From Mesorhizobium opportunistum WSM2075 (lineage in GTDB: Bacteria; Pseudomonadota; Alphaproteobacteria; Rhizobiales; Rhizobiaceae): DNA of 64,000 bases. Shown piece after piece: positions 1 to 64,000 of this stretch (position 1 is the stretch's first letter; every line of letters begins with the position of its first letter). The notes under the pieces were generated by a model. It did not search any database. It saw nothing but the letters and a program-made list of their open reading frames with translations, and was not told the DNA's origin. A program made the translations under genes and the position numbers. The stretch spans positions 3,414,001 through 3,478,000 of the forward strand of contig NC_015675.1 of NCBI RefSeq assembly GCF_000176035.2, read 5' to 3'.

Positions 1-476
1 TGTTCCTGCGCGCCTCGTTCTTCATGGAGAATTTTGCCAAGGGCCTGGGCTTTGTCCAGCAAGCCGCTTCCGGCGTCTTCGCCACGCCGTTCCGCGGCGA
101 CCTGCCAATGCCGCTCATTGCCGCCCGCGATGTCGGGCAGCGCGCCGCCGCCTTGCTGGGCGCTGGCCGGTTCCCGGCCGAGCGGGTCGTCGAACTGCAT
201 GGCGGCGGCCACTATACTTTTGAACAAGCCACCGCGATCCTCGGCAAGGCGATCGGCAGGCAAGTCACCTATCATGCCGTGCCCTTCGCCGATGCCCGCG
301 AAGGCATGGTCGCCAACGGCCTGTCGGCGAGCTTTGCCGATGCGCTCGGCGAAACGGCGGCGAGCTTCAACAAGGGCGATCGCTGGGCGCTGGAGGCACC
401 GTCGGTCAGCAACACCACGCCGACCACTTTCGAGAGCTGGGCGCACGCTTTCGCCCGCTCGCAAAGCGCTGCCTGA
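1..476 (+). CDS. NmrA-like NAD(P)-binding protein, 5' end outside window
   Basis: The reading frame is already open at base 3 (F-L-R-A-S-F-F before the first Met at 24), so the N-terminal Rossmann half with the nucleotide-binding glycine motif lies upstream of the window. What remains is the C-terminal half of an NmrA / atypical short-chain dehydrogenase fold. The motifs seen are RASFFMEN, the interdomain 'PLIAARDVGQRAAALL' type segment and a C-terminal 'GHYTFEQATAILGKAIG' helix, as in NAD(P)H azoreductase-like proteins. Such proteins act as redox sensors or small-molecule reductases, and the substrate cannot be told. A DHFR-like gene follows 37 bases downstream on the same strand. Confidence 0.8.
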   Translation, partial: FLRASFFMENFAKGLGFVQQAASGVFATPFRGDLPMPLIAARDVGQRAAALLGAGRFPAERVVELHGGGHYTFEQATAILGKAIGRQVTYHAVPFADAREGMVANGLSASFADALGETAASFNKGDRWALEAPSVSNTTPTTFESWAHAFARSQSAA

Positions 477-513
477 TCCTTCCCATCCAGAATCCGGAAA
501 CGAGGCGAACGCC

Positions 514-1101
514 ATGAAAAAGCTGATCCTTCAGATGCAGATGTCGGTCGACGGCTATGTCGGCGCCAATGAGGATCATCGATGGCAGCTTTGGGAGTGG
601 GGCGACGACAATGGCTGGGATGAGGAGCTGAAGCGCGACTTCAACATCGTCTTCGCCGGCATCGACACCATCCTGCTCAGCCGCAAGATGGCCGAGGAGG
701 GGTACCTGACCCACTGGGGCAATGCGGCGAAGAAATATCCGGCCGATCCGTTCTACGCCTTCGCCCAGCGTATCGTCGAAGCACGCAAGGTGGTGCCGAG
801 CGACAGGCTGAAAACCTCGCGGTGGGAACGCACGACGGTGGTGAGCGGCGACCTGCCGCGCGAAGTCAAGGCACTGAAGGTGGGCGAGGGCGGCGACATC
901 GCCGTCTTCGGCGGCGCCGGCTTCGCCTCCGCGCTGATCGCGGCGGGACTGGTCGACGAGTTCCAGCTGTTCGTCAACCCGGCGGTGCTGGGCGCCGGCC
1001 GCCGCATCTTCGACCAGGGCGGCTTCCGGAAGCTTCGGCTGCTCGGTTCGAAGGCCTATGCATGCGGCATGGTGGTCAACCGCTATGCGCCGGGCGGCTG
1101 A
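514..1101 (+). CDS. Dihydrofolate reductase family protein (RibD C-terminal-like)
   Basis: This 195-residue protein begins with a typical DHFR/RibD-C start (MKKLILQMQMSVDGYV, with the S-x-DG-x motif). It has the central L-L-S-R-K-M cofactor-loop region and a C-terminal 'GGDIAVFGGAGFASALI' glycine-rich NADPH-binding segment, followed by L-V-D-E. This is the YwjB/YyaP-like reductase subfamily, not a canonical folate enzyme, so the substrate is unknown. The start at 514 fits the length of the fold, although the frame is open further upstream. A second family member lies at 3146. Confidence 0.85.
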   Translation: MKKLILQMQMSVDGYVGANEDHRWQLWEWGDDNGWDEELKRDFNIVFAGIDTILLSRKMAEEGYLTHWGNAAKKYPADPFYAFAQRIVEARKVVPSDRLKTSRWERTTVVSGDLPREVKALKVGEGGDIAVFGGAGFASALIAAGLVDEFQLFVNPAVLGAGRRIFDQGGFRKLRLLGSKAYACGMVVNRYAPGG

Positions 1102-1212
1102 GCCTCGCATCGATAAAAAGACGTTTGGGCAGAATCCTTTGCCCTGGTCTCTTCGTCTTCAAGCTGCGGTCGCCGGCATGGCAGCCGCGGCAATCAAGAC
1201 GGAGAAAAGCTG

Positions 1213-2094
1213 ATGATCCTGGTGACGGGTGCCACGGGCTTGAACGGAAAAGCGATCGTGCGCGAGTTCGCGCGGCAGAAGCATGCGGTGCGGGCGCTGG
1301 TCCGCGATCGGAACCGGGCATTTGCTGCAGGACTGGGCGATCTGGCCGGCGTCGACCTGGTCGAGGGCGACATGCGCCGGGCGGAAACGCTTGGCGCTGC
1401 GCTCGACGGCGTCGATCGCGTGCTGATGATTTCGACCGCGGGCGACGACATGACCGAGACGCAGTGTTGTTTCATCGATGCCTGCAGAACGGCCGGCGTC
1501 GGGCATGTGGTGAAGTTCTCCGGCAGGGAGTCCAACATCGGCTACGACGCGACGAAGTTCCGGTTCACGCGCATGCATGAGGAGGTCGAGCGCTATCTGG
1601 AAGCGGCCGGCATGGCGTGGACGCATCTGCGCCCCAGTCAGTTCATGCAGGTCTATCTGCGCGACGCGCCGACCATCGCCGCCGAGGGCGCCTTCTATCT
1701 CGCGCTCGGCGACACCGAGCTGTCGCCGGTCGATGTCGAGGACATCGCCAAAGTGGCCTTCCGGCTGCTGCGCGATGGCGGCCATGCAGGCGAGAGCCTC
1801 GACATGACCGGCCCCGAGGCGCTGACGATGACCGAGATCGCCGCGCGAATATCGCAGGCGATCGGCAGGCCAGTCCGCTATGTCGACATCAGTCCGGAAC
1901 AGCGGCGGCGCAACCTGCTGGCCGCCGGCATTCCGGCCGGTTTCGCCGATGCGCTGGACGAGCAACTGGCTGAGCGGCGGCGGCGGCCGAAATCGCGGGT
2001 GCATCTGGTGACGCATGAAATGTTCGGCGTCCAGCCGACGCCGTTCGTCGAGTTCGCCCGGCGCCATGCGGCGGCGTTTGGCGGCGTGGCCTGA
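1213..2094 (+). CDS. NmrA family NAD(P)-binding oxidoreductase
   Basis: This 293-residue protein opens with a Rossmann motif (MILVTGATGLNGKAIV, GxTGxxG) and has an acidic strand end 'VDLVEGDMRR'. The later segment 'HLRPSQFMQ' is typical of NmrA/azoreductase-like atypical SDRs, which lack the YxxxK catalytic pair. GGAGAAA lies just upstream of the ATG. It may reduce quinones or small electrophiles or act as a redox sensor. The substrate is not inferable. It resembles the partial gene at the left edge of the window, so this stretch carries two related proteins. Confidence 0.88.
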   Translation: MILVTGATGLNGKAIVREFARQKHAVRALVRDRNRAFAAGLGDLAGVDLVEGDMRRAETLGAALDGVDRVLMISTAGDDMTETQCCFIDACRTAGVGHVVKFSGRESNIGYDATKFRFTRMHEEVERYLEAAGMAWTHLRPSQFMQVYLRDAPTIAAEGAFYLALGDTELSPVDVEDIAKVAFRLLRDGGHAGESLDMTGPEALTMTEIAARISQAIGRPVRYVDISPEQRRRNLLAAGIPAGFADALDEQLAERRRRPKSRVHLVTHEMFGVQPTPFVEFARRHAAAFGGVA

Positions 2095-2201
2095 GCGCGC
2101 TCCCAAAAGAGCGAGCGCTGCGACGTATCCTTTTTGGCCGCTCGTCCGTCCTTGGCTTTGGAAGATCGCGGGACCCGCGATCCATAACCCCGGAGGCTAT
2201 C

Positions 2202-3143
2202 ATGGCGAGCACTGAGAGTGAGGCAAACAGGAACCATTACGCGGCGTTCGTCGCCAATGCCGGCAAGCTGACCAGCCCGCAGGCGATCATCGACTTCAAC
2301 GACACTCACTGGACGGCGCTGACCGGCGAACCGGGCGGCGTCGACTATATCGAGGTGGATGCCGGCGGCGTGCCGGCGCTATGGATCGTGCCGAAGGGCG
2401 CCGACGCGGAGCGGGCGCTGTTTTACGCGCATGGCGGCGGCTTCGTCGGCGGCTCGATCTACACGCACCGCAAGCTGGTCGGCCATCTCGCCAAGGCGAT
2501 CGGTTGCCGAGCGCTGGTCTATGACTATCCACTGGCGCACCAGGCAAAGCATCCGGGCCAGCTCGAAGCGGCGATGACCGCCTGGAACTGGCTTGCCGAC
2601 CAGGGCTTCGACCCGGGCCGGATCGTGATCGCCGGCGATTCCTGCGGCGCTGTGCTGAGCTATGGCGTCCTGCAGCGGCTGCGTGCGCAGGGGAGGCCGC
2701 TGCCCGTCGCCACCCTGATCATCTCCGGCTGGTTCGACATGGCGCTGACCGCCGCCAGCTACGAGACCAACCGCGACAAGGACCCCGCCTTCGCCAAGGC
2801 CGGCGTCGACTGGCTGGTGGCCAATTTCATCGGCGATGCCGACCGGCGCGATCCCGAGGTCAGCCCGCTCTATGCCGATCTCTCCGGCTTTCCGCCTGTC
2901 TACCTCCAGGCCGGCGCCGACGAGACGCTGGTCGACGAAAGCCGGATGTTCGCCGAACGCGCCGGCCAAGCCAGCGTCGAGACGCGGCTCGATGTCTTTG
3001 ACGACATGCTGCACTCCTTCCAGATGATGGCGGGCCGAGCGCCCGAAGCCGATGACGCGATCGCCCGCCTCGCCGCCTGGGTGCGGCCGAAGCTTGGGCT
3101 GCCGGATGCCGTTGATGTTGCCGCCGGCGCGAAGGCGGCCTGA
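2202..3143 (+). CDS. Alpha/beta hydrolase, hormone-sensitive-lipase family esterase
   Basis: This 313-residue protein carries the HSL-family oxyanion motif YAHGGGFVGGS and the nucleophile elbow GDSCGA, which differs from the family's usual GDSAG but keeps the serine. The late acid and histidine segments are 'AGADETLVDES' and 'DDMLHSFQMM'. Together these give a Ser-Asp-His triad of a carboxylesterase acting on short-chain esters. There is no signal peptide, so it is cytoplasmic. A GGAGG site precedes the ATG. The stop is followed after 2 bases by the next gene, which suggests translational coupling with the DHFR-like protein and the sigma factor downstream. Confidence 0.9.
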   Translation: MASTESEANRNHYAAFVANAGKLTSPQAIIDFNDTHWTALTGEPGGVDYIEVDAGGVPALWIVPKGADAERALFYAHGGGFVGGSIYTHRKLVGHLAKAIGCRALVYDYPLAHQAKHPGQLEAAMTAWNWLADQGFDPGRIVIAGDSCGAVLSYGVLQRLRAQGRPLPVATLIISGWFDMALTAASYETNRDKDPAFAKAGVDWLVANFIGDADRRDPEVSPLYADLSGFPPVYLQAGADETLVDESRMFAERAGQASVETRLDVFDDMLHSFQMMAGRAPEADDAIARLAAWVRPKLGLPDAVDVAAGAKAA

Positions 3144-3145
3144 TC

Positions 3146-3676
3146 ATGCGCCGGCTGATCGTGTCCAGCTTCGTCTCGCTGGACGGTGTCATCGAAGGGC
3201 CGATGGGGTGGGCCTCGCCCTTCTTCGACGAGCAGAACCAGGCGCATGCCTTGCAGGCGTTGTCCGGCGTCGAGTTCTTCCTGCTCGGCCGCGTCACCTA
3301 CGAGATGTTTTCGGCGCGCTGGCCCGATCTCAAGGGTCCATATATGGACCGCATCAACGGCTTGAAGAAGCTGGTCGCGTCGAAGACGCTCAAGACGGTG
3401 GGATGGAATGCCACGCTGCTTGAGGGCGACGTCGCGCAGGCGCTCGCCGCGCTCAAGCGGCAACCGGGCGGCGACATCCTGAAATATGGGGTGTCGCAGC
3501 TCGACAAAACGCTGGTCTCCGCCGGGCTGGTCGATGAGTATCATCTGTCGATCGTGCCGACCCGCGTCGGGCACGGCAAGCGCGCCTTCGACGATGTCGG
3601 TTCCATCGACCTCGATCTCGTCGGTACGCACCGTTTCGACAATGGCGTGGTGACCCTGACCTATGTGCCGCGATGA
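3146..3676 (+). CDS. Dihydrofolate reductase family protein
   Basis: This 176-residue RibD-C/DHFR-like reductase has the start MRRLIVSSFVSLDGVIEGP (S-x-DG motif). The segment F-L-L-G-R-V-T-Y-E-M-F is the usual 'LLGRxTYE' NADPH-binding loop, and the C-terminal part 'GGDILKYGVSQLDKTLVSAGLVDE' region is family-typical. The preceding esterase ends two bases upstream, and the sigma-factor start overlaps this stop by four bases (ATGA), so the three genes form one transcription unit. DHFR-like proteins of this kind are often found beside ECF sigma factors with SnoaL-like tails, which fits here. Confidence 0.9.
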   Translation: MRRLIVSSFVSLDGVIEGPMGWASPFFDEQNQAHALQALSGVEFFLLGRVTYEMFSARWPDLKGPYMDRINGLKKLVASKTLKTVGWNATLLEGDVAQALAALKRQPGGDILKYGVSQLDKTLVSAGLVDEYHLSIVPTRVGHGKRAFDDVGSIDLDLVGTHRFDNGVVTLTYVPR

Positions 3677-4629
3677 ACCAGCAGATCCGCAGATCTCGTG
3701 ATACCGCGCAGGGGATGAGGCCCAGGCTGGATCCCGAAGGCCTGTTCGACCTGCGCTACAAGGCGTTCCTGGAGACGGTCTCGCATCTGCGGGTCCGGCT
3801 GCATCGTTATTGCGCCCGCATGACCGGCTCGGCGCTCGACGGCGAGGACGTCATGCAAGAGGCTCTGTTCGAGGCCTATCGCAAGATCGAGTTGCTCGAC
3901 GACACGCTGGCGTTGCGGCCCTGGCTGTTCCGCATCGCCCATAACAGGTGCATCGATTTCATCAGGGGCCGCCGCACGCGAATGCTGGCCGAGGCCGGCT
4001 ACGCCGGCGACGATATCGTGCTGCCGGTCGAGCCTGCCGGGCGGGGTGCCGGCCGCGCTATCGAGCGGCTGGTGATGCACCTGCCGCCGAAGGAGCGCGC
4101 CTGCGTGCTGCTCAAGGATGTCTTCGATCATTCGCTGGAGGAGATCGCCGAGCTCGTCGGCTCGACGACAGGCGGCGTCAAGTCGGCGCTCAACCGCGGC
4201 CGCGCCAAGCTCGCCGCCTTGCCGGCGCAACCGGTCGCGGCGCCCGCACATGATCCCGACCTGGCGCGGCTGCTCGGCCGCTATGTCGAACTCTTTAATG
4301 CCAGGGACTGGGACGGGGTGCGGGCGCTGACCAGCGCCGATGCGCGCCTGCGGGTCTCGGATTGCTACAACGGCCTGCTCGCCGCCTCGCCCTATTTCGT
4401 CGAGTATGAGCGCGCGGAACTTCCCTGGCGCATGCGGCAGGGTGCGATCGGCGCCGAGATCGTGCTGGTCGTCGACAGGCTGTATGGCGATGTCTGGCGG
4501 CCTGCCCATCTGGTGCGGATCCATGCCGCCGGCGGAGTGATCGACCGCATCGCCGATTACTATGCGTGTCCCTGGATCCTGGAGATGGTGTCGGCTGATG
4601 CGGACCCGCGCCATCACTTCGCATCATGA
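3673..4629 (+). CDS. ECF sigma-70 family factor with C-terminal SnoaL-like domain
   Basis: This 318-residue protein has sigma region 2 at about residues 30-100 (R-Y-C-A-R-M-T-G-S, 'DGEDVMQEALFEAYR', 'LRPWLFRIAHNRCIDFIR'). Region 4 follows at about 130-185 (LPPKERACVLLKDVF, 'SLEEIAELVGSTTGGVKSALNRGRAKL'). The rest, from about residue 205, looks like a SnoaL/NTF2-like domain ('RYVELFNARDWDGVRAL', 'GGVIDRIADYY'). ECF factors with this fused domain usually lack an anti-sigma factor and are controlled through the domain itself. It is coupled to the upstream reductase by an ATGA overlap and converges with the oxygenase gene, with a 16-base 3' overlap. Confidence 0.9.
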   Translation: MNQQIRRSRDTAQGMRPRLDPEGLFDLRYKAFLETVSHLRVRLHRYCARMTGSALDGEDVMQEALFEAYRKIELLDDTLALRPWLFRIAHNRCIDFIRGRRTRMLAEAGYAGDDIVLPVEPAGRGAGRAIERLVMHLPPKERACVLLKDVFDHSLEEIAELVGSTTGGVKSALNRGRAKLAALPAQPVAAPAHDPDLARLLGRYVELFNARDWDGVRALTSADARLRVSDCYNGLLAASPYFVEYERAELPWRMRQGAIGAEIVLVVDRLYGDVWRPAHLVRIHAAGGVIDRIADYYACPWILEMVSADADPRHHFAS

Positions 4630-5357
4630 AAGATGATGCCGACGGTGTGGCGCATGCCTGAGCGCAGACGGCTGACGCCGTGGCGCAAATTGACGCGGTA
4701 ATTACCTTTCGTTCCCTGCACCGGCCGGTTGTGGACGGCGAAGACAACGGCGTCGCCCTGGCGCAGCGGCACCACCTCGACCCGGCTCTGCATACGCGGC
4801 CGCTGCTCGGTCAACGCGAATTCACCGCCGGTGAAATCCTTGCCCGGTTCGGAAAGCAGGATCGCAACCTGCAGCGGGAAGGCGAGGTCGCCGTAGAGAT
4901 CCTGGTGCAGGCAGTTGAAGTCGCCGGGCACATATTGCAGCAAGAGCGGCGTCGCCCGCGTCTGGTCGGCGTCATGGCACTGGTCGAGAAACTCGGCATG
5001 CGTCGCGGGATAGCGCATCGCTTGTCCCATGCGCTCGTTCCAGCGGTTGGCGACCTCGGCCAGCCGGGGATAGAGCGCGCTGCGCATTCCGCCGATGAGA
5101 TCGGGCAACGGATAGCGGAAATAGCGGTATTCGCCCTTGCCGAAACCGTGCCTGGCCATGTGGATGTGGCTGCGGAAATGCTGCTCCTGGGGATAGAGGC
5201 CGGCGATCTGCCGGCACTCCTCACGCGAGAGCAGCTTTTCGAGCACCGCGCAGCCGAAGCCGTCGAGCTCGGCGGTCAATGCCGGCCAGTCGTAGGTTCC
5301 GACGCGTGTCTCTGCGGCTTCCACCGCGGATGCGGCTACCTTGGCGTGGGCGTTCAT
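4614..5357 (-). CDS. 2OG-Fe(II) oxygenase of the DNA-damage type (PF09859)
   Basis: This 247-residue protein fits PF09859 along its length. It shows the family segments MARHGFGKGEYRYF, 'LYPRLAEVANRWNE', 'CLHQDLYGD' (the H-x-D iron ligands), 'FTGGEFALTEQRPRMQSR', 'QGDAVVFAVHNRPV' and 'YRVNLRHGVSR' (distal His and the 2-oxoglutarate Arg). The family is linked to oxidative handling of alkylated nucleic acids. The chosen ATG overlaps the stop of the upstream methyltransferase (ATGA), giving a two-gene operon with an Ada-type protein. Substrate specificity (DNA, RNA or protein) is not shown by sequence. Confidence 0.9.
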   Translation of the reverse strand: MNAHAKVAASAVEAAETRVGTYDWPALTAELDGFGCAVLEKLLSREECRQIAGLYPQEQHFRSHIHMARHGFGKGEYRYFRYPLPDLIGGMRSALYPRLAEVANRWNERMGQAMRYPATHAEFLDQCHDADQTRATPLLLQYVPGDFNCLHQDLYGDLAFPLQVAILLSEPGKDFTGGEFALTEQRPRMQSRVEVVPLRQGDAVVFAVHNRPVQGTKGNYRVNLRHGVSRLRSGMRHTVGIIFHDAK

Positions 5358-5920
5358 ATCCGGGCCTCCCTGTCGAGCAAGGCATGCTTGCGCTCGATGC
5401 CCCAGCGGTAGCCCGCCAACGTGCCGTCGGCACGGACAACGCGGTGGCAGGGAATGCCGAGCGCGATGGCGTTGGCCGCACAGGCCGTTGCCACGGCGCG
5501 GGCGCCGTTGGACTGGCCAAGGCGTTGGGCAAGCGCGGTGTAGGTGATGGTGGCGCCGCGGGGGATGGTGCGCAGCACGTCCCATACACGCTGCTGGAAC
5601 GGCGTGCCGTGGCTGACGTCGAGCGGCAGGTCGAGGCCGGCGGAGGGCGTTTCGACGAAGCGCGCGATCGCGGCAAGGTCGTCGCTCAGTCCGGGCTCGT
5701 CTTCAATCAGAATCTTGCCAGGGAAGCGGTTGGCGATATCCTGCTCCAATGTTTCGGCACTAGAGCCGATCAGAATGGCGCAGACGCCGATCCGGCTGCG
5801 CGCCGCCAGGATGTTGCCGATCGCGGATTGGCCGATGGCGTAGGTTATTGTGTCGAGGGCTGCGGCTGCGTTGGAGGCTGTCGCCGGGTTGATGATTTGC
5901 ATAAGGTTCATTGCCTTCAC
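5354..5920 (-). CDS. ogt: Methylated-DNA--[protein]-cysteine S-methyltransferase (half-Ada type)
   Basis: This 188-residue O6-alkylguanine-DNA alkyltransferase has the active site PCHRV (Cys acceptor), the recognition helix segment 'GARAVATACAANAIALGIPCHR' and the upstream 'GTPFQQRVWDVL' motif. The N-terminal part aligns with the middle of the full Ada at 6456 (FAVGEASLGSILVASS compared with YAIGQSAIGNILAARS). It therefore looks like a duplicate of Ada that lost the zinc and AraC parts. It shares an ATGA junction with the downstream PF09859 oxygenase. It could also be labelled a truncated Ada; the repair function itself is clear. Confidence 0.92.
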   Translation of the reverse strand: MKAMNLMQIINPATASNAAAALDTITYAIGQSAIGNILAARSRIGVCAILIGSSAETLEQDIANRFPGKILIEDEPGLSDDLAAIARFVETPSAGLDLPLDVSHGTPFQQRVWDVLRTIPRGATITYTALAQRLGQSNGARAVATACAANAIALGIPCHRVVRADGTLAGYRWGIERKHALLDREARI

Positions 5921-6015
5921 TCCTTCTGTGCCTGAACCCTAGTTCCCTGCGTTCGGCCCCTCACTCCGATGCTTGCTTTCAAATTCAAATCTCTGGAACA
6001 GTGCAAAGGTAAGCG

Positions 6016-6186
6016 CCCTACGGCGCCCCCTCTGTCCTGCCGGACATCTCCCCCACAAGGAGGGAGATTGGCGGCTTCGTCGCCCCACTCATTCCTGCAA
6101 CGTCGGAGATTGGCGAAGGCCGCGATGACAGCCAATCTCCCCACAAGTGGGGGAGATGTCCGGCAGGACAGAGGGGGGCGCCGTAG
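6016..6186. repeat. Long intergenic inverted repeat, family 1
   Basis: Two roughly 50-base arms face each other: one around 6021-6072 carrying 'tctgtcctgccggacatctc', and its reverse complement around 6131-6186 carrying 'gagatgtccggcaggacaga'. They are separated by about 58 bases. Each arm also contains a smaller palindrome (ctcccccacaaggagggag and ctccccacaagtgggggag). A second full copy is at 40672-40874 and a single short palindrome of the same type is at 13178-13203. The layout matches miniature palindromic elements seen between genes in Mesorhizobium. It sits between the half-Ada gene and the small ORF after ada. Confidence 0.85.
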
Positions 6187-6219
6187 AGTGCTGACTTGGA
6201 CCACACTGCCCAAACATGC

Positions 6220-6444
6220 TCACCCAACACGGGTGACGGCGACCTCGCCCAGCACGAACACTTCGCCTGACACCAGCCGCAGCTCGATCTCGCCGCTCTC
6301 GCCGCGGCTCCACTCAGCTTTACCTTCATTGACCAGTTCGCCAATGGCGGCCAACACCTGTGACTTCGCGTCCTCCTGCTGCGCAACGCTGCCTGATGAC
6401 GGGACGTTCGCGCCGGAGGTGGAAGACCTTGCCATCGCGCGCAT
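6220..6444 (-). CDS. Small hypothetical protein downstream of ada
   Basis: This 74-residue product is not recognised. The last 50 residues look like a folded small protein (helix 'AKSQVLAAIGELVNEGKAEW', then strands 'GEIELRLVSGEVFVLG'), and codon use resembles the neighbouring genes. It starts 11 bases after the ada stop on the same strand, so it is probably co-transcribed. The low-complexity N-terminus suggests that the true start may be further in. It could still be a chance frame in a short gap; the position and composition argue for a real gene. Confidence 0.5.
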   Translation of the reverse strand: MRAMARSSTSGANVPSSGSVAQQEDAKSQVLAAIGELVNEGKAEWSRGESGEIELRLVSGEVFVLGEVAVTRVG

Positions 6445-6455
6445 GCTGGTGCCCG

Positions 6456-7580
6456 TCAGCTCCGTGCAGATCGGTAAGCGCTGTCGGATGCATTCGATCC
6501 ACCCGCCTCGCGGTCGAGCAGCGCGCGCTTGCGCTCGGCGCCCCAGGCATAGCCGGACAGCGCGCCGTCCTTGCGGATCACGCGGTGGCAGGGGATGGCC
6601 ACCGCATGCGCGTTGGCCGCGCAGGCGGCGGCGACGGCGCGCGTGGCGTTCGGCGTACCGATGCGCCGCGCCATCTCGGCATAGGACACCGTCTTGCCGA
6701 CAGGGATCTCCTGCAATGCCTGCCAGACGCGCTGCTGGAACGCCGTGCCGCGCACGTCGAGCGGCAGGTCGAGGCCGAGCGCCGGCGCCTCGACGAAACC
6801 GACGACGCGGGCGACCAGCGCCTCGTAATCGCGGTCGCCGCCGATCAGCCGCGCCTTGGGAAAACGGTCTTGCAGGTCGTGCACCAGCGCGTCGGGATCG
6901 TCGCCGAGCAGGATCGAGGCGACGCCCTTCTGGCTCGACGCGACCAGAATGCTGCCGAGCGAGGCCTCGCCGACGGCGAAGCGGATGTCCTCGTTGGCGC
7001 CGCCGGCACGGTAGCGGGTCGGCGTCATGCCGAGCATGCCGGTCGATTTTTCGTAGAAACGCCCGCTCGAATTGAAGCCGGCGTCATAGATCGCGGCCGT
7101 CACGCTGGCACCGTCTTCGAGGCCCTGGCGGACCCGGGCGGCCCGGCGTGCGGTGGCGTAGTCCTTCGGGGTCAACCCGGTGATGGCCTTGAAGACACGA
7201 TGGAAATAGCCGGCGCTGCGGCCGGCTGCACCAGCCAGTTCGGCGAGCGAGGGTTCCTCCTCGCTATGCTCTATCCTGCGGCAGGCATCGGCGACCATCG
7301 CGGCGTTGCCGGCTTCAAGCGAGGGACCATCCGGATTGCAGCGCCGGCAGGGGCGAAAGCCGGTCGCCCTGGCCTGATCCAGCGTGTCGTGCAACTGCAC
7401 GTTTTTCGGGTTGGCCTGCCGCGACGGGCAGGAGGGGCGGCAGTAGACGCCGGTCGTCGCCACCGAATACCAGAATTCGCCGTCCGCCGATTTGTCGCGC
7501 GCGACGATACGCGCCCAGCGCGGATCGTCGGCGACCGGCAGCGGGACGGATTTCAGATCTTTGGTCAGGGTGATGAACAT
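6456..7580 (-). CDS. ada: Bifunctional Ada: alkylation-response regulator and O6-methylguanine-DNA methyltransferase
   Basis: This 374-residue protein has the full Ada order. The N-terminal Ada-Zn domain has four cysteines (YCRPSCPSR and FRPCRRCNP) that take methyl groups from phosphotriesters. The AraC-type HTH is at about 85-180 (LAELAGAAGRSAGYFHRVFK and 'AAIYDAGFNSSGRFYEKS'). The C-terminal methyltransferase has 'GTAFQQRVWQAL' and active site PCHRV. When methylated, Ada activates its own regulon. The ATG at 7580 was chosen over a GTG 36 bases upstream because it gives the usual MFxTLxxD start. The half-Ada and PF09859 genes lie just downstream on the same strand and are plausible regulon members. 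Confidence 0.95.
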   Translation of the reverse strand: MFITLTKDLKSVPLPVADDPRWARIVARDKSADGEFWYSVATTGVYCRPSCPSRQANPKNVQLHDTLDQARATGFRPCRRCNPDGPSLEAGNAAMVADACRRIEHSEEEPSLAELAGAAGRSAGYFHRVFKAITGLTPKDYATARRAARVRQGLEDGASVTAAIYDAGFNSSGRFYEKSTGMLGMTPTRYRAGGANEDIRFAVGEASLGSILVASSQKGVASILLGDDPDALVHDLQDRFPKARLIGGDRDYEALVARVVGFVEAPALGLDLPLDVRGTAFQQRVWQALQEIPVGKTVSYAEMARRIGTPNATRAVAAACAANAHAVAIPCHRVIRKDGALSGYAWGAERKRALLDREAGGSNASDSAYRSARS

Positions 7581-7622
7581 GGCCGCATTGAAGCCGCCAA
7601 ACGCCGGCCTCGCCACCCGTTT

Positions 7623-7638
7623 CCTGACAACTGTCAGG
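7623..7638. promoter_or_regulatory. Palindrome upstream of ada
   Basis: The arms cctgaca and tgtcagg are separated by two bases, 43 bases upstream of the ada start codon. The arms are perfect. It may be a regulator site (Ada itself or a LexA-like repressor) or a hairpin in the leader. There is no direct proof of which factor binds. Confidence 0.35.
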
Positions 7639-7733
7639 AGGGGCGGACTTTATCGATGTTCGAGAAACTAAACCTGAGCTCTACAATTTTCCATCGGGCA
7701 AGATTATGACAAGGTTGATCTGGAGAAGGTGTG

Positions 7734-7955
7734 ATGGAAAACATTCGACCCATTAGGACCGAAGCTGACTACGATTGGGCGATCGCCGAAATCAGCAGAT
7801 ATTTCGAGAATGGGCCGGAGGTCGGCTCTCCTGACGGCGACCGCTTCGATGCTCTTGCGTGCCTGATCGAGGCTTATGAAGACAAGTACTACCCGATTGA
7901 ATCACCCGATCCCATTGACGGGTCGCATCCAATCGGATTCAAAGGTTCCATGTAA
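7734..7955 (+). pseudogene. Truncated HigA-type antitoxin N-terminus
   Basis: This 73-residue product begins ENIRPIRTEADYDWAIAEI and continues 'GSPDGDRFDALACLIEAYEDKYYPIESPDPI'. This is the conserved N-terminal region of HigA-2-like antitoxins, which normally leads into an XRE helix-turn-helix domain. Here the frame diverges after 'DPID' and stops, so no HTH is present, and no HigB toxin frame is seen on either side. GGAGAAGG lies 4 bases before the ATG. The gene is best read as the relic of a toxin-antitoxin pair, though a short expressed protein cannot be excluded. Confidence 0.7.
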
Positions 7956-8012
7956 GTCATTGTTCTCGTTGCATGTAGCCCAGGGTTGATAAGCGTTTGG
8001 CGGTAGGCTCTC

Positions 8013-8705
8013 CTACGCCGCACGCTTGGGCTCCACCGCGAACGGGCTGAGGCCGAGCCAGGTCTGCATCTTCCTGCCGATGGCCTGGTCGCCGGTCAGG
8101 GCGACCTTGGCGCCGGCCTTTTCGACGGTGAGCAGACCCATCCAGATCGCCGTCATCGTGTGCAGGTCGGTCGAGACGTAGAGGTCGACCTCGAAGCCCG
8201 GATCGTACCAGCACAGGTCGACCTCGCCGTGCTTTTCCACGATCAGCCACCACGACCGTTTGGAGACCGGGAGCTCCTGGTACAGGAATTGTATCACGGT
8301 GCGCCCATCGGGCAGCGGCGAGGGGTTCAGATTGCGCCGCATGTCCCACATCAACAGCGACGGATCGAGGTTCTTGAGCGACAGCCGGGACTCCACCCAC
8401 TTCTGCCCCCAGAACCCCATCGCCTCGACGACGGGGCGCAGATCTCGGCCTGCCTCGGTCAGTTGATAGTCGAAAATCCCCTTCTCGCCCTGGACCGCCT
8501 TGCGCTCGACGATGCCGGCCAGCTCGAGCTCCTTCAGCCGTTGCGACAAAAGGGTCGGCGACATTTTGGGGACGCCGCGGCGGAGGTCGTTGAAGCGGGT
8601 CGAACCTGCCACCAGTTCGCGCATCAGCACCATCGTCCAACGGGTGCACAGCACCTCGGCGGCCATCGATAGCGGGCAGAACTGCTTGTATCCGTGCTGG
8701 GCCAT
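8013..8705 (-). CDS. HxlR family winged-helix regulator with C-terminal SCP2-like domain
   Basis: This 230-residue protein has an HxlR winged helix at about residues 8-100. The segments are QFCPLSMAAEVLCTRWTMVL, 'STRFNDLRRGVPKMSPTLLSQRLKEL' and 'GERKGIFDYQLTEAG'-like wing residues. The C-terminal half (about 130-225) has 'WMGLLTVEKAGAKVALTGDQAIGRK', which resembles an SCP2 sterol-carrier-like ligand domain. HxlR proteins often sense electrophiles or redox stress. The gene is divergent from the DUF1330 gene, with a strong inverted repeat between them. That repeat is the likely operator, so autoregulation plus control of the neighbour is expected. Confidence 0.9.
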   Translation of the reverse strand: MAQHGYKQFCPLSMAAEVLCTRWTMVLMRELVAGSTRFNDLRRGVPKMSPTLLSQRLKELELAGIVERKAVQGEKGIFDYQLTEAGRDLRPVVEAMGFWGQKWVESRLSLKNLDPSLLMWDMRRNLNPSPLPDGRTVIQFLYQELPVSKRSWWLIVEKHGEVDLCWYDPGFEVDLYVSTDLHTMTAIWMGLLTVEKAGAKVALTGDQAIGRKMQTWLGLSPFAVEPKRAA

Positions 8706-8767
8706 GATCGGTGCCTCTCCCTCGAACCTGAGCCGAACATTAGCCCTTCATGATTGAAGCGGCGAGT

Positions 8768-8795
8768 ACAGAAACTGTACCGGGCCGGTACAGAT
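8768..8795. promoter_or_regulatory. Compound inverted repeat between hxlR-type gene and DUF1330 gene
   Basis: Two overlapping palindromes are seen. GTACA-N5-TGTAC covers 8768-8782, and CTGTACCGG-G-CCGGTACAG covers 8777-8795 with perfect 9-base arms. They share the middle half-site, so three GTAC-containing half-sites are evenly laid out. They lie between the divergent starts at 8705 and 8884. This is the expected position for an HxlR dimer operator. Binding is inferred. Confidence 0.6.
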
Positions 8796-8883
8796 CGCGG
8801 ACTGGTTGGCAGAGGCCTTGCCATGCGAGCCCTTTGGCCGGTCGCACGGGATATCCCTGTGCGCCGCAACCAAGGATACGACC

Positions 8884-9210
8884 ATGACTGCTTACCTTAT
8901 CGCGGACATCAAGATGAAGGACCCGAAATGGGTGCCGGACTATGCCGCCTCGGTGCACGACCTCGTCCACAAGCATGGCGGCAAATATCTGTCGCGCAGC
9001 GGCAATGTGAAGACACTCGAGGGCAAGCCGCTCGACACCACGCTGATCGCCCTGATGGCATTCCCGTCGGAAGCCGCGGCGCGCGCCTTCACCAACGATC
9101 CGGCCTACGCGCCTTTCGTCTCGGCGCGTCAGGGCGGCAGCGACAGCCGTTTCCAGCTCATCGACGACACCGATCTCGCCGGAACGATACCGTATCTGCC
9201 GAAGGGATGA
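8884..9210 (+). CDS. DUF1330 domain-containing protein
   Basis: This 108-residue ferredoxin-like alpha/beta-barrel protein of the DUF1330 family has MTAYLIADIKMKDPKWVPDY, 'YLSRSGNVKTLEGKP' and 'LIALMAFPSEAAARAFTNDPAY'. Members are dimeric with a conserved arginine or lysine region, and the biochemical role is not established. The gene is divergent from the HxlR-type regulator at 8013-8705, which probably controls it through the inverted repeat at 8768-8795. The ATG at 8884 was chosen because the conserved domain begins there. Confidence 0.88.
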   Translation: MTAYLIADIKMKDPKWVPDYAASVHDLVHKHGGKYLSRSGNVKTLEGKPLDTTLIALMAFPSEAAARAFTNDPAYAPFVSARQGGSDSRFQLIDDTDLAGTIPYLPKG

Positions 9211-9325
9211 TCCTTCCACGACACATCGAATTCGGGATCGCCAAGCAACAACAGCCACGGCGCTTGCCTGCCGGGCCTCCGTATTTCCGGCGGCCGGCGA
9301 GCCGTGCTTTTTCAAGAAGAATGGA

Positions 9326-9862
9326 ATGGATATGACTTCAAATTTTCGCAACAGGCTCGCCATGGCGGGGGCCATGCTTGCCGCCTGCGCCACCTTCGCA
9401 CAGGCGCATCAGGAGGCGTCCGACGCCGCGTCCGGTCCCAATCCGCTGGCCGACAAGGTGCGGTCCGCGAACAGCCGCTTTCTCGACGTCAAGGCAGCGA
9501 CGGCCGAGGGCTATGCGCCCATTCCCTGTGCCAGCGGCATCACCGGCGGCGCCATGGGCATCCACTACGTCAACGGCCAGTATCTGAAGGACGACAAGAT
9601 CGACATCGCCCGTCCCGAAGCGGTGATGTACGAGCCGATGGCCGACGGCACGCTGAAGCTGGTGGCGGTCGAATATATCACCTCGAAGGGGCCGGCATCC
9701 CTGGACGGCCAATTGTTCAACTTCAACAGCGCCCCGAACCGCTACGGCCTGGGTGAGTTCTACGAACTGCATGTCTGGGCCTGGAAGGGCAATCCAACCG
9801 GCACTTTCGCCGACATGAACCCGAAAGTGTCGTGCGAGCATGCGATGGCGCCAAGTCAATAA
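9326..9862 (+). CDS. Secreted hypothetical protein
   Basis: This 178-residue protein has an N-terminal signal peptide (basic start, hydrophobic 'LAMAGAMLAACATFAQA', cleavage near A-Q-A-H). The mature part has 'GYAPIPCASGITGGAMGIHYVN', 'EAVMYEPMADGTLKLVAVEYI' and 'LGEFYELHVWAWKGNPTGTFADMNP'. This resembles conserved periplasmic hypothetical proteins of rhizobia whose function I do not know. Two cysteines (one in PIPCAS, one in VSCEH) could form a disulfide. It follows the DUF1330 gene by 115 bases on the same strand. Confidence 0.8.
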   Translation: MDMTSNFRNRLAMAGAMLAACATFAQAHQEASDAASGPNPLADKVRSANSRFLDVKAATAEGYAPIPCASGITGGAMGIHYVNGQYLKDDKIDIARPEAVMYEPMADGTLKLVAVEYITSKGPASLDGQLFNFNSAPNRYGLGEFYELHVWAWKGNPTGTFADMNPKVSCEHAMAPSQ

Positions 9863-9954
9863 GCAACGGAGCCAGTAAGCAACGGGGCCAGCAATCGATG
9901 AGGCCAGGCGGCATCGACGCCGCCTGGCCGATACGATGGTTCCCGTGTGCTGCC

Positions 9955-10404
9955 TCAAGCGGCTTTCATCAGGCCGAGTTGGGTGAGGGCGGTAACGCCG
10001 TCGTCGAGACCGATCTCCTCGACGATCCTGCCGTCGATCACCTTGAGCACCGTGGTGCCGGTGAAGCGCATCGTGCGGCCGGTGGCGGCGGGCAGTGAGC
10101 CGGCCAGGAAATCACCGAAGGCCGGGCCGGTATGCGTGCCGCCACCTTCCCACTGGCCGACGACATAGTCGCCCTCGGCAATGAGGTCGGCTGTGGCCCA
10201 GAAATTGAGATCCGGGAATGCGGTTCGGAAATCGGTCATGAAAGCCTTGATATCGTCGCGGCCGCGGCGCGGCTCATGCAGCGAATATTTCAGCAGCATG
10301 TCAGGCGCCGCAACCGCGTCGACCACCGACAGGTCGCAGGTCTCACCCCAGAAGTCGGTGAACCATCTGACGACGACGGCCTTGTTGTCTTCTTGCTTGG
10401 TCAT
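9955..10404 (-). CDS. SnoaL-like ester cyclase family protein
   Basis: This 149-residue NTF2-fold protein has 'VVVRWFTDFWG', 'VDAVAAPDMLLKYSLHEP', 'GRDDIKAFMTDFRTAFPDLNF' and 'EGDYVVGQWEGGGTHTG', then 'MRFTGTTVLKVIDGRIVEEIG'. This is the SnoaL-like polyketide-cyclase/ester-cyclase pattern found in many small proteins of unclear substrate. The ATG at 10404 is chosen because upstream codons do not look conserved and a GAGGATCC stretch lies just before it. It is convergent with the secreted protein to its left and divergent from the GGDEF-EAL gene. Confidence 0.85.
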   Translation of the reverse strand: MTKQEDNKAVVVRWFTDFWGETCDLSVVDAVAAPDMLLKYSLHEPRRGRDDIKAFMTDFRTAFPDLNFWATADLIAEGDYVVGQWEGGGTHTGPAFGDFLAGSLPAATGRTMRFTGTTVLKVIDGRIVEEIGLDDGVTALTQLGLMKAA

Positions 10405-10633
10405 TGGGAGGATCCTCTTGTCCTTGCCTTTGGGCTCACCGGATGGGCCGGTGGCCTGGGACAAGCAGTAGGACGAATTGGGGGCAGTAAAACTCCGGTT
10501 CTTGCCCGCCAATCGAAAGGCGCGTTCACAAACGAACGACTGTCAGGCTGAGCGGCTTCCCTTCGGCAGAAGTAACGCTTTCTTCTCTGGTTCTGTCGCA
10601 GATTGCCCGCGGGTGGGGCAGGCGAAACAGACG

Positions 10634-12727
10634 ATGGCGCGTCAGGACAAAAAAAGTCGCGATAAAACGTTCTGGGCGAAAGCGCTGGAACGCGCCCATC
10701 TTGGCGTCTGGGACTGGGATATTCGGACCGGCGACTGCTTCTACTCGGCGACCTGGGCGCATATGCTGGGCTATGACGAGGATGAGCTTGCCGCCACCAG
10801 CGACCTGTGGCTGCAACTCACCCATCCCGACGACCGCGAGCATGCGTTGGCCAGCGGCGACCGCCATATTGCCGGATTGACCGATGCCATCGAGACCGAA
10901 CTCAGGCTCAAGCACAAGCTGGGCCATTGGGTGTGGGTGCTGGATCGCGGCGGCATCGTCGAGCGCGACACGTCCGGAAAGCCCACCAGGCTGATGGGCG
11001 TGCAAACCGACATTTCCAAGCAGAAGGCCGCCGAGGCCGAGCTTGAACAGGTCAATGTGCGCTTCCGCCTGGCGCTCGCCGCCAGCGGCACCGGCATCTG
11101 GCACTACGACATCGCCACCAACAAGAGCTATTGGGATGCTCGCACCAGGGACATATTCGGCTTGGTCGCCGACACCGATGAGGTGACAGCCGACCTCTGG
11201 CACAGCTATCTGCACCCCGACGACAAGGAAGCCACCGAGCGGGCGCATCTGCCGCCACCCGGCTCTGACGGCGTCACGGCCTCGCAATACCGCATCATCA
11301 GGCGTGACGGCGAGATCCGCCATGTCGAGTCGCTGGTGCGCTTCGTCGCCGCGGCGGGCGCTGCCGGCCAGATCCTCGGCACGGTGCGCGACATCACCGA
11401 GGAAAAGCTGCGCCAGCAGGAGCTTGCCTACGCGGCCCGCCACGACGCGCTGACCGGCCTGTGCAACCGCGCCGCCTTCGACAGGCTGCTCGCCGACCAC
11501 ATCGCCGCGGGTGTGCCGCTGGCGGTGTTCTATGTCGATCTCGACTACTTCAAGGCGCTCAACGACTTTGCCGGCCACGCCGCCGGCGACCTGGCGCTGA
11601 AGAGCGTTTCCGCCGGCATCCGTGGCTGCCTGCCGCAGGCGGCGCACGCGGCGCGGCTGGGTGGTGACGAATTCGCGCTGCTGGTGCCGCATTGCAATGC
11701 CTCGCAGGCCGAGCGGATCGCCACTGCCGTGCTCGGCGCGGTGCGCGAGGCCGATCTCGGCACGGCCGCGTCGTCACGCAAACTGGCGGCCTCGATCGGC
11801 ATCGCCTTCATCGACGACGCCAGCACCACGGTGGCCGATGCGCTGGCTTGCGCCGACGACGCCTGCTACGCGGCCAAGGCTGCCGGGCGCAATCGTTTCG
11901 CGGTGTTCTCCACGATGGTCGAATCGGGGTCGGGCGGGCTCAATGCCGCGCGCGTCGCCGCCGATACGGTCGACGCCATGGAAGAGGGACGGCTGAAACT
12001 GTTCGGCCAGGAGATCCACCTGCTCGGCAAGCCCTGGCAGGAAAGCCGTCATGTCGAAGTGCTGGCGAGGCTCGCCGGGCGCAACGGCCGGCTGGTGCCG
12101 CCGGGCGAATTCATTCCGGTGGCCGAGCGGTTCGGCATCGCTTCAAGGCTCGACCGCTGGATCATCCGCACCGCGCTGTCGCGGCACGGCGCCGCCTTGC
12201 GCTCGGGCTCGCTGACGCTCGGCTTCAACCTGTCGGCACAGACGCTGAGCGATCCGCAACTGTGGGCGTTCGTCGACAGCGTCATCGACGAGACCGGAGT
12301 GCCGCATTCGGGCATCGGTTTCGAGATCACCGAGACCGCAGCCGTCACCAATTTCGACGCCGCCGAACAGTTCGTGCGCAAGGCGCGCGAGCGGCGCTGC
12401 CGGGTCAGCCTCGACGATTTCGGCGCCGGCATGAGTTCGTTCGAATATCTCAGGCGTTTCCCCGTCGACACGATCAAGATCGACGGTTCCTTCATCGAAC
12501 ACATCACGGAAAGCCGCTTCGACCGCGAGATCGTACTGGCCATCACCAGCATTGCCCGCAGCCTCGGCTGCGACGTGGTGGGCGAGAAAATCGAGCGCCA
12601 GGACACGCTGGCCATGCTCGGCGACATGGGCGTCGCCTTCGGCCAAGGCTTCCTGCTGCACCGGCCGGAGCCGCTGGAGCAGATCGTCGCACGTGCGAGC
12701 GAGGTGCCGGCCCGCAAGGCATCGTGA
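10634..12727 (+). CDS. PAS-PAS-GGDEF-EAL cyclic-di-GMP signalling protein
   Basis: This 697-residue protein has two PAS/PAC sensor units (about 15-135 and 145-265, each ending in 'GVQTDISKQK' or 'GTVRDITEEK'). A GGDEF domain (about 275-430) follows, with an intact LGGDEFALL motif, then an EAL domain (about 440-690). In the EAL domain the signature reads EVL, with GFNLSAQTL, 'GFEITETAA', 'LDDFGAGMSSFE', 'TIKIDGSFI', 'VGEKIE' and 'GQGFLL'. The metal and catalytic Glu, Asn, Asp-Asp, Lys and Gln positions are kept. It may both make and break c-di-GMP. No membrane segment is seen, so the PAS domains sense a cytoplasmic signal. Confidence 0.93.
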   Translation: MARQDKKSRDKTFWAKALERAHLGVWDWDIRTGDCFYSATWAHMLGYDEDELAATSDLWLQLTHPDDREHALASGDRHIAGLTDAIETELRLKHKLGHWVWVLDRGGIVERDTSGKPTRLMGVQTDISKQKAAEAELEQVNVRFRLALAASGTGIWHYDIATNKSYWDARTRDIFGLVADTDEVTADLWHSYLHPDDKEATERAHLPPPGSDGVTASQYRIIRRDGEIRHVESLVRFVAAAGAAGQILGTVRDITEEKLRQQELAYAARHDALTGLCNRAAFDRLLADHIAAGVPLAVFYVDLDYFKALNDFAGHAAGDLALKSVSAGIRGCLPQAAHAARLGGDEFALLVPHCNASQAERIATAVLGAVREADLGTAASSRKLAASIGIAFIDDASTTVADALACADDACYAAKAAGRNRFAVFSTMVESGSGGLNAARVAADTVDAMEEGRLKLFGQEIHLLGKPWQESRHVEVLARLAGRNGRLVPPGEFIPVAERFGIASRLDRWIIRTALSRHGAALRSGSLTLGFNLSAQTLSDPQLWAFVDSVIDETGVPHSGIGFEITETAAVTNFDAAEQFVRKARERRCRVSLDDFGAGMSSFEYLRRFPVDTIKIDGSFIEHITESRFDREIVLAITSIARSLGCDVVGEKIERQDTLAMLGDMGVAFGQGFLLHRPEPLEQIVARASEVPARKAS

Positions 12728-12733
12728 ACCGGG

Positions 12734-12777
12734 GTGTCGAGTTTCAGGTGAGGATGACCTTACCTGAAACTCGACAC
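12734..12777 (+). terminator. Strong hairpin just after the GGDEF-EAL stop
   Basis: The arms gtgtcgagtttcaggt and acctgaaactcgacac pair perfectly, and the stem extends to about 20 pairs with one wobble around the loop ATGA. It begins seven bases after the stop codon. No run of T follows, so it may act as a Rho-independent-like terminator, an mRNA 3' stabiliser or a repeat element. Confidence 0.5.
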
Positions 12778-12780
12778 TAC

Positions 12781-12859
12781 GTTTTGACGCAATTCATGGG
12801 AAGGCGCTACGCGCTTTTCCCGGGAAAACCGTTTCACACTTTTCCTGGAATTGCTCTCT
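12781..12859. repeat. Dispersed intergenic repeat, family 3 (copy 1)
   Basis: This segment contains acgcaattc, then 'cgctacgcgcttttcccggg' and 'tttcctggaattgctct'. The same order recurs at 28083-28156 with small changes (acgcaattc, 'cgctacgcgtttttcccgga', 'tttcctggaattgctct'). The ends caattc and gaattg are complementary. It lies in a gap after a gene and contains no coding frame, as expected of a mobile palindromic intergenic element. Confidence 0.75.
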
Positions 12860-13064
12860 AACGGTTTTGCCGCGCCGTCGATCGTGGAAACTCCACTACC
12901 CCAACTTCGGGTCGCCTGTGTTGTGCCTCCGCCACCGTTTCGATCAACAGATCGAGGGCGTCACACGCCGTACGGCTCGTCTCGTCATTGCCACGCAGAT
13001 AGTGATAGGCACGTTCGAGGTGGACGCGGGCGGCTGAAAAATCGCTGGTCAATGGTCCCTCCAT
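12858..13064 (-). CDS. Small hypothetical helical protein
   Basis: This 68-residue product is not recognised by function. It begins MEGPLTSDFSAARVHLERAY and contains 'YLRGNDETSRTACDALDLLIETVAEAQ', a strongly helical, charged sequence typical of a real small protein, with a basic C-terminus. Codon use fits the genome. It fills most of an otherwise gene-free 528-base gap between the GGDEF-EAL gene and the BKACE gene, beside a hairpin and a dispersed repeat. No domain can be assigned. Confidence 0.65.
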   Translation of the reverse strand: MEGPLTSDFSAARVHLERAYHYLRGNDETSRTACDALDLLIETVAEAQHRRPEVGVVEFPRSTARQNR

Positions 13065-13177
13065 GATCCCGCCCTAATTTATCTTGGCCGGCCTGGCGGA
13101 ACGCGAGGTAAATATCCACAGGCGCTTTTTATTCAAATGCCGCCGGATGGGCCAGAGAAGGCGCGACCCTTGAGACT

Positions 13178-13203
13178 GCCAATCTCCACCGGGGGAGATT
13201 GGC
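13178..13203. repeat. Short palindrome of repeat family 1
   Basis: The arms gccaatctcc and ggagattggc flank six bases. The sequence is the inner palindrome of the long inverted repeats at 6016-6186 and 40672-40874. It sits 53 bases upstream of the BKACE gene. Confidence 0.6.
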
Positions 13204-13255
13204 AACTTCGCGGCCGAGCGAATAGAGTGGTATCTCCCTTGTCCGAGGCGAGATC

Positions 13256-13984
13256 ATGATCGTACAGGCGTGCATCAATGGCGCGCGGCCACGCGATTTC
13301 CACCCGGAATTGCCGCTGACGGTGCAGGCGATGGCGAGTGATGCGGCGGCCTGCGTCGCAGCGGGTGCGGCCGAACTGCATATCCATCCGCGCGGCGCGG
13401 ACGGGCGCGAGAGCCTGGCCGCCGTCGATGAAACGGTGTTTGCGGTACGCAAGGCCTGTCCGGGCACATTCGTCGGCGTGTCGACCGGCGCCTGGATCGA
13501 GAACGATGTCGAGCGGACGCGCGCGGCGATTGCCGGCTGGCGCGAGTTGCCCGACTATGCCTCGGTCAACCTGTCGGAGGCCGATGCGCCCGCCGTGATG
13601 GGATTGTTGCGCCAACGCGGCGTCGGTATCGAGGCCGGGCTTGCCACGACGGAAGATGCCGAGCGCCTCGTGACGTTTGCCGATCGCGACCGGGTGCTCC
13701 GCATCCTGATCGAGATCGACATCCAGGACCTGAATGCAGCACTCGACGAGGCGCATGGCATCGCCGCCGTGCTCGAACGCGCCGAGTTACGGCGACCGAT
13801 CCTGCTGCATGGCGTCGATGCCACGGTGTGGCCGTTCGTGGAGCTTGCGCATCGGAAGCGCTGGTCGACGCGGGTCGGGCTGGAGGATGGCAGGACGCTC
13901 GCCGATGGCAGGACGGCAAAAGACAATGCCGAGATTGTCGCGGCGGCCGTCGCTGTCTTCCGGCCAGCGCCCTTGAGTGGATAA
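13256..13984 (+). CDS. BKACE family (DUF849) beta-keto acid cleavage enzyme
   Basis: This 242-residue TIM-barrel protein is of the 3-keto-5-aminohexanoate cleavage family. It shows MIVQACINGARP, 'AGAAELHIHPRGADGRESL' (metal-binding H-x-H), 'GVSTGAWIE', 'YASVNLSEADAP' and 'LLHGVDATVWPFVE', then 'TRVGLEDGRTLADG'. Family members use acetyl-CoA and a Zn-bound beta-keto acid to give acetoacetate and a CoA thioester. At about 240 residues it is shorter than the usual 270-310 and may be a compact subclass. The substrate is not predictable. The neighbouring serine hydrolase is convergent. Confidence 0.88.
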   Translation: MIVQACINGARPRDFHPELPLTVQAMASDAAACVAAGAAELHIHPRGADGRESLAAVDETVFAVRKACPGTFVGVSTGAWIENDVERTRAAIAGWRELPDYASVNLSEADAPAVMGLLRQRGVGIEAGLATTEDAERLVTFADRDRVLRILIEIDIQDLNAALDEAHGIAAVLERAELRRPILLHGVDATVWPFVELAHRKRWSTRVGLEDGRTLADGRTAKDNAEIVAAAVAVFRPAPLSG

Positions 13985-13986
13985 AG

Positions 13987-15087
13987 TCAGTCTCCCAGGA
14001 TAATCCGGATCGCCTGGTCGACCACCGGATGCAAGCCGCTGGCCTGGAAGGACAGGCGGTTGCCGGAGCCGACGTTGCTGGTCATGGCTATGGTCAGGTT
14101 CGACTGTGGATCGTGCAGCATGACGGCGACGTAGCCCGGAATGCTGCCCTGATGGCCGTAGAAGGCGCGGTCGGCGTAGGCGCTTTGGAACATGCCGGCA
14201 CCGGTCTCGCGCATGCGGGTGCCTGGAAAACTCGCCGGCACGCGGTGTTCGAACATCTCGGCGAAGAAGGGCGGCGACAACAATTTGCCGGAGAACAGGC
14301 CGCGCATGAAAGCGACCATGTCGGATGGCGTCGACACCATGTCGCCGCAGCCATAGGCGGCACCGAACGGGAAGGAATTGGAAGAGTCCTGCAGGTCGTC
14401 GGCGTAGGGCAGCACGCCGTCCATGCGCCACATCTCGCCGCCCGAGGCGATGTCGGTGGGCGCATTCGGCGCCGGCGGCGGCCGGTGGTAATAGCCGCGC
14501 ACCATCGCCTTTTCCGGAAAGGCTTCGGTCGCCGGCGACCAGGTGTTTTCCAGGCCAAGCGGCTCGAGGATCGCGCTTCTGACGTAGGCGCCCAGCGACT
14601 GGCCGGTGACGGCCTCGATCACCAAGCCGGCCAGCACATAGCCAGTGTTGTTGTAGACGGCGGGACCGCCCGGCGCCTTCTGCTTGTCGGAGGCGAAGGC
14701 GATATCGACCAGCTGCCGGGGCGTCCACTGCCGGCTCGGGTCCATCGGAATGTAATATTCGAATTCCGGCAGGCCGCTGCGGTGGTTGATCAGCTGGCGC
14801 ACCGAAATGTCTTTGGCACCCGGCAGGTCGGGAAACCAGAGGGAGATCGGCGCACCGAGATCGAGCTTGCCTGTCTCGGCGAGCTTGACCAGGGCCGCGG
14901 CAACGAAGGTCTTGGTGCAACTGCCGATCTTGAACAGCTGGTCCGGAGTGACAGGGGTGACGTGCCGCCGGTCGGAGAGGCCAGCGGTGAGGGCGGTTGG
15001 TGTGACGCCTGTCGAATAGGCGAGCGAGGCGCCTACCGCACCATCGGCGAGGTAGGTGTCGAGGAGGGCGGTCAGGTCTTTTGGCAT
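13987..15087 (-). CDS. Serine hydrolase, class C beta-lactamase / DD-peptidase family
   Basis: This 366-residue penicillin-binding-protein-like hydrolase has the SxxK motif in KIGSCTKTFVAAALV and the YxN motif as YNNTGYVL. The third motif is an H-x-G at 'FYGHQGSIPG'. 'ISVRQLINHRSGLPE' is the usual family marker. No signal peptide is visible, so it is probably a cytoplasmic esterase or peptidase of the EstB/DAP type rather than a secreted beta-lactamase. The stop is two bases from the convergent BKACE stop. A long inverted repeat separates it from the upstream DppA-like gene. Confidence 0.9.
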   Translation of the reverse strand: MPKDLTALLDTYLADGAVGASLAYSTGVTPTALTAGLSDRRHVTPVTPDQLFKIGSCTKTFVAAALVKLAETGKLDLGAPISLWFPDLPGAKDISVRQLINHRSGLPEFEYYIPMDPSRQWTPRQLVDIAFASDKQKAPGGPAVYNNTGYVLAGLVIEAVTGQSLGAYVRSAILEPLGLENTWSPATEAFPEKAMVRGYYHRPPPAPNAPTDIASGGEMWRMDGVLPYADDLQDSSNSFPFGAAYGCGDMVSTPSDMVAFMRGLFSGKLLSPPFFAEMFEHRVPASFPGTRMRETGAGMFQSAYADRAFYGHQGSIPGYVAVMLHDPQSNLTIAMTSNVGSGNRLSFQASGLHPVVDQAIRIILGD

Positions 15088-15107
15088 GGATGTCTCGCTT
15101 TCTTTTT

Positions 15108-15253
15108 CCCTTCTCCCCTTGCGGGAGAAGGTGGATCGGCGCGCTGGCGCCGAGACGGATGAGGGGTGTTCCAGCGGAGTGAGACGTTGGCGTTCCCTGG
15201 AGCCCCCTCATCCGTCGCCTTCGGCGACACCTTCTCCCGCAAGGGGAGAAGGG
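15108..15253. repeat. Long intergenic inverted repeat, family 2
   Basis: The outer arms at 15108-15133 (with 'cttctccccttgcgggagaa') and 15228-15253 (with 'ttctcccgcaaggggagaag') are exact reverse complements, and each is itself a hairpin. Between them are 'gatgaggggtgttccagcgg' and 'ccctcatccgtcgccttcgg', which also pair in part. A diverged partial copy is at 44638-44741. It lies between two minus-strand genes and could end or attenuate transcription. Confidence 0.85.
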
Positions 15254-15266
15254 AAGGCGCCAGCCC

Positions 15267-16883
15267 TCACTCCGCCATATCGACGGCGGCGAAATTCTGC
15301 CGGCCGAAGGGGTCGAGCACGTAGTTGAGAACGCTCTTGCGGATCGGGATCGCCACCATCGAATGGGCGATCGGCGCCACCGGCACCTCGGCCTTCAGGA
15401 TGGCCTGCGCCTTGCCGTAGATGGCGGCGCGCTCTTTCTGGTCGGCGGCGACGCGGCCTTCGTCGAGCAGCTTCTCGAAATCCTTGTCGCACCAGCGCGA
15501 GCGGTTGGAGCCGCCCTTCACGCCATCGCAGGACAAGAGATAGCTCAGCATGTTGTCGGGATCGCCATTGTCGCTGCTGCCGCCGAGCAGGAAGGCATCC
15601 TGTTCGCCCGCGGCGGTGCGCTTGAGATATTCGCCCCATTCGAAGCTGACGATTTCTGTGTGGACGCCGACCTTGGCCCAGTCGGCCTGGATCATCTCGG
15701 CCATACGCTTGGCGTTGGGGTTGTAGGGGCGCGACACCGGCATAGCCCACAGGCTGATCTTGAGGCCGCTTTCGTGGCCGGCTTCTTTCAGCAGTTTCTT
15801 GGCGCCGTCGGGATCGTAGTCGATGCCGGCATCGGTGACGGCGCCGAGCTGCGCCGGCGGCACGACGCTGCCGGCGACCGTGCCCGCACCCGCATAGACC
15901 GCCTCGACGATCGCCTTGCGGTCGATCGCCTTGGCCAGCGCTGTGCGCACGCGCACATCGCCCAGCGGCTGGTGTTCGACATTGAAGCCGAGGATGCCGA
16001 TATTCTGACCCTTGAGGTCGAGCACCGTGATCTCGGGATCGGCGCGCAGGTCGGCGACCGCACTTGGCGGCGGCGGGGCGGCGACCTGGCACTCATTGGC
16101 CTTGATGCGCTCGACGCGGGTGGTCGGCTCGGGCGTGATGGCGAAGACCAGCGTGTCGATCTTCGGCGCGCCGCGCCAGTAATCCTTGTTGGCGGCGTAG
16201 CGGACCTGGCTGTCGGGCACATAGGCTTGAAGCACGAACGGCCCAGTGCCGACCGGCTGGCTGTCGATCAGCTCCGGGGTGCCGGCGGCCACCATCTTCT
16301 CGGTCTGCTCCAGCGACAGGATCGAGAGATAGTCGAGCGCGAGCCCGGCGAGGAAGGTGACGTTGGCAGCGGTGAGCGTGAAGCGCACGGTGTAATCGTC
16401 GACCTTGTCTATCTTGTCGATCAGCGTGCCCATGCCCAGCGCATTGAAATACTCGTAAGCGCCGCCGCCGAGCTTGTGATAGGGATTATTGGCGTCGCGC
16501 TGGCGGTTGAAGGTGTAGAGCACGTCGTCGGCGTCGAAGTCGCGCGTCGGCGCAAAATGCTCGTTCGACTGGAATTTCACGCCGTGCCTGAGGTGGAAGG
16601 TATAGGTCTTGCCATCCGGAGAGACCTCCCAGCTTTCGGCCAGCGCCGGTCCGACCTCGGTCGTGCCCGGCTTGAACTCGACCAGCCGGTTGAAGATCGT
16701 CTTGGCGGCGGCGTCCATGGTGGAATCTGCAATGCCGATCGCCGGGTTGAAGGTCTCGGGATTGGCTTCCGAACAATAGACAAGGGTTTTGGCATTGGCT
16801 TGGCCGACAAGCATCGATGCGGCCAGGACGGACGAGGCCAGAAGGGATCTGGTTAGGACTGCGCGCAGAACGGTGGATTTCAT
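15267..16883 (-). CDS. dppA: DppA-like dipeptide ABC transporter substrate-binding protein
   Basis: This 538-residue periplasmic binding protein (SBP_bac_5) has a signal peptide ending in 'MLVGQANA'. It follows E. coli DppA closely: 'KTLVYCSEANPETFNPA', 'FNRLVEFKPGTTEVGPALAE', 'NPYHKLGGGAYEYFNALGM', 'PVGTGPFVLQAY', 'WAMPVSRPYNPNAKRMAEMI' and 'NGDPDNMLSYLLSC'. It should bind dipeptides, or haem or 5-aminolevulinate as DppA also does. No permease or ATPase genes are next to it, so it must use a transporter encoded elsewhere or be an orphan. AGGAG lies 7 bases before the ATG at 16883. The amine-oxidase gene upstream is on the same strand. Confidence 0.93.
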   Translation of the reverse strand: MKSTVLRAVLTRSLLASSVLAASMLVGQANAKTLVYCSEANPETFNPAIGIADSTMDAAAKTIFNRLVEFKPGTTEVGPALAESWEVSPDGKTYTFHLRHGVKFQSNEHFAPTRDFDADDVLYTFNRQRDANNPYHKLGGGAYEYFNALGMGTLIDKIDKVDDYTVRFTLTAANVTFLAGLALDYLSILSLEQTEKMVAAGTPELIDSQPVGTGPFVLQAYVPDSQVRYAANKDYWRGAPKIDTLVFAITPEPTTRVERIKANECQVAAPPPPSAVADLRADPEITVLDLKGQNIGILGFNVEHQPLGDVRVRTALAKAIDRKAIVEAVYAGAGTVAGSVVPPAQLGAVTDAGIDYDPDGAKKLLKEAGHESGLKISLWAMPVSRPYNPNAKRMAEMIQADWAKVGVHTEIVSFEWGEYLKRTAAGEQDAFLLGGSSDNGDPDNMLSYLLSCDGVKGGSNRSRWCDKDFEKLLDEGRVAADQKERAAIYGKAQAILKAEVPVAPIAHSMVAIPIRKSVLNYVLDPFGRQNFAAVDMAE

Positions 16884-16925
16884 CGCAAACGCTCCTGATG
16901 ACACTTTACGGGGTGGGTATGAAAC

Positions 16926-18059
16926 TCATGGCGTCGCCGCCTGGGTGAGGAAACGATCTGGCGCCAGCGCGGCGGCGGTGACGCCGAGTGCGGCGACATC
17001 TTCGGGCACGGGTTGGCCGCGCATCAGCGCTGAGCTCAGCCTGGCCAAAGTCAGCGACACCTGGAAGCCGTAACCGCCCTGGCCGCCGAGCCAGAAGAAG
17101 CCGGGCAGGCGCGGGTCGAAGCCGGCGACCGGCGTGCGGTCCGGCGCGAAGGTGCGCAGGCCCGCCCACGGCGTCGACGGACGGCCGATGCGCATCGATG
17201 TCGCCTGCTCGATGCGATCGACGGCGATGGCGACGTCGATGTCTTCGGGATACGCGTCGCACGGCTCTGAATCGGTTTCGTCGGCGAGCGAGCCGATCAG
17301 CCTGCCGGCATCGGGCTTGAAGTAGAATTGTTCGTGCAGGTCGACGACCAGGGGCCAGCCGGCAATATCGGCGCCGGTGGGCGGATCGAACAGGAAGGCA
17401 GTGCGCCGTTTCGGCTGGAAGCCGAGGCCGGGGAGCCCCGCCATGCCGGCGACAACATCGACCCAGGCGCCGGCGGCGTTGACGACGATGTCGGCCGTAT
17501 AGGCGCCGGCGCTGGTTTCCACCCGCAGGCCGCCGCCGAGGGCCGAGATGGCGCGGACCTCCTCGCCGGTGCGGATGGTGCCGCCACTGGCCTTCAGCGC
17601 CGAGGCACAGGCTGCCAGCATCTTGCCGGTGTCGACATCCACAGCGTCCGGCTCATAGACCCCGCCGCAGGTGGCGCCAACGGCAATGACCGGGACCAGC
17701 GCGTGGAGTTCGGCGGCCGACAGGCGGCGCACGCTGGGCACCAGCGCCTGCAATTCACCGGCCAGCCTGTCGATCGCCGCGTCGTCGCCTTTCCAGCCGA
17801 CATGCAGCGCGCCGCGCCGATGCGCGACGTAGCCGCCCTCGACGATGGCCTGGCGGCTCGCCAGCGTCAGCGCTCGCACCAGCCGGTTGCCATAGGTCTC
17901 GGTGAACAAAGCGGCGGAGCGGCCGCTGGCGTGGTAGCCGAGATGCGGCTCGCGCTCGATGACAGTCACCTCGGCCCAATCCCGCACGGCGGCAGCCAGT
18001 GACAGGCCGGCAATGCCACCGCCGATGACAACGATTTTCTGGGAGGAGTTCGACCGCAT
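16926..18059 (-). CDS. FAD-dependent amino-acid oxidase/dehydrogenase (DAO family)
   Basis: This 377-residue protein starts with a dinucleotide-binding motif (IVVIGGGIAGLSLAAAV) and has 'YHASGRSAALFTETYG', which resembles the substrate-proximal region of glycine oxidase and D-amino-acid dehydrogenase. 'IVVNAAGAWVDVVAGMAGL' and the C-terminal FAD motif 'FFWLGGQGGYGFQVS' follow. It likely oxidises an amino acid or amine. The gene sits 42 bases upstream of the DppA-like gene on the same strand and is divergent from the XRE-cupin regulator. Uptake and oxidation of a peptide or amino acid under that regulator is therefore a reasonable inference. Confidence 0.9.
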   Translation of the reverse strand: MRSNSSQKIVVIGGGIAGLSLAAAVRDWAEVTVIEREPHLGYHASGRSAALFTETYGNRLVRALTLASRQAIVEGGYVAHRRGALHVGWKGDDAAIDRLAGELQALVPSVRRLSAAELHALVPVIAVGATCGGVYEPDAVDVDTGKMLAACASALKASGGTIRTGEEVRAISALGGGLRVETSAGAYTADIVVNAAGAWVDVVAGMAGLPGLGFQPKRRTAFLFDPPTGADIAGWPLVVDLHEQFYFKPDAGRLIGSLADETDSEPCDAYPEDIDVAIAVDRIEQATSMRIGRPSTPWAGLRTFAPDRTPVAGFDPRLPGFFWLGGQGGYGFQVSLTLARLSSALMRGQPVPEDVAALGVTAAALAPDRFLTQAATP

Positions 18060-18147
18060 CCACCAGTCGTAAAAATAATTTCATATCCAGTCAATATTTA
18101 GCGTATAAGAAAATTGTTGATGTTGTTGATGGTGACGGGGAGTTCGA

Positions 18148-18160
18148 CTACCTAGGGTAG
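18148..18160. promoter_or_regulatory. Short inverted repeat between oxidase and XRE-cupin genes
   Basis: CTACC-TAG-GGTAG lies in the divergent intergenic region, 36 bases before the regulator start. It is a weak candidate operator, given mainly because of its place. Confidence 0.3.
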
Positions 18161-18195
18161 GCAAGCGGCTCGATGGCCGCGCAACGGAGCTGACA

Positions 18196-18813
18196 ATGTC
18201 GGAGCAACCGAACCTCGGTGACTGTCTTCGCGCCCTGAGAAGAACGCATGGCTGGACCCTGCAGGAGGTCAGCACGCTTACCGGCGTCGCTGTGTCGACG
18301 CTGTCCAAGGTCGAGAACGACCAGATGTCGCTGAGCTACGACAAGCTCTTACAGATCTGCGAGGGGCTCGGCATCCATGTAACGGAACTGCTCAGCGGCG
18401 ACCGCAAGCAGCCTTCGGCGCGCACCCGCCGCTCGGTGACCTCGCAGTCCAACACGCTGCGCCAACTGACCCGCAACTACGACTACCGCTATCTCGCCAC
18501 CGATCTGGTGCGCAAGCGCATGGTGCCGATCCATGCCTATGCTCGCGCCCGTACGCCGGAGGAATTCGGCCCGCTGACGAAACATGCCGGCGAGGAATTC
18601 CTGATCGTGCTCAAGGGCGAGATCGAACTGCACACCGACCAATACGCGCCGGTGCGGCTTAAAGAGGGCGAAAGCGTCTACATCGATTCCACCATGGGTC
18701 ACGCCTATCTGTCGGTGGGCGAGGGCGACGCCGAGGTACTGTGCGTCTGCTCCGGCGAGGAGCCCGACATGGAAGGCACGCTGCTGAGCGTGCTGGAGAC
18801 GGTGGAGGGGTAA
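18196..18813 (+). CDS. XRE family regulator with C-terminal cupin domain
   Basis: This 205-residue protein has an N-terminal HTH_XRE (about 8-65: LRALRRTHGWTLQEVSTLTG, 'VSTLSKVENDQMSLSYDKLLQIC'). A cupin_2 domain follows at about 120-190, with 'HAGEEFLIVLKGEIELHTDQY', 'LKEGESVYIDSTMGHAYLSVG'. Regulators of this build commonly control amino-acid or polyamine catabolism, with the cupin as effector site. It is divergent from the FAD oxidoreductase, with 136 bases between them that include an imperfect CTACC-N3-GGTAG repeat. Control of the oxidase and DppA-like genes is likely. Confidence 0.9.
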   Translation: MSEQPNLGDCLRALRRTHGWTLQEVSTLTGVAVSTLSKVENDQMSLSYDKLLQICEGLGIHVTELLSGDRKQPSARTRRSVTSQSNTLRQLTRNYDYRYLATDLVRKRMVPIHAYARARTPEEFGPLTKHAGEEFLIVLKGEIELHTDQYAPVRLKEGESVYIDSTMGHAYLSVGEGDAEVLCVCSGEEPDMEGTLLSVLETVEG

Positions 18814-18963
18814 GGGCGGCGCCTCGCCGGCTACGGACAGAACATTCGTGTCGACGGCGGCATTTTCCGCGCTATCTGAGGCGCTGGCTGGGACGAGAGA
18901 GGGCCGGGAGGAGAGGGGTATCTCCACAGTCGCCGGCAGCACCCTGAGACGACGGGAGAAAAA

Positions 18964-20022
18964 ATGCGGCTTTTGATACTCGGCACCGGCTGGATGGCGC
19001 AGGAACATGCAAGGCGCTTCAGCGCCGTCGAGGGTGTCGACATCGTCGGCGCCGCCGATGTCGATCCGGCGCGCGTCGGCGAATTCGCCGACGGCTTCAA
19101 TATCCCAAACCGCTTCACCTCGCTGGAGGAAGCGCTGCAATGGGGCGCCTTCGACGCGGTCGCCAATGTGACGCCGGACCGCATCCATCATCCGACCACC
19201 ATGGCGCTGATCGCCGCCGGCAAGCCGGTGCTGTGCGAGAAGCCGCTGGCCGAAAATTTGGGCAAGGCGACCGAGATGGCCGACGCCGCGGAAGCCGCCG
19301 GCATCATCAATATGGTGAACCTCACCTACCGCAATGTCGCGGCACTCCAGAAGGCGCGCCAGATGGTGCAGGCAGGCGAGATCGGCACCGTCCGGCATGT
19401 CGAGGCGTCCTATCTGCAAAGCTGGCTGGTGTCGAAATTCTGGGGCGACTGGCGCACCGATCCGAAATGGCTGTGGCGCCTGTCGCGCGGCCACGGCTCG
19501 AACGGCGTGCTCGGCGATGTCGGCATCCACATCCTCGATTTCGCCAGCTATGGTGCTGCGCTCGACATCGACCATGTGTTCTGCCGGCTGCGCACCTTCG
19601 ACAAGGCGCCCGGCAACCGCATCGGCGACTATGGGCTCGACGCCAATGACAGCTTCGCCATGACGCTGGATTTTTCCAACGGCGCCTTCGGCGTGGTGCA
19701 TGCCAGCCGCTGGGCGACCGGCCATCTCAACGAGCTTCGGCTGCGCATCTATGGCGACAGAGGCGGCATCGAGGTGGTGCACAATCTCGACGGCTCGGTG
19801 CTGAGGGCCTGCGTCGGCGACAATGTCGACGATGGCAAATGGGAAGAGCTCGACGCCGGCACCGTGCCAACCAACTACCAGCGTTTCGCCGATGCGGTGC
19901 AAAGCGGCGTGCAGAGCGAACCATCGTTCCGCCACGCCGCCGAATTGCAGAAGGTGCTGGATCTGGCGGTGGTGTCGGACGAGAGGCGGGCAGAGTTGAC
20001 GGCGCACGCGGACACGCGGTAG
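18964..20022 (+). CDS. Gfo/Idh/MocA family oxidoreductase
   Basis: This 352-residue protein has an N-terminal Rossmann domain (MRLLILGTGWMAQEHARRF) and the family signature 'GKPVLCEKPLAENL' (EKP catalytic lysine). 'GVLGDVGIHILDFASY' follows, with the active-site D-x-x-x-H. It oxidises or reduces a sugar, inositol or related substrate with NAD(P). The substrate is not shown. GGGAGAAAA precedes the ATG. It is followed after about 120 bases by the adenosine-deaminase-family gene on the same strand. Confidence 0.92.
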   Translation: MRLLILGTGWMAQEHARRFSAVEGVDIVGAADVDPARVGEFADGFNIPNRFTSLEEALQWGAFDAVANVTPDRIHHPTTMALIAAGKPVLCEKPLAENLGKATEMADAAEAAGIINMVNLTYRNVAALQKARQMVQAGEIGTVRHVEASYLQSWLVSKFWGDWRTDPKWLWRLSRGHGSNGVLGDVGIHILDFASYGAALDIDHVFCRLRTFDKAPGNRIGDYGLDANDSFAMTLDFSNGAFGVVHASRWATGHLNELRLRIYGDRGGIEVVHNLDGSVLRACVGDNVDDGKWEELDAGTVPTNYQRFADAVQSGVQSEPSFRHAAELQKVLDLAVVSDERRAELTAHADTR

Positions 20023-20145
20023 GCCCGGGTTCCGTGAGGCGCCGCCAATCTCTCGGTCCCAGACGCGCAATTCTTTCAATCATTTCTTGAAATGGAGGCT
20101 GGCCATTTCATGGTCTGATGGCGCCGGAGAACATGGGAGGCGTCA

Positions 20146-21138
20146 TTGACCGACTTCATCGGGTTGCCGAAAGCCGAAGTGCACATCCACATCGAAGGCT
20201 GCTTCGAGGCCGACGATGTGATCAGCAATTGCGAGGAAGCCGACATTCCGCTGCGCGCGCCGCGCGACAGGCTCTTCGAGGCGCATGATTTGAAGAGCTT
20301 CCTCGAGATGCTCGACTGGCTGTGCGGGACATTCCGGACGCGCGAGCAACTCGCAACCACTGCCTACAAATTCGCGCAGCGCATGAGCCGAAGCGGCGTG
20401 CGTTATGCCGACGTCATCTTCAACCCCACGCACTGGCCACATTGGCACAGCAACATCGCCGGGATGATCGACGCGTTCGACGGGGGTTTCGCGGCCGCCG
20501 AGCAGGACGGACACCCGCCGGTCGGGCTTTGCGTCAGTCTGCTCCGCACCCAGTCGGCGGCGGAAGCGATCGAACTGGTGGAACTGCTGAGCACGATCAG
20601 GCACAAGCGCGTTGTTGCGTTATCCATCGATGGAAATGAAGCGGCTGCCGGCCGCACCGGACCACGTTTCGCCGAGGCGTTCCGCCGCGCCGGCGCCGCG
20701 GGTTTGCGGCGCACCGTTCATGCGGGCGAGTCGAGCGGCCCGGAAGGAGTGCGTGACGCGATCGAACTGCTTGGCGCCGACCGCATCGACCACGGCGTGC
20801 GGGCGATCGAAGACCCTGAACTGGTGGAGTTGCTGGCGCGAAGGCAGATTCCGCTGGGCACATGTCCGATCTCCAATGTGGCGCTCGGTGTCTATCCTTC
20901 GCTTGCCGGGCATCCGCTCGATGCCCTGCGCAAGGCTGGTGTCCCGGTCTCGATCAACACCGACGACCCGTCGCTGCTCGACACCACGCTCGAAGCATCC
21001 TATGCCGCCTGCGCCGAAGCCTTCGCCTGGGACGGCGAGACCGTCCGGCATCTCGCCGCGACATCGGTGCATGCGAGCTACGCCGACCCTGCGCTGAAGG
21101 CGCGGATCCTGGCCGATCTGCAAGCCTGGCGGGCTTAA
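20146..21138 (+). CDS. Adenosine deaminase family hydrolase
   Basis: This 330-residue amidohydrolase starts with LPKAEVHIHIEGCF, which has the H-x-H metal ligands. It contains 'TVHAGESSGPEGVRDAIELLGADRIDHGV' (HAGE and DHG catalytic segments) and 'VPVSINTDDPSLLDTTLEASY' (the final Asp pair). It deaminates adenosine, adenine or a related purine; the subclass is not resolved. The TTG start is supported by GGGAGG six bases upstream and by the family's usual first residues. Confidence 0.9.
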   Translation: MTDFIGLPKAEVHIHIEGCFEADDVISNCEEADIPLRAPRDRLFEAHDLKSFLEMLDWLCGTFRTREQLATTAYKFAQRMSRSGVRYADVIFNPTHWPHWHSNIAGMIDAFDGGFAAAEQDGHPPVGLCVSLLRTQSAAEAIELVELLSTIRHKRVVALSIDGNEAAAGRTGPRFAEAFRRAGAAGLRRTVHAGESSGPEGVRDAIELLGADRIDHGVRAIEDPELVELLARRQIPLGTCPISNVALGVYPSLAGHPLDALRKAGVPVSINTDDPSLLDTTLEASYAACAEAFAWDGETVRHLAATSVHASYADPALKARILADLQAWRA

Positions 21139-21171
21139 AGCCCCCGCATTGCGCGGCGAAAAAGCCTTGGT

Positions 21172-21651
21172 CTAACCGGCCGACCTCCGGATCAGCTCGC
21201 GGCCGATCGGCTTCGGCGTCTCGCTGCGCAGCACCAATGCCGTGGTGACCGCACCGTGGCGCGCCACGGCGTCGACGATGGTTTCAAGGTGGACGGGCGA
21301 GGGCACGACCACTTTCAGGATGAAGCAATCCTCGCCGGTCAGCCGGTGCACCTCGGTGATCTCGGGCATTTCGGCGAACTGCTTCAGGCAGGGCCGGATG
21401 TGCTCATGCGTGGTGCGCACGCGAATGATCGCCATCATGCCAAGACCGAGGGCGGCCGGATTTATCACCGCGGTGTAGCCGGCGATGACGCCGCGCTCTT
21501 CCAGCCGCTTGACCCGCTCGGAGGTGGCCGGCTGCGACAGGCCGACCCGGCGGCCGAGCTCCGAAATGGCGATGCGGCCGTTCTCCTGCATGGCCTCGAC
21601 AATGGCGATGTCGGTCGGGTCGAGCGGCGCGCGCTCATCACTGATCTTCAT
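21172..21651 (-). CDS. Lrp/AsnC family transcriptional regulator
   Basis: This 159-residue protein has an N-terminal HTH (DIAIVEAMQENGRIAISELG, 'RRVGLSQPATSERVKRLEERGVIAGY') and a C-terminal RAM effector domain ('GMMAIIRVRTTHEHIRPCLK', 'HRLTGEDCFILKVVV'). Such regulators respond to amino acids. The ATG at 21651 has AAGGTGACC before it and gives the usual length. The upstream-open frame is not needed. It is divergent from the small hydrolase at 21760, which it may control. Confidence 0.93.
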   Translation of the reverse strand: MKISDERAPLDPTDIAIVEAMQENGRIAISELGRRVGLSQPATSERVKRLEERGVIAGYTAVINPAALGLGMMAIIRVRTTHEHIRPCLKQFAEMPEITEVHRLTGEDCFILKVVVPSPVHLETIVDAVARHGAVTTALVLRSETPKPIGRELIRRSAG

Positions 21652-21759
21652 GGTCACCTTGAATCCATCGGCGAGAGAACGGTTTACCCGATGGTTTCCC
21701 ATTCCCGACGCCACCGCAAGACGTCATCATGCCCGAACAATCGATTGGAGCAAGGCGAC

Positions 21760-22293
21760 ATGACGTATTTCATCATCCTGCCGGGAAGTGGCGGTTCCGG
21801 CCCGGAGCACTGGCAATCGCGCTGGGAAAGCGCCAATCACGCGATGCAGCGCTTCCAGCCGTCAAGCTGGGACCTGCCTGATTTCACCGACTGGCTGGCG
21901 GCGCTGGAGGCTGCGGTGGTCGCGGCGCCCGGGCCGCCGGTGCTGGTCGCGCACAGCCTGTCCTGCCTGCTGGTCGCGCATTGGCAGAAAAGTTCGCTAA
22001 GGCCGGTCGAGGCGGCGTTGCTGGTCGGCGTTCCCGACCCGGCGTCGGCGGTCTTTCCCGAATATGGCATGGCTTTCGCCAAAATTCCCGAGGGCCGGCT
22101 GCGTTTCCCCTCGCTGGTGGTGGCCAGCACCGACGATCCCTATGGCTCGCAGGAATATGCCCAGGCGCGGGCGAAGCAATGGGGCAGCCGCATCACCGTC
22201 ATCGGGCCGTTCGGCCACATCAATGCCGACAGCGGCCTGGGCGACTGGCCCGAGGGCCTCGAACTGCTCGACAGCCTCATGTCCGAGGCTTGA
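21760..22293 (+). CDS. Alpha/beta hydrolase, RBBP9/YdeN family
   Basis: This 177-residue serine hydrolase of the RBBP9/YdeN type has FIILPGSGGSGPEHWQSRWE, the nucleophile in 'VLVAHSLSCLLVAHW', the acid in 'VASTDDPYGS' and the histidine in 'FGHINADSGLGDWPEG'. This small family is widespread and its physiological substrates are mostly unknown. It starts 109 bases from the divergent Lrp-type gene. The 3' end faces the DUF922 gene. Confidence 0.9.
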   Translation: MTYFIILPGSGGSGPEHWQSRWESANHAMQRFQPSSWDLPDFTDWLAALEAAVVAAPGPPVLVAHSLSCLLVAHWQKSSLRPVEAALLVGVPDPASAVFPEYGMAFAKIPEGRLRFPSLVVASTDDPYGSQEYAQARAKQWGSRITVIGPFGHINADSGLGDWPEGLELLDSLMSEA

Positions 22294-22305
22294 AGGTGAG
22301 AGCGC

Positions 22306-22917
22306 TCAGCCGCCAGTGACCAGGGCGAGGATCAGCTTCTGCAGATTGCCGCCCTGGCCCAGTTCGATGCGGTCGAAATCGCGGCTTGCCTGGCGCTGCG
22401 CCAGCGAGAGCGCCGACAGGCGCTTGGTCATCTCGGTTCGGATCTTGCTGCATTTGGGATCATCGGCGACCGTCAGGCCAACGGTCGCCGTCTCGATCTT
22501 GCGCACCATGTCAACGATGGTCGCGCCATGGACCTTTTCGTGGGCGCTGACGCCGGCGAGGAAAACCTCCCAGTTCTTCTGGACGGCTGACGGCAGCGGC
22601 GAGGAGGGGCTGGGCAAGGTGTAGGTGATGATGAGCTTCGGCTTGGCCGAGGCCAGCACGCAGGCACCGGCCCGCGCCTGATAGTCCCGGGTCCAGGTCA
22701 GCTTGAAATTGGTGTGGGCGATGGCCCGGGCAACGCCGACATTCGGCCCGTTCTCGCCGATCGAGCGATAGAGTTCCGGTCCGGACTGGCCCGAGATGGC
22801 ATAGGTCTCGACCTTCTCGACCGGCTTCCACTGCGCATGGGCGGTGAGCGGCATGGCCACCAGGGCGGCCATGAAAAGGCACAGACGAACACAGGCTCTC
22901 AACACCGCTCTCCGCAA
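22306..22917 (-). CDS. Secreted DUF922 zinc-protease-like protein
   Basis: This protein of about 200 residues has a signal peptide ('CLFMAALVAMPLTAHA') and an HExxH metal motif (SAHEKVHGA) at about residues 127-133. A further tail, 'DRIELGQGGN', follows. This fits DUF922, predicted periplasmic Zn-dependent proteases. Start choice is uncertain. The frame begins with TTG at 22917, but GGAGAG lies just upstream of GTG and TTG codons four and five codons later, so the real start may be at 22905 or 22902. It is convergent with the hydrolase gene. Confidence 0.82.
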   Translation of the reverse strand: MRRAVLRACVRLCLFMAALVAMPLTAHAQWKPVEKVETYAISGQSGPELYRSIGENGPNVGVARAIAHTNFKLTWTRDYQARAGACVLASAKPKLIITYTLPSPSSPLPSAVQKNWEVFLAGVSAHEKVHGATIVDMVRKIETATVGLTVADDPKCSKIRTEMTKRLSALSLAQRQASRDFDRIELGQGGNLQKLILALVTGG

Positions 22918-23018
22918 AACCAGGCCGGCGCTGAACAGCCAATGCCACCGGATGGCTTTTCCTATATGCTGCCGGCGGGTGCTGCAAATGCTCCAGAGGA
23001 GCCAATTGGGGGAAAGTC

Positions 23019-23513
23019 ATGAGAGCTGGATATCTCGCTGTTGCCGGTGCCTTGGCCGCGCTGCAGGCCGCGCAGCCGGCTTTTGCCGCGTCGTGCAGGA
23101 ACTGGAGTGCGAAGATGGAGGAAGACGAGGGCGGCAGCGTGCTGACCGCCTCGGTCTGCGGCGGGCCGAAGGGCGACGCGCAGCTGATGCTGATCTGTTT
23201 TGAAAAGCCGGTGCTGAGCTTAGACCTCGGCGCCTCCGGCCAGCAGCTTGAACCGGGCATCAGCGGCTCGTTCGATTTCAAGGCCGACGGCAAGACAGTG
23301 ACCAAGACGCTGCAACTGGAGGAGATGTACAATTATTTCGTGGTCGACCTGACCAAGGCCGATCCGCTGCTGGACCTGCTGCGCTCCAAGGGCGAGGTAT
23401 CGGTCGGTTCAACCAAATATGGCGCGACTAGTTTTCCGCTGAAGGGCTCCAGCGGAGCCATCGGCAAAGTGCTGGCGCAATGCGGCAAGGCCAAGCCCGC
23501 GGATGGGGATTGA
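23019..23513 (+). CDS. Secreted hypothetical protein
   Basis: This 164-residue protein has a clear signal peptide (MRAGYLAVAGALAALQAAQP, cleavage near F-A-A-S). The mature protein has four cysteines and a beta-rich pattern ('QLMLICFEKPVLSLDLG', 'TKTLQLEEMYNYFVVDLTK', 'VSVGSTKYGATSFPLKGS'), suggesting a disulfide-bonded periplasmic domain. I do not recognise the family. It is preceded by GGGGGAAAG and is divergent from the DUF922 gene. Confidence 0.75.
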   Translation: MRAGYLAVAGALAALQAAQPAFAASCRNWSAKMEEDEGGSVLTASVCGGPKGDAQLMLICFEKPVLSLDLGASGQQLEPGISGSFDFKADGKTVTKTLQLEEMYNYFVVDLTKADPLLDLLRSKGEVSVGSTKYGATSFPLKGSSGAIGKVLAQCGKAKPADGD

Positions 23514-23584
23514 ACCGCGTCGCTTCGCTCCCTGGCGCATAGCGGAAGGCATTCAGGCACTATTCAAATTGCCTGACAAAGCGG

Positions 23585-23611
23585 ATATAGGTCAGTCAAG
23601 TTGACCTATAT
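23585..23611. promoter_or_regulatory. Perfect inverted repeat upstream of aminotransferase
   Basis: ATATAGGTCA and TGACCTATAT (10 bases each, perfect) are separated by seven bases. The repeat is centred about 38 bases before the TTG start of the aminotransferase gene, so it overlaps the probable promoter. The geometry suits a dimeric GntR/Lrp-type repressor. The factor is unknown. Confidence 0.6.
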
Positions 23612-23635
23612 TCGAAACGTCCGGGGAGGCGTGAC

Positions 23636-24844
23636 TTGACCCTTATGAACCTTTTGGCTTCGCGCTCGTCGCGCATGAAGGCCTCCGAAATCCGCGAGCT
23701 GCTGAAGCTGCTCGACCAGCCGGACATCATCTCGTTCGCCGGCGGCATTCCCGATCCGTCGCTGTTCCCGGCCGAGGCGATCCGCGACGCCTATGCCGAC
23801 GTGCTCGGCGGTGCGGAGGCGGGGGCAGCACTACAGTACCAGGTCTCGGAAGGCTACCTGCCGCTGCGGCGCTGGATCGCCGGGCAGATGGGCAAGCTCG
23901 GCATCGCCTGCGACGAGGGCAACGTCTTCATCACCTCCGGCTCGCAGCAGGCGCTGGATTACCTGGGCAAGCTGTTCCTGTCGCCCGGCGATACCGCGCT
24001 GGTGACATGGCCGACCTATCTCGGCGCGCTGCAGGCCTTCAACGCGTACGAGCCGCGCTACGACCGGCTGCGGCCGGAAGGCGGCAACATGACGCCGGCG
24101 GCCTATCACACCGCCGCCGCAGCGAATGGCGGCCGGGTGAAATTCGCCTATCTGGTGCCGGACTTCGCCAACCCGACCGGCAACACGCTGGACCAAAAGC
24201 AGCGCGAAGCGGTGCTCGATCTTGCCGGCGAGCTCGACATCGCCGTCATCGAGGACGCCGCCTACCGGGCGCTGCGCTATGACGGCGAGGGCGTGCCGCC
24301 GATCCTGGCTTTGGACTGCGCGCGCTCCGGCGGCATCGACAAGGCTCGCACGCTCTATTGTGGCTCGTTCTCGAAAATCCTGTCGCCGGGCATGCGCGTC
24401 GGTTGGGTGTGCGCGCCGCGCCACGTGGTGGAGAAACTGGTGCTGATGAAGCAGGCTTCCGACCTGCACAGCCCGTCGATCAACCAGCTCGTCATGCACC
24501 GCGTCGCCGAAGCCGTCTTCGACGCCCAGGTGGAAAAGCTGATCGGCGCCTATCGCGAGCGCCGCGACGGCTTGCTCGCGGCACTCGAGGCCAACATGCC
24601 AAAGGGCGTGAGCTGGAGCCGCCCGGAAGGCGGCATGTTCGTCTGGGCGACGCTGCCGGAAGGCTCCGACGCCACCGAATTGCTGGCGCGGTCGGTGAAG
24701 GAGGCGCGCGTCGCCTTCGTGCCCGGCAACGCGTTCCATGCCGACGGCACCGGGCGCAACACGCTGCGGCTATCCTTCACGCTGGCCGACCGCCGTGCGG
24801 TGAGCGAAGGCATTCCCCGGCTGGCGGCCTTGCTCAAGGGGTAA
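23636..24844 (+). CDS. PLP-dependent aminotransferase (class I/II, LysN/2-aminoadipate type)
   Basis: This 402-residue fold-type I aminotransferase has MKASEIRELLKLLDQPDIIS, 'FAGGIPDPSLFPAEAI', 'LQYQVSEGYLPLRRWIA', 'ITSGSQQALDYLGKLF', 'VPDFANPTGNTL', 'DAAYRALRYDGE' and the PLP lysine in 'GSFSKILSPGMRVGW'. The closest known group is 2-aminoadipate/aromatic aminotransferases related to MocR C-termini. The TTG start is favoured because GGGGAGG lies seven bases upstream; an in-frame ATG nine bases later is possible. A perfect inverted repeat lies in the promoter region. Confidence 0.92.
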   Translation: MTLMNLLASRSSRMKASEIRELLKLLDQPDIISFAGGIPDPSLFPAEAIRDAYADVLGGAEAGAALQYQVSEGYLPLRRWIAGQMGKLGIACDEGNVFITSGSQQALDYLGKLFLSPGDTALVTWPTYLGALQAFNAYEPRYDRLRPEGGNMTPAAYHTAAAANGGRVKFAYLVPDFANPTGNTLDQKQREAVLDLAGELDIAVIEDAAYRALRYDGEGVPPILALDCARSGGIDKARTLYCGSFSKILSPGMRVGWVCAPRHVVEKLVLMKQASDLHSPSINQLVMHRVAEAVFDAQVEKLIGAYRERRDGLLAALEANMPKGVSWSRPEGGMFVWATLPEGSDATELLARSVKEARVAFVPGNAFHADGTGRNTLRLSFTLADRRAVSEGIPRLAALLKG

Positions 24845-24914
24845 GGCCTGGTCTGCGTGCATTGACCGCGCTCCCGCCGGGCCTAAATTCGAGGTCTTGC
24901 GAGGAGGAGTTTGC

Positions 24915-25343
24915 ATGGAAACCCAGGAACTGCATCGCGGCCGGCTCATCGACCATATCCAGCTGGTGGTCAGGGATCTGCCAGCCAGCCGGCGCTTCTA
25001 CGAGGCGCTCTTCGGTGTGCTCGGCGTGCCGATCGGCGGCAGCGCAGAGGACTATTTCTGGGCCGATGAACTGTTCGTCTCCAGCGCCGACAGCCGCGCC
25101 GCACTGGGAATGCTCACCGGCCGTCATCATCTGGCCTTCCAGGCCAGGGATCACGCCATGGTCGATGCCTTCCACAAGGCCGGACTGGCGGCGGGCGGCA
25201 AGGACAATGGCGCGCCGGGCGAGCGGCCCTATCATCCCGGCTATTACGCCGCCTTCCTGCTCGATCCGGACGGCAACAACATCGAGGCCGTCCATCACGG
25301 GCCGCACACGCGCAGCGCCGCTTCGGTGAGGATCACCTTCTAG
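24915..25343 (+). CDS. VOC family protein (glyoxalase/dioxygenase fold)
   Basis: This 142-residue vicinal-oxygen-chelate protein has metal-ligand positions in LIDHIQLVVRDL (His), 'RHHLAFQARDH' (His) and 'FLLDPDGNNIEAVHHG' (Glu). It may be a lyase, dioxygenase or resistance protein; the subclass is not clear. GAGGAGGAG lies just before the ATG at 24915. It follows the aminotransferase by 70 bases, so the two may be co-transcribed. Confidence 0.9.
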   Translation: METQELHRGRLIDHIQLVVRDLPASRRFYEALFGVLGVPIGGSAEDYFWADELFVSSADSRAALGMLTGRHHLAFQARDHAMVDAFHKAGLAAGGKDNGAPGERPYHPGYYAAFLLDPDGNNIEAVHHGPHTRSAASVRITF

Positions 25344-25560
25344 GAGAAGACCGTCCCGCTAGGGAGATCCTACTCCGGTGGCGTTTTCCGTGCCCTGACC
25401 CGAGGTCTTGCACGGCATCCCCCGCGTTGCCAGATTGCCAGCCCCGATGCTAGCCGTGCCGATGGCGGGCGGGAATCAGCATCGATGCAACGCCCGCTGC
25501 GGATTTTTCAATAAAACGCCCAAACTGATATCCCTTACCCCGCCATCGAGGAATAATTTT

Positions 25561-26076
25561 ATGCAAAACGCGACCAAGTCCATCTGTTCCGCAGCACTTC
25601 TACTTGCAGTCGCGACCATGGGTCTGGCCGGTACATTATTCGTTGCTCATATTTCGTCGGCGCAAGCCCAGGAGGAATATCTTCCGACCCAGAAGGACTT
25701 TGTCGGCAAATGGAAACTCAGCGGCGCAACCACCCGGCCGCCGCGCGACATGACGGATGCGCCCACGCCGGAGCAGGAGGCGGCGGCCAATGAGTTCCAG
25801 CAGACGGTGACCAATTTTTACACCGCGTTCGACTATCTGGAGATCATGGCGGACGGCCGCTACAATTTTCATCAGCCCGGCGACCCGACATCGGGGCCTT
25901 GCGTCTGGTGCGGAACCTGGTCCTTCAGCAAGAGTTCGCTGTGGCTCAAGCTCGACACGGCGCCCAGGCTCGATATCTACGCCAAGGACGGCGACATACA
26001 GATGACCTACACTGCCGAGCCCGACGAAAAATCGAAATACGCCTGGCTGGTTTTCGGCTGGACGAAGGTTGAATAG
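25561..26076 (+). CDS. Secreted hypothetical protein, lipocalin-like
   Basis: This 171-residue protein has a signal peptide (K-S-I-C-S-A-A-L-L-L-A-V, cleavage near A-Q-A-Q). The mature chain begins 'FVGKWKLSGATTRPP', and includes 'YNFHQPGDPTSGPCVWCGTW' and 'LDIYAKDGDIQMTYTAE'. A G-x-W near the mature start and repeated beta strands are lipocalin-like. The C-V-W-C pair may be a redox or disulfide site. The function is unknown. It stands alone, about 220 bases after the VOC gene. Confidence 0.72.
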   Translation: MQNATKSICSAALLLAVATMGLAGTLFVAHISSAQAQEEYLPTQKDFVGKWKLSGATTRPPRDMTDAPTPEQEAAANEFQQTVTNFYTAFDYLEIMADGRYNFHQPGDPTSGPCVWCGTWSFSKSSLWLKLDTAPRLDIYAKDGDIQMTYTAEPDEKSKYAWLVFGWTKVE

Positions 26077-26123
26077 GCGGCGCCGGACCTGCTGGATTTT
26101 CGAGACGGGCTCCAAGCAGCTTT

Positions 26124-26159
26124 TGACCCATCTCGTATCCTCGTATACGAGATGGGTCA
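26124..26159. promoter_or_regulatory. Palindromic site upstream of the C39-like peptidase gene
   Basis: TGACCCATCTCGTAT and ATACGAGATGGGTCA are perfect 15-base arms around six bases. A second perfect palindrome, CTCGTATACGAG, is nested at 26140-26151. The site ends 18 bases before the ATG of the peptidase gene. GTATAC-centred palindromes are typical of GntR-type operators. It could also be a terminator for the gene upstream, although no T-run follows. Confidence 0.55.
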
Positions 26160-26177
26160 GCTGCCCGAGGAGTCCGC

Positions 26178-26795
26178 ATGAGTCCGCTGCCTGAAACCGT
26201 GCCGTTTTTCAGCCAATGGGAAACGCCTGACATGACGCTGGCCGTGCTCGCCGATGGCGCCGAGGCAGCGCTCAGGCGCGATCCGCTGTGGCAGGGCTCG
26301 GGCGCGGCAACACTCGACGAATACGCGGTCTGGGCCGCCAACATCTGCGGCATGGCATGTCTCAAGATGATCCTGGCGACCCGCGGCCGGATCGTGCCGA
26401 CGATCGAGCTGGCAAGACGCTGCACCGGCTATGGCGGCTATGTCGTCAACGAAGGATCGATCAAGGGACTGATCTACGCGCCCTTCGTCACCTTCGTGAA
26501 GGAGGCTTTCGGCCTGGAGGCGCAGGTGATGACCAATGTCGCGACGGTGGATGTTCCGGCGATCCTGGCGCGGTCGAGCTTCTTCATCGCTTCGGTCAGC
26601 AGTTCGATCCGCTGGCCCGAGCGCGAGCCGTCGTCGAAGGGCGGGCATCTTGTGCTGGTCACGTCCGCGTCGGATCAGCTTTTCCGCTTTCACAATCCAT
26701 CCGGCCATACCAGCGCCACACAGGCAAACGCAGTGTTGGCGCCGTCCGATTTCGACCGCTTCTTTGCCAATCGCGGCATTGCCGTCAGCTTTTGA
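26178..26795 (+). CDS. C39-like peptidase family protein
   Basis: This 205-residue protein of the peptidase C39-like (papain-fold) group has the likely nucleophile in 'WAANICGMACLKMIL', the histidine in 'SKGGHLVLVTSA' and the Asn/Asp position in 'FRFHNPSGHT'. The N-terminal 'VPFFSQWETPDMTL' is the usual first strand. No signal peptide or ABC domain is present. Seventeen bases separate it from the D-Ala-D-Ala ligase gene, so the pair probably forms one operon. A peptidoglycan-peptide or D-amino-acid dipeptide role is possible but unproven. Confidence 0.82.
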   Translation: MSPLPETVPFFSQWETPDMTLAVLADGAEAALRRDPLWQGSGAATLDEYAVWAANICGMACLKMILATRGRIVPTIELARRCTGYGGYVVNEGSIKGLIYAPFVTFVKEAFGLEAQVMTNVATVDVPAILARSSFFIASVSSSIRWPEREPSSKGGHLVLVTSASDQLFRFHNPSGHTSATQANAVLAPSDFDRFFANRGIAVSF

Positions 26796-26812
26796 TCTCC
26801 AGGGGATTTTCA

Positions 26813-27919
26813 ATGAAGGACAAGATCAGGGTTGCCATCCTCTATGGCGGGCGCTCGGCCGAACATGACGTGTCGCGGCTGTCGGCTGCCAATGTGCTGA
26901 AGGCGATCGACCGGACGCGCTACGAGGTGGTCCCGATCGCCATTTCCAGGGATGGCAGATGGCTGCTGCAGCCATCGTCCGAAGCCGGCGTCGACGGAGC
27001 AGGCGCTCCGGTGTCTGGGGACGGCGTGGAGGTTGCCCTGCTGCCCGGCGGCAAGGGCCGGCTGGTGGCCGTACCCCAAGCTGGCGTGCGGCCTGACTTG
27101 TCGCCGGTCGATGTCGTCTTTCCCGTGCTGCATGGGCCGTTCGGCGAGGACGGCTCGGTGCAGGGCTATGCGGAAGTCGCCGATGTCGCCTATGTCGGCT
27201 GCGGCATCCTCGCCTCGGCGGCCGCCATGGACAAGGATGTCGCCAAGCGGCTGATGCGCGAGGCCGGGCTTGCCGTTGCCCGCTCGGTCACCGTGCTTAG
27301 GGGCGATGTCTGTTCCTTCCAGGAGATTGCCGGCGCGCTCGGGCTGCCTTTCTTCGCCAAGCCGGCGCGCCAGGGCTCGTCCTTCGGGGTGAGCAAGGTG
27401 AAGGACAGGGATGGCTTCGAGCAGGCCGTCGAGACGGCTTTGCGCTATGACAGCAAGGTGCTGATCGAGGAGTTCGTCGAAGGCCGGGAGATCGAGTGCT
27501 CGGTGCTGCAGCGGGCCGACGGCTCGCTGACGGTGTCGCTGCCTGGCGAAATCATCCCGGCCGGCAAGCATGGCTTCTACACCTACGAGGCCAAATATTT
27601 CGATGCCGACGGCGCGGTGGTGAAAGTACCAGCCGATGTCCCGGCAGGTGTCGCCGGCAAGGCGAAGGAAATGGCCGCTCAGGCTTTTCGTGCGCTCGGC
27701 TGCGAGGCGATGGCGCGCGTCGATTTCTTCCTGCGCGCCGACGGTTCGCTGCTGGTCAACGAGGTCAACACGCTGCCCGGCTTCACCGATATCTCGATGT
27801 ACGCCAAGGCGCTCGCCGCGATCGGTATAGGCTATAGTCAGGTCATCGACGTGCTGATCGAGCACGCGCTGGCCAGGCATGGCGGGGGTTCCTGCTTTGC
27901 AGACAGGCGGGTTTCATAG
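26813..27919 (+). CDS. ddl: D-alanine--D-alanine ligase
   Basis: This 368-residue ATP-grasp ligase has the N-terminal 'VAILYGGRSAEHDVSRLSA' and the 'VFPVLHGPFGEDGSVQGY' motif. It also shows 'YVGCGILASAAAMDKDVAKRL', 'FAKPARQGSSFGVSKV', 'EEFVEGREIECSVL' and the C-terminal 'VNEVNTLPGFTDISMY'. It joins two D-alanines for cell-wall precursors. It is the long DdlA-like form and lies outside the usual mra/fts cell-wall cluster, paired with a C39-like peptidase. It may therefore be a second, specialised ligase. GGGGATTTT precedes the ATG. Confidence 0.94.
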   Translation: MKDKIRVAILYGGRSAEHDVSRLSAANVLKAIDRTRYEVVPIAISRDGRWLLQPSSEAGVDGAGAPVSGDGVEVALLPGGKGRLVAVPQAGVRPDLSPVDVVFPVLHGPFGEDGSVQGYAEVADVAYVGCGILASAAAMDKDVAKRLMREAGLAVARSVTVLRGDVCSFQEIAGALGLPFFAKPARQGSSFGVSKVKDRDGFEQAVETALRYDSKVLIEEFVEGREIECSVLQRADGSLTVSLPGEIIPAGKHGFYTYEAKYFDADGAVVKVPADVPAGVAGKAKEMAAQAFRALGCEAMARVDFFLRADGSLLVNEVNTLPGFTDISMYAKALAAIGIGYSQVIDVLIEHALARHGGGSCFADRRVS

Positions 27920-28027
27920 TCATCGGTATCGCATGGGGAGAACGTTCGCCCACAGCCATGTCGCAAAGTGAGTAGCGGTGCCACCCATCTTCTCCCTCAG
28001 CCAGGAGGCCATTTCAACGCCTTCCGA

Positions 28028-28158
28028 CTAGAGCAGTTCACCGTTTCACGGAAACAGCGAACTGCTCTATCTCTTTGTTTTTACGCAATTCCCAAGGGAA
28101 AACGCTACGCGTTTTTCCCGGAAAAACCGTGTCACATTTTTCCTGGAATTGCTCTAGA
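28028..28158. repeat. Dispersed intergenic repeat, family 3 (copy 2) with extra hairpin
   Basis: This is the second copy of the element at 12781-12859 (acgcaattc ... tttcctggaattgctct, 28083-28156). It is preceded here by a hairpin with arms gagcagttc and gaactgctc (28031-28067). It fills most of the gap between the ligase gene and the convergent PLA2-like gene, and could stop transcription from both sides. Confidence 0.75.
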
Positions 28159-28181
28159 CTGATCTAACGCTCGCCAAGAAA

Positions 28182-30281
28182 TCATAGCAGCGACAGGAGG
28201 CGAAAGTCATGACTGATTCTGGCCAGATCAATAGTATTGTTGCTCCCGCCAACTGCCGGAAATAAAATTTCAATCTGACCATCACCATCTAAATCCCCAG
28301 CAAGAATTGGCGTCTTGCGTAAAATTTCAACACGCTGTTCGTTTTGGTTTTCGGGACTGCCGGCCAGGATAAAGTGATCCAAAGGAATGCCGGCTAGAGT
28401 CTTGAAGTCAGAGCAAGAGCCGTCGGTTGCTATGATCAAAAGACCTATTTCAAGGGTGCGCGGTGCATCTCCTTTCCGAATGCTATTTGCCCGTGACAGG
28501 ATGACAGCGGAGTTTTCTTCAGAAATCGAAGAGACGATCGGTGGTCTTGCCAACCAAGTCTTATCGAGATGGACCGAGCATTTCGAAAAATCGACGGGAA
28601 TTTCGGCAAGGCGTGACCGTTCGGCTTTATTCTCCATCACGGGCACATGCCACTCGGCCAAGCGGAGTTGATCTGGATTCTCGGAGCCACCAATGCGTTG
28701 GAAGCCTACCATAAGGGGGCTTTTGCTGTTGCGGCCGATAACGAAACTTGGATCGTCCGTCTCATAATCGTCATCAAGCACCATAGATCCTCGCGGGACG
28801 GCTGCACTGTATTCAGGCCTGTCCTTGTGGCGACGAATGCCCAGTCGTCGAACCAGAGAGATCGACTCGAAGCGCTCGTCCCTGCGCGACCAGACAAGGG
28901 TAGGATCATTCTTCGACGAAGGGTTCAGGATTTGTGGATGACTGACAAAGTTGCGATATGGTGTGTCTTCGTACTGCGGCTTGCCCAGATATATCGGTGA
29001 AATTTCATCAAATACACGTATCGGCCATTGCGGTTGCCTGGATTCGCCGCTTGTAATGCTAACAGCCATATCAAGGAAGCATAATCCGTTTGATCCGTCT
29101 CTTCTGCAATTGTGTGTCTGAAGTGCGGATAACCACAATATATCATCTGTTATTCTACCTAGATGCGAAGGTAGTATTTCAGAAAAGTAGGCATCACCGG
29201 AGTTGCGTCCATTGCCCAGTTCCGCGGCAAAAAAAGCCATATCCGCGGATCGGCAGGAGGTGCTCGCATCTCGCATGCTTCCGGACATCCCGGAAAAATA
29301 CAGGCACCTCCAATCGACTGTCGTGGCGCGTCCGGGTGCAATGCCGATTAGGCGGCCGCCGGTTTCGCCGAGGCTTCGTCGCTGCCACCAGACGAACCAA
29401 TCTTCTGTCTGCCCATTATGCCTCGCCTCAGCCACAATGGGCGCGCCAACGATGTATGCCGGGTTGCCTGGAAGTATGGACTTTTGCCATAGCTGGGCAG
29501 AGTTCGGGGCCACCGAGACAAACACACCCGAGGGGCGCACCGAGAATTCGTAGACCCTCTTCCGTTGCCCGAGCTTTCCATCGGAATTGGGAGCGTCGGC
29601 GATTCTGTAGGCGGTATAGGACTGAGATCGAATAGGGTAAGGATCATATTCAAAGTAGGTTGATGCCCGGCCGTCTACTCCGATTTCATCGTCCAATCCC
29701 GCCGATAGGGCCTCGACATTCTGGCTCACTGACCTGAAGGAGTCGCTTCCGCCGATGCGAACACCCAGCGTTACGAGACGTGCATCGCGTATGCATTTAC
29801 TCCTATTGTCGTTTATCCTTCCCTCGTCTCTGGCTCGCTCAATGAAGTAGCACAGTTGAAAGGCTTGCTCTTGCAGAGTGAAGTCACAGTCGGCTTGAGT
29901 ATATCCATATGTCGCGGCGCCATGCCGGTAACAGAAATCATGCATCGCACACGCCTGGCGCATCTCAAGCCCGATTTCAGAACGGCCAGCTGCGATTGGA
30001 AATGCGAGTTTCGAAATGTCGGGTGGCAAGCTGCAGCTCAAACCTTCGCCTCGACCACCGACTATTTGAATATCCGCGGATGAAAAGGGTACTTGCCCAC
30101 TGGTTACCGGCATCTCTCCTCGTGTCGGAATGGCTGCATTGGCCAACAGGCGATCCGCGACTGCCCTCCCAAAATAGTCCAACTTCAATAAGAATACGGC
30201 TATAAATATTACGACTGCAAAGCCGATAAATGCAAAAAATTGCCTTATCCTTATATAAATTATATCTATTATTTCCCTCAT
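28182..30281 (-). CDS. Membrane-anchored phospholipase A2-like protein with C-terminal repeat region
   Basis: This 699-residue protein has one N-terminal membrane segment (about 13-33, 'FFAFIGFAVVIFIAVFLL'). A phospholipase-A2-like core follows at about 80-170. In it, 'ACAMHDFCYRHG' (His114, Asp115, Cys111, Cys117) and 'ADCDFTLQEQAF' (Cys132, Asp133) match the PLA2 catalytic His and Asp plus disulfide cysteines, with more cysteines at 144 and 163. The remaining 500 residues are beta-rich with Trp-containing repeats. They end in 'AGDLDGDGQIEILFPA', a DxDGDG calcium-binding/FG-GAP-like segment. The domain probably faces the periplasm. Base composition is clearly more AT-rich than the neighbours, which suggests transfer. 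The whole-protein family is not recognised. Confidence 0.75.
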   Translation of the reverse strand: MREIIDIIYIRIRQFFAFIGFAVVIFIAVFLLKLDYFGRAVADRLLANAAIPTRGEMPVTSGQVPFSSADIQIVGGRGEGLSCSLPPDISKLAFPIAAGRSEIGLEMRQACAMHDFCYRHGAATYGYTQADCDFTLQEQAFQLCYFIERARDEGRINDNRSKCIRDARLVTLGVRIGGSDSFRSVSQNVEALSAGLDDEIGVDGRASTYFEYDPYPIRSQSYTAYRIADAPNSDGKLGQRKRVYEFSVRPSGVFVSVAPNSAQLWQKSILPGNPAYIVGAPIVAEARHNGQTEDWFVWWQRRSLGETGGRLIGIAPGRATTVDWRCLYFSGMSGSMRDASTSCRSADMAFFAAELGNGRNSGDAYFSEILPSHLGRITDDILWLSALQTHNCRRDGSNGLCFLDMAVSITSGESRQPQWPIRVFDEISPIYLGKPQYEDTPYRNFVSHPQILNPSSKNDPTLVWSRRDERFESISLVRRLGIRRHKDRPEYSAAVPRGSMVLDDDYETDDPSFVIGRNSKSPLMVGFQRIGGSENPDQLRLAEWHVPVMENKAERSRLAEIPVDFSKCSVHLDKTWLARPPIVSSISEENSAVILSRANSIRKGDAPRTLEIGLLIIATDGSCSDFKTLAGIPLDHFILAGSPENQNEQRVEILRKTPILAGDLDGDGQIEILFPAVGGSNNTIDLARISHDFRLLSLL

Positions 30282-30478
30282 TTTAACCGCCCTCGCAGGG
30301 GTTCCCAGTATAATCCAAAATGCGCCTTCAACAAGCCGGAATTACCAAGGGAGAAAACTCTAGTCGGCCGGATATTCCGAGAAGCTCTCTTGAATATCTT
30401 TTTCCGTCTTCTCGTAGACCCGTAATGCTCAGATGATGACAGCAGAGCGCTTAAGCTGAATGGACGCGCCTGCGTGGC

Positions 30479-30512
30479 CAAACATTCCGACCAGGCAAAC
30501 ATTCCGACTAGG
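30479..30512. repeat. 17-base tandem duplication
   Basis: Two adjacent units caaacattccgaccagg and caaacattccgactagg differ by one base. They sit in the 263-base AT-rich gap between the PLA2-like gene and the GNAT pseudogene. No gene or clear promoter is otherwise seen in this gap. Confidence 0.7.
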
Positions 30513-30544
30513 CTTGCGCTTCCTGACTTTGCAGGAGATGAAGA

Positions 30545-31044
30545 ATGCTCGAAATTCGCCCGGTGCGAGAGGCCGATCAGCCGGCTATCGAGCGCCTCTG
30601 GCATGAAGGCTGGCACGATGCCCATGCCCATCTGGTTCCAACCGAAATCCTGGCATACCGGACGCCCGCACATTTTTCGTTGTGGCTGAAGCAGTCCAGC
30701 GACGCATTTCATGTGGCGGCAGATGATGAACCGCTCGGCTTCGTTTCCATAAACGGGGCGGAACTGTAAAGCTCTATGCAAGCCGGCAAGCACGGGGTCG
30801 CGGAATTGCCCACGATCTGCTGGCACATGCGGAGCGGCTTTTGTTTGAAGACGGCGTGGCCAAGGCGGAGCTTTTCTGCACGGCGGGAAATCTGCGTGCG
30901 CAGAAATTCTATGCCCGCGAAGGGTGGCGCCTGGGCCGCACGTTCCAAGATGCACGGTGGCCGCCGGAAAATGTCGCGGAAAATGTCAATGGCGGATTTA
31001 CCGTGGAAACCCACGCCTACCAAAAGCATCTCGGCTTTCGATAG
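30545..31044 (+). pseudogene. GNAT family acetyltransferase, frameshifted
   Basis: The first 74 codons (LEIRPVREADQPAIERLWHE ... 'EPLGFVSINGAEL') read in one frame and end in TAA at 30767. The rest ('KLYASRQARGRGIAHDLLAHAE', the acetyl-CoA-binding RxxGxG/A loop, then 'FCTAGNLRAQKFYAREGW') reads in the frame one base back, to 31044. A single lost G at about 30766 (CTG-GTA-AAG expected) explains the break. The two parts join into one complete GNAT domain of about 165 residues. GCAGGAGATGA precedes the start. This is either a recent pseudogene or a sequencing slip. Confidence 0.85.
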
Positions 31045-31084
31045 CTGGACCGAACCGAGGCGTTACCAAGCGCGCTCAGCCCTG

Positions 31085-31381
31085 TTACTGCAGCGAGGCC
31101 GAATGATGAAGATCGAGCGCGGCGCCACCGTCCTCGACAAGGGCAAATCCAGGCCAAGCCAGCCCATTGGCAAAGGTGTCGAATTCAATTGCCGCACCAA
31201 GCATCTGAGCCGCCCGCAGGACCAGCGGTTCAATGTCTTCGAGTGCGACGTTCTCGGCCAGATTCCGAACCCTGACCCGCTCCGCCACCGCTGGGACATT
31301 GACGATGCCTGCCTGCCTGAAGGTCGTACGGACTGCTGAATTCACGTCATCGCGCAGGCGCGCCGAAAAGTCATACCGCAT
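31085..31381 (-). CDS. Small hypothetical protein
   Basis: This 98-residue product begins RYDFSARLRDDVNSAVRTTF and contains 'VPAVAERVRVRNLAENVALEDIEPLVLRAAQ', a helical, well-composed sequence. GGGAGG lies just upstream of the ATG, which supports a real gene and this start (the frame is open further upstream). I do not recognise a domain. The pattern (central charged helix, then 'MGAAIEFD'-like strand residues) recurs in small rhizobial proteins of unknown role. The gap to its right (31382-31651) is AT-rich and holds only promoter-like sequence. Confidence 0.7.
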   Translation of the reverse strand: MRYDFSARLRDDVNSAVRTTFRQAGIVNVPAVAERVRVRNLAENVALEDIEPLVLRAAQMLGAAIEFDTFANGLAWPGFALVEDGGAALDLHHSASLQ

Positions 31382-31651
31382 CGAAACCTCCCGAAGAGGA
31401 TCTGTTGTCCGTTCACGCCGGAGCATGCGCCCGATGGCGCGCCATGGCAAGTAAAAATTCAAAAATAATCAAATAAATCAGCAAGTTAGAATAGTTACAC
31501 AAATGCGCTGCCGTGGTTGTTCCTCATAATATGCATGATGCGATGTCCATGCCTTGGCGGACCTTGACGCATTATAAGAGCAATCCTAACTATGAGATGA
31601 GTGAGGCAGATACTAACTCAGCGCATTTTGGTCCTGCGCAAGGAGGCGGAC

Positions 31652-31894
31652 ATGGCTGAACTGGAACGTCCGGAACGACTGCAGATCATGCTCACCCATG
31701 ATGAACTCGCGGCGCTGGAAAACTGGCGTTTCGACAAGCGCATGCCCAGCCGCTCGGCCGCGGTGCGGGAACTGTTGCGCCGCGGTCTTGCCTCGGATGG
31801 CTTCCTGACGGCGGAACTTGGGGCCAAATCGCAGGAGTTCGGGGTGATCAAACCTAACGGAGACGCCAAGGAATCACCTGAACAAGCCGAGTGA
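31652..31894 (+). CDS. Ribbon-helix-helix-like small protein
   Basis: This 80-residue protein has 'ERLQIMLTHDELAALENWRF' followed by 'RMPSRSAAVRELLRRGLAS', the beta strand plus two helices of an RHH/CopG DNA-binding fold. AAGGAGG is 6 bases before the ATG. It lies directly upstream of the HWE histidine kinase on the same strand. It may be a regulator or a partner of that sensor. No toxin gene is seen beside it, so an antitoxin role is less likely. Confidence 0.8.
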   Translation: MAELERPERLQIMLTHDELAALENWRFDKRMPSRSAAVRELLRRGLASDGFLTAELGAKSQEFGVIKPNGDAKESPEQAE

Positions 31895-31968
31895 AAGTCG
31901 GTGCCGCAATCCTCGCACCGGCGATTGCCTTGGTCCGCTTGCGCCTTATCTGATTGGGGGAAACTGCA

Positions 31969-33054
31969 TTGCGAGCGGTGATGATCGACGTCCTAGGCGG
32001 TGATAAACAGGGGGCAACCGCCGATGCGCGCCTCGCGGCAATCGTCGATTCCTCATTCGACGCCATTATCAGCAAGGATCTGAGCAGCGTCATCCAAAGC
32101 TGGAACCAGGCGGCGGAACGCATGTTCGGTTACAGCGCCGAGGAGGCTATCGGCCAGTCGATCCTCATGCTCATTCCCGATCACCTCAAGAGCGAGGAGA
32201 CAGAGATCATCACCAAGGTTCGCAGCGGCGACCGGGTGGCAAGCTATGAGACGACGCGAAGGCGGAAGGACGGCACGCTGATTGCCGTGTCGCTGACGGT
32301 GTCGCCGATCAGGAACAGCCATGGCGAGATCATCGGCGCTTCGAAGATCGCCCGCGATATTTCCGCCGCCAAGGAGAGCGAGCGCCGCATCAGGCTGCTG
32401 ATGCGGGAGGTCAACCATCGCGTCAAGAACCAGTTCGCGGTCATCCTGTCGATGGTCCGGGAGACCAGCAAGCGCTCGAGCGATCCGCACGAGTTCGAAG
32501 AGATGATCCGCGCCCGCATCATGGCGCTGTCACGTTCGCACGATCTGCTCGTCATCTCGGAATGGGCGGGAGCGAGCCTGTTCGACCTGATCCAGGAACA
32601 TCTCAAGCCCTTCGGCCGCGAGGAGCAGATCCTGCTCTCCGGACCGGTTCTGACGCTGCAGTCGAACGCGGTCCAGAATCTCGGCATGGCGTTCCACGAG
32701 CTTGGCACGAACTCGTCCAAATATGGCGCACTGGCCAGCGAGGCTGGCCGGATCGAGATCACCTGGACCATAGCTTCCGGCGCTTCGGGCCCCGATGCCT
32801 TGGGCGAGCGAGAATTCCAGCTGCTCTGGAACGAGACATCGCCGCCTTATGCCGGCGACAGGCGCGAGGAGACGACACGCAAGGGGTTCGGGACGGTCGT
32901 CCTGCAGCGCGTTGCACCGCAGTCGCTGGGCGGTTCCGCCACCCTGGAGCGGTCTCCGGGTCATCTCAGCTGGAGCTTGTCCGCGCCACTGGCATCGATC
33001 ATCGTGCCGCAGGCCGGTACCGAGACGGACAACGATACGGGCCTCGGCATTTAG
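31969..33054 (+). CDS. PAS-domain HWE-family sensor histidine kinase
   Basis: This protein of about 361 residues has a PAS/PAC domain (about 20-140: 'DSSFDAIISKDLSSVIQSWN', 'GASKIARDISAAKESERR') and an HWE kinase core. The phospho-acceptor region is 'MREVNHRVKNQFAVI', the N-box is 'AFHELGTNSSKYGAL', and the W-x-E motif is 'LLWNETSPP'. No transmembrane segment is seen, so it senses a cytoplasmic cue (possibly light or redox). It stands after the small RHH gene. Start is uncertain: TTG at 31969 has a GGGGG stretch at fair spacing, and an ATG lies 12 bases later. Confidence 0.9.
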   Translation: MRAVMIDVLGGDKQGATADARLAAIVDSSFDAIISKDLSSVIQSWNQAAERMFGYSAEEAIGQSILMLIPDHLKSEETEIITKVRSGDRVASYETTRRRKDGTLIAVSLTVSPIRNSHGEIIGASKIARDISAAKESERRIRLLMREVNHRVKNQFAVILSMVRETSKRSSDPHEFEEMIRARIMALSRSHDLLVISEWAGASLFDLIQEHLKPFGREEQILLSGPVLTLQSNAVQNLGMAFHELGTNSSKYGALASEAGRIEITWTIASGASGPDALGEREFQLLWNETSPPYAGDRREETTRKGFGTVVLQRVAPQSLGGSATLERSPGHLSWSLSAPLASIIVPQAGTETDNDTGLGI

Positions 33055-33074
33055 GCACTGCTTATCCAGCCAGC

Positions 33075-33320
33075 TTATTCGACCAGAATATGCGCCTCGC
33101 GCGCGGCCTCGACAAACGCCTCCCTGGCGATATCGGAAGGCACGTCGCCGCTCGCCGCCCGGCGGCAGGCGCGCAGCGCCGACTGATGTTTCAGGCTGCC
33201 GGCGTCGCGCCAATGTGTCGTCAGCAATTCGATGGCCTGCTGGGTGTTGGACAGGTTGCGGGTGGCGCCTGTGACGCCGACCGAAACCACCACGGGCTTG
33301 GAAAACCACGCAGTCTGCAT
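33075..33320 (-). CDS. DUF982 domain protein
   Basis: This 81-residue DUF982 protein has 'WFSKPVVVSVGVTGATRNLS', 'QQAIELLTTHWRDAGSLKHQSALRACRRA' and a final 'AFVEAAREAHILVE'. The family is almost restricted to Rhizobiales and has no known function. A second DUF982 gene occurs at 36275. Its 3' end lies 20 bases from the convergent HWE kinase stop. Confidence 0.88.
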   Translation of the reverse strand: MQTAWFSKPVVVSVGVTGATRNLSNTQQAIELLTTHWRDAGSLKHQSALRACRRAASGDVPSDIAREAFVEAAREAHILVE

Positions 33321-33436
33321 TGAAACCTCGACAATCCTGCAGGCATTAAACGCCTGCGGCGGCACGAGGTTTCATCGCGACCGATCACTGTCGCGTGAGG
33401 CCGCGGGCGCGGGCGCGGCGAGGCGATCATGCAGGG

Positions 33437-33643
33437 CTAGAGGATATTGGTCGTCACCTCGACGATGATCGCGGCGCCCTCCAATGTGCCATCCGGGACA
33501 TGCACGACGCGCGAGACCCGCAGATCCTGTGCGCTTCCGTCAACCGACAGGGAAACGCTCTCCCCGATCCGCGGCACGGCTTGGAAAACAACGTCCGTGG
33601 CGTCCGGCCGGTTGTCGATGGATATGCGGCAGTTGACGGTCAT
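33437..33643 (-). CDS. Small hypothetical protein
   Basis: This 68-residue product starts TVNCRISIDNRPDATDVVFQ and continues 'VPRIGESVSLSVDGSAQDLRVSRVVHVPDG', an all-beta pattern like a small barrel. GAGGAG precedes the ATG. The function is unknown. It lies between a DUF982 gene and a tRNA gene and has no obvious operon partner. Confidence 0.72.
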   Translation of the reverse strand: MTVNCRISIDNRPDATDVVFQAVPRIGESVSLSVDGSAQDLRVSRVVHVPDGTLEGAAIIVEVTTNIL

Positions 33644-33742
33644 GGGATGTCTCCTCGTGTCTGGCCATGGCGTCAACGCAGGGTCGATCGAATGGTTTCA
33701 GGAGGGACGGTTTGAAAACATGACGCTGCCTGGCTGAAGGGC

Positions 33743-33816
33743 TGGTTCCCGCTCATGGGCTCGAACCACGATTCACGCCTTCAAAGGGCGCTATCCTACC
33801 ATTAGACGAAGCGGGA
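33743..33816 (-). tRNA. tRNA-Gln (anticodon TTG)
   Basis: On the minus strand the acceptor arms tcccgct and agcggga pair, followed by discriminator A and an encoded CCA. The anticodon arm gcgcc/ggcgt (one G-T pair) closes a seven-base loop, ctTTGaa, so the anticodon is TTG. The T arm cgtgg/ccatg encloses ttcgagc. The D-arm region contains 'ctaatggtaggat'. Length is 74 with CCA. No integrase or duplicated tRNA end is seen nearby. Confidence 0.95.
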
Positions 33817-33852
33817 GAAGTCGGACCGTTATGACGCCGGTATGGTGGGTCG

Positions 33853-34143
33853 TCAATTCGGGATATCGTCTGGCGGATCTTCGCAGCGATAGACCGGGCA
33901 GTGACCGTCGCGGGACGGGATATAGGCCGACATCGGCACTTCCGGCCAGTCGCACTCGTTGCCGAACTGCCTGACATAGCGGTCATAGGTGTTCGGGCCG
34001 GTGGTCAGAACCACGGCGCGATGGCTCTGGATCATGGCGCGGATCTCGTCGCAGTTCATGCGGCGGCTGTCGGGGCGGGCATCGGCGAGAGCGGTCGTCG
34101 CGAGCAGCGTCGCCACAGCCATCAACACGATACGAATAGACAT
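33853..34143 (-). CDS. Small secreted hypothetical protein
   Basis: This 96-residue protein has a signal peptide ('IRIVLMAVATLLATTALADA'). The mature part has four cysteines ('MNCDEIRAMIQSHRAVVLTT', 'GNECDWPEVPMS', 'GHCPVYRCEDPPDD'), suggesting two disulfides. 'TGPNTYDRYV' and 'HCPVYRC' resemble a conserved small periplasmic protein of Rhizobiales with unknown role. The ATG at 34143 follows AAGAGAAG. Confidence 0.78.
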   Translation of the reverse strand: MSIRIVLMAVATLLATTALADARPDSRRMNCDEIRAMIQSHRAVVLTTGPNTYDRYVRQFGNECDWPEVPMSAYIPSRDGHCPVYRCEDPPDDIPN

Positions 34144-34277
34144 GAGGGCTTCTCTTTGTTTGACGCGATTTGGCGTCTTCATCCGGCAGGCACGCATGTT
34201 CCCACAAAACCACTATCCTGTCCGGCGGTTCCGCGACAGTTTCTTCTTTGAGGCGGGGCGCAGGCTTGCGCAACCAA

Positions 34278-34472
34278 ATGATGCGCCGCGCATTGCTGGG
34301 AATGCAAAACAGGAAGCCCTACGAGACGCCGCAATGGTGGCCCGGAAACGAGGGCCGCGAAGCCATGTGCTGTTCCTTCTGCGGCGGCCGCGACCACCGC
34401 TATGAGGATTGCCCGCAAAGGACCGATCAGGCTTCCGAGCGGCCCAACGACGATGAGGGAAAACCTCACTGA
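34278..34472 (+). CDS. Small zinc-knuckle-like protein
   Basis: This protein of about 64 residues carries one CX2CX4HX4C motif (CSFCGGRDHRYEDC), the spacing of a CCHC zinc knuckle, followed by an acidic tail 'RPNDDEGKPH'. In retroviruses and eukaryotes such knuckles bind single-stranded RNA or DNA; in bacteria they are uncommon. Start is uncertain (ATG at 34278 or 34281, or TTG at 34266). It is divergent from the secreted Cys-rich protein. The rest of the chain is basic or neutral with no other domain. Confidence 0.65.
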   Translation: MMRRALLGMQNRKPYETPQWWPGNEGREAMCCSFCGGRDHRYEDCPQRTDQASERPNDDEGKPH

Positions 34473-34504
34473 GGGTCAACCTACTTTAAATCATGACAGG
34501 GGGA

Positions 34505-34540
34505 GGCAAGCAGGACAAGGCGGGCAAGCAGGACAAGGCG
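34505..34540. repeat. 18-base perfect tandem repeat
   Basis: The unit ggcaagcaggacaaggcg occurs twice in tandem. A 30-codon frame from 34493 would encode two GKQDKA units but has no ribosome site, so coding is doubtful. It lies in the 128-base gap before the haloacetate-dehalogenase-like gene end. Confidence 0.7.
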
Positions 34541-34600
34541 ATTCGGCCGGACAGCGCCCCCCGCCAAGCGGTGCGGATGAGCTAGGAAGCCTGGATCCTG

Positions 34601-35488
34601 TCAGCCGAAGAAGGCTGCCAATGCCTGCGCGGTTTGCGCCGGTGCCTCTTCGGGAAAGAAATGGCCGCCGGGCATTGCCTGGCCACGCACGTCGTCGGCC
34701 CAGCCCCGCCAAAGGGCCAGCGGGCCGCCCTCATCGGAATACCACTCGGCGAGTGCCCCTTGTTCGCTCCACAACGCCAGCACAGGACAACGGATCGTTC
34801 GGCCCGCAGCCTTGTCGGCGTGATCGTGCTTGCGGTCGAGCGTGGCTGCTGCCCGGTATTCCTCGCAGATCGCGTGGAGGTGGGCGGGGTCGCGCAAGGC
34901 ATCGACATAGGCCTGGCGAACATCGGCCGGAAATACCGCAGGCGAGGAGCCCCAGCCGCCCAGTGCGTTGTCGACGATCGCTTCGGCGGCTGCCGCGAGG
35001 ATCTTTTCCGGCAAAGGCTCGGGCTGCGCCAGCAGGGACCAGGGCCAATAGCCGAGCGCCAGCCGGGCGTCGGCCCGGTCCCAGGCGTCGGCCGTGGGGA
35101 CGATGTCAAGCACGGTCAGCTTGTCGACGCTGTCGGGATGATCGAGCGCCATGCGGTAGGCGACGCGCCCGCCGCGATCATGGCCGGCGACCATGAAGCT
35201 GGCAAATCCGAGCTTCCCCATCATTGCCACCATGTCGGCGGCCATGGCGCGCTTGGCATAGGGGGCGTGGTCCGCGTCCGAGACGGGGCAGGAACTGGCG
35301 CCGTAGCCACGCAGATCAGCGCAGACGACGGTGAAGCGGTCGGTCAGCCCTGGCGCCACGTCGCGCCACATCAATTGTGTTTGCGGAAAGCCGTGCAGGA
35401 GCAAAACCGCCGCGCCACTGCCGGCATGCCGGACAAACAGGCTGGCTTCGCCGACCTCGACCTTGGTGCTTTGAAAATCATCGAACAT
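34601..35488 (-). CDS. Alpha/beta hydrolase, haloacetate dehalogenase-like
   Basis: This 295-residue protein is close in layout to fluoroacetate dehalogenase. It has 'LLLHGFPQTQLMWRDVAP' (oxyanion region), 'VVCADLRGYGAS' and the nucleophile Asp with arginines in 'VAGHDRGGRVAYRMALDHPD'. The helper acid follows at 'LTVLDIVPT' and the base His in 'MPGGHFFPEEAP'. In the known enzyme a His-Trp pair helps hold the halide; here the segment reads 'GYWPWSLL', so the His is Pro. It may hydrolyse haloacids, epoxides or esters. GGAGG lies close to the ATG at 35488. Confidence 0.88.
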   Translation of the reverse strand: MFDDFQSTKVEVGEASLFVRHAGSGAAVLLLHGFPQTQLMWRDVAPGLTDRFTVVCADLRGYGASSCPVSDADHAPYAKRAMAADMVAMMGKLGFASFMVAGHDRGGRVAYRMALDHPDSVDKLTVLDIVPTADAWDRADARLALGYWPWSLLAQPEPLPEKILAAAAEAIVDNALGGWGSSPAVFPADVRQAYVDALRDPAHLHAICEEYRAAATLDRKHDHADKAAGRTIRCPVLALWSEQGALAEWYSDEGGPLALWRGWADDVRGQAMPGGHFFPEEAPAQTAQALAAFFG

Positions 35489-35638
35489 GGCGGTGCCTCC
35501 GCCACGCGCAACGGCGGAAGCCTGATTTGGTTGCGGGGCCATGCCAGCTCTTTTGGCTGCCAACCTTTTTCGCTGAAAGGCGTTGTCCCTGCGAAGGGAA
35601 GGCCGCGGCAACGCGGCCCGTAAGAGAAGGAGACCGAG

Positions 35639-35932
35639 ATGAAATCTCTCGTCATCGCATCATGCGCCCTGATGCTGGCCGTGCCGGCGGCAGCACAGAC
35701 AAATCAGCAGCAGGACCCGGCCCAGCAGACAGACAAATGTCGGGCCCAGACGGATCCGGGCGCCAAGAAGCAGGCCGGCAACGGCAATTTGACGGAGAAG
35801 CTCGACGACTGCGGCGGGGTGCTGAAGCCACCGGCCACCGGCGACCAAGGAATGGCCGCACCGGCTCCGGACGAGGGCAAGACCCCGGTGATCAAGCCGG
35901 GCGAGGTGCCGGCCCAGCCACCGGCAAAATGA
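35639..35932 (+). CDS. Small secreted hypothetical protein, Pro/Gln-rich
   Basis: This 97-residue protein has a signal peptide (MKSLVIASCALMLAVPAAAQ) and a low-complexity mature chain rich in Gln, Pro, Ala and Lys ('QQQDPAQQTDKCRAQ', 'KLDDCGGVLKPP', 'PGEVPAQPPAK'). It has two mature cysteines. The sequence resembles small exported rhizobial proteins without known function. AGGAGA precedes the ATG. It is divergent from the hydrolase gene. Confidence 0.78.
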   Translation: MKSLVIASCALMLAVPAAAQTNQQQDPAQQTDKCRAQTDPGAKKQAGNGNLTEKLDDCGGVLKPPATGDQGMAAPAPDEGKTPVIKPGEVPAQPPAK

Positions 35933-36020
35933 TGCGGCGAAAGCCGGTATTCTGGTGCGCGGCGGAACTCGACTGTTGGCGAAACGTTTCTTTCGCAACT
36001 TCTAATCTTAGGAGATGCTC

Positions 36021-36155
36021 GTGAAAGATGTCGCCAGCACTGCCATGATTATTGCCTCGATCGCCATTGTCATCGCCCTGATGCTGATGGCGCCGAAGAG
36101 CTTTGGGTTCGAGGCTTCCCACCCGATTGTGAATGGCGATCCGCAGGCCCGGTAA
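36021..36155 (+). CDS. Very small membrane protein (44 aa)
   Basis: A GTG-started frame (VKDVASTAMIIASIAIVIAL...) encodes one membrane helix and a short polar tail ending 'PQAR'. AGGAG is six bases before the GTG, which supports it over the ATG six bases upstream that would overlap the ribosome site. The function is unknown. It is too short for most gene finders and lies alone between the secreted Pro/Gln-rich protein and the DUF982 gene. Confidence 0.6.
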   Translation: MKDVASTAMIIASIAIVIALMLMAPKSFGFEASHPIVNGDPQAR

Positions 36156-36274
36156 TCACGACTTTGCCGCACAAACAGTGCGATACATGTCGCCCAGAAG
36201 TGGCTTTGGCTTTGATAGAACGCATAAAACAAAAGATCTAAGGCGCGCACCTGCATCGGTTCGCGATGTTGGGG

Positions 36275-36511
36275 CTATTGGAGGATATGCGCTTCGCGTG
36301 CCGCGTCGATCATCGCCCGCATTGCCTTTGCCGGCGGCGCCCAGCCATCCAGGGCATCTCGACAGCTGCGCAATGCCGCCCGGTATCGCCGGCCGTGGCC
36401 GAACGGCCAGTCGCCGAGGCATTCGAGGCCCTCCCAGGCGCTGCGCACCACGCGCACCCGCTCGGGGGCAAATTTGAGGTGGACGGGTCGGGGAAAGATC
36501 TTGTCGTTCAA
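36275..36511 (-). CDS. DUF982 domain protein
   Basis: This protein of about 78 residues has 'FPRPVHLKFAPERVRVVRSA', 'GLECLGDWPFGHGRRYRAALRSCRDALDGWA' and the family ending 'MIDAAREAHILQ'. It matches DUF982 in length and pattern and is a paralogue of the gene at 33075. I place the start at TTG 36511 because GGAG lies six bases upstream and the length then equals the paralogue. The frame is open further upstream, with an ATG at 36535. Confidence 0.82.
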   Translation of the reverse strand: MNDKIFPRPVHLKFAPERVRVVRSAWEGLECLGDWPFGHGRRYRAALRSCRDALDGWAPPAKAMRAMIDAAREAHILQ

Positions 36512-36603
36512 CGGTCGTCTCCGTGACTGGTGCATGCCGCCACGAAAGGGGCGCCGGATAACGTCGCCGACAAGGGAGGGTTCCAAGCCCGATAGATTAA
36601 TTT

Positions 36604-37047
36604 TCAATCGCGCGCGACGGCGTCCGACAGAGGCCTCGGCGGCGGCAGATCGGCGTCCTGCGCCTGCGGCCTGTCATGGTCGAACTGCTCGGTGCCGGGC
36701 AAAGCATGCAGCCAGGTTTCGCGCCGGCCGATCCACAATTCATATTCGGGCGCGAGGTCGGTCGGCGCGACATCCAGGCTGCCGAGCATCACCTCGGCCT
36801 CGTCGTCGTTGACCCACGCGACCCGGCTGCCACAGGTCGGGCAGAAACTGCGGGTGCCGTAAGTGGCGACGACGCCCGATGTCTCGAAGGCGTCGCGCGG
36901 CCAGATGGCAAAGGCCGAATAGACCGAGCCGCCCGCCTTGCGGCAATCCTTGCAGTGGCAAAGGCCAATCCGTGACGGCTGGCCGCTGACGACGAAATGC
37001 ACGCCGCCGCACAGGCAGCTGCCGGTCCTGCGTATGGTGTGGGACAT
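36604..37047 (-). CDS. GFA family (CENP-V-like) zinc protein
   Basis: This 147-residue protein of the glutathione-dependent formaldehyde-activating/CENP-V fold has zinc ligands in 'GSCLCGGVHF', 'LCHCKDCRKAGG' and 'FCPTCGSRV'. Family members bind two zinc ions. Only a few have a tested role (glutathione or S-adduct chemistry), so function is open. It starts with MSHTIRRTGS and has a Pro-rich C-terminus beyond the core. Confidence 0.92.
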   Translation of the reverse strand: MSHTIRRTGSCLCGGVHFVVSGQPSRIGLCHCKDCRKAGGSVYSAFAIWPRDAFETSGVVATYGTRSFCPTCGSRVAWVNDDEAEVMLGSLDVAPTDLAPEYELWIGRRETWLHALPGTEQFDHDRPQAQDADLPPPRPLSDAVARD

Positions 37048-37129
37048 GGTTGCAGCCTCCGTTCTCGCCAGTCCGGCTTCGCGGCCTGCCTGGCCTCGTC
37101 AGTTTGGCAGTTCACCGTACCGCCGAGGC

Positions 37130-37309
37130 CTATCCGCGCGCGGCCATGTGGTTGTCGAGCTTCTTCCTCGATGGGCCATAGCGTTTGATGATGGTCTGGG
37201 CCTCGCTCTGCGGGATCCCGTATTTGCGCGCGAAGGCGGCAACCTCATAGGTGTCTTCGCTGGAAACCAGCTTGCGGTCCTGCTTGGTCTTGGATTTATC
37301 GTCGGGCAT
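37130..37309 (-). CDS. DUF3606 domain protein
   Basis: This 59-residue protein has 'SSEDTYEVAAFARKYGIPQSEA' and a basic C-terminus ('IIKRYGPSRKKLDNHMAARG'), the DUF3606 pattern common in rhizobia. Its function is unknown. The ATG at 37309 begins MPDDKSKTKQDR, the usual charged start. Confidence 0.85.
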   Translation of the reverse strand: MPDDKSKTKQDRKLVSSEDTYEVAAFARKYGIPQSEAQTIIKRYGPSRKKLDNHMAARG

Positions 37310-37475
37310 GCCGGGCCTCACTTTCTGTCAGCCGCATGGTCGCGCGGACATCGAACCACCGTGGTTCGGCAAGCGATGCCGCGGTCAGACATAACAGCGA
37401 TCGGCGCTGCTGGTTCCATGACATGCGACGGACGCGTGCACAAGGCCCGCCCGGCGCGGAGCGCAGGCCGCCGGT

Positions 37476-37712
37476 TCAGGCCGAGGGATGGACCGGTCCG
37501 GCGTCGTGGCTGCCGGGGTCGCCACATTCGGCGCAACGCGTGCTGGCGCCAGGACAGCCACGCTGGTGCGTGCCGGCCGGGCAGCAAAGGCCGTTGGAAC
37601 TCGTCCAGCGGGGGCATTGGAAAACCTGCCCGGTGCCGCCGCAGCCTATACACTCCAGAACCGGTGACCGGACCAGATAAGATTTTGCCCCTAACTTGAT
37701 ACCCACGCCCAC
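37476..37712 (-). CDS. Possible small Cys-rich zinc-binding protein
   Basis: A 78-codon frame from GTG 37712 has 'VLECIGCGGTGQVFQCPRW', 'LCCPAGTHQRGCPGAS' and 'CAECGDPGSH'. The first segment resembles the CxxCxGxG unit of DnaJ-type zinc domains, and the remaining Cys pairs could bind a second metal. No good ribosome site is seen, and other frames are open here, so this may be spurious. Around it, 37310-37475 and 37713-38054 contain no gene I can support. Confidence 0.35.
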   Translation of the reverse strand: MGVGIKLGAKSYLVRSPVLECIGCGGTGQVFQCPRWTSSNGLCCPAGTHQRGCPGASTRCAECGDPGSHDAGPVHPSA

Positions 37713-38054
37713 TTTGAACCCACCCGAAATCCTGCACTGGACACCAGTGCATTAGCCCCAGCTTAATATTAGCACGATCATGGTTACGAACAAGTTTCAC
37801 GATTCCGCTGCGAGGCGGCGCAAAATTTATTTTTTGAGATCAATCACTTATGGGATATCAGGAGGAGGCCCTGGGCGAGCTGCTCCAGGCCAGTTTCAGC
37901 GGCTTGGAGCGAGCGTGTTGGCAGCGATGGACCGAAATCGGTTTATGCGGGTTTGCGACATCCGATGGCAGGCTTTGGAAAAAACTTCACCCGATATGTC
38001 GGATCCGCGCCAGGCGGCACGTCCTTTGGGGCGAATGAAACTGGAGACCAACCC
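37713..38054. other. Gene-free stretch before the DoxX-type gene
   Basis: No convincing gene is seen in these 342 bases. Open frames here lack family features and ribosome sites. The left half is more AT-rich than the genes around it (including 'aaaatttattttttgagatc') and probably contains the promoter of the DoxX-type gene. Confidence 0.5.
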
Positions 38055-38483
38055 ATGCCCTCGCAAATCACCCAATCGCCCTGGCAGACAGCGGCCCTTC
38101 TCGTCGCCCGACTGATCTTCGCCGCCGTCTTCCTGATGGCGGTGACCTTCAAATTCATGGGCATGGAGGCCACGGCCGGCTACATCGCCGCCGCCGGCTT
38201 TCCGTTCCCGCTCTTCCTCGCCTGGTGCGCGGCGATACTGGAGGTCGCGCTGGTGCTGTGTTTCCTGAGTGGCGCCTTCTTCACGCAGGCGGCCCTTGTC
38301 GCCGCCGCCTATGTGCTGTTCCTGGCCTTCGCCTTCCACGGGCCGAGCCACTGGGCCGGCAACCAGGCCGAGTTCGGTTTCTTCGTCGACCATTTTTCCT
38401 TCGTGGCCGGGCTGCTGTTCGCCGCGGTGCATGGACCGGGAACGGCGCTGGCACTGAACCTGGGATGGCCGGGCAGGGCGTGA
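38055..38483 (+). CDS. DoxX family membrane protein
   Basis: This 142-residue protein has four membrane segments (about 12-35, 48-70, 75-95, 110-130), starting 'LLVARLIFAAVFLMAVTFKF'. It has the DoxX-typical 'FKFMGMEATAGYIAAAGFPF' and 'WCAAILEVALVLCFLSG'. DoxX-type proteins are inner-membrane proteins tied to quinone, thiosulfate or redox homeostasis; a specific role cannot be given. The ATG is preceded by GGAGACC. Confidence 0.88.
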   Translation: MPSQITQSPWQTAALLVARLIFAAVFLMAVTFKFMGMEATAGYIAAAGFPFPLFLAWCAAILEVALVLCFLSGAFFTQAALVAAAYVLFLAFAFHGPSHWAGNQAEFGFFVDHFSFVAGLLFAAVHGPGTALALNLGWPGRA

Positions 38484-38507
38484 GCCAACCGGACTTCGGT
38501 CGTGGCC

Positions 38508-38813
38508 TCACATCTGGTCGTTGTAGGGCTCCTTCATCTGGCCGACCATGCGGGCCAGTTTGGAAAAGGACGGCATGTCCGCCTCCGGCTGGCATTGATT
38601 GGCGAGTTCCAGCAGCCGAATCGGAAAGTTGACGGCGTCGCGGCTCGACGCCGACATGCCGCCGGACCGTTCCTCACCGGTCTCGCCGGCCTCGGCCTTG
38701 CGCAAGGCGATGTCGATCTCCTCCGACGTCAGCACGCCCTTTCGAACCAGCACGTGGTTGATCGATGCGACGGCCATCAGCAGGCCCTCGAGTTGCAGAT
38801 TGGCGACGTTCAT
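38508..38813 (-). CDS. Small hypothetical helical protein
   Basis: This 101-residue product has MNVANLQLEGLLMAVASINH, 'VLTSEEIDIALRKAEAGE', and 'FPIRLLELANQC'. It is mainly helical and well composed, with a Ser/Gly linker. I do not recognise a domain. It resembles small conserved rhizobial proteins with a 'KGVLTxEEID' motif. AGGGAAAAAG precedes the ATG. It converges with the DoxX gene and may share a unit with the gene at 38897. Confidence 0.75.
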   Translation of the reverse strand: MNVANLQLEGLLMAVASINHVLVRKGVLTSEEIDIALRKAEAGETGEERSGGMSASSRDAVNFPIRLLELANQCQPEADMPSFSKLARMVGQMKEPYNDQM

Positions 38814-38896
38814 GGCGCTTTTTCCCTCCATTGACCGCAGTTGAAACGCACCAGCGGCATTTCCGATCCGAAGGGCGGGTCGGCGCCGGGTAGGGG

Positions 38897-39151
38897 CTAT
38901 TCCTGCGTCAGGCGCTCGCCATATTCGCGCCACAGCGCCTTGACCTCCAGGCTGCCGAGGCGCGGGATCGAGGGATCGCCGCAGGTGATGGCGACGGCGC
39001 TGATGTCGTAGTTGGCAAAAGCATGGGCGACGAAGCGGATCGCTTCGCCAAGCGAGTGCACCCGGATCACCGGGTCGGCCTGGCCCTGGCCGGTGCTGCG
39101 CACACCGGAAACCGTTGCCGGAGCATGCCGCATCCTGAAGACGGATGCCAT
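38897..39151 (-). CDS. Small hypothetical protein
   Basis: This protein of about 84 residues has 'PVIRVHSLGEAIRFVAHAFANYDISAVAIT', 'GDPSIPRLGSLEVKALWREYGERLTQE'. The composition is normal for a coding gene. No domain is recognised. The start could be 39151 or the ATG at 39133. It lies upstream of the gene at 38508 on the same strand, with 83 bases between, so co-transcription is possible. Confidence 0.6.
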   Translation of the reverse strand: MASVFRMRHAPATVSGVRSTGQGQADPVIRVHSLGEAIRFVAHAFANYDISAVAITCGDPSIPRLGSLEVKALWREYGERLTQE

Positions 39152-39288
39152 GGCTGGCCTGTCCAAACGTCCTCTCCCACAAAGGCCGAGACGCGAATCA
39201 TTCCATGAGCTTCAGCTGATGATCCCACAGGTGCGGACCGATGAAAAGCCGGCTGGCAAAGGCGGGCATCGGTGGCCGCTTGGCCTGT

Positions 39289-39317
39289 TTGTCGGGTGAG
39301 GGCAGTTATGCTATGAT
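39289..39317 (+). promoter_or_regulatory. Sigma-70-type promoter of RNA copy A
   Basis: TTGTCG and TATGAT are separated by exactly 17 bases. The spacer contains gagggcag, also found between the boxes of copies B and C. Transcription would start about 39324. Confidence 0.7.
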
Positions 39318-39322
39318 CTGGC

Positions 39323-39374
39323 CATGGTGCTGATTTGCGCCGAAGACCCGCCGCCTTGGCGGGTTTTGTGTTTT
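39323..39374 (+). ncRNA. Compact two-hairpin small RNA, copy A
   Basis: A predicted transcript of about 50 bases follows a promoter. The first hairpin is ggtgc-tgattt-gcgcc (one G-U pair), then a short linker. A terminator hairpin follows, with arms acccgcc and ggcgggt at 39346-39364, followed by T-rich sequence. Copies B and C share the first hairpin base for base; the linker differs by a few bases (cgaag here, caacg there). An AUG stands at the predicted 5' end and could allow a leaderless peptide, but the paired stems argue for a structured RNA. I do not recognise an Rfam family. Confidence 0.65.
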
Positions 39375-39455
39375 TCCAGCCTCCTCAAGCGATGCCGTTC
39401 ACTCCTCGGCGCTGAGCCGAGGGAAACGAAATAGGAATTTTTTCTCAGAAAGTCG

Positions 39456-39485
39456 TTGACCGGCTGAGGGCAGCCATGCTACATA
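39456..39485 (+). promoter_or_regulatory. Sigma-70-type promoter of RNA copy B
   Basis: TTGACC and TACATA are separated by 18 bases. The 30 bases upstream (with 'aaacgaaataggaatttttt') are nearly identical to those before copy C, so upstream elements are conserved as well. Confidence 0.7.
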
Positions 39486-39490
39486 TTTGT

Positions 39491-39537
39491 CCATGGTGCT
39501 GATTTGCGCCAACGACCCGCCGCCGAGGCGGGTTTTT
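39491..39537 (+). ncRNA. Compact two-hairpin small RNA, copy B
   Basis: Same build as copy A: ggtgc-tgattt-gcgcc hairpin, linker aacg, then the terminator arms acccgcc and ggcgggt (39515-39533) with TTTTT. It is nearly identical to copy C along about 120 bases, including the region before the promoter. It reads toward the 3' end of the methyltransferase gene at 39583. Confidence 0.7.
39515..39537 (+). terminator. Rho-independent terminator of RNA copy B
   Basis: A seven-base GC-rich stem (acccgcc/ggcgggt) with a five-base loop is followed by five T. Copies A (39346-39374) and C (40587-40608) have the same design. Confidence 0.85.
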
Positions 39538-39582
39538 GATTCTGGAGACGACCTTCTGGGGCCCCCGGCGGATCGGTTCCGG

Positions 39583-40398
39583 TCAGCCAGTCTTCGAAAC
39601 GATCACGGCCAGCGATGCGAGCTTGCCCTCACTCAGGCTGCGAATGTAGTTCTTGCGCCGCTGCACGAATTCGGCGCCGAGCACGATCTCATTGGCCTGC
39701 TGCTGGGCGGGCGAGGGCAAGATGCCGGAATTGGCCCTTTTGAGCGCCAGTTCGATGTGTTCGCCAGTTTCGTCGATGATTTCGTCGATCCGGAATCCAG
39801 CGTCCACGAACAGGGTTTTCAGGGCACTGCGGTCGACGAGGTGGCTCGTCGCCGGTGAGACCGCCCAGGGCAAGGGATAATACGGCTCTCCGCCAGTAAG
39901 CACCGCTTCGGTCCAGATCAACTTGCCTCCTGGCTTGAGCACGCGAAAAGCCTGGCCGATGACCGCGGGCTTGTCGGCGATGTTCATGCCGACATAAAAG
40001 CAGATCGCCGCATCGAACGTGTCGTCGGCGAAAGGCAGTCTGGTCGCGTCCGCCTCGTGGAAGCGGACCTTCTCGCTCAACCCGCTGAGCTTGGTCAGTT
40101 GGGCGGACGCGTCGACAAAAGCCTTTGTCAGATCTACGCCGTCGACGGCGCAGCCATAGGTGGAGGCCAGGAACCGCGCCGGACCGCCGATGCCGCTGCC
40201 GATATCCAGGATGTGGTCGGAAGATGAAGGCGCCAGACGGGCGGCATGGTCCTGCGTGGCTATCAGTTCGCGGCCATGAAGCTGGTCGAACGGGTAGAGT
40301 TGCCTGGCATCGAGAGCGTCGATTTTGGCATCGGGGATGGCGGCCAATATGCGCTCGACGATGCCGTCGCTGCCGTAGTGCGTGGTGACGTTGCTCAC
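39583..40398 (-). CDS. Class I SAM-dependent methyltransferase
   Basis: This 271-residue methyltransferase has motif I 'HILDIGSGIGGPARFLA', 'VDGVDLTKAFVDASAQL' (acidic loop), 'VRFHEADATRLPFADDTFD' and 'AFRVLKPGGKLIWTE'. It resembles UbiE/gamma-tocopherol or sarcosine-dimethylglycine methyltransferases. The 'LYPFDQLHGRELIATQDHA' start is like glycine-sarcosine methyltransferase-type proteins. The GTG start has GGAGGAGGC before it. The gene is bracketed by two near-identical small RNA modules (copies B and C). Confidence 0.9.
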   Translation of the reverse strand: MSNVTTHYGSDGIVERILAAIPDAKIDALDARQLYPFDQLHGRELIATQDHAARLAPSSSDHILDIGSGIGGPARFLASTYGCAVDGVDLTKAFVDASAQLTKLSGLSEKVRFHEADATRLPFADDTFDAAICFYVGMNIADKPAVIGQAFRVLKPGGKLIWTEAVLTGGEPYYPLPWAVSPATSHLVDRSALKTLFVDAGFRIDEIIDETGEHIELALKRANSGILPSPAQQQANEIVLGAEFVQRRKNYIRSLSEGKLASLAVIVSKTG

Positions 40399-40528
40399 GG
40401 CGCCTCCTCCATCCTCACGCGCAGCTTCCCATCAATGGATGCATTAGGCAACGGGCGGACGACCGGAGGGGCCTTGAGGGCAACATTGCCGGGAAAAAAC
40501 GAAATAGGAATTTTTTCCCAGAAAGTCG

Positions 40529-40557
40529 TTGACCGGTGAGGGCAGCTATGCTACATA
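40529..40557 (+). promoter_or_regulatory. Sigma-70-type promoter of RNA copy C
   Basis: TTGACC and TACATA are separated by 17 bases, with the same upstream block as copy B. Confidence 0.7.
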
Positions 40558-40562
40558 TTTGT

Positions 40563-40608
40563 CCATGGTGCTGATTTGCGCCAACGACCCGCCGCGAGGC
40601 GGGTTTTT
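40563..40608 (+). ncRNA. Compact two-hairpin small RNA, copy C
   Basis: This copy has the ggtgc-tgattt-gcgcc hairpin, then the linker aacg, then the terminator arms acccgcc and ggcgggt (40587-40604) and a T-run. Between B and C the terminator loop differs in length while the stem is kept, which is what selection on RNA structure would leave. It lies in the 540-base gap between the divergent methyltransferase start and the first prophage gene. Confidence 0.7.
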
Positions 40609-40671
40609 GATTCTGGCTCTCCGTCAAGCGAAAGCAGCCCTTGTTTCGAGATTGAAACGTTGGCGGGACAG

Positions 40672-40874
40672 CACCCCCCTCTGTCCTACCGGACATCTCC
40701 CCCGCAAGGAGAGAGATTGGCAGCTTCGTTGGCGGCGCTCTTCTTCCTTCGTTGCCAGAGAACATCTCGGCCAAGAAACTGGCGAGATGCTAACATTGGA
40801 GATTGGCGAAACCTTTGATTGCGGCCGATCTCCCCCCTTGCGGGGGAGATGTCCGGCAGGACAGAGGGGGGTGC
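40672..40874. repeat. Long intergenic inverted repeat, family 1 (second copy)
   Basis: The left arm, around 40672-40722 (with 'ctctgtcctaccggacatct'), faces a right arm around 40825-40874 (with 'agatgtccggcaggacagag'). Each arm has an inner palindrome of the ctccccc...ggggag type. It is the same family as 6016-6186. It sits just left of the prophage remnant. Confidence 0.85.
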
Positions 40875-40938
40875 GAAGGAACGCGAGTTCTCTCATCAAA
40901 CATCTCGAACCACACACGCCTTCCGCAAGAGACGAACC

Positions 40939-41349
40939 ATGCCACGCTACGCCACCATCATCACCGGCGATGACGGCCGCGAGGTTGTCAGCGCCATCGG
41001 CGAATTCGAGGGTGCGGCGCCGCAGGTGCGCCTGGGCCGGGTCGAGCAGGTCGCGCCCGGCGTGCTGATCGGCATGGTGCGGGATGCGGCCGGTGGCTTT
41101 TGTTTGCCGCAAGCTGGCGTCGATGGCCGCGCTGTCGGGCTCGCCATGGCGAGGCTCAAGGCACAGGCCGGTGTTGCAAAACCGGCCCGGTCGGCGAAGC
41201 CTGCCGAGGCCGCAAGGCCGAAGCGCGCCAGGAAGGCCAGGAAGAAAATCACCCGCTCGAAAAAGCCGGCGAGGCGGGCCAGACCGGCGCTGCCGAAGGC
41301 GGCGGTGTCCTCCGGCGACGCCAACACCGCGGGGCAAGCCGATGGCTGA
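40939..41349 (+). CDS. Phage-associated protein with Lys/Arg/Ala-rich C-terminus
   Basis: This 136-residue protein has an ordered N-terminal half ('YATIITGDDGREVVSAIGEF', 'GRVEQVAPGVLIGMVRDAAG'). A histone-like basic, Ala/Pro-rich tail follows ('AARPKRARKARKKITR', 'KKPARRARPALPKAA'). The stop overlaps the next gene by eight bases. It sits where small-terminase or DNA-packaging helper genes lie in rhizobial prophages, and the basic tail suits nucleic-acid binding, but the family is not recognised. Confidence 0.7.
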   Translation: MPRYATIITGDDGREVVSAIGEFEGAAPQVRLGRVEQVAPGVLIGMVRDAAGGFCLPQAGVDGRAVGLAMARLKAQAGVAKPARSAKPAEAARPKRARKARKKITRSKKPARRARPALPKAAVSSGDANTAGQADG

Positions 41350-41737
41350 CCAGGCCGATGCCGTGCCGGCGCGGCGCAAGGCGAGGCCGGCAAGGCGTAG
41401 ACCTGTCGTCAGCCCGGCGATTGACCAAAAGCCCCGCCCGAAGCAGGCGAAGAAGACGCTGGGAGACGACTTTCTCGCCGCCGTGCGCGCCGATTTCCGG
41501 ACGCATGGCGCCGGCGTCATCGCCGAGGTGCGGGCCGACAAGCCGGACCAATATCTGAAGATCGTGCTTTCGGTGCTGCCCAAGGATTTCGATGTCTCCA
41601 TCAACCAACTGGACGGGCTGAGCGATGAGGAAATCCGCAGCCGCATCCGCGCCCTCGAAACCGCCCTCAGGCCGTTCCTCGAAGAGCCCGCTGATCTCGG
41701 CCAGAACCGAATATCTGGCGCTGCTGGCGGAGCTTGA
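41342..41737 (+). CDS. Probable phage protein upstream of terminase large subunit
   Basis: This 131-residue protein has a basic, disordered N-terminus ('ARRKARPARRRPVV') followed by 'LGDDFLAAVRADFRTHGAGVI' and 'QYLKIVLSVLPKDFDVSINQLDGLSDEEI'. The second part resembles a helical small-terminase-like domain found in front of terminase genes in Mesorhizobium prophages. It overlaps the upstream gene by eight bases and the terminase frame by about 110 bases, although the terminase start is uncertain. Confidence 0.7.
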   Translation: MADQADAVPARRKARPARRRPVVSPAIDQKPRPKQAKKTLGDDFLAAVRADFRTHGAGVIAEVRADKPDQYLKIVLSVLPKDFDVSINQLDGLSDEEIRSRIRALETALRPFLEEPADLGQNRISGAAGGA

Positions 41738-42389
41738 CCGCCGGCGCCGCACCAACCAGTTGGCGGCGTACAAGCCTTATCCAAGGCAGGCGGAATTCCA
41801 TGCCGCGGGTGCGATAAACCGCGAACGCCTGTTCATGGCCGGCAACCAGCTCGGCAAGACCAGGGCCGGCGGCGCGGAATGGGCGATGCACCTCACCGGC
41901 CGCTATCCCGATTGGTGGCAAGGCAAGGTTTTCGATACGCCCGTGCGGCTGTGGGCCGCCGGCGTCACCGGCGAGGGCACGCGCGACAATCCGCAGCGCG
42001 TGCTGATCGGCCCGCCGCAGCAGCAGGCGGCCTGGGGCACCGGCATGATCCCGGCCGATGCTATTCTGCAGACCACAATGGGCCGCGGCGCACCCGGCGC
42101 GCTCGACAGCGTCGTGGTGCGCCATGGCGGCGGCGGCGACGTGCAGGCCGGCGAGAGCGTGCTGTCGTTCAAGAGCTTCGAGAAGGGCCGCGAGAAATGG
42201 CAGGGCGAGACGCTGCACGGCGTCTGGTTCGACGAGGAACCGCCGCTAGACATCTATTCAGAAGGCCTGACCCGCACCAATGCGACGGGTGGGATTACCA
42301 TCGTCACCTTCACACCGCTGCTCGGGATGAGCGATGTGGTGCTGCTGTTCCTGTCGGCGGGGCAGGTGGAGGGAATGTCGAAGGGGTGA
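41625..42389 (+). pseudogene. Terminase large subunit, N-terminal ATPase part, truncated by insertion
   Basis: A 254-codon frame has the packaging ATPase motifs: the phosphate-binding loop GNQLGKT (residues 73-79), the Walker B 'GVWFDEEPP' (199-207) and the coupling motif 'GGITIVTFTPLLGMSD'. An intact terminase continues into an RNase-H-like nuclease domain. Here the sequence breaks after 'LLFLSAGQVEGMSKG' and stops. The missing part reappears at 44822 after a block of foreign genes. The only ATG lies well inside the previous gene, so the true start is unclear. Confidence 0.85.
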
Positions 42390-42649
42390 CTTGCCTTTCG
42401 GTGGCGGCCGTTCCGACGATCAGCTTCCCAAGCTGAAACAGGCGGTTCGATTCCTTGCTTCACTTTATGCCATAAGGGTTTGCACCCGATGTGGACACGG
42501 ATGAGAAACAACGTTTTCAGGCTGCTTTCCCTATCTGGCCTCAATGGGGTTTAATATGTTAACCGCATTCCTCATATATGAGCCCATGCATGAGGATTGC
42601 AAAGCATTGTTCAATGAGTCATTTTCCTCCTCAACGGGGGCAGGTTTGC

Positions 42650-43408
42650 GTGGATTCCATGAGTAATTGGGACGCCTTGACCATACAGATGGTATGGTTT
42701 TCGGGCGATGCACGCAGGTCAAATGCAGGCCAGCTCTTTACCGCCTTTACCGGTGCCGAGCCCGATTCATACCAATCGAATAAAGCGCCAGGGGCCCCTG
42801 TCCCAATACTTTCGGCAGCTGCCGGAACAGTCGACGGTGTCAGTTTCAACATTTCTGTGCAGACGAGTCGGGTTGATCTGGTCGTGCAGGGACGAGCCGA
42901 AGATACGTCGGACCAACCGACGCTTATCGAGAGTCCGGAAGGTATAATTTCTGGGATATTTCTCCCGCGTGCCCATCTGATCGGTTCGCAACTTTCATCG
43001 ATCAACCGGCTGGCGCTCGTCACGACCCTTTGTAAACCGGCCGATACGCACGTCCAGGCTAACGAGATTGTTGCTGAATTGATCGGAATGCAGCTTCCCC
43101 GATACGACGTGACTGACTTTGCGTTTCAAGTGAACGCTCGCGTTCCTCTGGACGGACCATCAGGCATAGCGGTCAACAGATTTTTGAAATTTGGCGTTAT
43201 GTCATTTCACACTGTGACACTCGACCTTGGAGGCCAGATTGTTTCTCCGCAAGAAGCGCAGGTATACAACGCGAGCTTGGCGATAGACGTCAATATCGTA
43301 CCCCACTTTCAGCCTATACAAGCGGATTTGCAGTCTGATATTTGGGAGAAACTCGCGAGTGAAACATTGCGGATTCGGAACATCGGAAAGCTGGATGGGC
43401 TTTGGTAA
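42650..43408 (+). CDS. Unknown protein 1 of the three-gene cassette inside the terminase
   Basis: This 252-residue protein is not recognised. It is a mixed alpha/beta sequence ('LTIQMVWFSGDARRSNAGQL', 'VSFNISVQTSRVDLVVQGRA', 'SSINRLALVTTLCKPADTH', 'FAFQVNARVPLDGPSGIAVNR') with no signal peptide or membrane segment. The GTG start has GGGGGCAGG five bases upstream, with an ATG three codons later. Its stop overlaps the next start (TAATG). Base composition is markedly more AT-rich than the phage genes around it. Translational coupling suggests that it forms a complex with the next two products. Confidence 0.8.
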   Translation: MDSMSNWDALTIQMVWFSGDARRSNAGQLFTAFTGAEPDSYQSNKAPGAPVPILSAAAGTVDGVSFNISVQTSRVDLVVQGRAEDTSDQPTLIESPEGIISGIFLPRAHLIGSQLSSINRLALVTTLCKPADTHVQANEIVAELIGMQLPRYDVTDFAFQVNARVPLDGPSGIAVNRFLKFGVMSFHTVTLDLGGQIVSPQEAQVYNASLAIDVNIVPHFQPIQADLQSDIWEKLASETLRIRNIGKLDGLW

Positions 43409-43989
43409 TGCGTAGCGCTTCTGCAACAAATTATCATGGCGTCTACTATCTGACGGTAGACGACAATGAACTAGCATCTGCTGGAATTGATCCAGACCTC
43501 CAGCCGGAAGCTAGCTCGACGACCACTGCCGTCACTAAGTGGGCGACGCATCGAAACTGGCTGCATCATAAGTGGTTGAACATGAGGGTTGCCGGTGGTA
43601 GTTCTGAATTCTCAAGGTCAGATTCCAAAAACTTTTCCGCATTGTTTTCTGCCATCGATGCGATGTTGGCGCTGCCAGAGGGCTTTTCGGACGGCGTTGA
43701 TAAAAACACTGCGCTGGACGCCGAGCGGGTCTTAGCATTTATTGAATCTTCTGGCGCAGATGCACCTAAGATATTTGCACATGGCGGAGATGCGGTCGTC
43801 TTCACTTGGGACAAAGAATTCATCAGCAGATATGTGACTATCAGTGATGGCGATGCGGCCTTTCTGGTAGTAAATAAATTGACCAAGATGCAATGTCCGT
43901 ACCAAATTGTACCCCTGGACGCACCGGAGATTTCGGGATTATTGGAGTCGCTGAGTTCGCCACTCAAAGCTACGTCGAATGCTGAGTGA
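43408..43989 (+). CDS. Unknown protein 2 of the cassette
   Basis: This 193-residue protein is not recognised. It begins RSASATNYHGVYYLTVDDNE. It has a His/Trp-rich helix ('VTKWATHRNWLHHKWLNMRV') and a C-terminal alpha/beta part ('DAERVLAFIESSGADAPKIFAHG', 'GDAVVFTWDKEFISRYVTIS', 'DGDAAFLVVNKLTK') that reads like a small ligand-binding or beta-sheet domain. It is coupled upstream by TAATG and overlaps the next gene by 11 bases. No catalytic motif can be pointed out with confidence. Confidence 0.78.
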   Translation: MRSASATNYHGVYYLTVDDNELASAGIDPDLQPEASSTTTAVTKWATHRNWLHHKWLNMRVAGGSSEFSRSDSKNFSALFSAIDAMLALPEGFSDGVDKNTALDAERVLAFIESSGADAPKIFAHGGDAVVFTWDKEFISRYVTISDGDAAFLVVNKLTKMQCPYQIVPLDAPEISGLLESLSSPLKATSNAE

Positions 43990-44551
43990 TGCTGAGGTAG
44001 TTTACCGTTCCGCGTTGTATCCCCGGATGGTAACATCCGGGGTTGTTGCGCCAGAAAGAGCCGTCGCCGATTTCACAAGCGAGGATGACGCAGATGGAAC
44101 CCGCATCTATACCATCTCAGTTGGTCGCGGGAACCTTCTGCCAACCTGGGCTCAAGCTCATGATTATGGCTGCCGAACAGCAGTAGAAGCTAACGCCGAA
44201 CGTGAAAGAGTAAAAAAGGCGCCCTTGGCTCGTCCAGAAGAGACTGTTCATTATATCGGATCATTCAAACTTGACGTGTTGTCGGTGCTTAATGCGCCAC
44301 AAAAGTATCTGGACTTGACTGTCGTCCATCAGCCGGTTCCGAACTTGGATGAGCATTGCAATATCGTTATGCGTCGTAACGCGCTTGAAGCACGCAGGAT
44401 TGAAGTCAGTGCTGAACGGACAAGCATAATTGCTCATCTAAGGCTGTCACTTTATGAGCCGGAAGGTCATATCTGTCAGTGCGATGCCGACCTAGCGGAC
44501 TCGTTTGGGGACGTCCGCTTGGTTCTGACGCCTCGGATGGACGTCGGCTAA
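43979..44551 (+). CDS. Unknown protein 3 of the cassette
   Basis: This 190-residue protein is not recognised. It has 'VVYRSALYPRMVTSGVVAPE', 'DGTRIYTISVGRGNLLPTWAQAHDYG', 'ERVKKAPLARPEETVHYIGS' and 'YEPEGHICQCDADLADSF'. It has several His and Cys residues near the C-terminus (HICQCDAD) that could bind metal. It overlaps the preceding gene by 11 bases and shares its lower GC. Together the three genes look like one transferred operon. Confidence 0.75.
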   Translation: MLSDAEVVYRSALYPRMVTSGVVAPERAVADFTSEDDADGTRIYTISVGRGNLLPTWAQAHDYGCRTAVEANAERERVKKAPLARPEETVHYIGSFKLDVLSVLNAPQKYLDLTVVHQPVPNLDEHCNIVMRRNALEARRIEVSAERTSIIAHLRLSLYEPEGHICQCDADLADSFGDVRLVLTPRMDVG

Positions 44552-44637
44552 GTGTCTTTGCTTGAATGTGGGGTGCGATGCTGCTGTTCCCGTCGGCCAA
44601 ACAGGCGAGGGAATGGCTAGAGTGAGCAAGCACGGGG

Positions 44638-44741
44638 GTGAGGGGTGTTCCAGCTTGGCAAAGACGGCGATCCGTCACGCACCCCTCAATCGTCTCGGCG
44701 CTGCGCGTCGATCCACCTTCTCCCACAAGGGGGAAGGGAGA
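44638..44741. repeat. Partial diverged copy of repeat family 2
   Basis: 'tgaggggtgttccagc' and 'cacccctcaatcgtctcggc' followed by 'gatccaccttctcccacaag' match the inner and right parts of the element at 15108-15253. It lies between the last cassette gene and the terminase 3' fragment. Confidence 0.65.
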
Positions 44742-44821
44742 GCTGCCGCACTCGGCCAAGAAAGATCGCGTCTTAACAACACGACATCGCCCTGGTCTCC
44801 CAAGCTGATTCAGGCTCCACC

Positions 44822-45120
44822 ATGTCCCGACACGTCACCTTCATGACCATCGACGATGCCGCGCACTATTCGCCCGACGAGCGCGCGGCGATCGTTGCCG
44901 CCTATCCCGCGCATGAGCGCGAGGCCCGCGCGCGCGGCATTCCGGTGCTGGGTTCGGGCCGCATCTTTCCGGTGGCCGAGGCGCTGATCGCCTGCGAACC
45001 GTTCCGGCTGCCGCGCTACTGGCCGCGCCTCGGCGCGCTCGATTTCGGCTGGGACCATCCCTCGGCCGCGGTCGAGCTCGCCTGGGATACGGAGGCCGAT
45101 GTCGTCTATGTCACCAACGC
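44822..45120 (+). pseudogene. Terminase large subunit, C-terminal (nuclease) fragment
   Basis: The fragment reads SRHVTFMTIDDAAHYSPDER, 'AAYPAHEREARARGIPVLGSG', 'RLGALDFGWDHPSAAVELAW'. This is the continuation of a P22-like terminase, with the first nuclease-site Asp in ALDFGWDHP. Homology ends at about 'VVYVTNAN', where the tail-fibre sequence begins in another frame. The frame then runs to 45217 with no phage-like sequence. It lacks the rest of the nuclease domain, so it cannot work alone. Confidence 0.8.
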
Positions 45121-45126
45121 GAACCC

Positions 45127-46938
45127 GTGCGCCTGGCGACCACGGCCAACATTGCCCTCTCAGGGCTGCAAACCATCGATGGTGTCGCCACCGAAGTCGG
45201 CGACCGTGTGCTGGTGAAGAACCAAGCCGACGCAAGCGAGAACGGCATCTATACAGCCAGCGAGGGCCAGTGGTTCCGCGCCGCCGACGCGCGCACCGCG
45301 CGCACAATGCAGAAAGGCACGACGGTGCATGTGCAGCAGGGCGCCGTCTCGTCCGACTTTGTCTATGCCTTCGAAACACTGAATCCGGTGATCGGCACCG
45401 ATGCCATCACGCTCGCCTTCTTCCTCTCCGAAGACACGCTGGGCGATGCCACGGCGGCCGCGACGGCCGCCGCCAGCAGCGCGGCGGCGGCGCTTACCTC
45501 CAAGAACGCGGCGGCCACCAGCGCCACCAACGCCGGCACCTCGGCGACGGCCGCGTCCGGATCCGCCACGGCGGCTGCAGGCTCCGCCTCCACGGCGGCG
45601 ACTTCGGCCACCAATGCCGGCACTTCGGCAAGTGCCGCATCGGGCTCCGCCTCGGGTGCCGCGACCAGCGCCACCAACGCCGGCAATTCGGCCACCGCAG
45701 CGGCCGGCTCGGCAAGTGCGGCCTCGGGCTCGGCCACGGCGGCGTCGACCTCGGCGACCAACGCCGCAACCTCCGCCACCAACGCCGCGACATCGGCTAC
45801 GGCGGCGGCAAATTCGGTGGCGGCGCTGAGCTACACCTTCTCCACGACAACCGCCGATGCCGACCCGGGCAACGGCGCCTTGCGGCTGAACAACGCCTCG
45901 GCCGCCTCCGCGACGGCGGCCTATGTCGACAATCTCGACGCCGGCGGCGCCACGGTGAACGGCATTCTCGACACGTTCGACGACAGCACCAACACCATCA
46001 AGGGCCAGCTGATGCTGCGCTCCAAGGCATCAGCCGCCATCTCCTATGTCTACAACGTCACCGGCACGGTGGTGGACGGCAGCGGCTACCGCAAGCTGAC
46101 GCTCGCCTATGTCAGCGGCTCCGGCGCCTTGCCGACAACGGCAGGCGGCATCTGGCTGATGTTCGACCGGACAGGGGACAAGGGGGCGGATGGGCTTGGG
46201 GCCGGTGATTTCACAGGGCCGGCTTCCTCGGTGAGCGACAACATCGTCACCTTCAACGGCACATCGGGCAAGGCGGGCAAAGACAGCGGCATCAAGGCGA
46301 GCGACCTGATCGCCGGGCCTGCGTCGGCCGTTGCCGACAACATCGCCACGTTCAATGGCACCACAGGCAAGATCGCCAAAGACAGCGGCGTGGCGGTGTC
46401 GAGCCTGGCGCCAAAAGCCAGCCCGACGTTTACGGGTGTTCCAGCCGCTCCGACAGCCGCGCCCGGCACGAACACGACGCAGCTTGCGACGACGGGGTTT
46501 GTCAAGGCGGCGATCGATGTCGTGCTGGGTGGGGTGTCAACGACGTTTGACACGCTGGCGGAGATTGCGGCGGCACTCGGTCTACTGGCCCCGATCGCCA
46601 GTCCGACATTCACCGGGGCGCCCGCTGCTCCCACCGCCGCGCCAGGCACCAACACCACGCAACTAGCGACCACGGCTTTTGTGGCGTCCAGTATCAACTA
46701 TAGCACGGGCAATGCCGCCTTGGTGGCAGGCGGTATCGGTACTTACAGCCTCTGCGCGACCAGTCCGGCTGCATCCCTGGGCACCGGTCAGGTGGTTGCG
46801 GGAAGCACGCTTAAATATTCACATGCCGCCGGCAACCCTAGCGGCACTACATCTCCACCTGGAAGTTGGCAGTGTATGAGCGCGACTAGTTCTACTGGTG
46901 GTGCTGCCGGCGTGGCAGTATTCTTGAGGGTCTCGTGA
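45127..46938 (+). CDS. Phage tail-fibre-like protein, probably missing its N-terminus
   Basis: This protein of up to 603 residues starts 'VRLATTANIALSGLQTIDGV', a segment common near the start of rhizobial phage fibre proteins. About 19 heptads of the type xSATxAx follow (residues 103-235, 'SATNAGTSATAASGSATAAA'), which predicts a trimeric coiled shaft. Next is a paired repeat 'DNIVTFNGTSGKAGKDSGI' / 'DNIATFNGTTGKIAKDSGV', then a pair of 'SPTFTG.PAAPTAAPGTNTTQ' units. The end is a receptor-binding-type tip. The GTG at 45127 lies right at a deletion junction, so the natural start is probably lost. Confidence 0.82.
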   Translation: MRLATTANIALSGLQTIDGVATEVGDRVLVKNQADASENGIYTASEGQWFRAADARTARTMQKGTTVHVQQGAVSSDFVYAFETLNPVIGTDAITLAFFLSEDTLGDATAAATAAASSAAAALTSKNAAATSATNAGTSATAASGSATAAAGSASTAATSATNAGTSASAASGSASGAATSATNAGNSATAAAGSASAASGSATAASTSATNAATSATNAATSATAAANSVAALSYTFSTTTADADPGNGALRLNNASAASATAAYVDNLDAGGATVNGILDTFDDSTNTIKGQLMLRSKASAAISYVYNVTGTVVDGSGYRKLTLAYVSGSGALPTTAGGIWLMFDRTGDKGADGLGAGDFTGPASSVSDNIVTFNGTSGKAGKDSGIKASDLIAGPASAVADNIATFNGTTGKIAKDSGVAVSSLAPKASPTFTGVPAAPTAAPGTNTTQLATTGFVKAAIDVVLGGVSTTFDTLAEIAAALGLLAPIASPTFTGAPAAPTAAPGTNTTQLATTAFVASSINYSTGNAALVAGGIGTYSLCATSPAASLGTGQVVAGSTLKYSHAAGNPSGTTSPPGSWQCMSATSSTGGAAGVAVFLRVS

Positions 46939-47174
46939 TGGAATACCGCAACGCTACTTACAACCAGGCCGGCACCATTGACGTGGAGATCGATCACGCT
47001 GATTTCGGGTGGATACCCTTCACCGCGTCGCCGGATGATCCGGAGCCGCTCGGCAGGGAGCTTTATGAAGAGATTACCAAGGACTCCTCGGTTGCAGCTT
47101 ATGTGCCGCCCCCGCCGGCCCGCCAGCAGGTGGCGAATCCGTTGTCCAGGCACGCATCATCGACGCCGGCATGA
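46938..47174 (+). CDS. Tail-fibre assembly/chaperone-like small protein
   Basis: This 78-residue protein starts MEYRNATYNQAGTIDVEIDH and has 'FGWIPFTASPDDPEPLGRELYEEI' and 'VAAYVPPPPARQQ', the usual pattern of small proteins after phage fibre genes. The start overlaps the fibre stop (TGATG). The last 15 residues differ in character, and another frame continues with 'IIDAGMMGAAYTALTANPIYFA', so a small frameshift near 47130 is possible. Confidence 0.75.
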   Translation: MEYRNATYNQAGTIDVEIDHADFGWIPFTASPDDPEPLGRELYEEITKDSSVAAYVPPPPARQQVANPLSRHASSTPA

Positions 47175-47225
47175 TGGGCGCCGCCTATACAGCTTTGACA
47201 GCAAACCCGATCTACTTCGCGCGCC

Positions 47226-48011
47226 CTAAACGACGGGAGGCTTGGCAGCTTCGGCTGCTGCCTCATCAAAGCGTATCGGCACGGCATCAACCGCCGCGGT
47301 CGCGAAAAAGTTCCAGTTTCGAAGATACCCAAAGGCACGGGTGGCCTCGACCCGGATTCTGTCGATTGCCCGCTTGTTTCTGTGGAGTGGCGGTGTGAAT
47401 TGGATCTGGGTCGGAGAAGCGGTATTCCCGGAAATGAAAAGAGCCTGGACGCAGAGCGCTGGCATCAGCTGGTAGATGTTGTTGCGCGCGCTCGTCATTT
47501 GTCCCGGACTGAAGAGTGCGACGTCAACCGGTGCCTTAAGACGCATAGTGCTCTTGAGCAGTCTTCGGGCAGCCCCTTTTGAAATCAGATATCCGCATGA
47601 GCCTAGATGCTGCCCGAACAGTCGCGTTACGGAGTATCCATTCTTGGCCGGTGTGTGCCGACTACCAACTCTCACGCGATTATAGAATGTTTCGATCTTG
47701 ACCAAATCTGCGTCTAGCGGAACCCAACTGTCATCGACAAGCATGGATCCGGCGTCGTGGCTGAAAACGACATCGTCTTCAAACACTACACCATACTGAT
47801 CAGGCCCGTCGGCGATGATTTCCCAGCAGCGCCGATGACTGAGAAAACAACAGACTTCCGCCTCTGTCAGAGGGAGCGCCGCGAACGGAGCCCCGGCGCG
47901 TGCATCGACACCGGCAACGCGCTCAAAAGCAACTCCGATCCGCGAAAATTCCACCGTGACAGCCGCAAGGCGATCGATTGCCCGATCAAGATTGATCACG
48001 TAACACTTCAC
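47226..48011 (-). CDS. Family 25 glycosyltransferase (LPS-type)
   Basis: This protein of about 261 residues has 'VKCYVINLDRAIDRLAAV', 'LTEAEVCCFLSHRRCWEII', 'GVVFEDDVVFSHDA' (the EDD metal/nucleotide motif) and 'YLISKGAARRLLKS'. This is the GT25 pattern of LPS galactosyltransferases. It probably adds a sugar to surface polysaccharide. The GTG at 48011 fits the family start; a TTG at 48038 is the outer limit. It lies on the strand opposite to the phage genes, between the fibre genes and the lysis cassette. This suits a lysogenic-conversion gene that alters the host surface. Confidence 0.88.
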   Translation of the reverse strand: MKCYVINLDRAIDRLAAVTVEFSRIGVAFERVAGVDARAGAPFAALPLTEAEVCCFLSHRRCWEIIADGPDQYGVVFEDDVVFSHDAGSMLVDDSWVPLDADLVKIETFYNRVRVGSRHTPAKNGYSVTRLFGQHLGSCGYLISKGAARRLLKSTMRLKAPVDVALFSPGQMTSARNNIYQLMPALCVQALFISGNTASPTQIQFTPPLHRNKRAIDRIRVEATRAFGYLRNWNFFATAAVDAVPIRFDEAAAEAAKPPVV

Positions 48012-48242
48012 TTGTCGCCCCGCACTGCATGAAAGCAAATCAGCGATTTCTACTTCGCCCCCACATGGCCGTGAAGTTCACAGGTAGTTTTTGCCGCCAC
48101 TTTCAGCTCTATACGGGCGCCCTTTGGCAGTCAACTTTCTGCGAGCGTAAGTGATCGTGGGCTGTTGGGCCAAGCTTCGAATGCTTGTGATTAATGTGGC
48201 GATCAGTTCGGCTTGCGCAGCGCGTTCATAATGAGGTCGGCA

Positions 48243-48403
48243 TCATGGTTGGCGCCGCTTGCCATCGATGCGCACAAGCTGCCCGCCATCATAGGCGTGG
48301 ATTTCGCCAGCGTTGCTGGCGACTTCCTCGCACAACCCGCGATGTAGTCCGACCACGGCTTGGGCAGCGTCAACCAGTCGCCATTTTGATGATCATCCCT
48401 CAT
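48243..48403 (-). pseudogene. Small protein gene, probable single-base frameshift
   Basis: The frame from ATG 48403 reads RDDHQNGDWLTLPKPWSDYI and then becomes unlikely sequence. The neighbouring frame supplies 'LCEEVASNAGEIHAYDGGQL' and 'VRIDGKRRQP', stopping at 48243. One missing base near 48330 would join them into a plausible protein of about 54 residues. The unshifted frame continues to 48203. The gap 48012-48468 holds nothing else clear. Confidence 0.45.
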
Positions 48404-48468
48404 CGTAAAACCCCTTCGGCTCACGCCCTGGCCGATCACTATCCAAATTCCTCCGAAAGAAACTCCCC

Positions 48469-49179
48469 ATGGACCGCAACTTCGCGCTGGCGCTTGCGCT
48501 TGTCTTGAAATCGGAGGGGGGCTGGTCGGACAACGCGGCCGATCCGGGCGGCGCCACCATGAAGGGGGTGACGCTGGCGAATTTCCGCCGCTATGTCAGA
48601 GCGGATGCCATCAAGGCCGATCTGCGCAAAATCAGCGATGACCAGGTCGCGACCGTCTATCGGCGGTTCTATTGGGACGCGGTGCTCGGTGCCGAACTGC
48701 CCGATGGCATCGATTACGCCGTGTTCGATTTCGCCGTGAACAGCGGCCCGGGCAGGGCGGCCAAATATCTGCAGGCCGCGGTGGGCGCCGTGCAGGACGG
48801 TCGCATCGGGCCGGCCACGCTCGGCGAAGCCAGGGCAAAACCGGCGGGCGTCGTCATCGATCAGCTTTGCGACGCGCGGCTGGCGTTTCTCAAGCGCCTG
48901 CCGACATGGGCCACGTTTGGCAGGGGGTGGAGCGACCGGGTCAGGTCGGTTCGCGCCGATGCGCTCAAGATGACGGCACACCCAGCCCCGCCGACGCCAG
49001 CCCAGCCAGCCACGGTTCCGCAGGCGTCCACGCCGGTTCCCGCTGCTCCCGAGCCTCCGGCCGCGCCGGAGATCATCCATCCTGCTCCAACCCCGACCGG
49101 AGCGCCTGCAACCGTCGAAACCAGATGGCTGTGGCGGCTGCTCAACGCAATCGCCAAAGCCATCTTCAAGAGGAACTGA
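48469..49179 (+). CDS. Phage endolysin, glycoside hydrolase family 108
   Basis: This 236-residue protein has a catalytic domain in residues 1-150: 'ALALVLKSEGGWSDNAADPG' with the GH108 catalytic Glu, 'GATMKGVTLANFRRYV', 'YRRFYWDAVLGAELPDGIDY' and 'DFAVNSGPGRAAKYLQAAVG'. A Pro/Ala/Thr-rich linker (about 165-215) leads to a C-terminal amphipathic 'RWLWRLLNAIAKAIFKRN' that may be membrane-active. It cleaves peptidoglycan glycan strands for lysis. It heads a tight run of small membrane-protein genes. Confidence 0.92.
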   Translation: MDRNFALALALVLKSEGGWSDNAADPGGATMKGVTLANFRRYVRADAIKADLRKISDDQVATVYRRFYWDAVLGAELPDGIDYAVFDFAVNSGPGRAAKYLQAAVGAVQDGRIGPATLGEARAKPAGVVIDQLCDARLAFLKRLPTWATFGRGWSDRVRSVRADALKMTAHPAPPTPAQPATVPQASTPVPAAPEPPAAPEIIHPAPTPTGAPATVETRWLWRLLNAIAKAIFKRN

Positions 49180-49181
49180 CC

Positions 49182-49349
49182 ATGGCACGCTATGCGAAAT
49201 TCATCGTTGCCCTTGTCGGCATCGGCACGCTTATTGGCCTGCAACACGCTGGCGTGGAAATCCCCGGCCTTGCCGATATCGTGCGCGATCTGATCGTCGG
49301 GGCTCTCGTGGCCGGCGGCGTCTATCAAGTCCCAAACCGGAGGGCATGA
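49182..49349 (+). CDS. Small holin-like membrane protein
   Basis: This 55-residue protein has two hydrophobic stretches ('KFIVALVGIGTLIGLQ', 'LIVGALVAGGVYQV') around a short polar turn. It starts two bases after the endolysin stop. Size and place fit a class II holin. No family is recognised, so the assignment is by context. Confidence 0.6.
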   Translation: MARYAKFIVALVGIGTLIGLQHAGVEIPGLADIVRDLIVGALVAGGVYQVPNRRA

Positions 49350-49350
49350 G

Positions 49351-49473
49351 ATGGACCATGCTATCACCATCGGCGATGTCCTGATTGCCTCCGCCGTCAG
49401 CGTCGGCGTCATTGGTTTCGGCGGCCTGGGGGTATGGGTGCTGTCGCTCTATGCAAAGGGCATGCCGCGATGA
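49351..49473 (+). CDS. Very small membrane protein in lysis cassette (40 aa)
   Basis: The product DHAITIGDVLIASAVSVGVI... has a single membrane helix and a short basic tail (A-K-G-M-P-R). The ATG lies one base after the previous stop, and its own stop overlaps the next start (ATGA). This coupling on both sides supports a real gene. It may be an accessory holin or antiholin. Confidence 0.6.
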   Translation: MDHAITIGDVLIASAVSVGVIGFGGLGVWVLSLYAKGMPR

Positions 49474-49709
49474 GCGCGCTTCTCGCCTTACTGCTCGGCA
49501 ATCCAACCATCCTGGGCATCGGTGCCGCCATCCTCGCGACACTCGGCTGGGGGCTTCGCCAGCGGTTTGCCGGCGGACGCAGCGAGCGCGCCAGGCAGGC
49601 CGCCGCAGAGGCCGCGGCGCGCGACGTCGCCGACCAGGTCCAGAACGATATCGGCGCGCTGCCGGCCGCCGCCGCCCGGAAGGAGCTCAAATCATGGGCA
49701 AGGGATTGA
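49470..49709 (+). CDS. Inner-membrane spanin-like protein
   Basis: This 79-residue protein has an N-terminal membrane helix ('LLGNPTILGIGAAILATLGW') followed by a charged helix ('GRSERARQAAAEAAARDVAD'), the layout of a short i-spanin (Rz). Its 3' end overlaps a lipoprotein gene in another frame, as in Rz/Rz1 pairs. Sequence similarity to known spanins is not visible, so the call rests on layout. Confidence 0.6.
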   Translation: MSALLALLLGNPTILGIGAAILATLGWGLRQRFAGGRSERARQAAAEAAARDVADQVQNDIGALPAAAARKELKSWARD

Positions 49710-49888
49710 TGCTGGTGTCGGTCCTGGCCGCAATGGCCGGATGCACAACCGTCAAGGGTGGGTTCTGTGCGGTGTCCAGCCCGCTGCGCCTGTCGACGGC
49801 CGCCGTGGACGCGCTGTCGGACACCGAGGTCAAGGCGCTTTTGGCGCACAACCGCAAAGGCGAAAAACTGTGCGGGTGGAAGCCTTGA
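49694..49888 (+). CDS. Small lipoprotein, outer-membrane spanin-like
   Basis: This 64-residue protein has a lipobox (LAAMAGC) and a mature part 'FCAVSSPLRLSTAAVDALSD' and 'VKALLAHNRKGEKLCGWKP'. The latter pattern is common in small phage lipoproteins of Rhizobiales. It overlaps the preceding membrane-protein gene by 16 bases. It would anchor in the outer membrane and pair with the i-spanin-like protein. Confidence 0.7.
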   Translation: MGKGLMLVSVLAAMAGCTTVKGGFCAVSSPLRLSTAAVDALSDTEVKALLAHNRKGEKLCGWKP

Positions 49889-49992
49889 CGGTTGTCTTGC
49901 TTCCGTTGGGCTCGGCCCTGCTGCTCGGCGAGTTGGTCACTTTCGGCGCCGGGTCGATCTTCGTTTTCCTCGCCGCAAGGGTGGTGACATGA
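49876..49992 (+). CDS. Possible 38-residue membrane peptide
   Basis: A GTG-started frame (VEALTVVLLPLGSALLLGEL...) with one or two hydrophobic stretches links the lipoprotein gene to the next membrane-protein gene, overlapping both. It may be real, as the cassette is tightly packed, or only a spacer. Confidence 0.35.
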   Translation: MEALTVVLLPLGSALLLGELVTFGAGSIFVFLAARVVT

Positions 49993-50309
49993 TGCACGAT
50001 CTCTTCGACCTGCTGGGCATCAAGGGACCTGTCGTCGCCGCCGGTCTTGCCGGTGGTGTCCTGCGCGCGCTGTCGCGCCACCGCTACAAACTGCGCGAAA
50101 TGGTGGCGTCACCAATCTGTGGCGCGCTTGCCGCTGCCTATCTCACACTGCCCGTGGTCCAATATTCCCGCGCCACCGGCCTGCCGCTGGCCAATGACGA
50201 CACGACGACGCTCGCGGCGGCCTTTCTCATCGGCATCTGCGCCATGTGGATTTCGGATTTTTTGTTCGAGGTAATCGTGCGCAAATTCAAGCTGTCAACG
50301 GAGAAATAA
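49989..50309 (+). CDS. Phage membrane protein, putative holin
   Basis: This 106-residue protein has 'IKGPVVAAGLAGGVLRALS', 'ICGALAAAYLTLPVV' and 'LAAAFLIGICAMWISDFLFEVI', so three membrane segments, with a basic C-terminus ('RKFKLSTEK'). Size and topology fit a class I holin. It is the last gene of the lysis cassette. A strong terminator follows at 50364. Confidence 0.7.
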   Translation: MMHDLFDLLGIKGPVVAAGLAGGVLRALSRHRYKLREMVASPICGALAAAYLTLPVVQYSRATGLPLANDDTTTLAAAFLIGICAMWISDFLFEVIVRKFKLSTEK

Positions 50310-50363
50310 CTCCCGGCTTTGCCGGTATCGAGAATCTGCGTCCGACGGCTCGATTGAACCAAC

Positions 50364-50396
50364 GCCCGCCTCGGCTCGCGCCGGGGCGGGCTTTTT
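50364..50396 (+). terminator. Rho-independent terminator after the lysis cassette
   Basis: The stem gcccgcctcgg / ccggggcgggc (one mismatch) has loop ctcgcg and is followed by TTTTT. It marks the right end of the prophage transcription unit. Confidence 0.9.
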
Positions 50397-50483
50397 GCAT
50401 TTGTGGCTCATGGCCAGCCGCTGCTATATCCCAGCGCAGGAATGCCGAACTCGCGGTGGCGTTGATCCAGTCCGGACTTATGA

Positions 50484-50954
50484 ATGCTTATTGAACGATA
50501 CGATGGAAACCGCGAGGCTTTACGGCCTCTGTTTGCCCTGGCAGACGATTCCTCCATGCAGATTTCCGGCTATATCGGTCGGGGCGAGGTGATGGTCGCT
50601 CGCGAGGGCGGCCGGATCGTCGGCCATGTGCAGATCATCGAGACGGGCGAGGGCGGTGTCTTCGAACTCAAGAGCCTCGCGGTCCGTCCTGCAAGGCAGA
50701 GCGAAGGGTTGGGGCGTGCCCTTGTCGCGGCGGCAATCATCCGCTGCCGTGAGTGCAACGGCCGGCGCCTGATCGTCTCGACCGCTACGGCCGATATCGG
50801 CAATCTCAGGTTTTATCAGAGACAGGGCTTTCGGATGTGTCGCATCGTGCAGGATGCGTTCGGGCCATCGACCGGTTATCCCGAAGGCTTGCTCGTGAAT
50901 GGCATTCCGCTGCGCGACCAGGTGGTCTTCGAACGCGACCTCGGCGCGGATTGA
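50484..50954 (+). CDS. GNAT family N-acetyltransferase
   Basis: This 156-residue protein has 'GGRIVGHVQIIETGEGGVFEL', the acetyl-CoA-binding region 'LAVRPARQSEGLGRALVAAAI' (R/Q-x-x-G-x-G/A) and 'ADIGNLRFYQRQGFRM'. The substrate is unknown. It lies just beyond the prophage terminator and probably belongs to the chromosome rather than the phage. It converges with the membrane protein at 51062. Confidence 0.88.
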   Translation: MLIERYDGNREALRPLFALADDSSMQISGYIGRGEVMVAREGGRIVGHVQIIETGEGGVFELKSLAVRPARQSEGLGRALVAAAIIRCRECNGRRLIVSTATADIGNLRFYQRQGFRMCRIVQDAFGPSTGYPEGLLVNGIPLRDQVVFERDLGAD

Positions 50955-51013
50955 GCACAGCGGCAACAGCTACAAGCTCAGCAAGCGCGGCATCGCGACC
51001 ATCGAAGTCAACG

Positions 51014-51049
51014 AAATAGCCCGCTTCGGTTCGCCGGAGCGGGCTATTT
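51014..51049. terminator. Bidirectional terminator between convergent genes
   Basis: The arms aaatagcccgcttcgg and ccggagcgggctattt form a 16-base stem (one mismatch) with a short loop, flanked by A-rich and T-rich ends on both strands. It serves the GNAT gene and the minus-strand membrane protein gene. Confidence 0.85.
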
Positions 51050-51061
51050 CGCGCTTTTACC

Positions 51062-51769
51062 CTAGGCCAGAATGTTGACGGCTCGCGCCGCGACCAGCGC
51101 AATCGTCAGCAGTGAGATCATGGCTTCCGCCATCATCAGCAGCTTGGCGCGCTGGGAGAGCGGCAAGGTGTCGGTCGGCGAAAACGCCGTCGCATTGGTG
51201 AAGGCGAGGAAGAAATAGTCGACGAAGCCGGGCAGCCATTGGGCCAGCTCGCGGTCGTTCAGGGTCATCTGTGCAAACAGGAAATCGGCCTGCGCGAGCT
51301 TCACCAGTCCGCAGGTCGGCGGCCCGCCACGGTCGGTGCTCCAGAACCACAAGGCGAAGACGATGACGTTTGTCACCCAGATGTTGAGTGCGTCGATCAG
51401 CAGTGTCGTGCCGCTGTTGCCGGCGTGTCCCTCCAGCAAGGCATGCACCAGCAAGACCAGCGAGCCGCAATTCATGACGCTGATGACGGCGGTCATCGTC
51501 AGGGCGGTTCGGCGGATCATGGCGCGAAACTGGCCGATGGCATGCCATTCGTGGTCCTCGACCGCTTTTCTGGTGGCGACCTGCGTCCATGCCGTCGCCA
51601 CGGACAGCGGCACGAGCAGGGCCGCTTCCAGTCCCGGTGCCAGCCAGCGCGGACCGAATGAGAGATTGTTGATGACCAGAAGCTGCAGGCAGATGATGAC
51701 GAGAACGGCTGCGCGCGCCAGCCAGAAGTCGAGCGCGCGGTAGTGAATGACGGCATGTTGATGGCGCAT
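51062..51769 (-). CDS. Multi-pass membrane protein, ion-channel-like
   Basis: This 235-residue protein has about six hydrophobic segments ('FWLARAAVLVIICLQLLVI', 'LEAALLVPLSVATAWT', 'ALTMTAVISVMNCGSLVLLVH', 'IWVTNVIVFALWFWS', 'LLTIALVAARAVNILA'). A conserved pore-like stretch 'FVDYFFLAFTNATAFSPTDT' precedes the last helix. The T-x-A-T-A-F-S-P-T-D-T segment is typical of a DUF1345-like/potassium-channel-like group. Function is not established. Confidence 0.75.
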   Translation of the reverse strand: MRHQHAVIHYRALDFWLARAAVLVIICLQLLVINNLSFGPRWLAPGLEAALLVPLSVATAWTQVATRKAVEDHEWHAIGQFRAMIRRTALTMTAVISVMNCGSLVLLVHALLEGHAGNSGTTLLIDALNIWVTNVIVFALWFWSTDRGGPPTCGLVKLAQADFLFAQMTLNDRELAQWLPGFVDYFFLAFTNATAFSPTDTLPLSQRAKLLMMAEAMISLLTIALVAARAVNILA

Positions 51770-51942
51770 CTGGAATCCGGATGTTCAGACAGGGCTTCAG
51801 GCCGTGTGCCTGGGGAAGGCGGGCCGCGGAGCGTTGAAATTCCGGTTCAATCTTGGTGTTGCAATGGCACGCAAGTATACTTTTTTGTAAGCTTTGGCGT
51901 TTGGGCTGTTCGGCGAACCGGACGATGTGATTTAAGCGCCGC

Positions 51943-53508
51943 ATGGTGGGGATCGATGACTCCTTGGATCGCTGGGTGCCGGCGGGGCTGCCTGCCCCGG
52001 GCTTGAGTTCGTCATCTGTCTGGTCCGGCCTGCTTCGCCAACCCCGGTATTTGCTGGCGCTTCTGTGTCTGGCGCAGATCTTGTGCTGGACGGTGGTGCC
52101 AGCGCTCGTCGATCCCGCGCCGCCCGGCGATGTCGTGGAGGGCTTCATGTGGGGCCGCGAATGGGTGCTTTTGACCTACAAGCACCCGCAGCTCCCTGGT
52201 TGGCTGCTCGAGACCAGCCATCTTTTGACCGGATCGTTCCGCTGGCCGCAATATCTGCTCGCCCAGCTGACCATCTCCGCGACCTTCATCCTGGTCTATC
52301 TGCTGGCCCGCGACATGCTGGGTCATAGCCGGGCGCTGGCTGCCGTGCTTTTGATGCCATCGGTCTATTTCTTTGGCTGGCCCACCCCGCAATTCAATCA
52401 CGACTATGCGCAGATGCCGTTCTGGGCGGCGATCTGCTGGCTGCTTTGGCGCGCCGGCCGTGGTGGCGGGCCGGGCTGGTGGCTCGCGCTCGGGCTGGTC
52501 TCGGGCGTCGGGCTCTATGCCAAATTCTCCACCGGCCTGCTGCTCGCCTTCGGCGCTCTGTGGCTGTTGTCCGATGCGCGCGCGCGCAGCCGGCTGGCGA
52601 CACCTTGGCCGTGGCTTGGCCTTGCCGTCTTTCTCGCCGTCGCCACGCCGTTGGCCGTCGAGCTCTACCGTATCGATTTCCTGCCGCTGACCTATTTCGC
52701 CGGCCGTGACGAATGGGTGACTGAACACCGAGCGCGCCTTTATTATGCCGGTGTCCAGATGGCCGGGCTCTCCGGCTTTTTTCTGGTGCTGGCGATATCA
52801 GGGCTGCTGCGGCGCTCGCCGGCTCCGCAAGAGCCCGTCGAGCGCGGCTCGCGTGTTTATCTCATGTGGATGGGCCTTGGGCCCGCGGCGCTGGTCATGG
52901 TCGCCTCGCTGTTTACCGGCACAGGCGAAGCCTGGGGCGCGCCGATGTACAATCTTGTCGGCGTCGTCGCGCTGGCGTTCTTGGGCCATCGGCTCGGCGC
53001 CACAGAGATGCGAAAACTGACGATCTGCGCATTCATCTGCATCGTCGGCATGTCAGGCGCCTATGCGGCCATCCGCTGGACGGACTGCAATGTGCGCGGG
53101 CGCATGGACGCCGTTTGCTGGCCGGCACGACCGATCTCGGACGAGGCCGAGGCAGTCTGGCACGCGGCTGTGCCCGGCCGACTCGACATCGTCGGCGGCG
53201 ACACCAATCTGGCGATGCTGGCGGGTCTCAATGCCTATGACAAGCCGTCGATTTTCACCGACCTCGATATGCGGTTCGCGCCCTGGATCACACTGCAGCG
53301 GTTGCACGACCACGGCATGCTGATGGTTTGGCTGGGCCATGGCGTGCCACCGCAGTTGCACTCATGGCTGGACAACATTCCGGTCAAGACCGTTCTTTTC
53401 AACTGGTCGCAAGAGGCGCCGCCGGTGGCGATCAGTTTTGCCGCCATCCCGCCCGGCACGCGCCTGCCGCTTGCTGTCGACAGCCCGGCTGGACAACCGC
53501 ACAGCTGA
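51943..53508 (+). CDS. Glycosyltransferase family 39-like membrane protein
   Basis: This 521-residue protein has about ten membrane segments and the GT39/ArnT-like loop '[20 protein letters not shown]' followed by '[11 protein letters not shown]' (the lipid-sugar donor site has an acidic pair and a K-HP-L motif). It also has '[19 protein letters not shown]'. It likely transfers a sugar from a polyprenyl-phosphate donor to a lipid or polysaccharide. A soluble periplasmic C-terminal part begins at about residue 375. It is divergent from the channel-like protein. Confidence 0.88.
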
Positions 53509-53698
53509 AGTCCACGGATCCGGTTCCGCGTCGTGCCATTTCGTCGGGGCATGGCCGCACGCACCGCCGGCGCCGCGCTCGGGCGACTGGACGAAGTCGC
53601 CGACAGTGCCCATTTATGGGAAATCCAATTTGTTGTCGTGCAATTCAAGACGGAAATCGCGGTCCGTTTTCCGTGAATTGCTTTTGAGGAGAGGTGAC

Positions 53699-54217
53699 AT
53701 GGCGACTTCGACCGAACGCGCAGTACTTGCCGGCGGCTGTTTCTGGGGCATGCAGGATTTGATACGGCGCTATCCCGGCGTCATCTCGACCCGTGTCGGC
53801 TACTCGGGCGGCGATGTGCCAAACGCCACCTATCGCAATCATGGCACGCACGCCGAGGCGATCGAGATCAATTTCGATCCGGCCGTGATCAGCTATCGCA
53901 CGCTGCTGGAGCGCTTTTTCCAAATCCACGATCCGACGACACGCAACCGACAGGGCAACGATGTCGGAATGAGCTACCGTTCGGCGATCTACTACACCAG
54001 CGACGAGCAAAAGAACGTCGCCGAAGACACCATCGCCGATGTCGATGCCTCGGGCCTGTGGCCCGGCAAGGTCGTCACCGAAGTCGCGCCGGTCGGTGCT
54101 TTCTGGGAGGCCGAGCCGGAGCATCAGGATTATCTGGAGAAATATCCCAACGGCTACACCTGCCATTTCGTCAGGCCAGGCTGGAAGCTGCCGGTTCGAG
54201 AAAAAGCGGTACCGTAG
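53699..54217 (+). CDS. msrA: Peptide-methionine (S)-S-oxide reductase
   Basis: This 172-residue MsrA has the active site [11 protein letters not shown], '[19 protein letters not shown]', '[17 protein letters not shown]' and '[13 protein letters not shown]'. The C-terminal resolving Cys region is short; one Cys is present in '[12 protein letters not shown]'. It repairs oxidised methionine. GAGGAGAGG precedes the ATG. It stands alone, with a hairpin terminator after the stop. Confidence 0.95.
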
Positions 54218-54242
54218 ATTCAGTCATACGACAGGATTTGAG

Positions 54243-54275
54243 AAGCCGCGGAGCGCTCGCTCCGCGGTTTCTTCT
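54243..54275. terminator. Terminator hairpin after msrA
   Basis: The arms aagccgcggagcg and gctccgcggttt enclose a three-base loop, followed by cttct. It lies between convergent msrA and the secreted-protein gene at 54287. Confidence 0.75.
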
Positions 54276-54286
54276 CATTGCAAATC

Positions 54287-54601
54287 CTACTTGCCGCAAT
54301 GCTTGTCGTTAACCGTCGGCGCGGTGGTACCCGGCGACATGCCATTGGCATCGGGCTGCGCGCCCTGCGGATGGGCAGGACAATTCCGATCCGCGTTGGA
54401 GTTCATATCATCCAGCGTGCCAGTCGTGCTGTTGGTCACCGACGGGTCGACGGTGTTGGGCGAAGCTGGCGTATTCGGATCGACCGTGACCGACCTGCCG
54501 CTACCGGCTCCGTTGGTGCCGCTTGTGTCATTGCTCTGCGCCATGGCCGATGCGGCCAGGCCGATGGTGAGCGTCGAAGCTGCGAGGATTTTCATGAACA
54601 T
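54287..54601 (-). CDS. Small secreted hypothetical protein, Thr/Asn/Pro-rich
   Basis: This 104-residue protein has a signal peptide ('MKILAASTLTIGLAASAMAQ'). The mature chain is low-complexity, rich in Thr, Ser, Asn, Gly and Pro ('SGTNGAGSGRSVTVDPNTPA', 'TTAPTVNDKHCGK'), with two cysteines. It is likely disordered. Function is unknown. GGAGA precedes the ATG at 54601 (an in-frame ATG follows at 54595). Confidence 0.75.
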   Translation of the reverse strand: MFMKILAASTLTIGLAASAMAQSNDTSGTNGAGSGRSVTVDPNTPASPNTVDPSVTNSTTGTLDDMNSNADRNCPAHPQGAQPDANGMSPGTTAPTVNDKHCGK

Positions 54602-54789
54602 GGTTTGTCTCCATTTTCTGTGAACTCGTCGCGTAGCGACTGGTGGGACAACCTCTCGGTCCGATGAAGGTTCCCGATAAATTCTCGCGCCGCCAGAGCC
54701 AATCGCTCCCACTCTGGCGCAATGCTTTTGGCGCAGTTCGCTGAAAAAAACGGCTTCCCCAATCGATCGAATGGTGCTTTAACGCGCCC

Positions 54790-54885
54790 ATCCACAGGGG
54801 TGCTCCGTACGGTCGGGGCTGAGACGGGGGCGGCAAGCCCACAGACCCTAGAAGCTGATCTGGGTAATACCAGCGGAGCGAGGCG
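54790..54885 (+). promoter_or_regulatory. TPP riboswitch (THI box)
   Basis: The canonical conserved parts are present in order: acaggggtgc (54793), 'ggggctgagacggg' (the CUGAGA pyrimidine-binding core), 'accctagaagctgatctggg' and 'taataccagcggag'. The element ends a few bases before the ykoF ATG at 54890, and the ribosome site (gaggcggg) is at its 3' edge. This points to translational control by thiamine pyrophosphate. It should turn off the thiamine/HMP uptake operon ykoF-thiX-thiZ-thiY when TPP is plentiful. Confidence 0.95.
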
Positions 54886-54889
54886 GGCT

Positions 54890-55498
54890 ATGTTTTCAGG
54901 CGCACAGATTTCCCTATATCCCATGGCCGACGATTTCGTCGGCGTCATTTTGGGCGCGCTCGGTGCGCTCGATCCCTATCGTGACCGGCTCAGGATCGAG
55001 ACCGACGACATCTCGACCTTGCTGGTCGGGCCGCCCGAAGTGCTGTTCCCGGCTCTGCGCGACCTGTTCGTGGCGGCCGCGCACAGCGGCAAGCATTGCG
55101 TTTTGTCAGCCGCCATTTCGCGTGGCTGCCCAGGCGAGCCGGACGATCCGATCTGCCGCTCCGAGGCCTTCGGCGGACCTGTCGGGCCGCTCTGCCCGCG
55201 CAAGGAAGCCGCCATCGCAGCCGTGCATGGCGCGGTCGCCACCGGCCAGCCGGCGGCGGCGCAATTCTCGCTTTATGTGATGGGTACTGGCGACCACATG
55301 GACGAGATCTATGGCTGCATCGATTTCTTGAAACAGTCCGGCGTCTACGATCGCTCCAAGAATTTCTGCACCAAACTGCGCGGTGATACGGGCGCGATCT
55401 TTTCGGCGCTCAACGAAGCTTTCTGCCGCTTCGGGCCGGGTGCCGGCCACGTAACCCTCGACGTCACGGTTTCCGCCAACAGCCCCACTGCTGTCTGA
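54890..55498 (+). CDS. ykoF: YkoF family thiamine/HMP-binding protein
   Basis: This 202-residue protein has two ACT-like halves: 'AQISLYPMADDFVGVILGAL', 'DDISTLLVGPPEVLFPALRDLF' and 'AAQFSLYVMGTGDHMDEIYG', 'FCTKLRGDTGAIFSALNEAF'. This duplicate layout is that of B. subtilis YkoF, which binds thiamine or its HMP moiety. It lies directly under a TPP riboswitch and ahead of an ABC transporter, so a role in HMP/thiamine uptake is well supported. Confidence 0.9.
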   Translation: MFSGAQISLYPMADDFVGVILGALGALDPYRDRLRIETDDISTLLVGPPEVLFPALRDLFVAAAHSGKHCVLSAAISRGCPGEPDDPICRSEAFGGPVGPLCPRKEAAIAAVHGAVATGQPAAAQFSLYVMGTGDHMDEIYGCIDFLKQSGVYDRSKNFCTKLRGDTGAIFSALNEAFCRFGPGAGHVTLDVTVSANSPTAV

Positions 55499-55511
55499 AC
55501 CGCTCGCGCCG

Positions 55512-56360
55512 ATGCGCGACCGTCAAGGTTGTCCTCTCGTGGTCTCATCGTCATTCAGCCGCCCGCGTCACCTCGCGGGCATCCTCGCCAAGGCAGTACC
55601 GGCCGTAATGTCGGTTGGGTTGCTGCTCGTGGCCTGGGAACTCTATGCTACCTATTCCGGCATCAAGCCGACGACGCTGCCGGCGCCCTCGCGTGTCTTT
55701 GAGCAGGCGATGCTCAATCGTGACGCGCTGGTCGACAACGCCATTCCCACCATCCGCGCCACGCTCATCGGTTTTGCCTTTTCGCTCAGCGCCGCTTTCG
55801 CGCTGTCGATGCTGGTCGACTTCTTCCAGCCGCTGCGGCGCGCGCTTTTTCCCGTCTTCATCATCAGCCAGACCTTGCCGCTGGTTGCGATCGCGCCGCT
55901 GGTGGTGCTGTGGTTCGGCTTCGGGCTGGCGCCGAAGATCATGCTGGTGGCGCTGGTTACCTTCTTCCCGATGCTGGTGGCGCTGGTCGAGGGCTATGAG
56001 GCAACCGAGCCCGAGATCGGCCAGATGCTACGCGCCATGGGGGCGGGGCGCTGGCGCGTCTTCGTGCTGGCGCGGCTGCCTTCGGCGCTGCCATATTTCT
56101 TCGCTGGCCTGCGGATCTCCATCACCTATGCCGTCGTCGGCGCCATCTTCGCCGAATATGCGGGTGCCGCCAAGGGGCTGGGCATCTACATGCTCAACGC
56201 CAAGAACAATTTTCGCCCCGACCTGGTGCTGGCCGCCGTCGGCGTCAGCGCCGCGCTTACTCTCATCCTGTTCGGATTGACGGTGCTGCTGCAGCGCTTG
56301 GCCATGCCCTGGGAACGGGCCGCGGGCAAGCAAGCCGCGGCAAAGGCGGCGCGGAGATGA
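55512..56360 (+). CDS. thiX: Thiamine-precursor ABC transporter permease
   Basis: This 282-residue BPD-type permease has about six membrane helices, the coupling loop 'EATEPEIGQMLRAMGAGRWRVF' (EAA motif) and 'FFAGLRISITYAVVGAIFAEY'. It is of the SsuC/ThiX type. It starts 13 bases after the ykoF stop (the start codon is not certain; a GTG lies further in) and its stop overlaps the ATPase start (ATGA). Regulation by the upstream TPP riboswitch is expected. Confidence 0.9.
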   Translation: MRDRQGCPLVVSSSFSRPRHLAGILAKAVPAVMSVGLLLVAWELYATYSGIKPTTLPAPSRVFEQAMLNRDALVDNAIPTIRATLIGFAFSLSAAFALSMLVDFFQPLRRALFPVFIISQTLPLVAIAPLVVLWFGFGLAPKIMLVALVTFFPMLVALVEGYEATEPEIGQMLRAMGAGRWRVFVLARLPSALPYFFAGLRISITYAVVGAIFAEYAGAAKGLGIYMLNAKNNFRPDLVLAAVGVSAALTLILFGLTVLLQRLAMPWERAAGKQAAAKAARR

Positions 56361-58132
56361 GCCGGCTCGAATTGCGACATGTGCGCAAGGCGTTTGGCGG
56401 GCTCGACGTTCTTGCCGACATTTCGCTCAACGTCGGTGCCGGCGAATTCGTCTCGATCCTCGGACCGTCGGGCGCCGGCAAGTCGACGCTGTTCCAGCTT
56501 CTGACCGGCGCCGAACATGGCGAAGGCGAGATGTTGTTCGACGGCGTGCCGCTCGACGATCACGGCCGGCATTTTGCCTTCATGCCGCAGCGCGATGCGT
56601 TGATGCCGTGGCGGCGCATCCTCGACAACGCGACACTCGGGCTCGAAGTGCAAGGCATCAAGCGCAAGGCAGCACGGGCGCGGGTCGCGCCGCTGTTCGC
56701 CGAATTCGGACTTGTCGGCTTCGAGCGGCATTTTCCGGCGCAGCTTTCGGGCGGCATGCGCCAGCGCGCGGCGCTGTTGCGCACGGTTGTGCAGGAGCGC
56801 GACATGCTTTTGCTCGACGAGCCTTTCGGCGCGCTCGACGCACTGACCCGCGCCGCCATGCAGCGTTGGCTCGAGCAGATGTGGCGGCACCATCGCTGGA
56901 CGGCACTGCTGATCACCCACGATGTGCGCGAAGCCGTATACCTGTCCGACCGCATCTATGTGCTGTCGGCGCGCCCGGCCCGTGTGCTGCGTGAGATCAG
57001 GGTGCCGTTGCCGCGTCCGCGCGACCCGACCGGTGCCGCCGCGCGCCAGGCCATCGCACTCGAGGCCGAGATCCTCGACATTTTGCTCAACCCTCAACCT
57101 CCAAAGGACATGACCATGACTGATCTGACGCGCCGGCAGGCCTTGCTGCTTACCCTCGCCAGCGGTCTTCCGCTGATCGCCGGACCGGGCCGCTCTTTCG
57201 CGGCGATGCAGAAAATCACCGTCGCTTTGGACTGGACGGTCAACACCAACCACATCGGGCTGTTCGTCGCCCGCGACAAGGGGTTTTATTCCGACGCCGG
57301 CCTCGAGGTCGACATTCTGCCCTACAGCGATACCGGCGCCGGCACGCTGGTCGCCAACCGTGTCGCCGATTTCGGCATCAACGGCACCATCAGCCTGTTC
57401 ACCCAGAAAACCGCCGGAGCGGACTTGAAAGCCGTCTACGCCGTGGTGCAATCCGAAACCGGCCGGCTGGTGTTCAATGCCGCGCGCAGCGACATCAAGA
57501 GCCCGAAGGACCTTGACGGCCTGACCTATGGCGGTTTTGGCAGCGCCTGGGAAAACGCGCTGATCTCGACCATCATCCGCCACGATGGCGGCAAGGGCAA
57601 TTTCGAAACGGTGACGCTCGGCACCTCCGCCTACGAAGCCCTTGCCAACGGCACCGTCGACTTCACGCTGGAGGTTTTGACCTGGGAGGGCGTCGAGGCG
57701 GAACTCAAAGGCGTCCATCAGCGCAGCTTCGTCTATGCCGACTATGGCGTGCCCGACGAGCACACGACGCTGATCTCGTCGAGCGAGGCGTATCTGTCAG
57801 CGAACCCTAAGCTTGCGGAGGCCTTCATCCAGGCGACGCAGCGCGGCTACCGGTTCGCCGTCGAGCATCCCGATGAAGCGGCCGCGCTGCTCATCACCGC
57901 CAACAAGGATGCGCTGACCAATCCGGCGCTGATCAAGGCCTCGCTGAAGGCGCTGATCGACGGGCACTATCTGCGCGCGGAAAACGGCGCCATCGGCACG
58001 ATGGATCCGGCCAAGATGGACGCGATCGGCGACTATCTCTTCACAGCGGGCATTCTGCATGACGCCGATGGCAAGGTTCTGACGCAACGCCCTGATTTCA
58101 CGAAGTATTTCAGCAATTCAACTCTGGGCTAA
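56357..58132 (+). CDS. thiZ: ThiZ ATPase fused in frame to ThiY substrate-binding protein
   Basis: One uninterrupted frame of 591 codons holds an ABC ATPase (residues 1-250) and a complete NMT1/THI5-like binding protein. The ATPase has P-loop GPSGAGKST at 36-44, signature LSGGMRQR, Walker B LLLDEPFGALD and H-loop 'LLITHDVREA'. No stop separates them. The join reads 'LDILLNPQPPKDMTMTDLTR', after which a full signal peptide follows. A covalent ATPase-signal peptide fusion would be topologically odd, so internal initiation at 57116 is likely; the ATPase would then end in or be cut near this point. The start overlaps the thiX stop. Confidence 0.85.
   Translation: MSRLELRHVRKAFGGLDVLADISLNVGAGEFVSILGPSGAGKSTLFQLLTGAEHGEGEMLFDGVPLDDHGRHFAFMPQRDALMPWRRILDNATLGLEVQGIKRKAARARVAPLFAEFGLVGFERHFPAQLSGGMRQRAALLRTVVQERDMLLLDEPFGALDALTRAAMQRWLEQMWRHHRWTALLITHDVREAVYLSDRIYVLSARPARVLREIRVPLPRPRDPTGAAARQAIALEAEILDILLNPQPPKDMTMTDLTRRQALLLTLASGLPLIAGPGRSFAAMQKITVALDWTVNTNHIGLFVARDKGFYSDAGLEVDILPYSDTGAGTLVANRVADFGINGTISLFTQKTAGADLKAVYAVVQSETGRLVFNAARSDIKSPKDLDGLTYGGFGSAWENALISTIIRHDGGKGNFETVTLGTSAYEALANGTVDFTLEVLTWEGVEAELKGVHQRSFVYADYGVPDEHTTLISSSEAYLSANPKLAEAFIQATQRGYRFAVEHPDEAAALLITANKDALTNPALIKASLKALIDGHYLRAENGAIGTMDPAKMDAIGDYLFTAGILHDADGKVLTQRPDFTKYFSNSTLG
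57116..58132 (+). CDS. thiY: Thiamine-precursor (HMP-type) periplasmic binding protein, internal start
   Basis: Starting at ATG 57116, with AAAGGA seven bases upstream, the product is 338 residues. It has a twin-arginine-like signal peptide ('TRRQALLLTLASGLPLIAGP', cleavage near R-S-F-A). Then comes the NMT1/THI5-like fold: 'VALDWTVNTNHIGLFVARDKG', 'VDILPYSDTGAGTLVANRVA', 'LTYGGFGSAWENALI'. This matches ThiY proteins that bind N-formyl-HMP or HMP. The reading frame is the same as the upstream ATPase with no stop between, so both a fused and a separate product are possible. Confidence 0.85.
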   Translation: MTDLTRRQALLLTLASGLPLIAGPGRSFAAMQKITVALDWTVNTNHIGLFVARDKGFYSDAGLEVDILPYSDTGAGTLVANRVADFGINGTISLFTQKTAGADLKAVYAVVQSETGRLVFNAARSDIKSPKDLDGLTYGGFGSAWENALISTIIRHDGGKGNFETVTLGTSAYEALANGTVDFTLEVLTWEGVEAELKGVHQRSFVYADYGVPDEHTTLISSSEAYLSANPKLAEAFIQATQRGYRFAVEHPDEAAALLITANKDALTNPALIKASLKALIDGHYLRAENGAIGTMDPAKMDAIGDYLFTAGILHDADGKVLTQRPDFTKYFSNSTLG

Positions 58133-58195
58133 GGGGGCAATCCGGCTCTCGGAACTGATGGGTCCTCATCAATCGCGCGGATGCGCAGACCTCGG

Positions 58196-58975
58196 CTAAT
58201 TCCGGGCGATCTCATAGAGCAAAGTTGTTTTGACGTGCCGCCCGGGCTCGCCCTGCAGTGAAAGAGCGGATGTATATAGTTTCGCGACTGCCGGGCAGAG
58301 ACCTTCGAATTCCGGGCTGACATTGGCAATTGCATTCATCTCGGTGGGAGTGCCGCCAGCGTTGATGAAGGCGTCGGCCAGCAGTGACCAGTCCTCATCG
58401 CTGGCTGAAGCGGCAGCCAGACCGCTCTTCTTCGCTGCGCCGAAGGCGTGGAACAGGGTGGCTCCGATCTTGTCCATGTCGGTCAGGAAATCCCGATCCG
58501 GCATGCTGAGCGCGTCCGGCCCGTTGCGAAGGTAGTTGTTGCAAGTGACTGGGGCTTCCCGCGCCATGATATGGTTGAGCATGGCCAATTGTGCACGCAG
58601 CGCCTCGGCGGCATTGCTGTCTGGGGACGAAGACAGCAGGGATGCGTATCTTCGCCTGAGGCCGGCGACCGCCATCCTGCTCGTGTTTCGCACTTGCTCC
58701 ACGCTTCCAAGTCTGGCCACGGCAGTGATCTTTTCCACGACGGCGTCATAGTCGTCTGGAAACTCCTGCTGGATTGCCATGAATATCTGGCTTCCCTGGC
58801 TCTGAATCTGTTCGCTCACCTGAGCTGTGGTCAGGGTCTGCGGATCGGGCGAGCCCGCCACTGTCTGGTAGAGATATTTGCCGCCGGCAAAGCCGAGCGC
58901 CCAAGGCAATATCTTTACCGCAACGAAAGACAAAGCGGCGACCGCCGCCACGCCCAAGCTTCTCCAACGCGCCAT
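58196..58975 (-). CDS. Hypothetical membrane-anchored protein paired with TPR protein
   Basis: This 259-residue protein has an N-terminal membrane segment ('LGVAAVAALSFVAVKILPWALGF') and a helical extracytoplasmic part ('QVSEQIQSQGSQIFMAIQQE', 'FPDDYDAVVEKITAVARLG', 'EDWSLLADAFINAGG'). No domain is recognised. It begins 21 bases after the stop of the giant TPR gene on the same strand and likely works with it at the inner membrane. Confidence 0.75.
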   Translation of the reverse strand: MARWRSLGVAAVAALSFVAVKILPWALGFAGGKYLYQTVAGSPDPQTLTTAQVSEQIQSQGSQIFMAIQQEFPDDYDAVVEKITAVARLGSVEQVRNTSRMAVAGLRRRYASLLSSSPDSNAAEALRAQLAMLNHIMAREAPVTCNNYLRNGPDALSMPDRDFLTDMDKIGATLFHAFGAAKKSGLAAASASDEDWSLLADAFINAGGTPTEMNAIANVSPEFEGLCPAVAKLYTSALSLQGEPGRHVKTTLLYEIARN

Positions 58976-58996
58976 CGCCGACCCTCCCTAAACTGT

Positions 58997-61900
58997 CTAT
59001 TTCCCGCCGAGGCTCAGCGCTTTCTTGCGGTCGGCCTCGGCACGCTTGTGGTTGCCCTTGGCGTCCCACGCCTTGCTGCGCACTTTGTAGGCGGTGGCGA
59101 AATCTGGTTTGAGCTTTATCGTCTGGCTGAGATCGGCGATGGCCCCGTCATAGTCCGCCTTGCTGATCCGGATCACGCCCCGGCCCAAATAGGCGAAAGG
59201 GTTCTTGCGGTCGAGGCCGAGCGCCTTTTCGAAATCGCGCAGCGCTGCGGCGTCCTCATGTCTACCCATCCATATGAGGCCCCGATCGGCATAGACCTTT
59301 GCGTCCCTGGTATTGAGACTGATGGCCTTGTCGTAGTCCGCAAGCGCACCGTCGTAGTCTCCCTGGAAACCGAGGTTCTGGCCGCGGTCGTAGTAGGTCT
59401 CGGCAAGATTCGGATTGAGCGCGATCGCCTGGCTGTAGTCAGCGACGGCATGAGCGTAGTCCCGCTTGGCCTCCCAGGCCATTGCTCGGGCCAGATAGGC
59501 GTCGTGGAACGCCGGAAAGAATGCAATCGCTTTGCCGTACAGGGCTATGGCGCCGTCATAGTCGTTCTTCTCATGCAGCGTCCAGCCCTTGCTGAACGCC
59601 TGCGCGGCTGGCGAAGCGCTGCTTGGCTTGGCCGGCGCCTCGCCAACGGCTTTGCCTGGCATCTTCGAGGCGTTCGCTTTCGCCGCCATGGCGATCTGGC
59701 GGCCCTTGCGGGCGAGGGCAAGCTTTGGATCGAGCCTCAGCGCTTGATCGTAGTCGGCAATGGCCTGGTCGTACTCGCCCTTGGTGAACCAGACGCTGCC
59801 GCGCCCGAAATAAACCGGAGCATATTGCGGGTCGAGTTCGATCACGCGACTGTAGTCCGCGATGGCACGATCCAGTTCGTTCTTTTTGCTCCAGGCGACG
59901 GCGCGGCCGATGTAAGCGTCGACATAAGCGGGATAGAGTTCAATAACCTTGCCATAGTCCGTGATGGCTGCGTCATATTTGCCTTTCGCGACAAGCGACG
60001 TACCGCGGCCGACATAGGCCGAGGCTTTCCTTGGATCGAGGGCGATCGCGCGGCTGTACTCGGCGATGGCACGATCGTATTTGCGCTTCCCGTAGAACGC
60101 ATTGCCACGATCCATGAAGGCTTGGAGGTTCCTGGGATCCGAACCGACGGCGAGCGGCGCGGCGCCGCCTTTCTTCAAGGCGGCCACGGCCGCCTTGCGG
60201 GCGACCGCGTAGTCCGGATTGCCCGGATAGAGTCTTATCGCCTGGTCGAAATCGGCAATCGCGCCGCTGTAATCCTTGCTATCGGCCCGTTCTATGCCGC
60301 GCCCGTAGTAGCTGGGGGCATCCTTGGCATCGATCTCGATCGCCGCCGAATAGGCTGTGATCGCTCGCTGGGAATCGCCATTCACGTGCCATGCCATGCC
60401 CATGCAGAAATAGGCATCCACCAGCTTCGGATCGAACGCGGCGGCCCGACCGCAATCGGCGAGGGCACCTTCGGCATCCTCGGTGGTGGCCTTGGCCATG
60501 CCTCGGCGAACATAAGCAGAGACCATATTTGGCAGGAGCTCGATCACGCGGTCATAGTCGTCAATCGCCCGATCATAGGCGCGCTTGTCGTCCCAGGCGT
60601 TGGCGCGGCCGAAATAGGCGAGGGGGCTGTCGGGGTCGAGCGCGATCGCCTTGCCATACGCGCTGATTGCCTGGTCATACTTGCCGGCATCCGACAGGCT
60701 GTCGCCCTGCCGTACCGCGGCCAGAACGCGCGGGTCAGTCGCCTGAATGAGCTTCGCCATCTCAGCGGTCGAAAGCCTGGCCTCGGGCTGGCTATCATTG
60801 TCGACGTCCTGCAGGACCGCAGGTTCGGCGCCGGGTTGCAGCTCGGCTTTCGTCGCCACCGCTGCCCTGCGGCTGGCGAGATAGTCCGCATTGCCTGGAT
60901 CAAGCCCGATCGCCTTGTCGAAATCGGCAATGGCGCCGTCATAGTCTTTCCTGCCGGCCCTAGCCATGCCGCGCCCGTAATAGCTCGCGTCATCCTTCGG
61001 ATCGATCTCGAGCGCCACCGAATAAGCGGCAACCGCGCGGGCAGCGTCGCCCTTCGCTTGCCATGCCATGCCCTTGCAGAAGTATGCGTCACGCGCCTTT
61101 GCATCGAGTGTTGCAGCCCGGCTGCAATCGGCAAGCGCGCCCTCGGCATCGCCTGACGTAACCTTGGCGAGACCCCGGCGAAAATGCGCCGCGGCAAAAT
61201 TGGGGGCGAGTTCGATGACCTTGTCGTAGTCTGCGATCGCCTGCTTGTAAGCGCGTTTGGCAGCCCAGGCCTTGCCGCGGCCGAAATAGGCAAACCGGTC
61301 GTTCGCATCGAGCGAGATCGCCTGGTTGTAGGCGCCGATCGCCTGATCGTACTTGCCCATGTCCAGGAAGGCATCGCCGCCAAGGACCGCTTCCAGGGTT
61401 TGCGGATCGGTCGCCTCCATGGCCCTCGCGGCCAGCGTGTCTTGTATGGCCGTAATATTCGGAACGACGGCTCGAAGCTTCGGCCGTTGTGTGTCTGGCG
61501 GTGGAGCCGACTTGCTCTCATTGCCCGCAACCCGTTCACTGCAGCTTGCCGCCCGCTTTGGATCGAGTTCGGCGGCGCGACGGCAATCCGCCGCAGCACC
61601 GGCCGTATCGCCCTTCAGTGCCCTGGCGCCGGCCCGGCTGAAATAGGCTTCAGCGCTCTCCGGATCAAGGCTGATCGCCTTGTCGAAATCGAGAAGCGCG
61701 CCTTCGACACCATACTTTGCAAGCCGCGTCTCGGCGCGCTCAAGCAAGGCTTTTGCGGCTGCCGGGTTTCTTGTCTCCGTGACAGCCGGCGAAGCTGTTT
61801 CGCCAGGAGCGCGTTGGCTGCAAGAGCCTGCGCGCTTCGGGTCGAGTTCGACGGCGCGCCGACAGTCTGTGGCGGCAATGGCGTGGTTTCCTTGCGATGC

Positions 61901-63115
61901 CTCGGCGAACGCCCGGTCGTAAAAGGCTTCGGCATTGTAAGGATCCAGCTGGATCGCGAAGCTGAATGAGTCTATCGCGCCCGCGACGTCGCCTTGCATC
62001 TGCTGCTCCAGCCCCCGTTTGAGGTTCCAGGCAACGCGTTCGGAGTGATCCTCTTTGGGGTATAGTTGTAGCGGTTCGTACACCGGGGATGCGCCAGGAT
62101 TGAGCGATTGCGACACAGCCGGCGCCTTTGTGCCGACCGGTCCTGGGTCACAAAGACCTGCCTTCTTCGGATCGAGCTCGATGGCCTTGCGGCAATCGGC
62201 GACTGCACCGACGGTGTTGCCGCTGCGAGCGCGCGTGAGCGAACGGCCGAAATAGGCGTCGGCGTCCGTCGGTTTGAGGGCGATCACCTTGTCGAAATCG
62301 GCGATGGCGCGGTCGTCGTCGCCGCTGTTGGTCAAGGCAACGGCTCTGTTGTAATAGCCGTCGATGCTGGTGGAATCGAGCCCGACCGCCCGATCGGCGT
62401 CTGCAAAGGCACGAGCCCAGTCGCTCTTGGCGATCCAGGCGGCGCTGCGACTGGCATAGGCATCCACGCTCTCGGGATCGAAGCCCGTGGCCGCGTCGAA
62501 ATCGGCGATGGCAAGGTCGAAGTCGCCCCTGGAAGCGCGGGCTATGCCGCGGTTGACATACGCCTGGACATCCCGCGGATCGCTCCGGATCGCCTCGCCA
62601 TATTCGGTGATCGCCCGGTCATGGTCGCCCTTTTGCTGCCAGACCACGCCAAGATTGTTGTGCGCTTTGCCATTGTTCGGATCGGCCGCGATCGCCTGTT
62701 CGAAATCGATAATGGCCGCGTCGGTCTTGCCTTTGCGGAAGAAGGCCAGGCCACGGCTGTAGTAGGGATCACTCGAGTCCGGCTCGAGACTGATGGTGAC
62801 GTTGAAGTCAGCAATGGCGCGGTCGTTTTCCCCCTTGTTGTACCAGGCAGTCCCGCGGTTGAAATAGGCGATAACGCGGTTCCGCGACGACTCCGTCTTG
62901 TCCTCGGCAATCGGCGTGCAGGCGGCAATGAGTTGGTCGGCATCGACCTTGCCGTCGCTGAAGCAGACGGCGTAGTCCTTGCCGGCGCCGAGCGCGGCCG
63001 TGTTCAGTGCGAGAAAAGCGGCAAGGCCTGCCGGCCACCCTCGGCGCAAAGCTCTCGCCAGCAAGCACGATCCGATCGCGGCGGCGACCAGTCCCGCAGC
63101 CTTCCAGCTCACCAT
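58997..63115 (-). CDS. Giant tetratricopeptide-repeat protein (1372 aa)
   Basis: This 1372-residue protein has an N-terminal membrane or signal segment ('GLVAAAIGSCLLARALRRGW', 'LAAFLALNTAALGAG') followed by about thirty TPR units of the pattern 'YYNRGVA...GDYDRAIADYDKAI.LDP'. Groups of units are themselves repeated: two super-repeats of about 190 residues (coding DNA about 60840-61420 and 60160-60760) each start with 'TDP..L.AV..GD' and carry 'ADC.RAA..D' units with a Cys. TPR solenoids bind partner proteins; the target is unknown. The ATG at 63115 has GGGGAGG before it. It likely forms an operon with the gene at 58196. Confidence 0.88.
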   Translation of the reverse strand: MVSWKAAGLVAAAIGSCLLARALRRGWPAGLAAFLALNTAALGAGKDYAVCFSDGKVDADQLIAACTPIAEDKTESSRNRVIAYFNRGTAWYNKGENDRAIADFNVTISLEPDSSDPYYSRGLAFFRKGKTDAAIIDFEQAIAADPNNGKAHNNLGVVWQQKGDHDRAITEYGEAIRSDPRDVQAYVNRGIARASRGDFDLAIADFDAATGFDPESVDAYASRSAAWIAKSDWARAFADADRAVGLDSTSIDGYYNRAVALTNSGDDDRAIADFDKVIALKPTDADAYFGRSLTRARSGNTVGAVADCRKAIELDPKKAGLCDPGPVGTKAPAVSQSLNPGASPVYEPLQLYPKEDHSERVAWNLKRGLEQQMQGDVAGAIDSFSFAIQLDPYNAEAFYDRAFAEASQGNHAIAATDCRRAVELDPKRAGSCSQRAPGETASPAVTETRNPAAAKALLERAETRLAKYGVEGALLDFDKAISLDPESAEAYFSRAGARALKGDTAGAAADCRRAAELDPKRAASCSERVAGNESKSAPPPDTQRPKLRAVVPNITAIQDTLAARAMEATDPQTLEAVLGGDAFLDMGKYDQAIGAYNQAISLDANDRFAYFGRGKAWAAKRAYKQAIADYDKVIELAPNFAAAHFRRGLAKVTSGDAEGALADCSRAATLDAKARDAYFCKGMAWQAKGDAARAVAAYSVALEIDPKDDASYYGRGMARAGRKDYDGAIADFDKAIGLDPGNADYLASRRAAVATKAELQPGAEPAVLQDVDNDSQPEARLSTAEMAKLIQATDPRVLAAVRQGDSLSDAGKYDQAISAYGKAIALDPDSPLAYFGRANAWDDKRAYDRAIDDYDRVIELLPNMVSAYVRRGMAKATTEDAEGALADCGRAAAFDPKLVDAYFCMGMAWHVNGDSQRAITAYSAAIEIDAKDAPSYYGRGIERADSKDYSGAIADFDQAIRLYPGNPDYAVARKAAVAALKKGGAAPLAVGSDPRNLQAFMDRGNAFYGKRKYDRAIAEYSRAIALDPRKASAYVGRGTSLVAKGKYDAAITDYGKVIELYPAYVDAYIGRAVAWSKKNELDRAIADYSRVIELDPQYAPVYFGRGSVWFTKGEYDQAIADYDQALRLDPKLALARKGRQIAMAAKANASKMPGKAVGEAPAKPSSASPAAQAFSKGWTLHEKNDYDGAIALYGKAIAFFPAFHDAYLARAMAWEAKRDYAHAVADYSQAIALNPNLAETYYDRGQNLGFQGDYDGALADYDKAISLNTRDAKVYADRGLIWMGRHEDAAALRDFEKALGLDRKNPFAYLGRGVIRISKADYDGAIADLSQTIKLKPDFATAYKVRSKAWDAKGNHKRAEADRKKALSLGGK

Positions 63116-63339
63116 TCGCCGGTCCTCCCCCGAAAACCTTTGATCCGTTTCAATGACAATCGACTTATTGTTCTTTATTTGTTCCAAAAATGCAAGCATA
63201 AATTGCAATACAGCTGAGACGATCGGCACTTCCTGGTGCTCGCACCCCTTTCGGAGGCCCTATTTAGTGCCGATCTGAGCTTCTCGGTTAACGGCCCGGC
63301 AATGGTTGCGTGCAAAGGTCACCCGGAGGGATCATTGGG

Positions 63340-64000
63340 GTGCTTGGCTTGCTCATGTCTAAAAGTGAAACCCTTTCGAGCGCCAATGAGAGCGGGATTC
63401 TGTCCGCGGCCCGAAAGCGTGAAATCCTGATCGACCTGCGCGAAGGCTTCTTTCGTGTGTGTGCGTTGGCCTTTGCTGGCATGTTCGTCTACCGCGGCGT
63501 ATCCCATCTCATCGAGGATCCGACCCGACTCAACATTGCGTTGCTGGCAATCTCCGAGGTGCTCACCTTCACATGGCTGATGCTGTCGCGGCGCCCGGTG
63601 ACACGCGACTGGAACCCGCTCACCGTGATTGTCACCATGATTGCCAGTTTTGGCGCCGGCTTCATCACGCTGGAACCGGGAGCGGCCATCATTCCGGTGT
63701 ATGTCGCAGCCCCGCTGCAGATACTGGCGGTGTCGTTTGTCATTTGGGGGAAAGCATCGCTGGGGCGTTCGTTTGCCTTGCTGCCCGGCAATCGCGGCGT
63801 GATGACCGGCGGTGCCTACCGCCTGGTACGGCATCCAATCTATGCCGGCTACCTTGCCGGCCATATCCTGTTCCTGCTGTCGGCCTTCTCCTTCTACAAT
63901 CTCGCTGTCTACGCCGTGATAACCTATCTTCAGCTTTACCGAATCCTGCGTGAAGAGGCCCTGCTGGCGGCGTTGCCGGAATACCGCGACTACATGAGCC
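63340..64000 (+). CDS. ICMT-like membrane methyltransferase, 3' end outside window
   Basis: At least 220 codons are open to the end of the window. Membrane segments start near 'VCALAFAGMFVYRGVSHL' and 'LLAISEVLTFTWLML'. The signature 'GAYRLVRHPIYAGYLAGHI' followed by 'ILREEALLAALPEYRDYM' is that of the isoprenylcysteine/phospholipid methyltransferase group (ICMT/PEMT). The substrate is unknown in bacteria. GTG 63340 has GGAGGG nine bases upstream; ATG 63355 is the alternative. The gap before it (63116-63339) holds the promoters of this gene and of the divergent TPR gene. Confidence 0.88.
   Translation, partial: MLGLLMSKSETLSSANESGILSAARKREILIDLREGFFRVCALAFAGMFVYRGVSHLIEDPTRLNIALLAISEVLTFTWLMLSRRPVTRDWNPLTVIVTMIASFGAGFITLEPGAAIIPVYVAAPLQILAVSFVIWGKASLGRSFALLPGNRGVMTGGAYRLVRHPIYAGYLAGHILFLLSAFSFYNLAVYAVITYLQLYRILREEALLAALPEYRDYMS

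Follow-up and report, generated by a model that had tools for sequence, protein, structure and literature searches.

Why should a bacterial chromosome carry, three times at one locus, a promoter that leads straight into a terminator? The preliminary description of this locus in Mesorhizobium opportunistum WSM2075 read the copies as a stand-alone small RNA with a promoter, two hairpins and a terminator. In the window (the whole stretch of 64,000 nucleotides analysed here) we located three modules on the + strand, at 39289, 39456 and 40529 as it had reported, with predicted starts at 39324, 39493 and 40565. Each follows the same order: a sigma-70-like promoter, ATGGTGCTGATTTGCGCC at +1 to +18, a 3-base linker and a terminator, ACCCGCC-loop-GGCGGGT, with a T run. 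The 17- or 18-base promoter spacers were found again (TTGTCG-17-TATGAT, TTGACC-18-TACATA and TTGACC-17-TACATA in copies 1, 2 and 3), and the first hairpin is indeed identical in all copies. The 16-base core GGTGCTGATTTGCGCC has three exact matches in the window, and the whole 6.88-Mb genome likewise holds three. The terminator loops vary (5, 5 and 4 nt) and the stem is unchanged, also as described. The parts are as follows.

39289..39317, + strand: copy 1 promoter (-35 TTGTCG at 39289-39294, 17-base spacer, -10 TATGAT at 39312-39317)
39297..39304, + strand: copy 1 spacer site, TGAGGGCA; a putative dyad for antiterminator binding, TG[AC]NN[GT]CA
39324..39341, + strand: copy 1 +1 to +18, ATGGTGCTGATTTGCGCC, hairpin 1 with stem GGTGC/GCGCC
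39346..39367, + strand: copy 1 intrinsic terminator, ACCCGCC-gcctt-GGCGGGT and T run
39427..39455, + strand: copy 2 upstream T-tract and AT-rich stretch, common to copy 3
39456..39485, + strand: copy 2 promoter (-35 TTGACC at 39456-39461, 18-base spacer, -10 TACATA at 39480-39485)
39465..39472, + strand: copy 2 spacer site TGAGGGCA
39493..39510, + strand: copy 2 +1 to +18, hairpin 1
39515..39537, + strand: copy 2 intrinsic terminator
40529..40557, + strand: copy 3 promoter (-35 TTGACC at 40529-40534, 17-base spacer, -10 TACATA at 40552-40557)
40537..40544, + strand: copy 3 spacer site TGAGGGCA
40565..40582, + strand: copy 3 +1 to +18, hairpin 1
40587..40608, + strand: copy 3 intrinsic terminator

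A consensus promoter scan of 39200-40700 marked copy 1 alone as promoter-like (1 found; shuffles 0.5 ± 0.5). The terminator scan of the same interval found four, those of all three modules and one other (shuffles 1.4 ± 1.4). RNA folding of the three copies gave both predicted hairpins, at -25.6 to -26.0 kcal/mol (z -4.8 to -5.0). Copies 2 and 3 have about 118 bp in common, upstream T-tract included, with some five differences; these stretches (39423-39541 and 40495-40612) lie as direct repeats on either side of an opposite-strand methyltransferase gene. Anatomy and conservation together support a compact, selectively maintained unit. It is real and selected, and undescribed in the literature that we searched.

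The preliminary description recognised no named RNA family, and our Rfam search agrees, since no model reached its gathering score. The best match below threshold was RF01772 (28.6 bits against a gathering score of 55, E 0.022). We rejected rnk_pseudo and P9 as identities; their matches were below threshold and were taken as chance. The claim that structure is the stronger signal could not be upheld. The sequence is near-invariant, and within Mesorhizobium there was no two-sided change in 56 sequences. Addition of phage relatives gave one compensatory pair, at a score reached by 54 of 500 shuffles, so we do not treat covariation as proof of the structure. Among 113 Mesorhizobium copies (122 rows minus nine dropped, phage and plasmid copies being among those left out), 12 changes fell in the hairpin loop and 3 in the stem (p 0.001).

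In nearly all copies an AUG stands at the predicted 5' end, which would allow a leaderless micropeptide starting MVLICA. However, the 16 changes in this reading frame comprised 1 synonymous and 15 non-synonymous, with 13 and 41 possible, and 106 of the 113 copies have no stop codon before the terminator end (5 have one, 2 were not parsed). Since the changes do not favour synonymous sites, there is probably no peptide, as the preliminary description had expected when it ranked the peptide behind the RNA. We consider a micropeptide hardly credible.

What the preliminary description had overlooked is a conserved 8-bp site in the promoter spacer. It reads TGAGGGCA in 64 of the 113 distinct Mesorhizobium copies; dispersed copies of three genomes (G008, G009 and G080) often have TGCCCTCA, the exact reverse complement, instead (15 of the 113). 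Positions 1, 2, 7 and 8 are nearly fixed across the 113 copies, and positions 3 and 6 are A..G in 77, C..T in 19 (one mis-registered), A..T in 12 and other in 5. The phage copies carry TGACGGCA, TGCCGTCA, TGACGTCA or TGCCGGCA. A palindromic TG[AC]NN[GT]CA between -35 and -10, in either orientation, was present in 9 of 10 phage-locus groups, two of which have one string in common. The occurrence of the site in both orientations points to a dyad-binding protein. Within Mesorhizobium the reversed site is confined to one lineage, the dispersed copies of the three genomes, and so does not stand for many independent events.

The module is widespread in the genus. Of 146 Mesorhizobium genomes, 129 contain ATGGTGCTGATTTGCGCCNNNGACCCGCC when up to three mismatches are allowed. 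These genomes have 1 to 32 copies each, 20 of them at least 10; a reversed-pattern control gave 0 matches in all 146. By BLAST, 133 of the 146 had matches at E <= 0.01, three of these weak. We built a covariance model from 56 copies and ran it with Infernal's stricter filters, 11 candidates being scored per genome. Across 346 genomes of the family 13 matched: six Mesorhizobium, three good matches in other genera and four weak ones (E 0.003-0.009). BLAST of copy 2 returned three M. ciceri plasmids, one weak plasmid match and seven weak phage matches. An rpoB tree covering 60 of the 146 Mesorhizobium genomes indicates at least two separate copy-number expansions.

The dispersed modules adjoin unrelated genes. 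Of the G008 copies compared, 18 of 19 could be paired, through one flank or both, with a copy in G009 or G080; this comparison set aside L232 and L255, which had no module by the filter, and one of the 21 G008 copies. Selection was tested on 12 independent orthologous pairs with both flanks alike, all dispersed copies of these three genomes. Positions +1 to +18 differed at 2/216 against 468/6887 in the flanks (p 7e-5), and in 18 pairs, some with a common member, at 3/324 against 651/10422 (p 5e-6). In the 12 pairs we counted 4/96 differences at -35, 6/132 at -10, 16/144 in the spacer stretch, 12/84 in the discriminator, 7/36 in the linker and 3/84 in the 5' terminator stem. With the lowest difference rate of all, the RNA start is the best-protected segment, and this constraint on copies beside unrelated genes means that selection is independent of the neighbours. 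Upstream of the promoter, at -60 to -45, ATAGGAATTTTTTC recurs in dispersed copies. This stretch, which we take to be UP-element- or IHF-like, is 10% diverged between orthologs (19/182).

In the window, the modules stand in front of the following genes.

39583..40398, - strand: SAM-dependent methyltransferase gene between copies 2 and 3
40939..41349, + strand: 'RYATI' gene of 136 aa, without a match in Pfam or PHROG; the first co-directional gene downstream of copy 3
41342..41737, + strand: small ORF at the place of the small terminase subunit, named by position (phrog_8771, function unknown)
41625..42389, + strand: large terminase N-terminal ORF, 254 aa, PF03237, a separate ORF in the viral relative L137 too
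44822..45175, + strand: remnant resembling the terminase C-terminal ORF, 82% over 118 aa
45127..46938, + strand: tail-fibre-like ORF of the remnant
48469..49179, + strand: GH108 endolysin of the remnant
49989..50309, + strand: small ORF, holin-like by position alone, conserved in several syntenic loci; relative without Pfam match

We compared the window with 11 further long syntenic loci (L115-L123, L251, L319). In all 12 the RYATI gene lies 116-970 bp past the module, and the TerS-like ORF is present in 11. The order of module, RYATI, TerS-like ORF and terminase in syntenic loci identifies the region as the late region of a decayed prophage. In L137 the large terminase (7545-9037) consists of two ORFs with a four-base overlap, so the 254-aa ORF of the window may be natural and not truncated.

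Other features of these loci were noted as well. The methyltransferase gene adjoins modules in L039, L046, L069, L074 and L251 too. In L031 and L032, from M. ciceri plasmids, its neighbour is a decayed module; the two look as though they travel together. L118 (genome G017) has an extra module at 5482, on the same strand and 9 kb downstream of the terminase-linked pair, which suggests that a single remnant carries several late promoters; L064, L066, L071 and L072 have similar copies. At 54786-54899 of the window lies a TPP riboswitch (RF00059, 60.3 bits), followed by ORFs resembling a transport operon.

The module matches in other genera sit directly 3' of a DUF6456 gene. With DUF6456 as bait we collected 11 viral-contig loci (plus three from a first scan, partly overlapping) and the top 80 among 100 genome loci. 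The covariance model matched 18 of the 94, 17 with E <= 1.6e-6 and L137 with 0.17, and every match lay at the DUF6456 gene's 3' end. The other 76 (L136 and L143-L217) nearly all hold an unlinked DUF6456 gene of the Mesorhizobium type. In all five phage loci examined for it (L128, L132, L134, L138 and L139) terminase genes follow 0.6-2.9 kb downstream of the module; the interval holds other ORFs, part of them on the opposite strand. Among 11 phage-type loci folded, several of them close relatives, a 5' hairpin of 3 to 8 pairs was predicted in 10 transcripts (marginal in L141, none in L137), and a terminator in 10, L138 having no clear one. Hairpin sequence and +1 to +18 differ among the phage copies. 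In L137 a diverged unit lies between DUF6456 and a relative of the window ORF 40939-41349, and then come the two terminase ORFs, with 72% and 78% identity to their Mesorhizobium counterparts. A tblastn search of 50,697 phage records with two DUF6456 queries gave no match.

In M. opportunistum the sole PF20057 (DUF6456) gene of the genome is at 3260174-3260761 (E 2.5e-10), about 193 kb from the modules. Its neighbours are an HTH/S24 repressor-like and a GcrA-like gene, both with Pfam matches under the curated cut-offs; of three phage proteins directly upstream of phage modules, two are likewise just under the DUF6456 cut-off. Module and DUF6456 co-occur (Fisher p 2e-17). On the rpoB tree (60 of 146 genomes) the module and the phage-type DUF6456 were gained together once, so this co-occurrence amounts to one event and is weak evidence. 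Two genomes (G115 and G139) keep modules and had no DUF6456 gene in our search, and G144 has a weak match alone. The module-negative G011, G012, G060 and G141 carry strong DUF6456 genes (E 1.7e-46 to 6.6e-50), and those tested genomes that bear modules show weaker ones of the phage type or no DUF6456 at all; a loss of a classical GTA regulator in the latter is possible. In nine genomes (G018, G019, G027, G044, G093, G108, G118, G121 and G123) the aligned Mesorhizobium DUF6456 stretch contains one stop codon, which may mean decay or just an earlier natural end.

The phage relatives, the dyad in the spacer and the place upstream of terminase genes lead us to a late-promoter antitermination switch that makes a short RNA by default. 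Of the preliminary description, the compact promoter/RNA/terminator unit stands, and these same three points argue for a switch in place of the stand-alone small RNA. We consider it probable that each copy derives from a prophage and serves to control late genes through DUF6456 antitermination. Sigma-70 RNA polymerase would start at the A of ATGG; its default product would be an RNA of 45-50 nt ending at the adjacent terminator. By analogy with GafZ and phage 21 Q, we infer that a DUF6456 protein of this kind binds TG[AC]NN[GT]CA between -35 and -10 and joins polymerase held near the promoter, perhaps aided by the 5' hairpin. The loaded polymerase would then read through the terminator into RYATI, the terminase and the lysis genes. 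In Mesorhizobium the phage would have decayed and split, with promoter, RNA start and terminator kept and the unit copied to many intergenic places in several lineages. The case is strong for the phages and the terminase-linked copies. The dispersed copies may or may not act in this way, and there an RNA product may be the point.

The closest known case is the gene-transfer-agent promoter of Caulobacter crescentus, with the DUF6456-family factor GafZ and the ZBE, a putative palindromic element between -10 and -35 (PMC11150451). Both systems have a DUF6456-family factor, a putative binding palindrome in the spacer, phage-like genes downstream and a terminator to bypass (PMC11150451); in Mesorhizobium the regulator lies apart from the cluster. 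However, the site differs (TG[AC]NN[GT]CA in the module, GCGCCCG-CTGGCGC in the ZBE), and the module terminator lies within the first 50 nt, whereas terGTA follows the first gene (PMC11150451). Unlike the GafZ system, the module has many copies per genome in some species.

In lambdoid phages PR' comes directly after the Q gene. The sections of PMC6606751 used here describe a QBE of two direct repeats (TGAGCA) in phage 21 and, in Q-dependent PR'-tR' units, a -10-like sequence in the initial transcribed region that causes a sigma-dependent pause. As far as these sections go, the module resembles such units in the factor site in the -35/-10 spacer, the short leader to a terminator and the late genes beyond; its half-site letters recall the subsite TGAGCA (PMC6606751). 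The predicted fold of DUF6456 may be near Q21; in the fold search sigma-4 domains scored almost level with Q21, and Foldseek E-values were at least 0.1. The Caulobacter authors saw no structural similarity of GafZ to known antiterminators (PMC11150451). Unlike the phage 21 and Q systems, in those same sections, the module has one 8-bp inverted site instead of two direct repeats and a conserved 5' RNA hairpin (PMC6606751). By eye, the aligned spacers held just one 8-bp inverted site and no pair of direct repeats, and +1 to +18, a stretch variable across phage copies, held no good match to the -10-like pause sequence that Q requires. Membership in the Q or GafZ family is unproven, binding and read-through being predictions, the direct-repeat QBE absent and the pause element unseen; the description that fits the module best is that it works in the manner of a Q/GafZ-controlled late promoter. 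A further analogue is AlpA of Pseudomonas aeruginosa, a host-resident antiterminator with a promoter-embedded site, the ABE (PMC11150451). The factor proposed for the module would likewise be host-resident with such a site. AlpA belongs to a protein family different from DUF6456.

Several observations count against the antitermination reading. Although the terminase N part can be recognised in just 7 of the 12 long syntenic loci, the module is still there. Other DUF6456 genes occur in several genomes that lack the module. Opposite-strand ORFs were called between module and terminase in L132, L134 and L139, and L137 lacks hairpin 1 and an exact dyad. The genes downstream of dispersed copies show no significant preference for the module's strand (29 on the same strand and 18 on the opposite one, of 47 by a simple ORF caller, p 0.14). 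Between orthologs the spacer stretch has diverged (11%) while +1 to +18 is kept.

Part of this evidence would suit a multicopy trans-acting small RNA, with the 45-50 nt transcript as the product, the invariant 5' 18 bases pairing with targets or binding a protein, and the copies as sibling genes. Such a gene family would fit the protected RNA start, the excess of loop over stem changes, the unrelated neighbours and the persistence where the terminase was lost. Rhizobial sRNA families are also structured and present in several copies per genome; RFMSmelA075 and RFMSmelA099, as the portion of PMC3927594 used here presents them, have three and four similar hairpins, unlike the module, which reaches no Rfam gathering score. 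The small RNA leaves aside the phage origin at a late-promoter position and the operator-like site in the spacer, and the hairpin sequence varies among phage copies. We regard it as rather unlikely, and as the most serious of the alternatives.

A spreading intergenic repeat, MITE- or REP-like, with promoter and terminator as passengers, would explain the copy numbers and the repeated expansions, and most dispersed copies read do have a common unit from ATAGGAATTTTTTC to past the terminator. However, nearly all G008 copies compared pair with a copy in G009 or G080 by one flank or more, the likely functional segments change least and no transposase was seen beside the copies read, which makes a repeat improbable. 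Still less probable is a promoter that an unrelated host regulator represses or activates at the spacer dyad, the terminator merely insulating. The site is kept in all lineages sampled, and two genomes have modules where DUF6456 was not found, but such a regulator leaves the invariant RNA start, the adjacent terminator and the phage order of DUF6456, module and terminase unexplained.

Antitermination remains our preferred reading. A unit kept near letter-for-letter across much of the genus, at dozens of sites in some species, suggests a virus control circuit retained by its host. As a tentative extension, the circuit may be split, with the locus of S24-type repressor-like, GcrA-like and DUF6456 genes controlling late promoters about 200 kb off, and the up to about 30 dispersed copies may form an antitermination-controlled regulon, possibly DNA-damage-inducible, each copy also making a selected RNA of 45-50 nt. 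We found no description of such a unit multiplied across bacterial chromosomes in the literature searched. Few systems (lambdoid Q, AlpA and GafZ) are known to combine a processive antiterminator with a site embedded in the promoter. The Mesorhizobium system is simple, with a single-gene factor in this genome and strains that have one module. If our reading is true, it would add a rhizobial phage family to these systems, suggest roles for DUF6456 outside gene transfer agents and provide a case of an antitermination unit multiplied across bacterial chromosomes.
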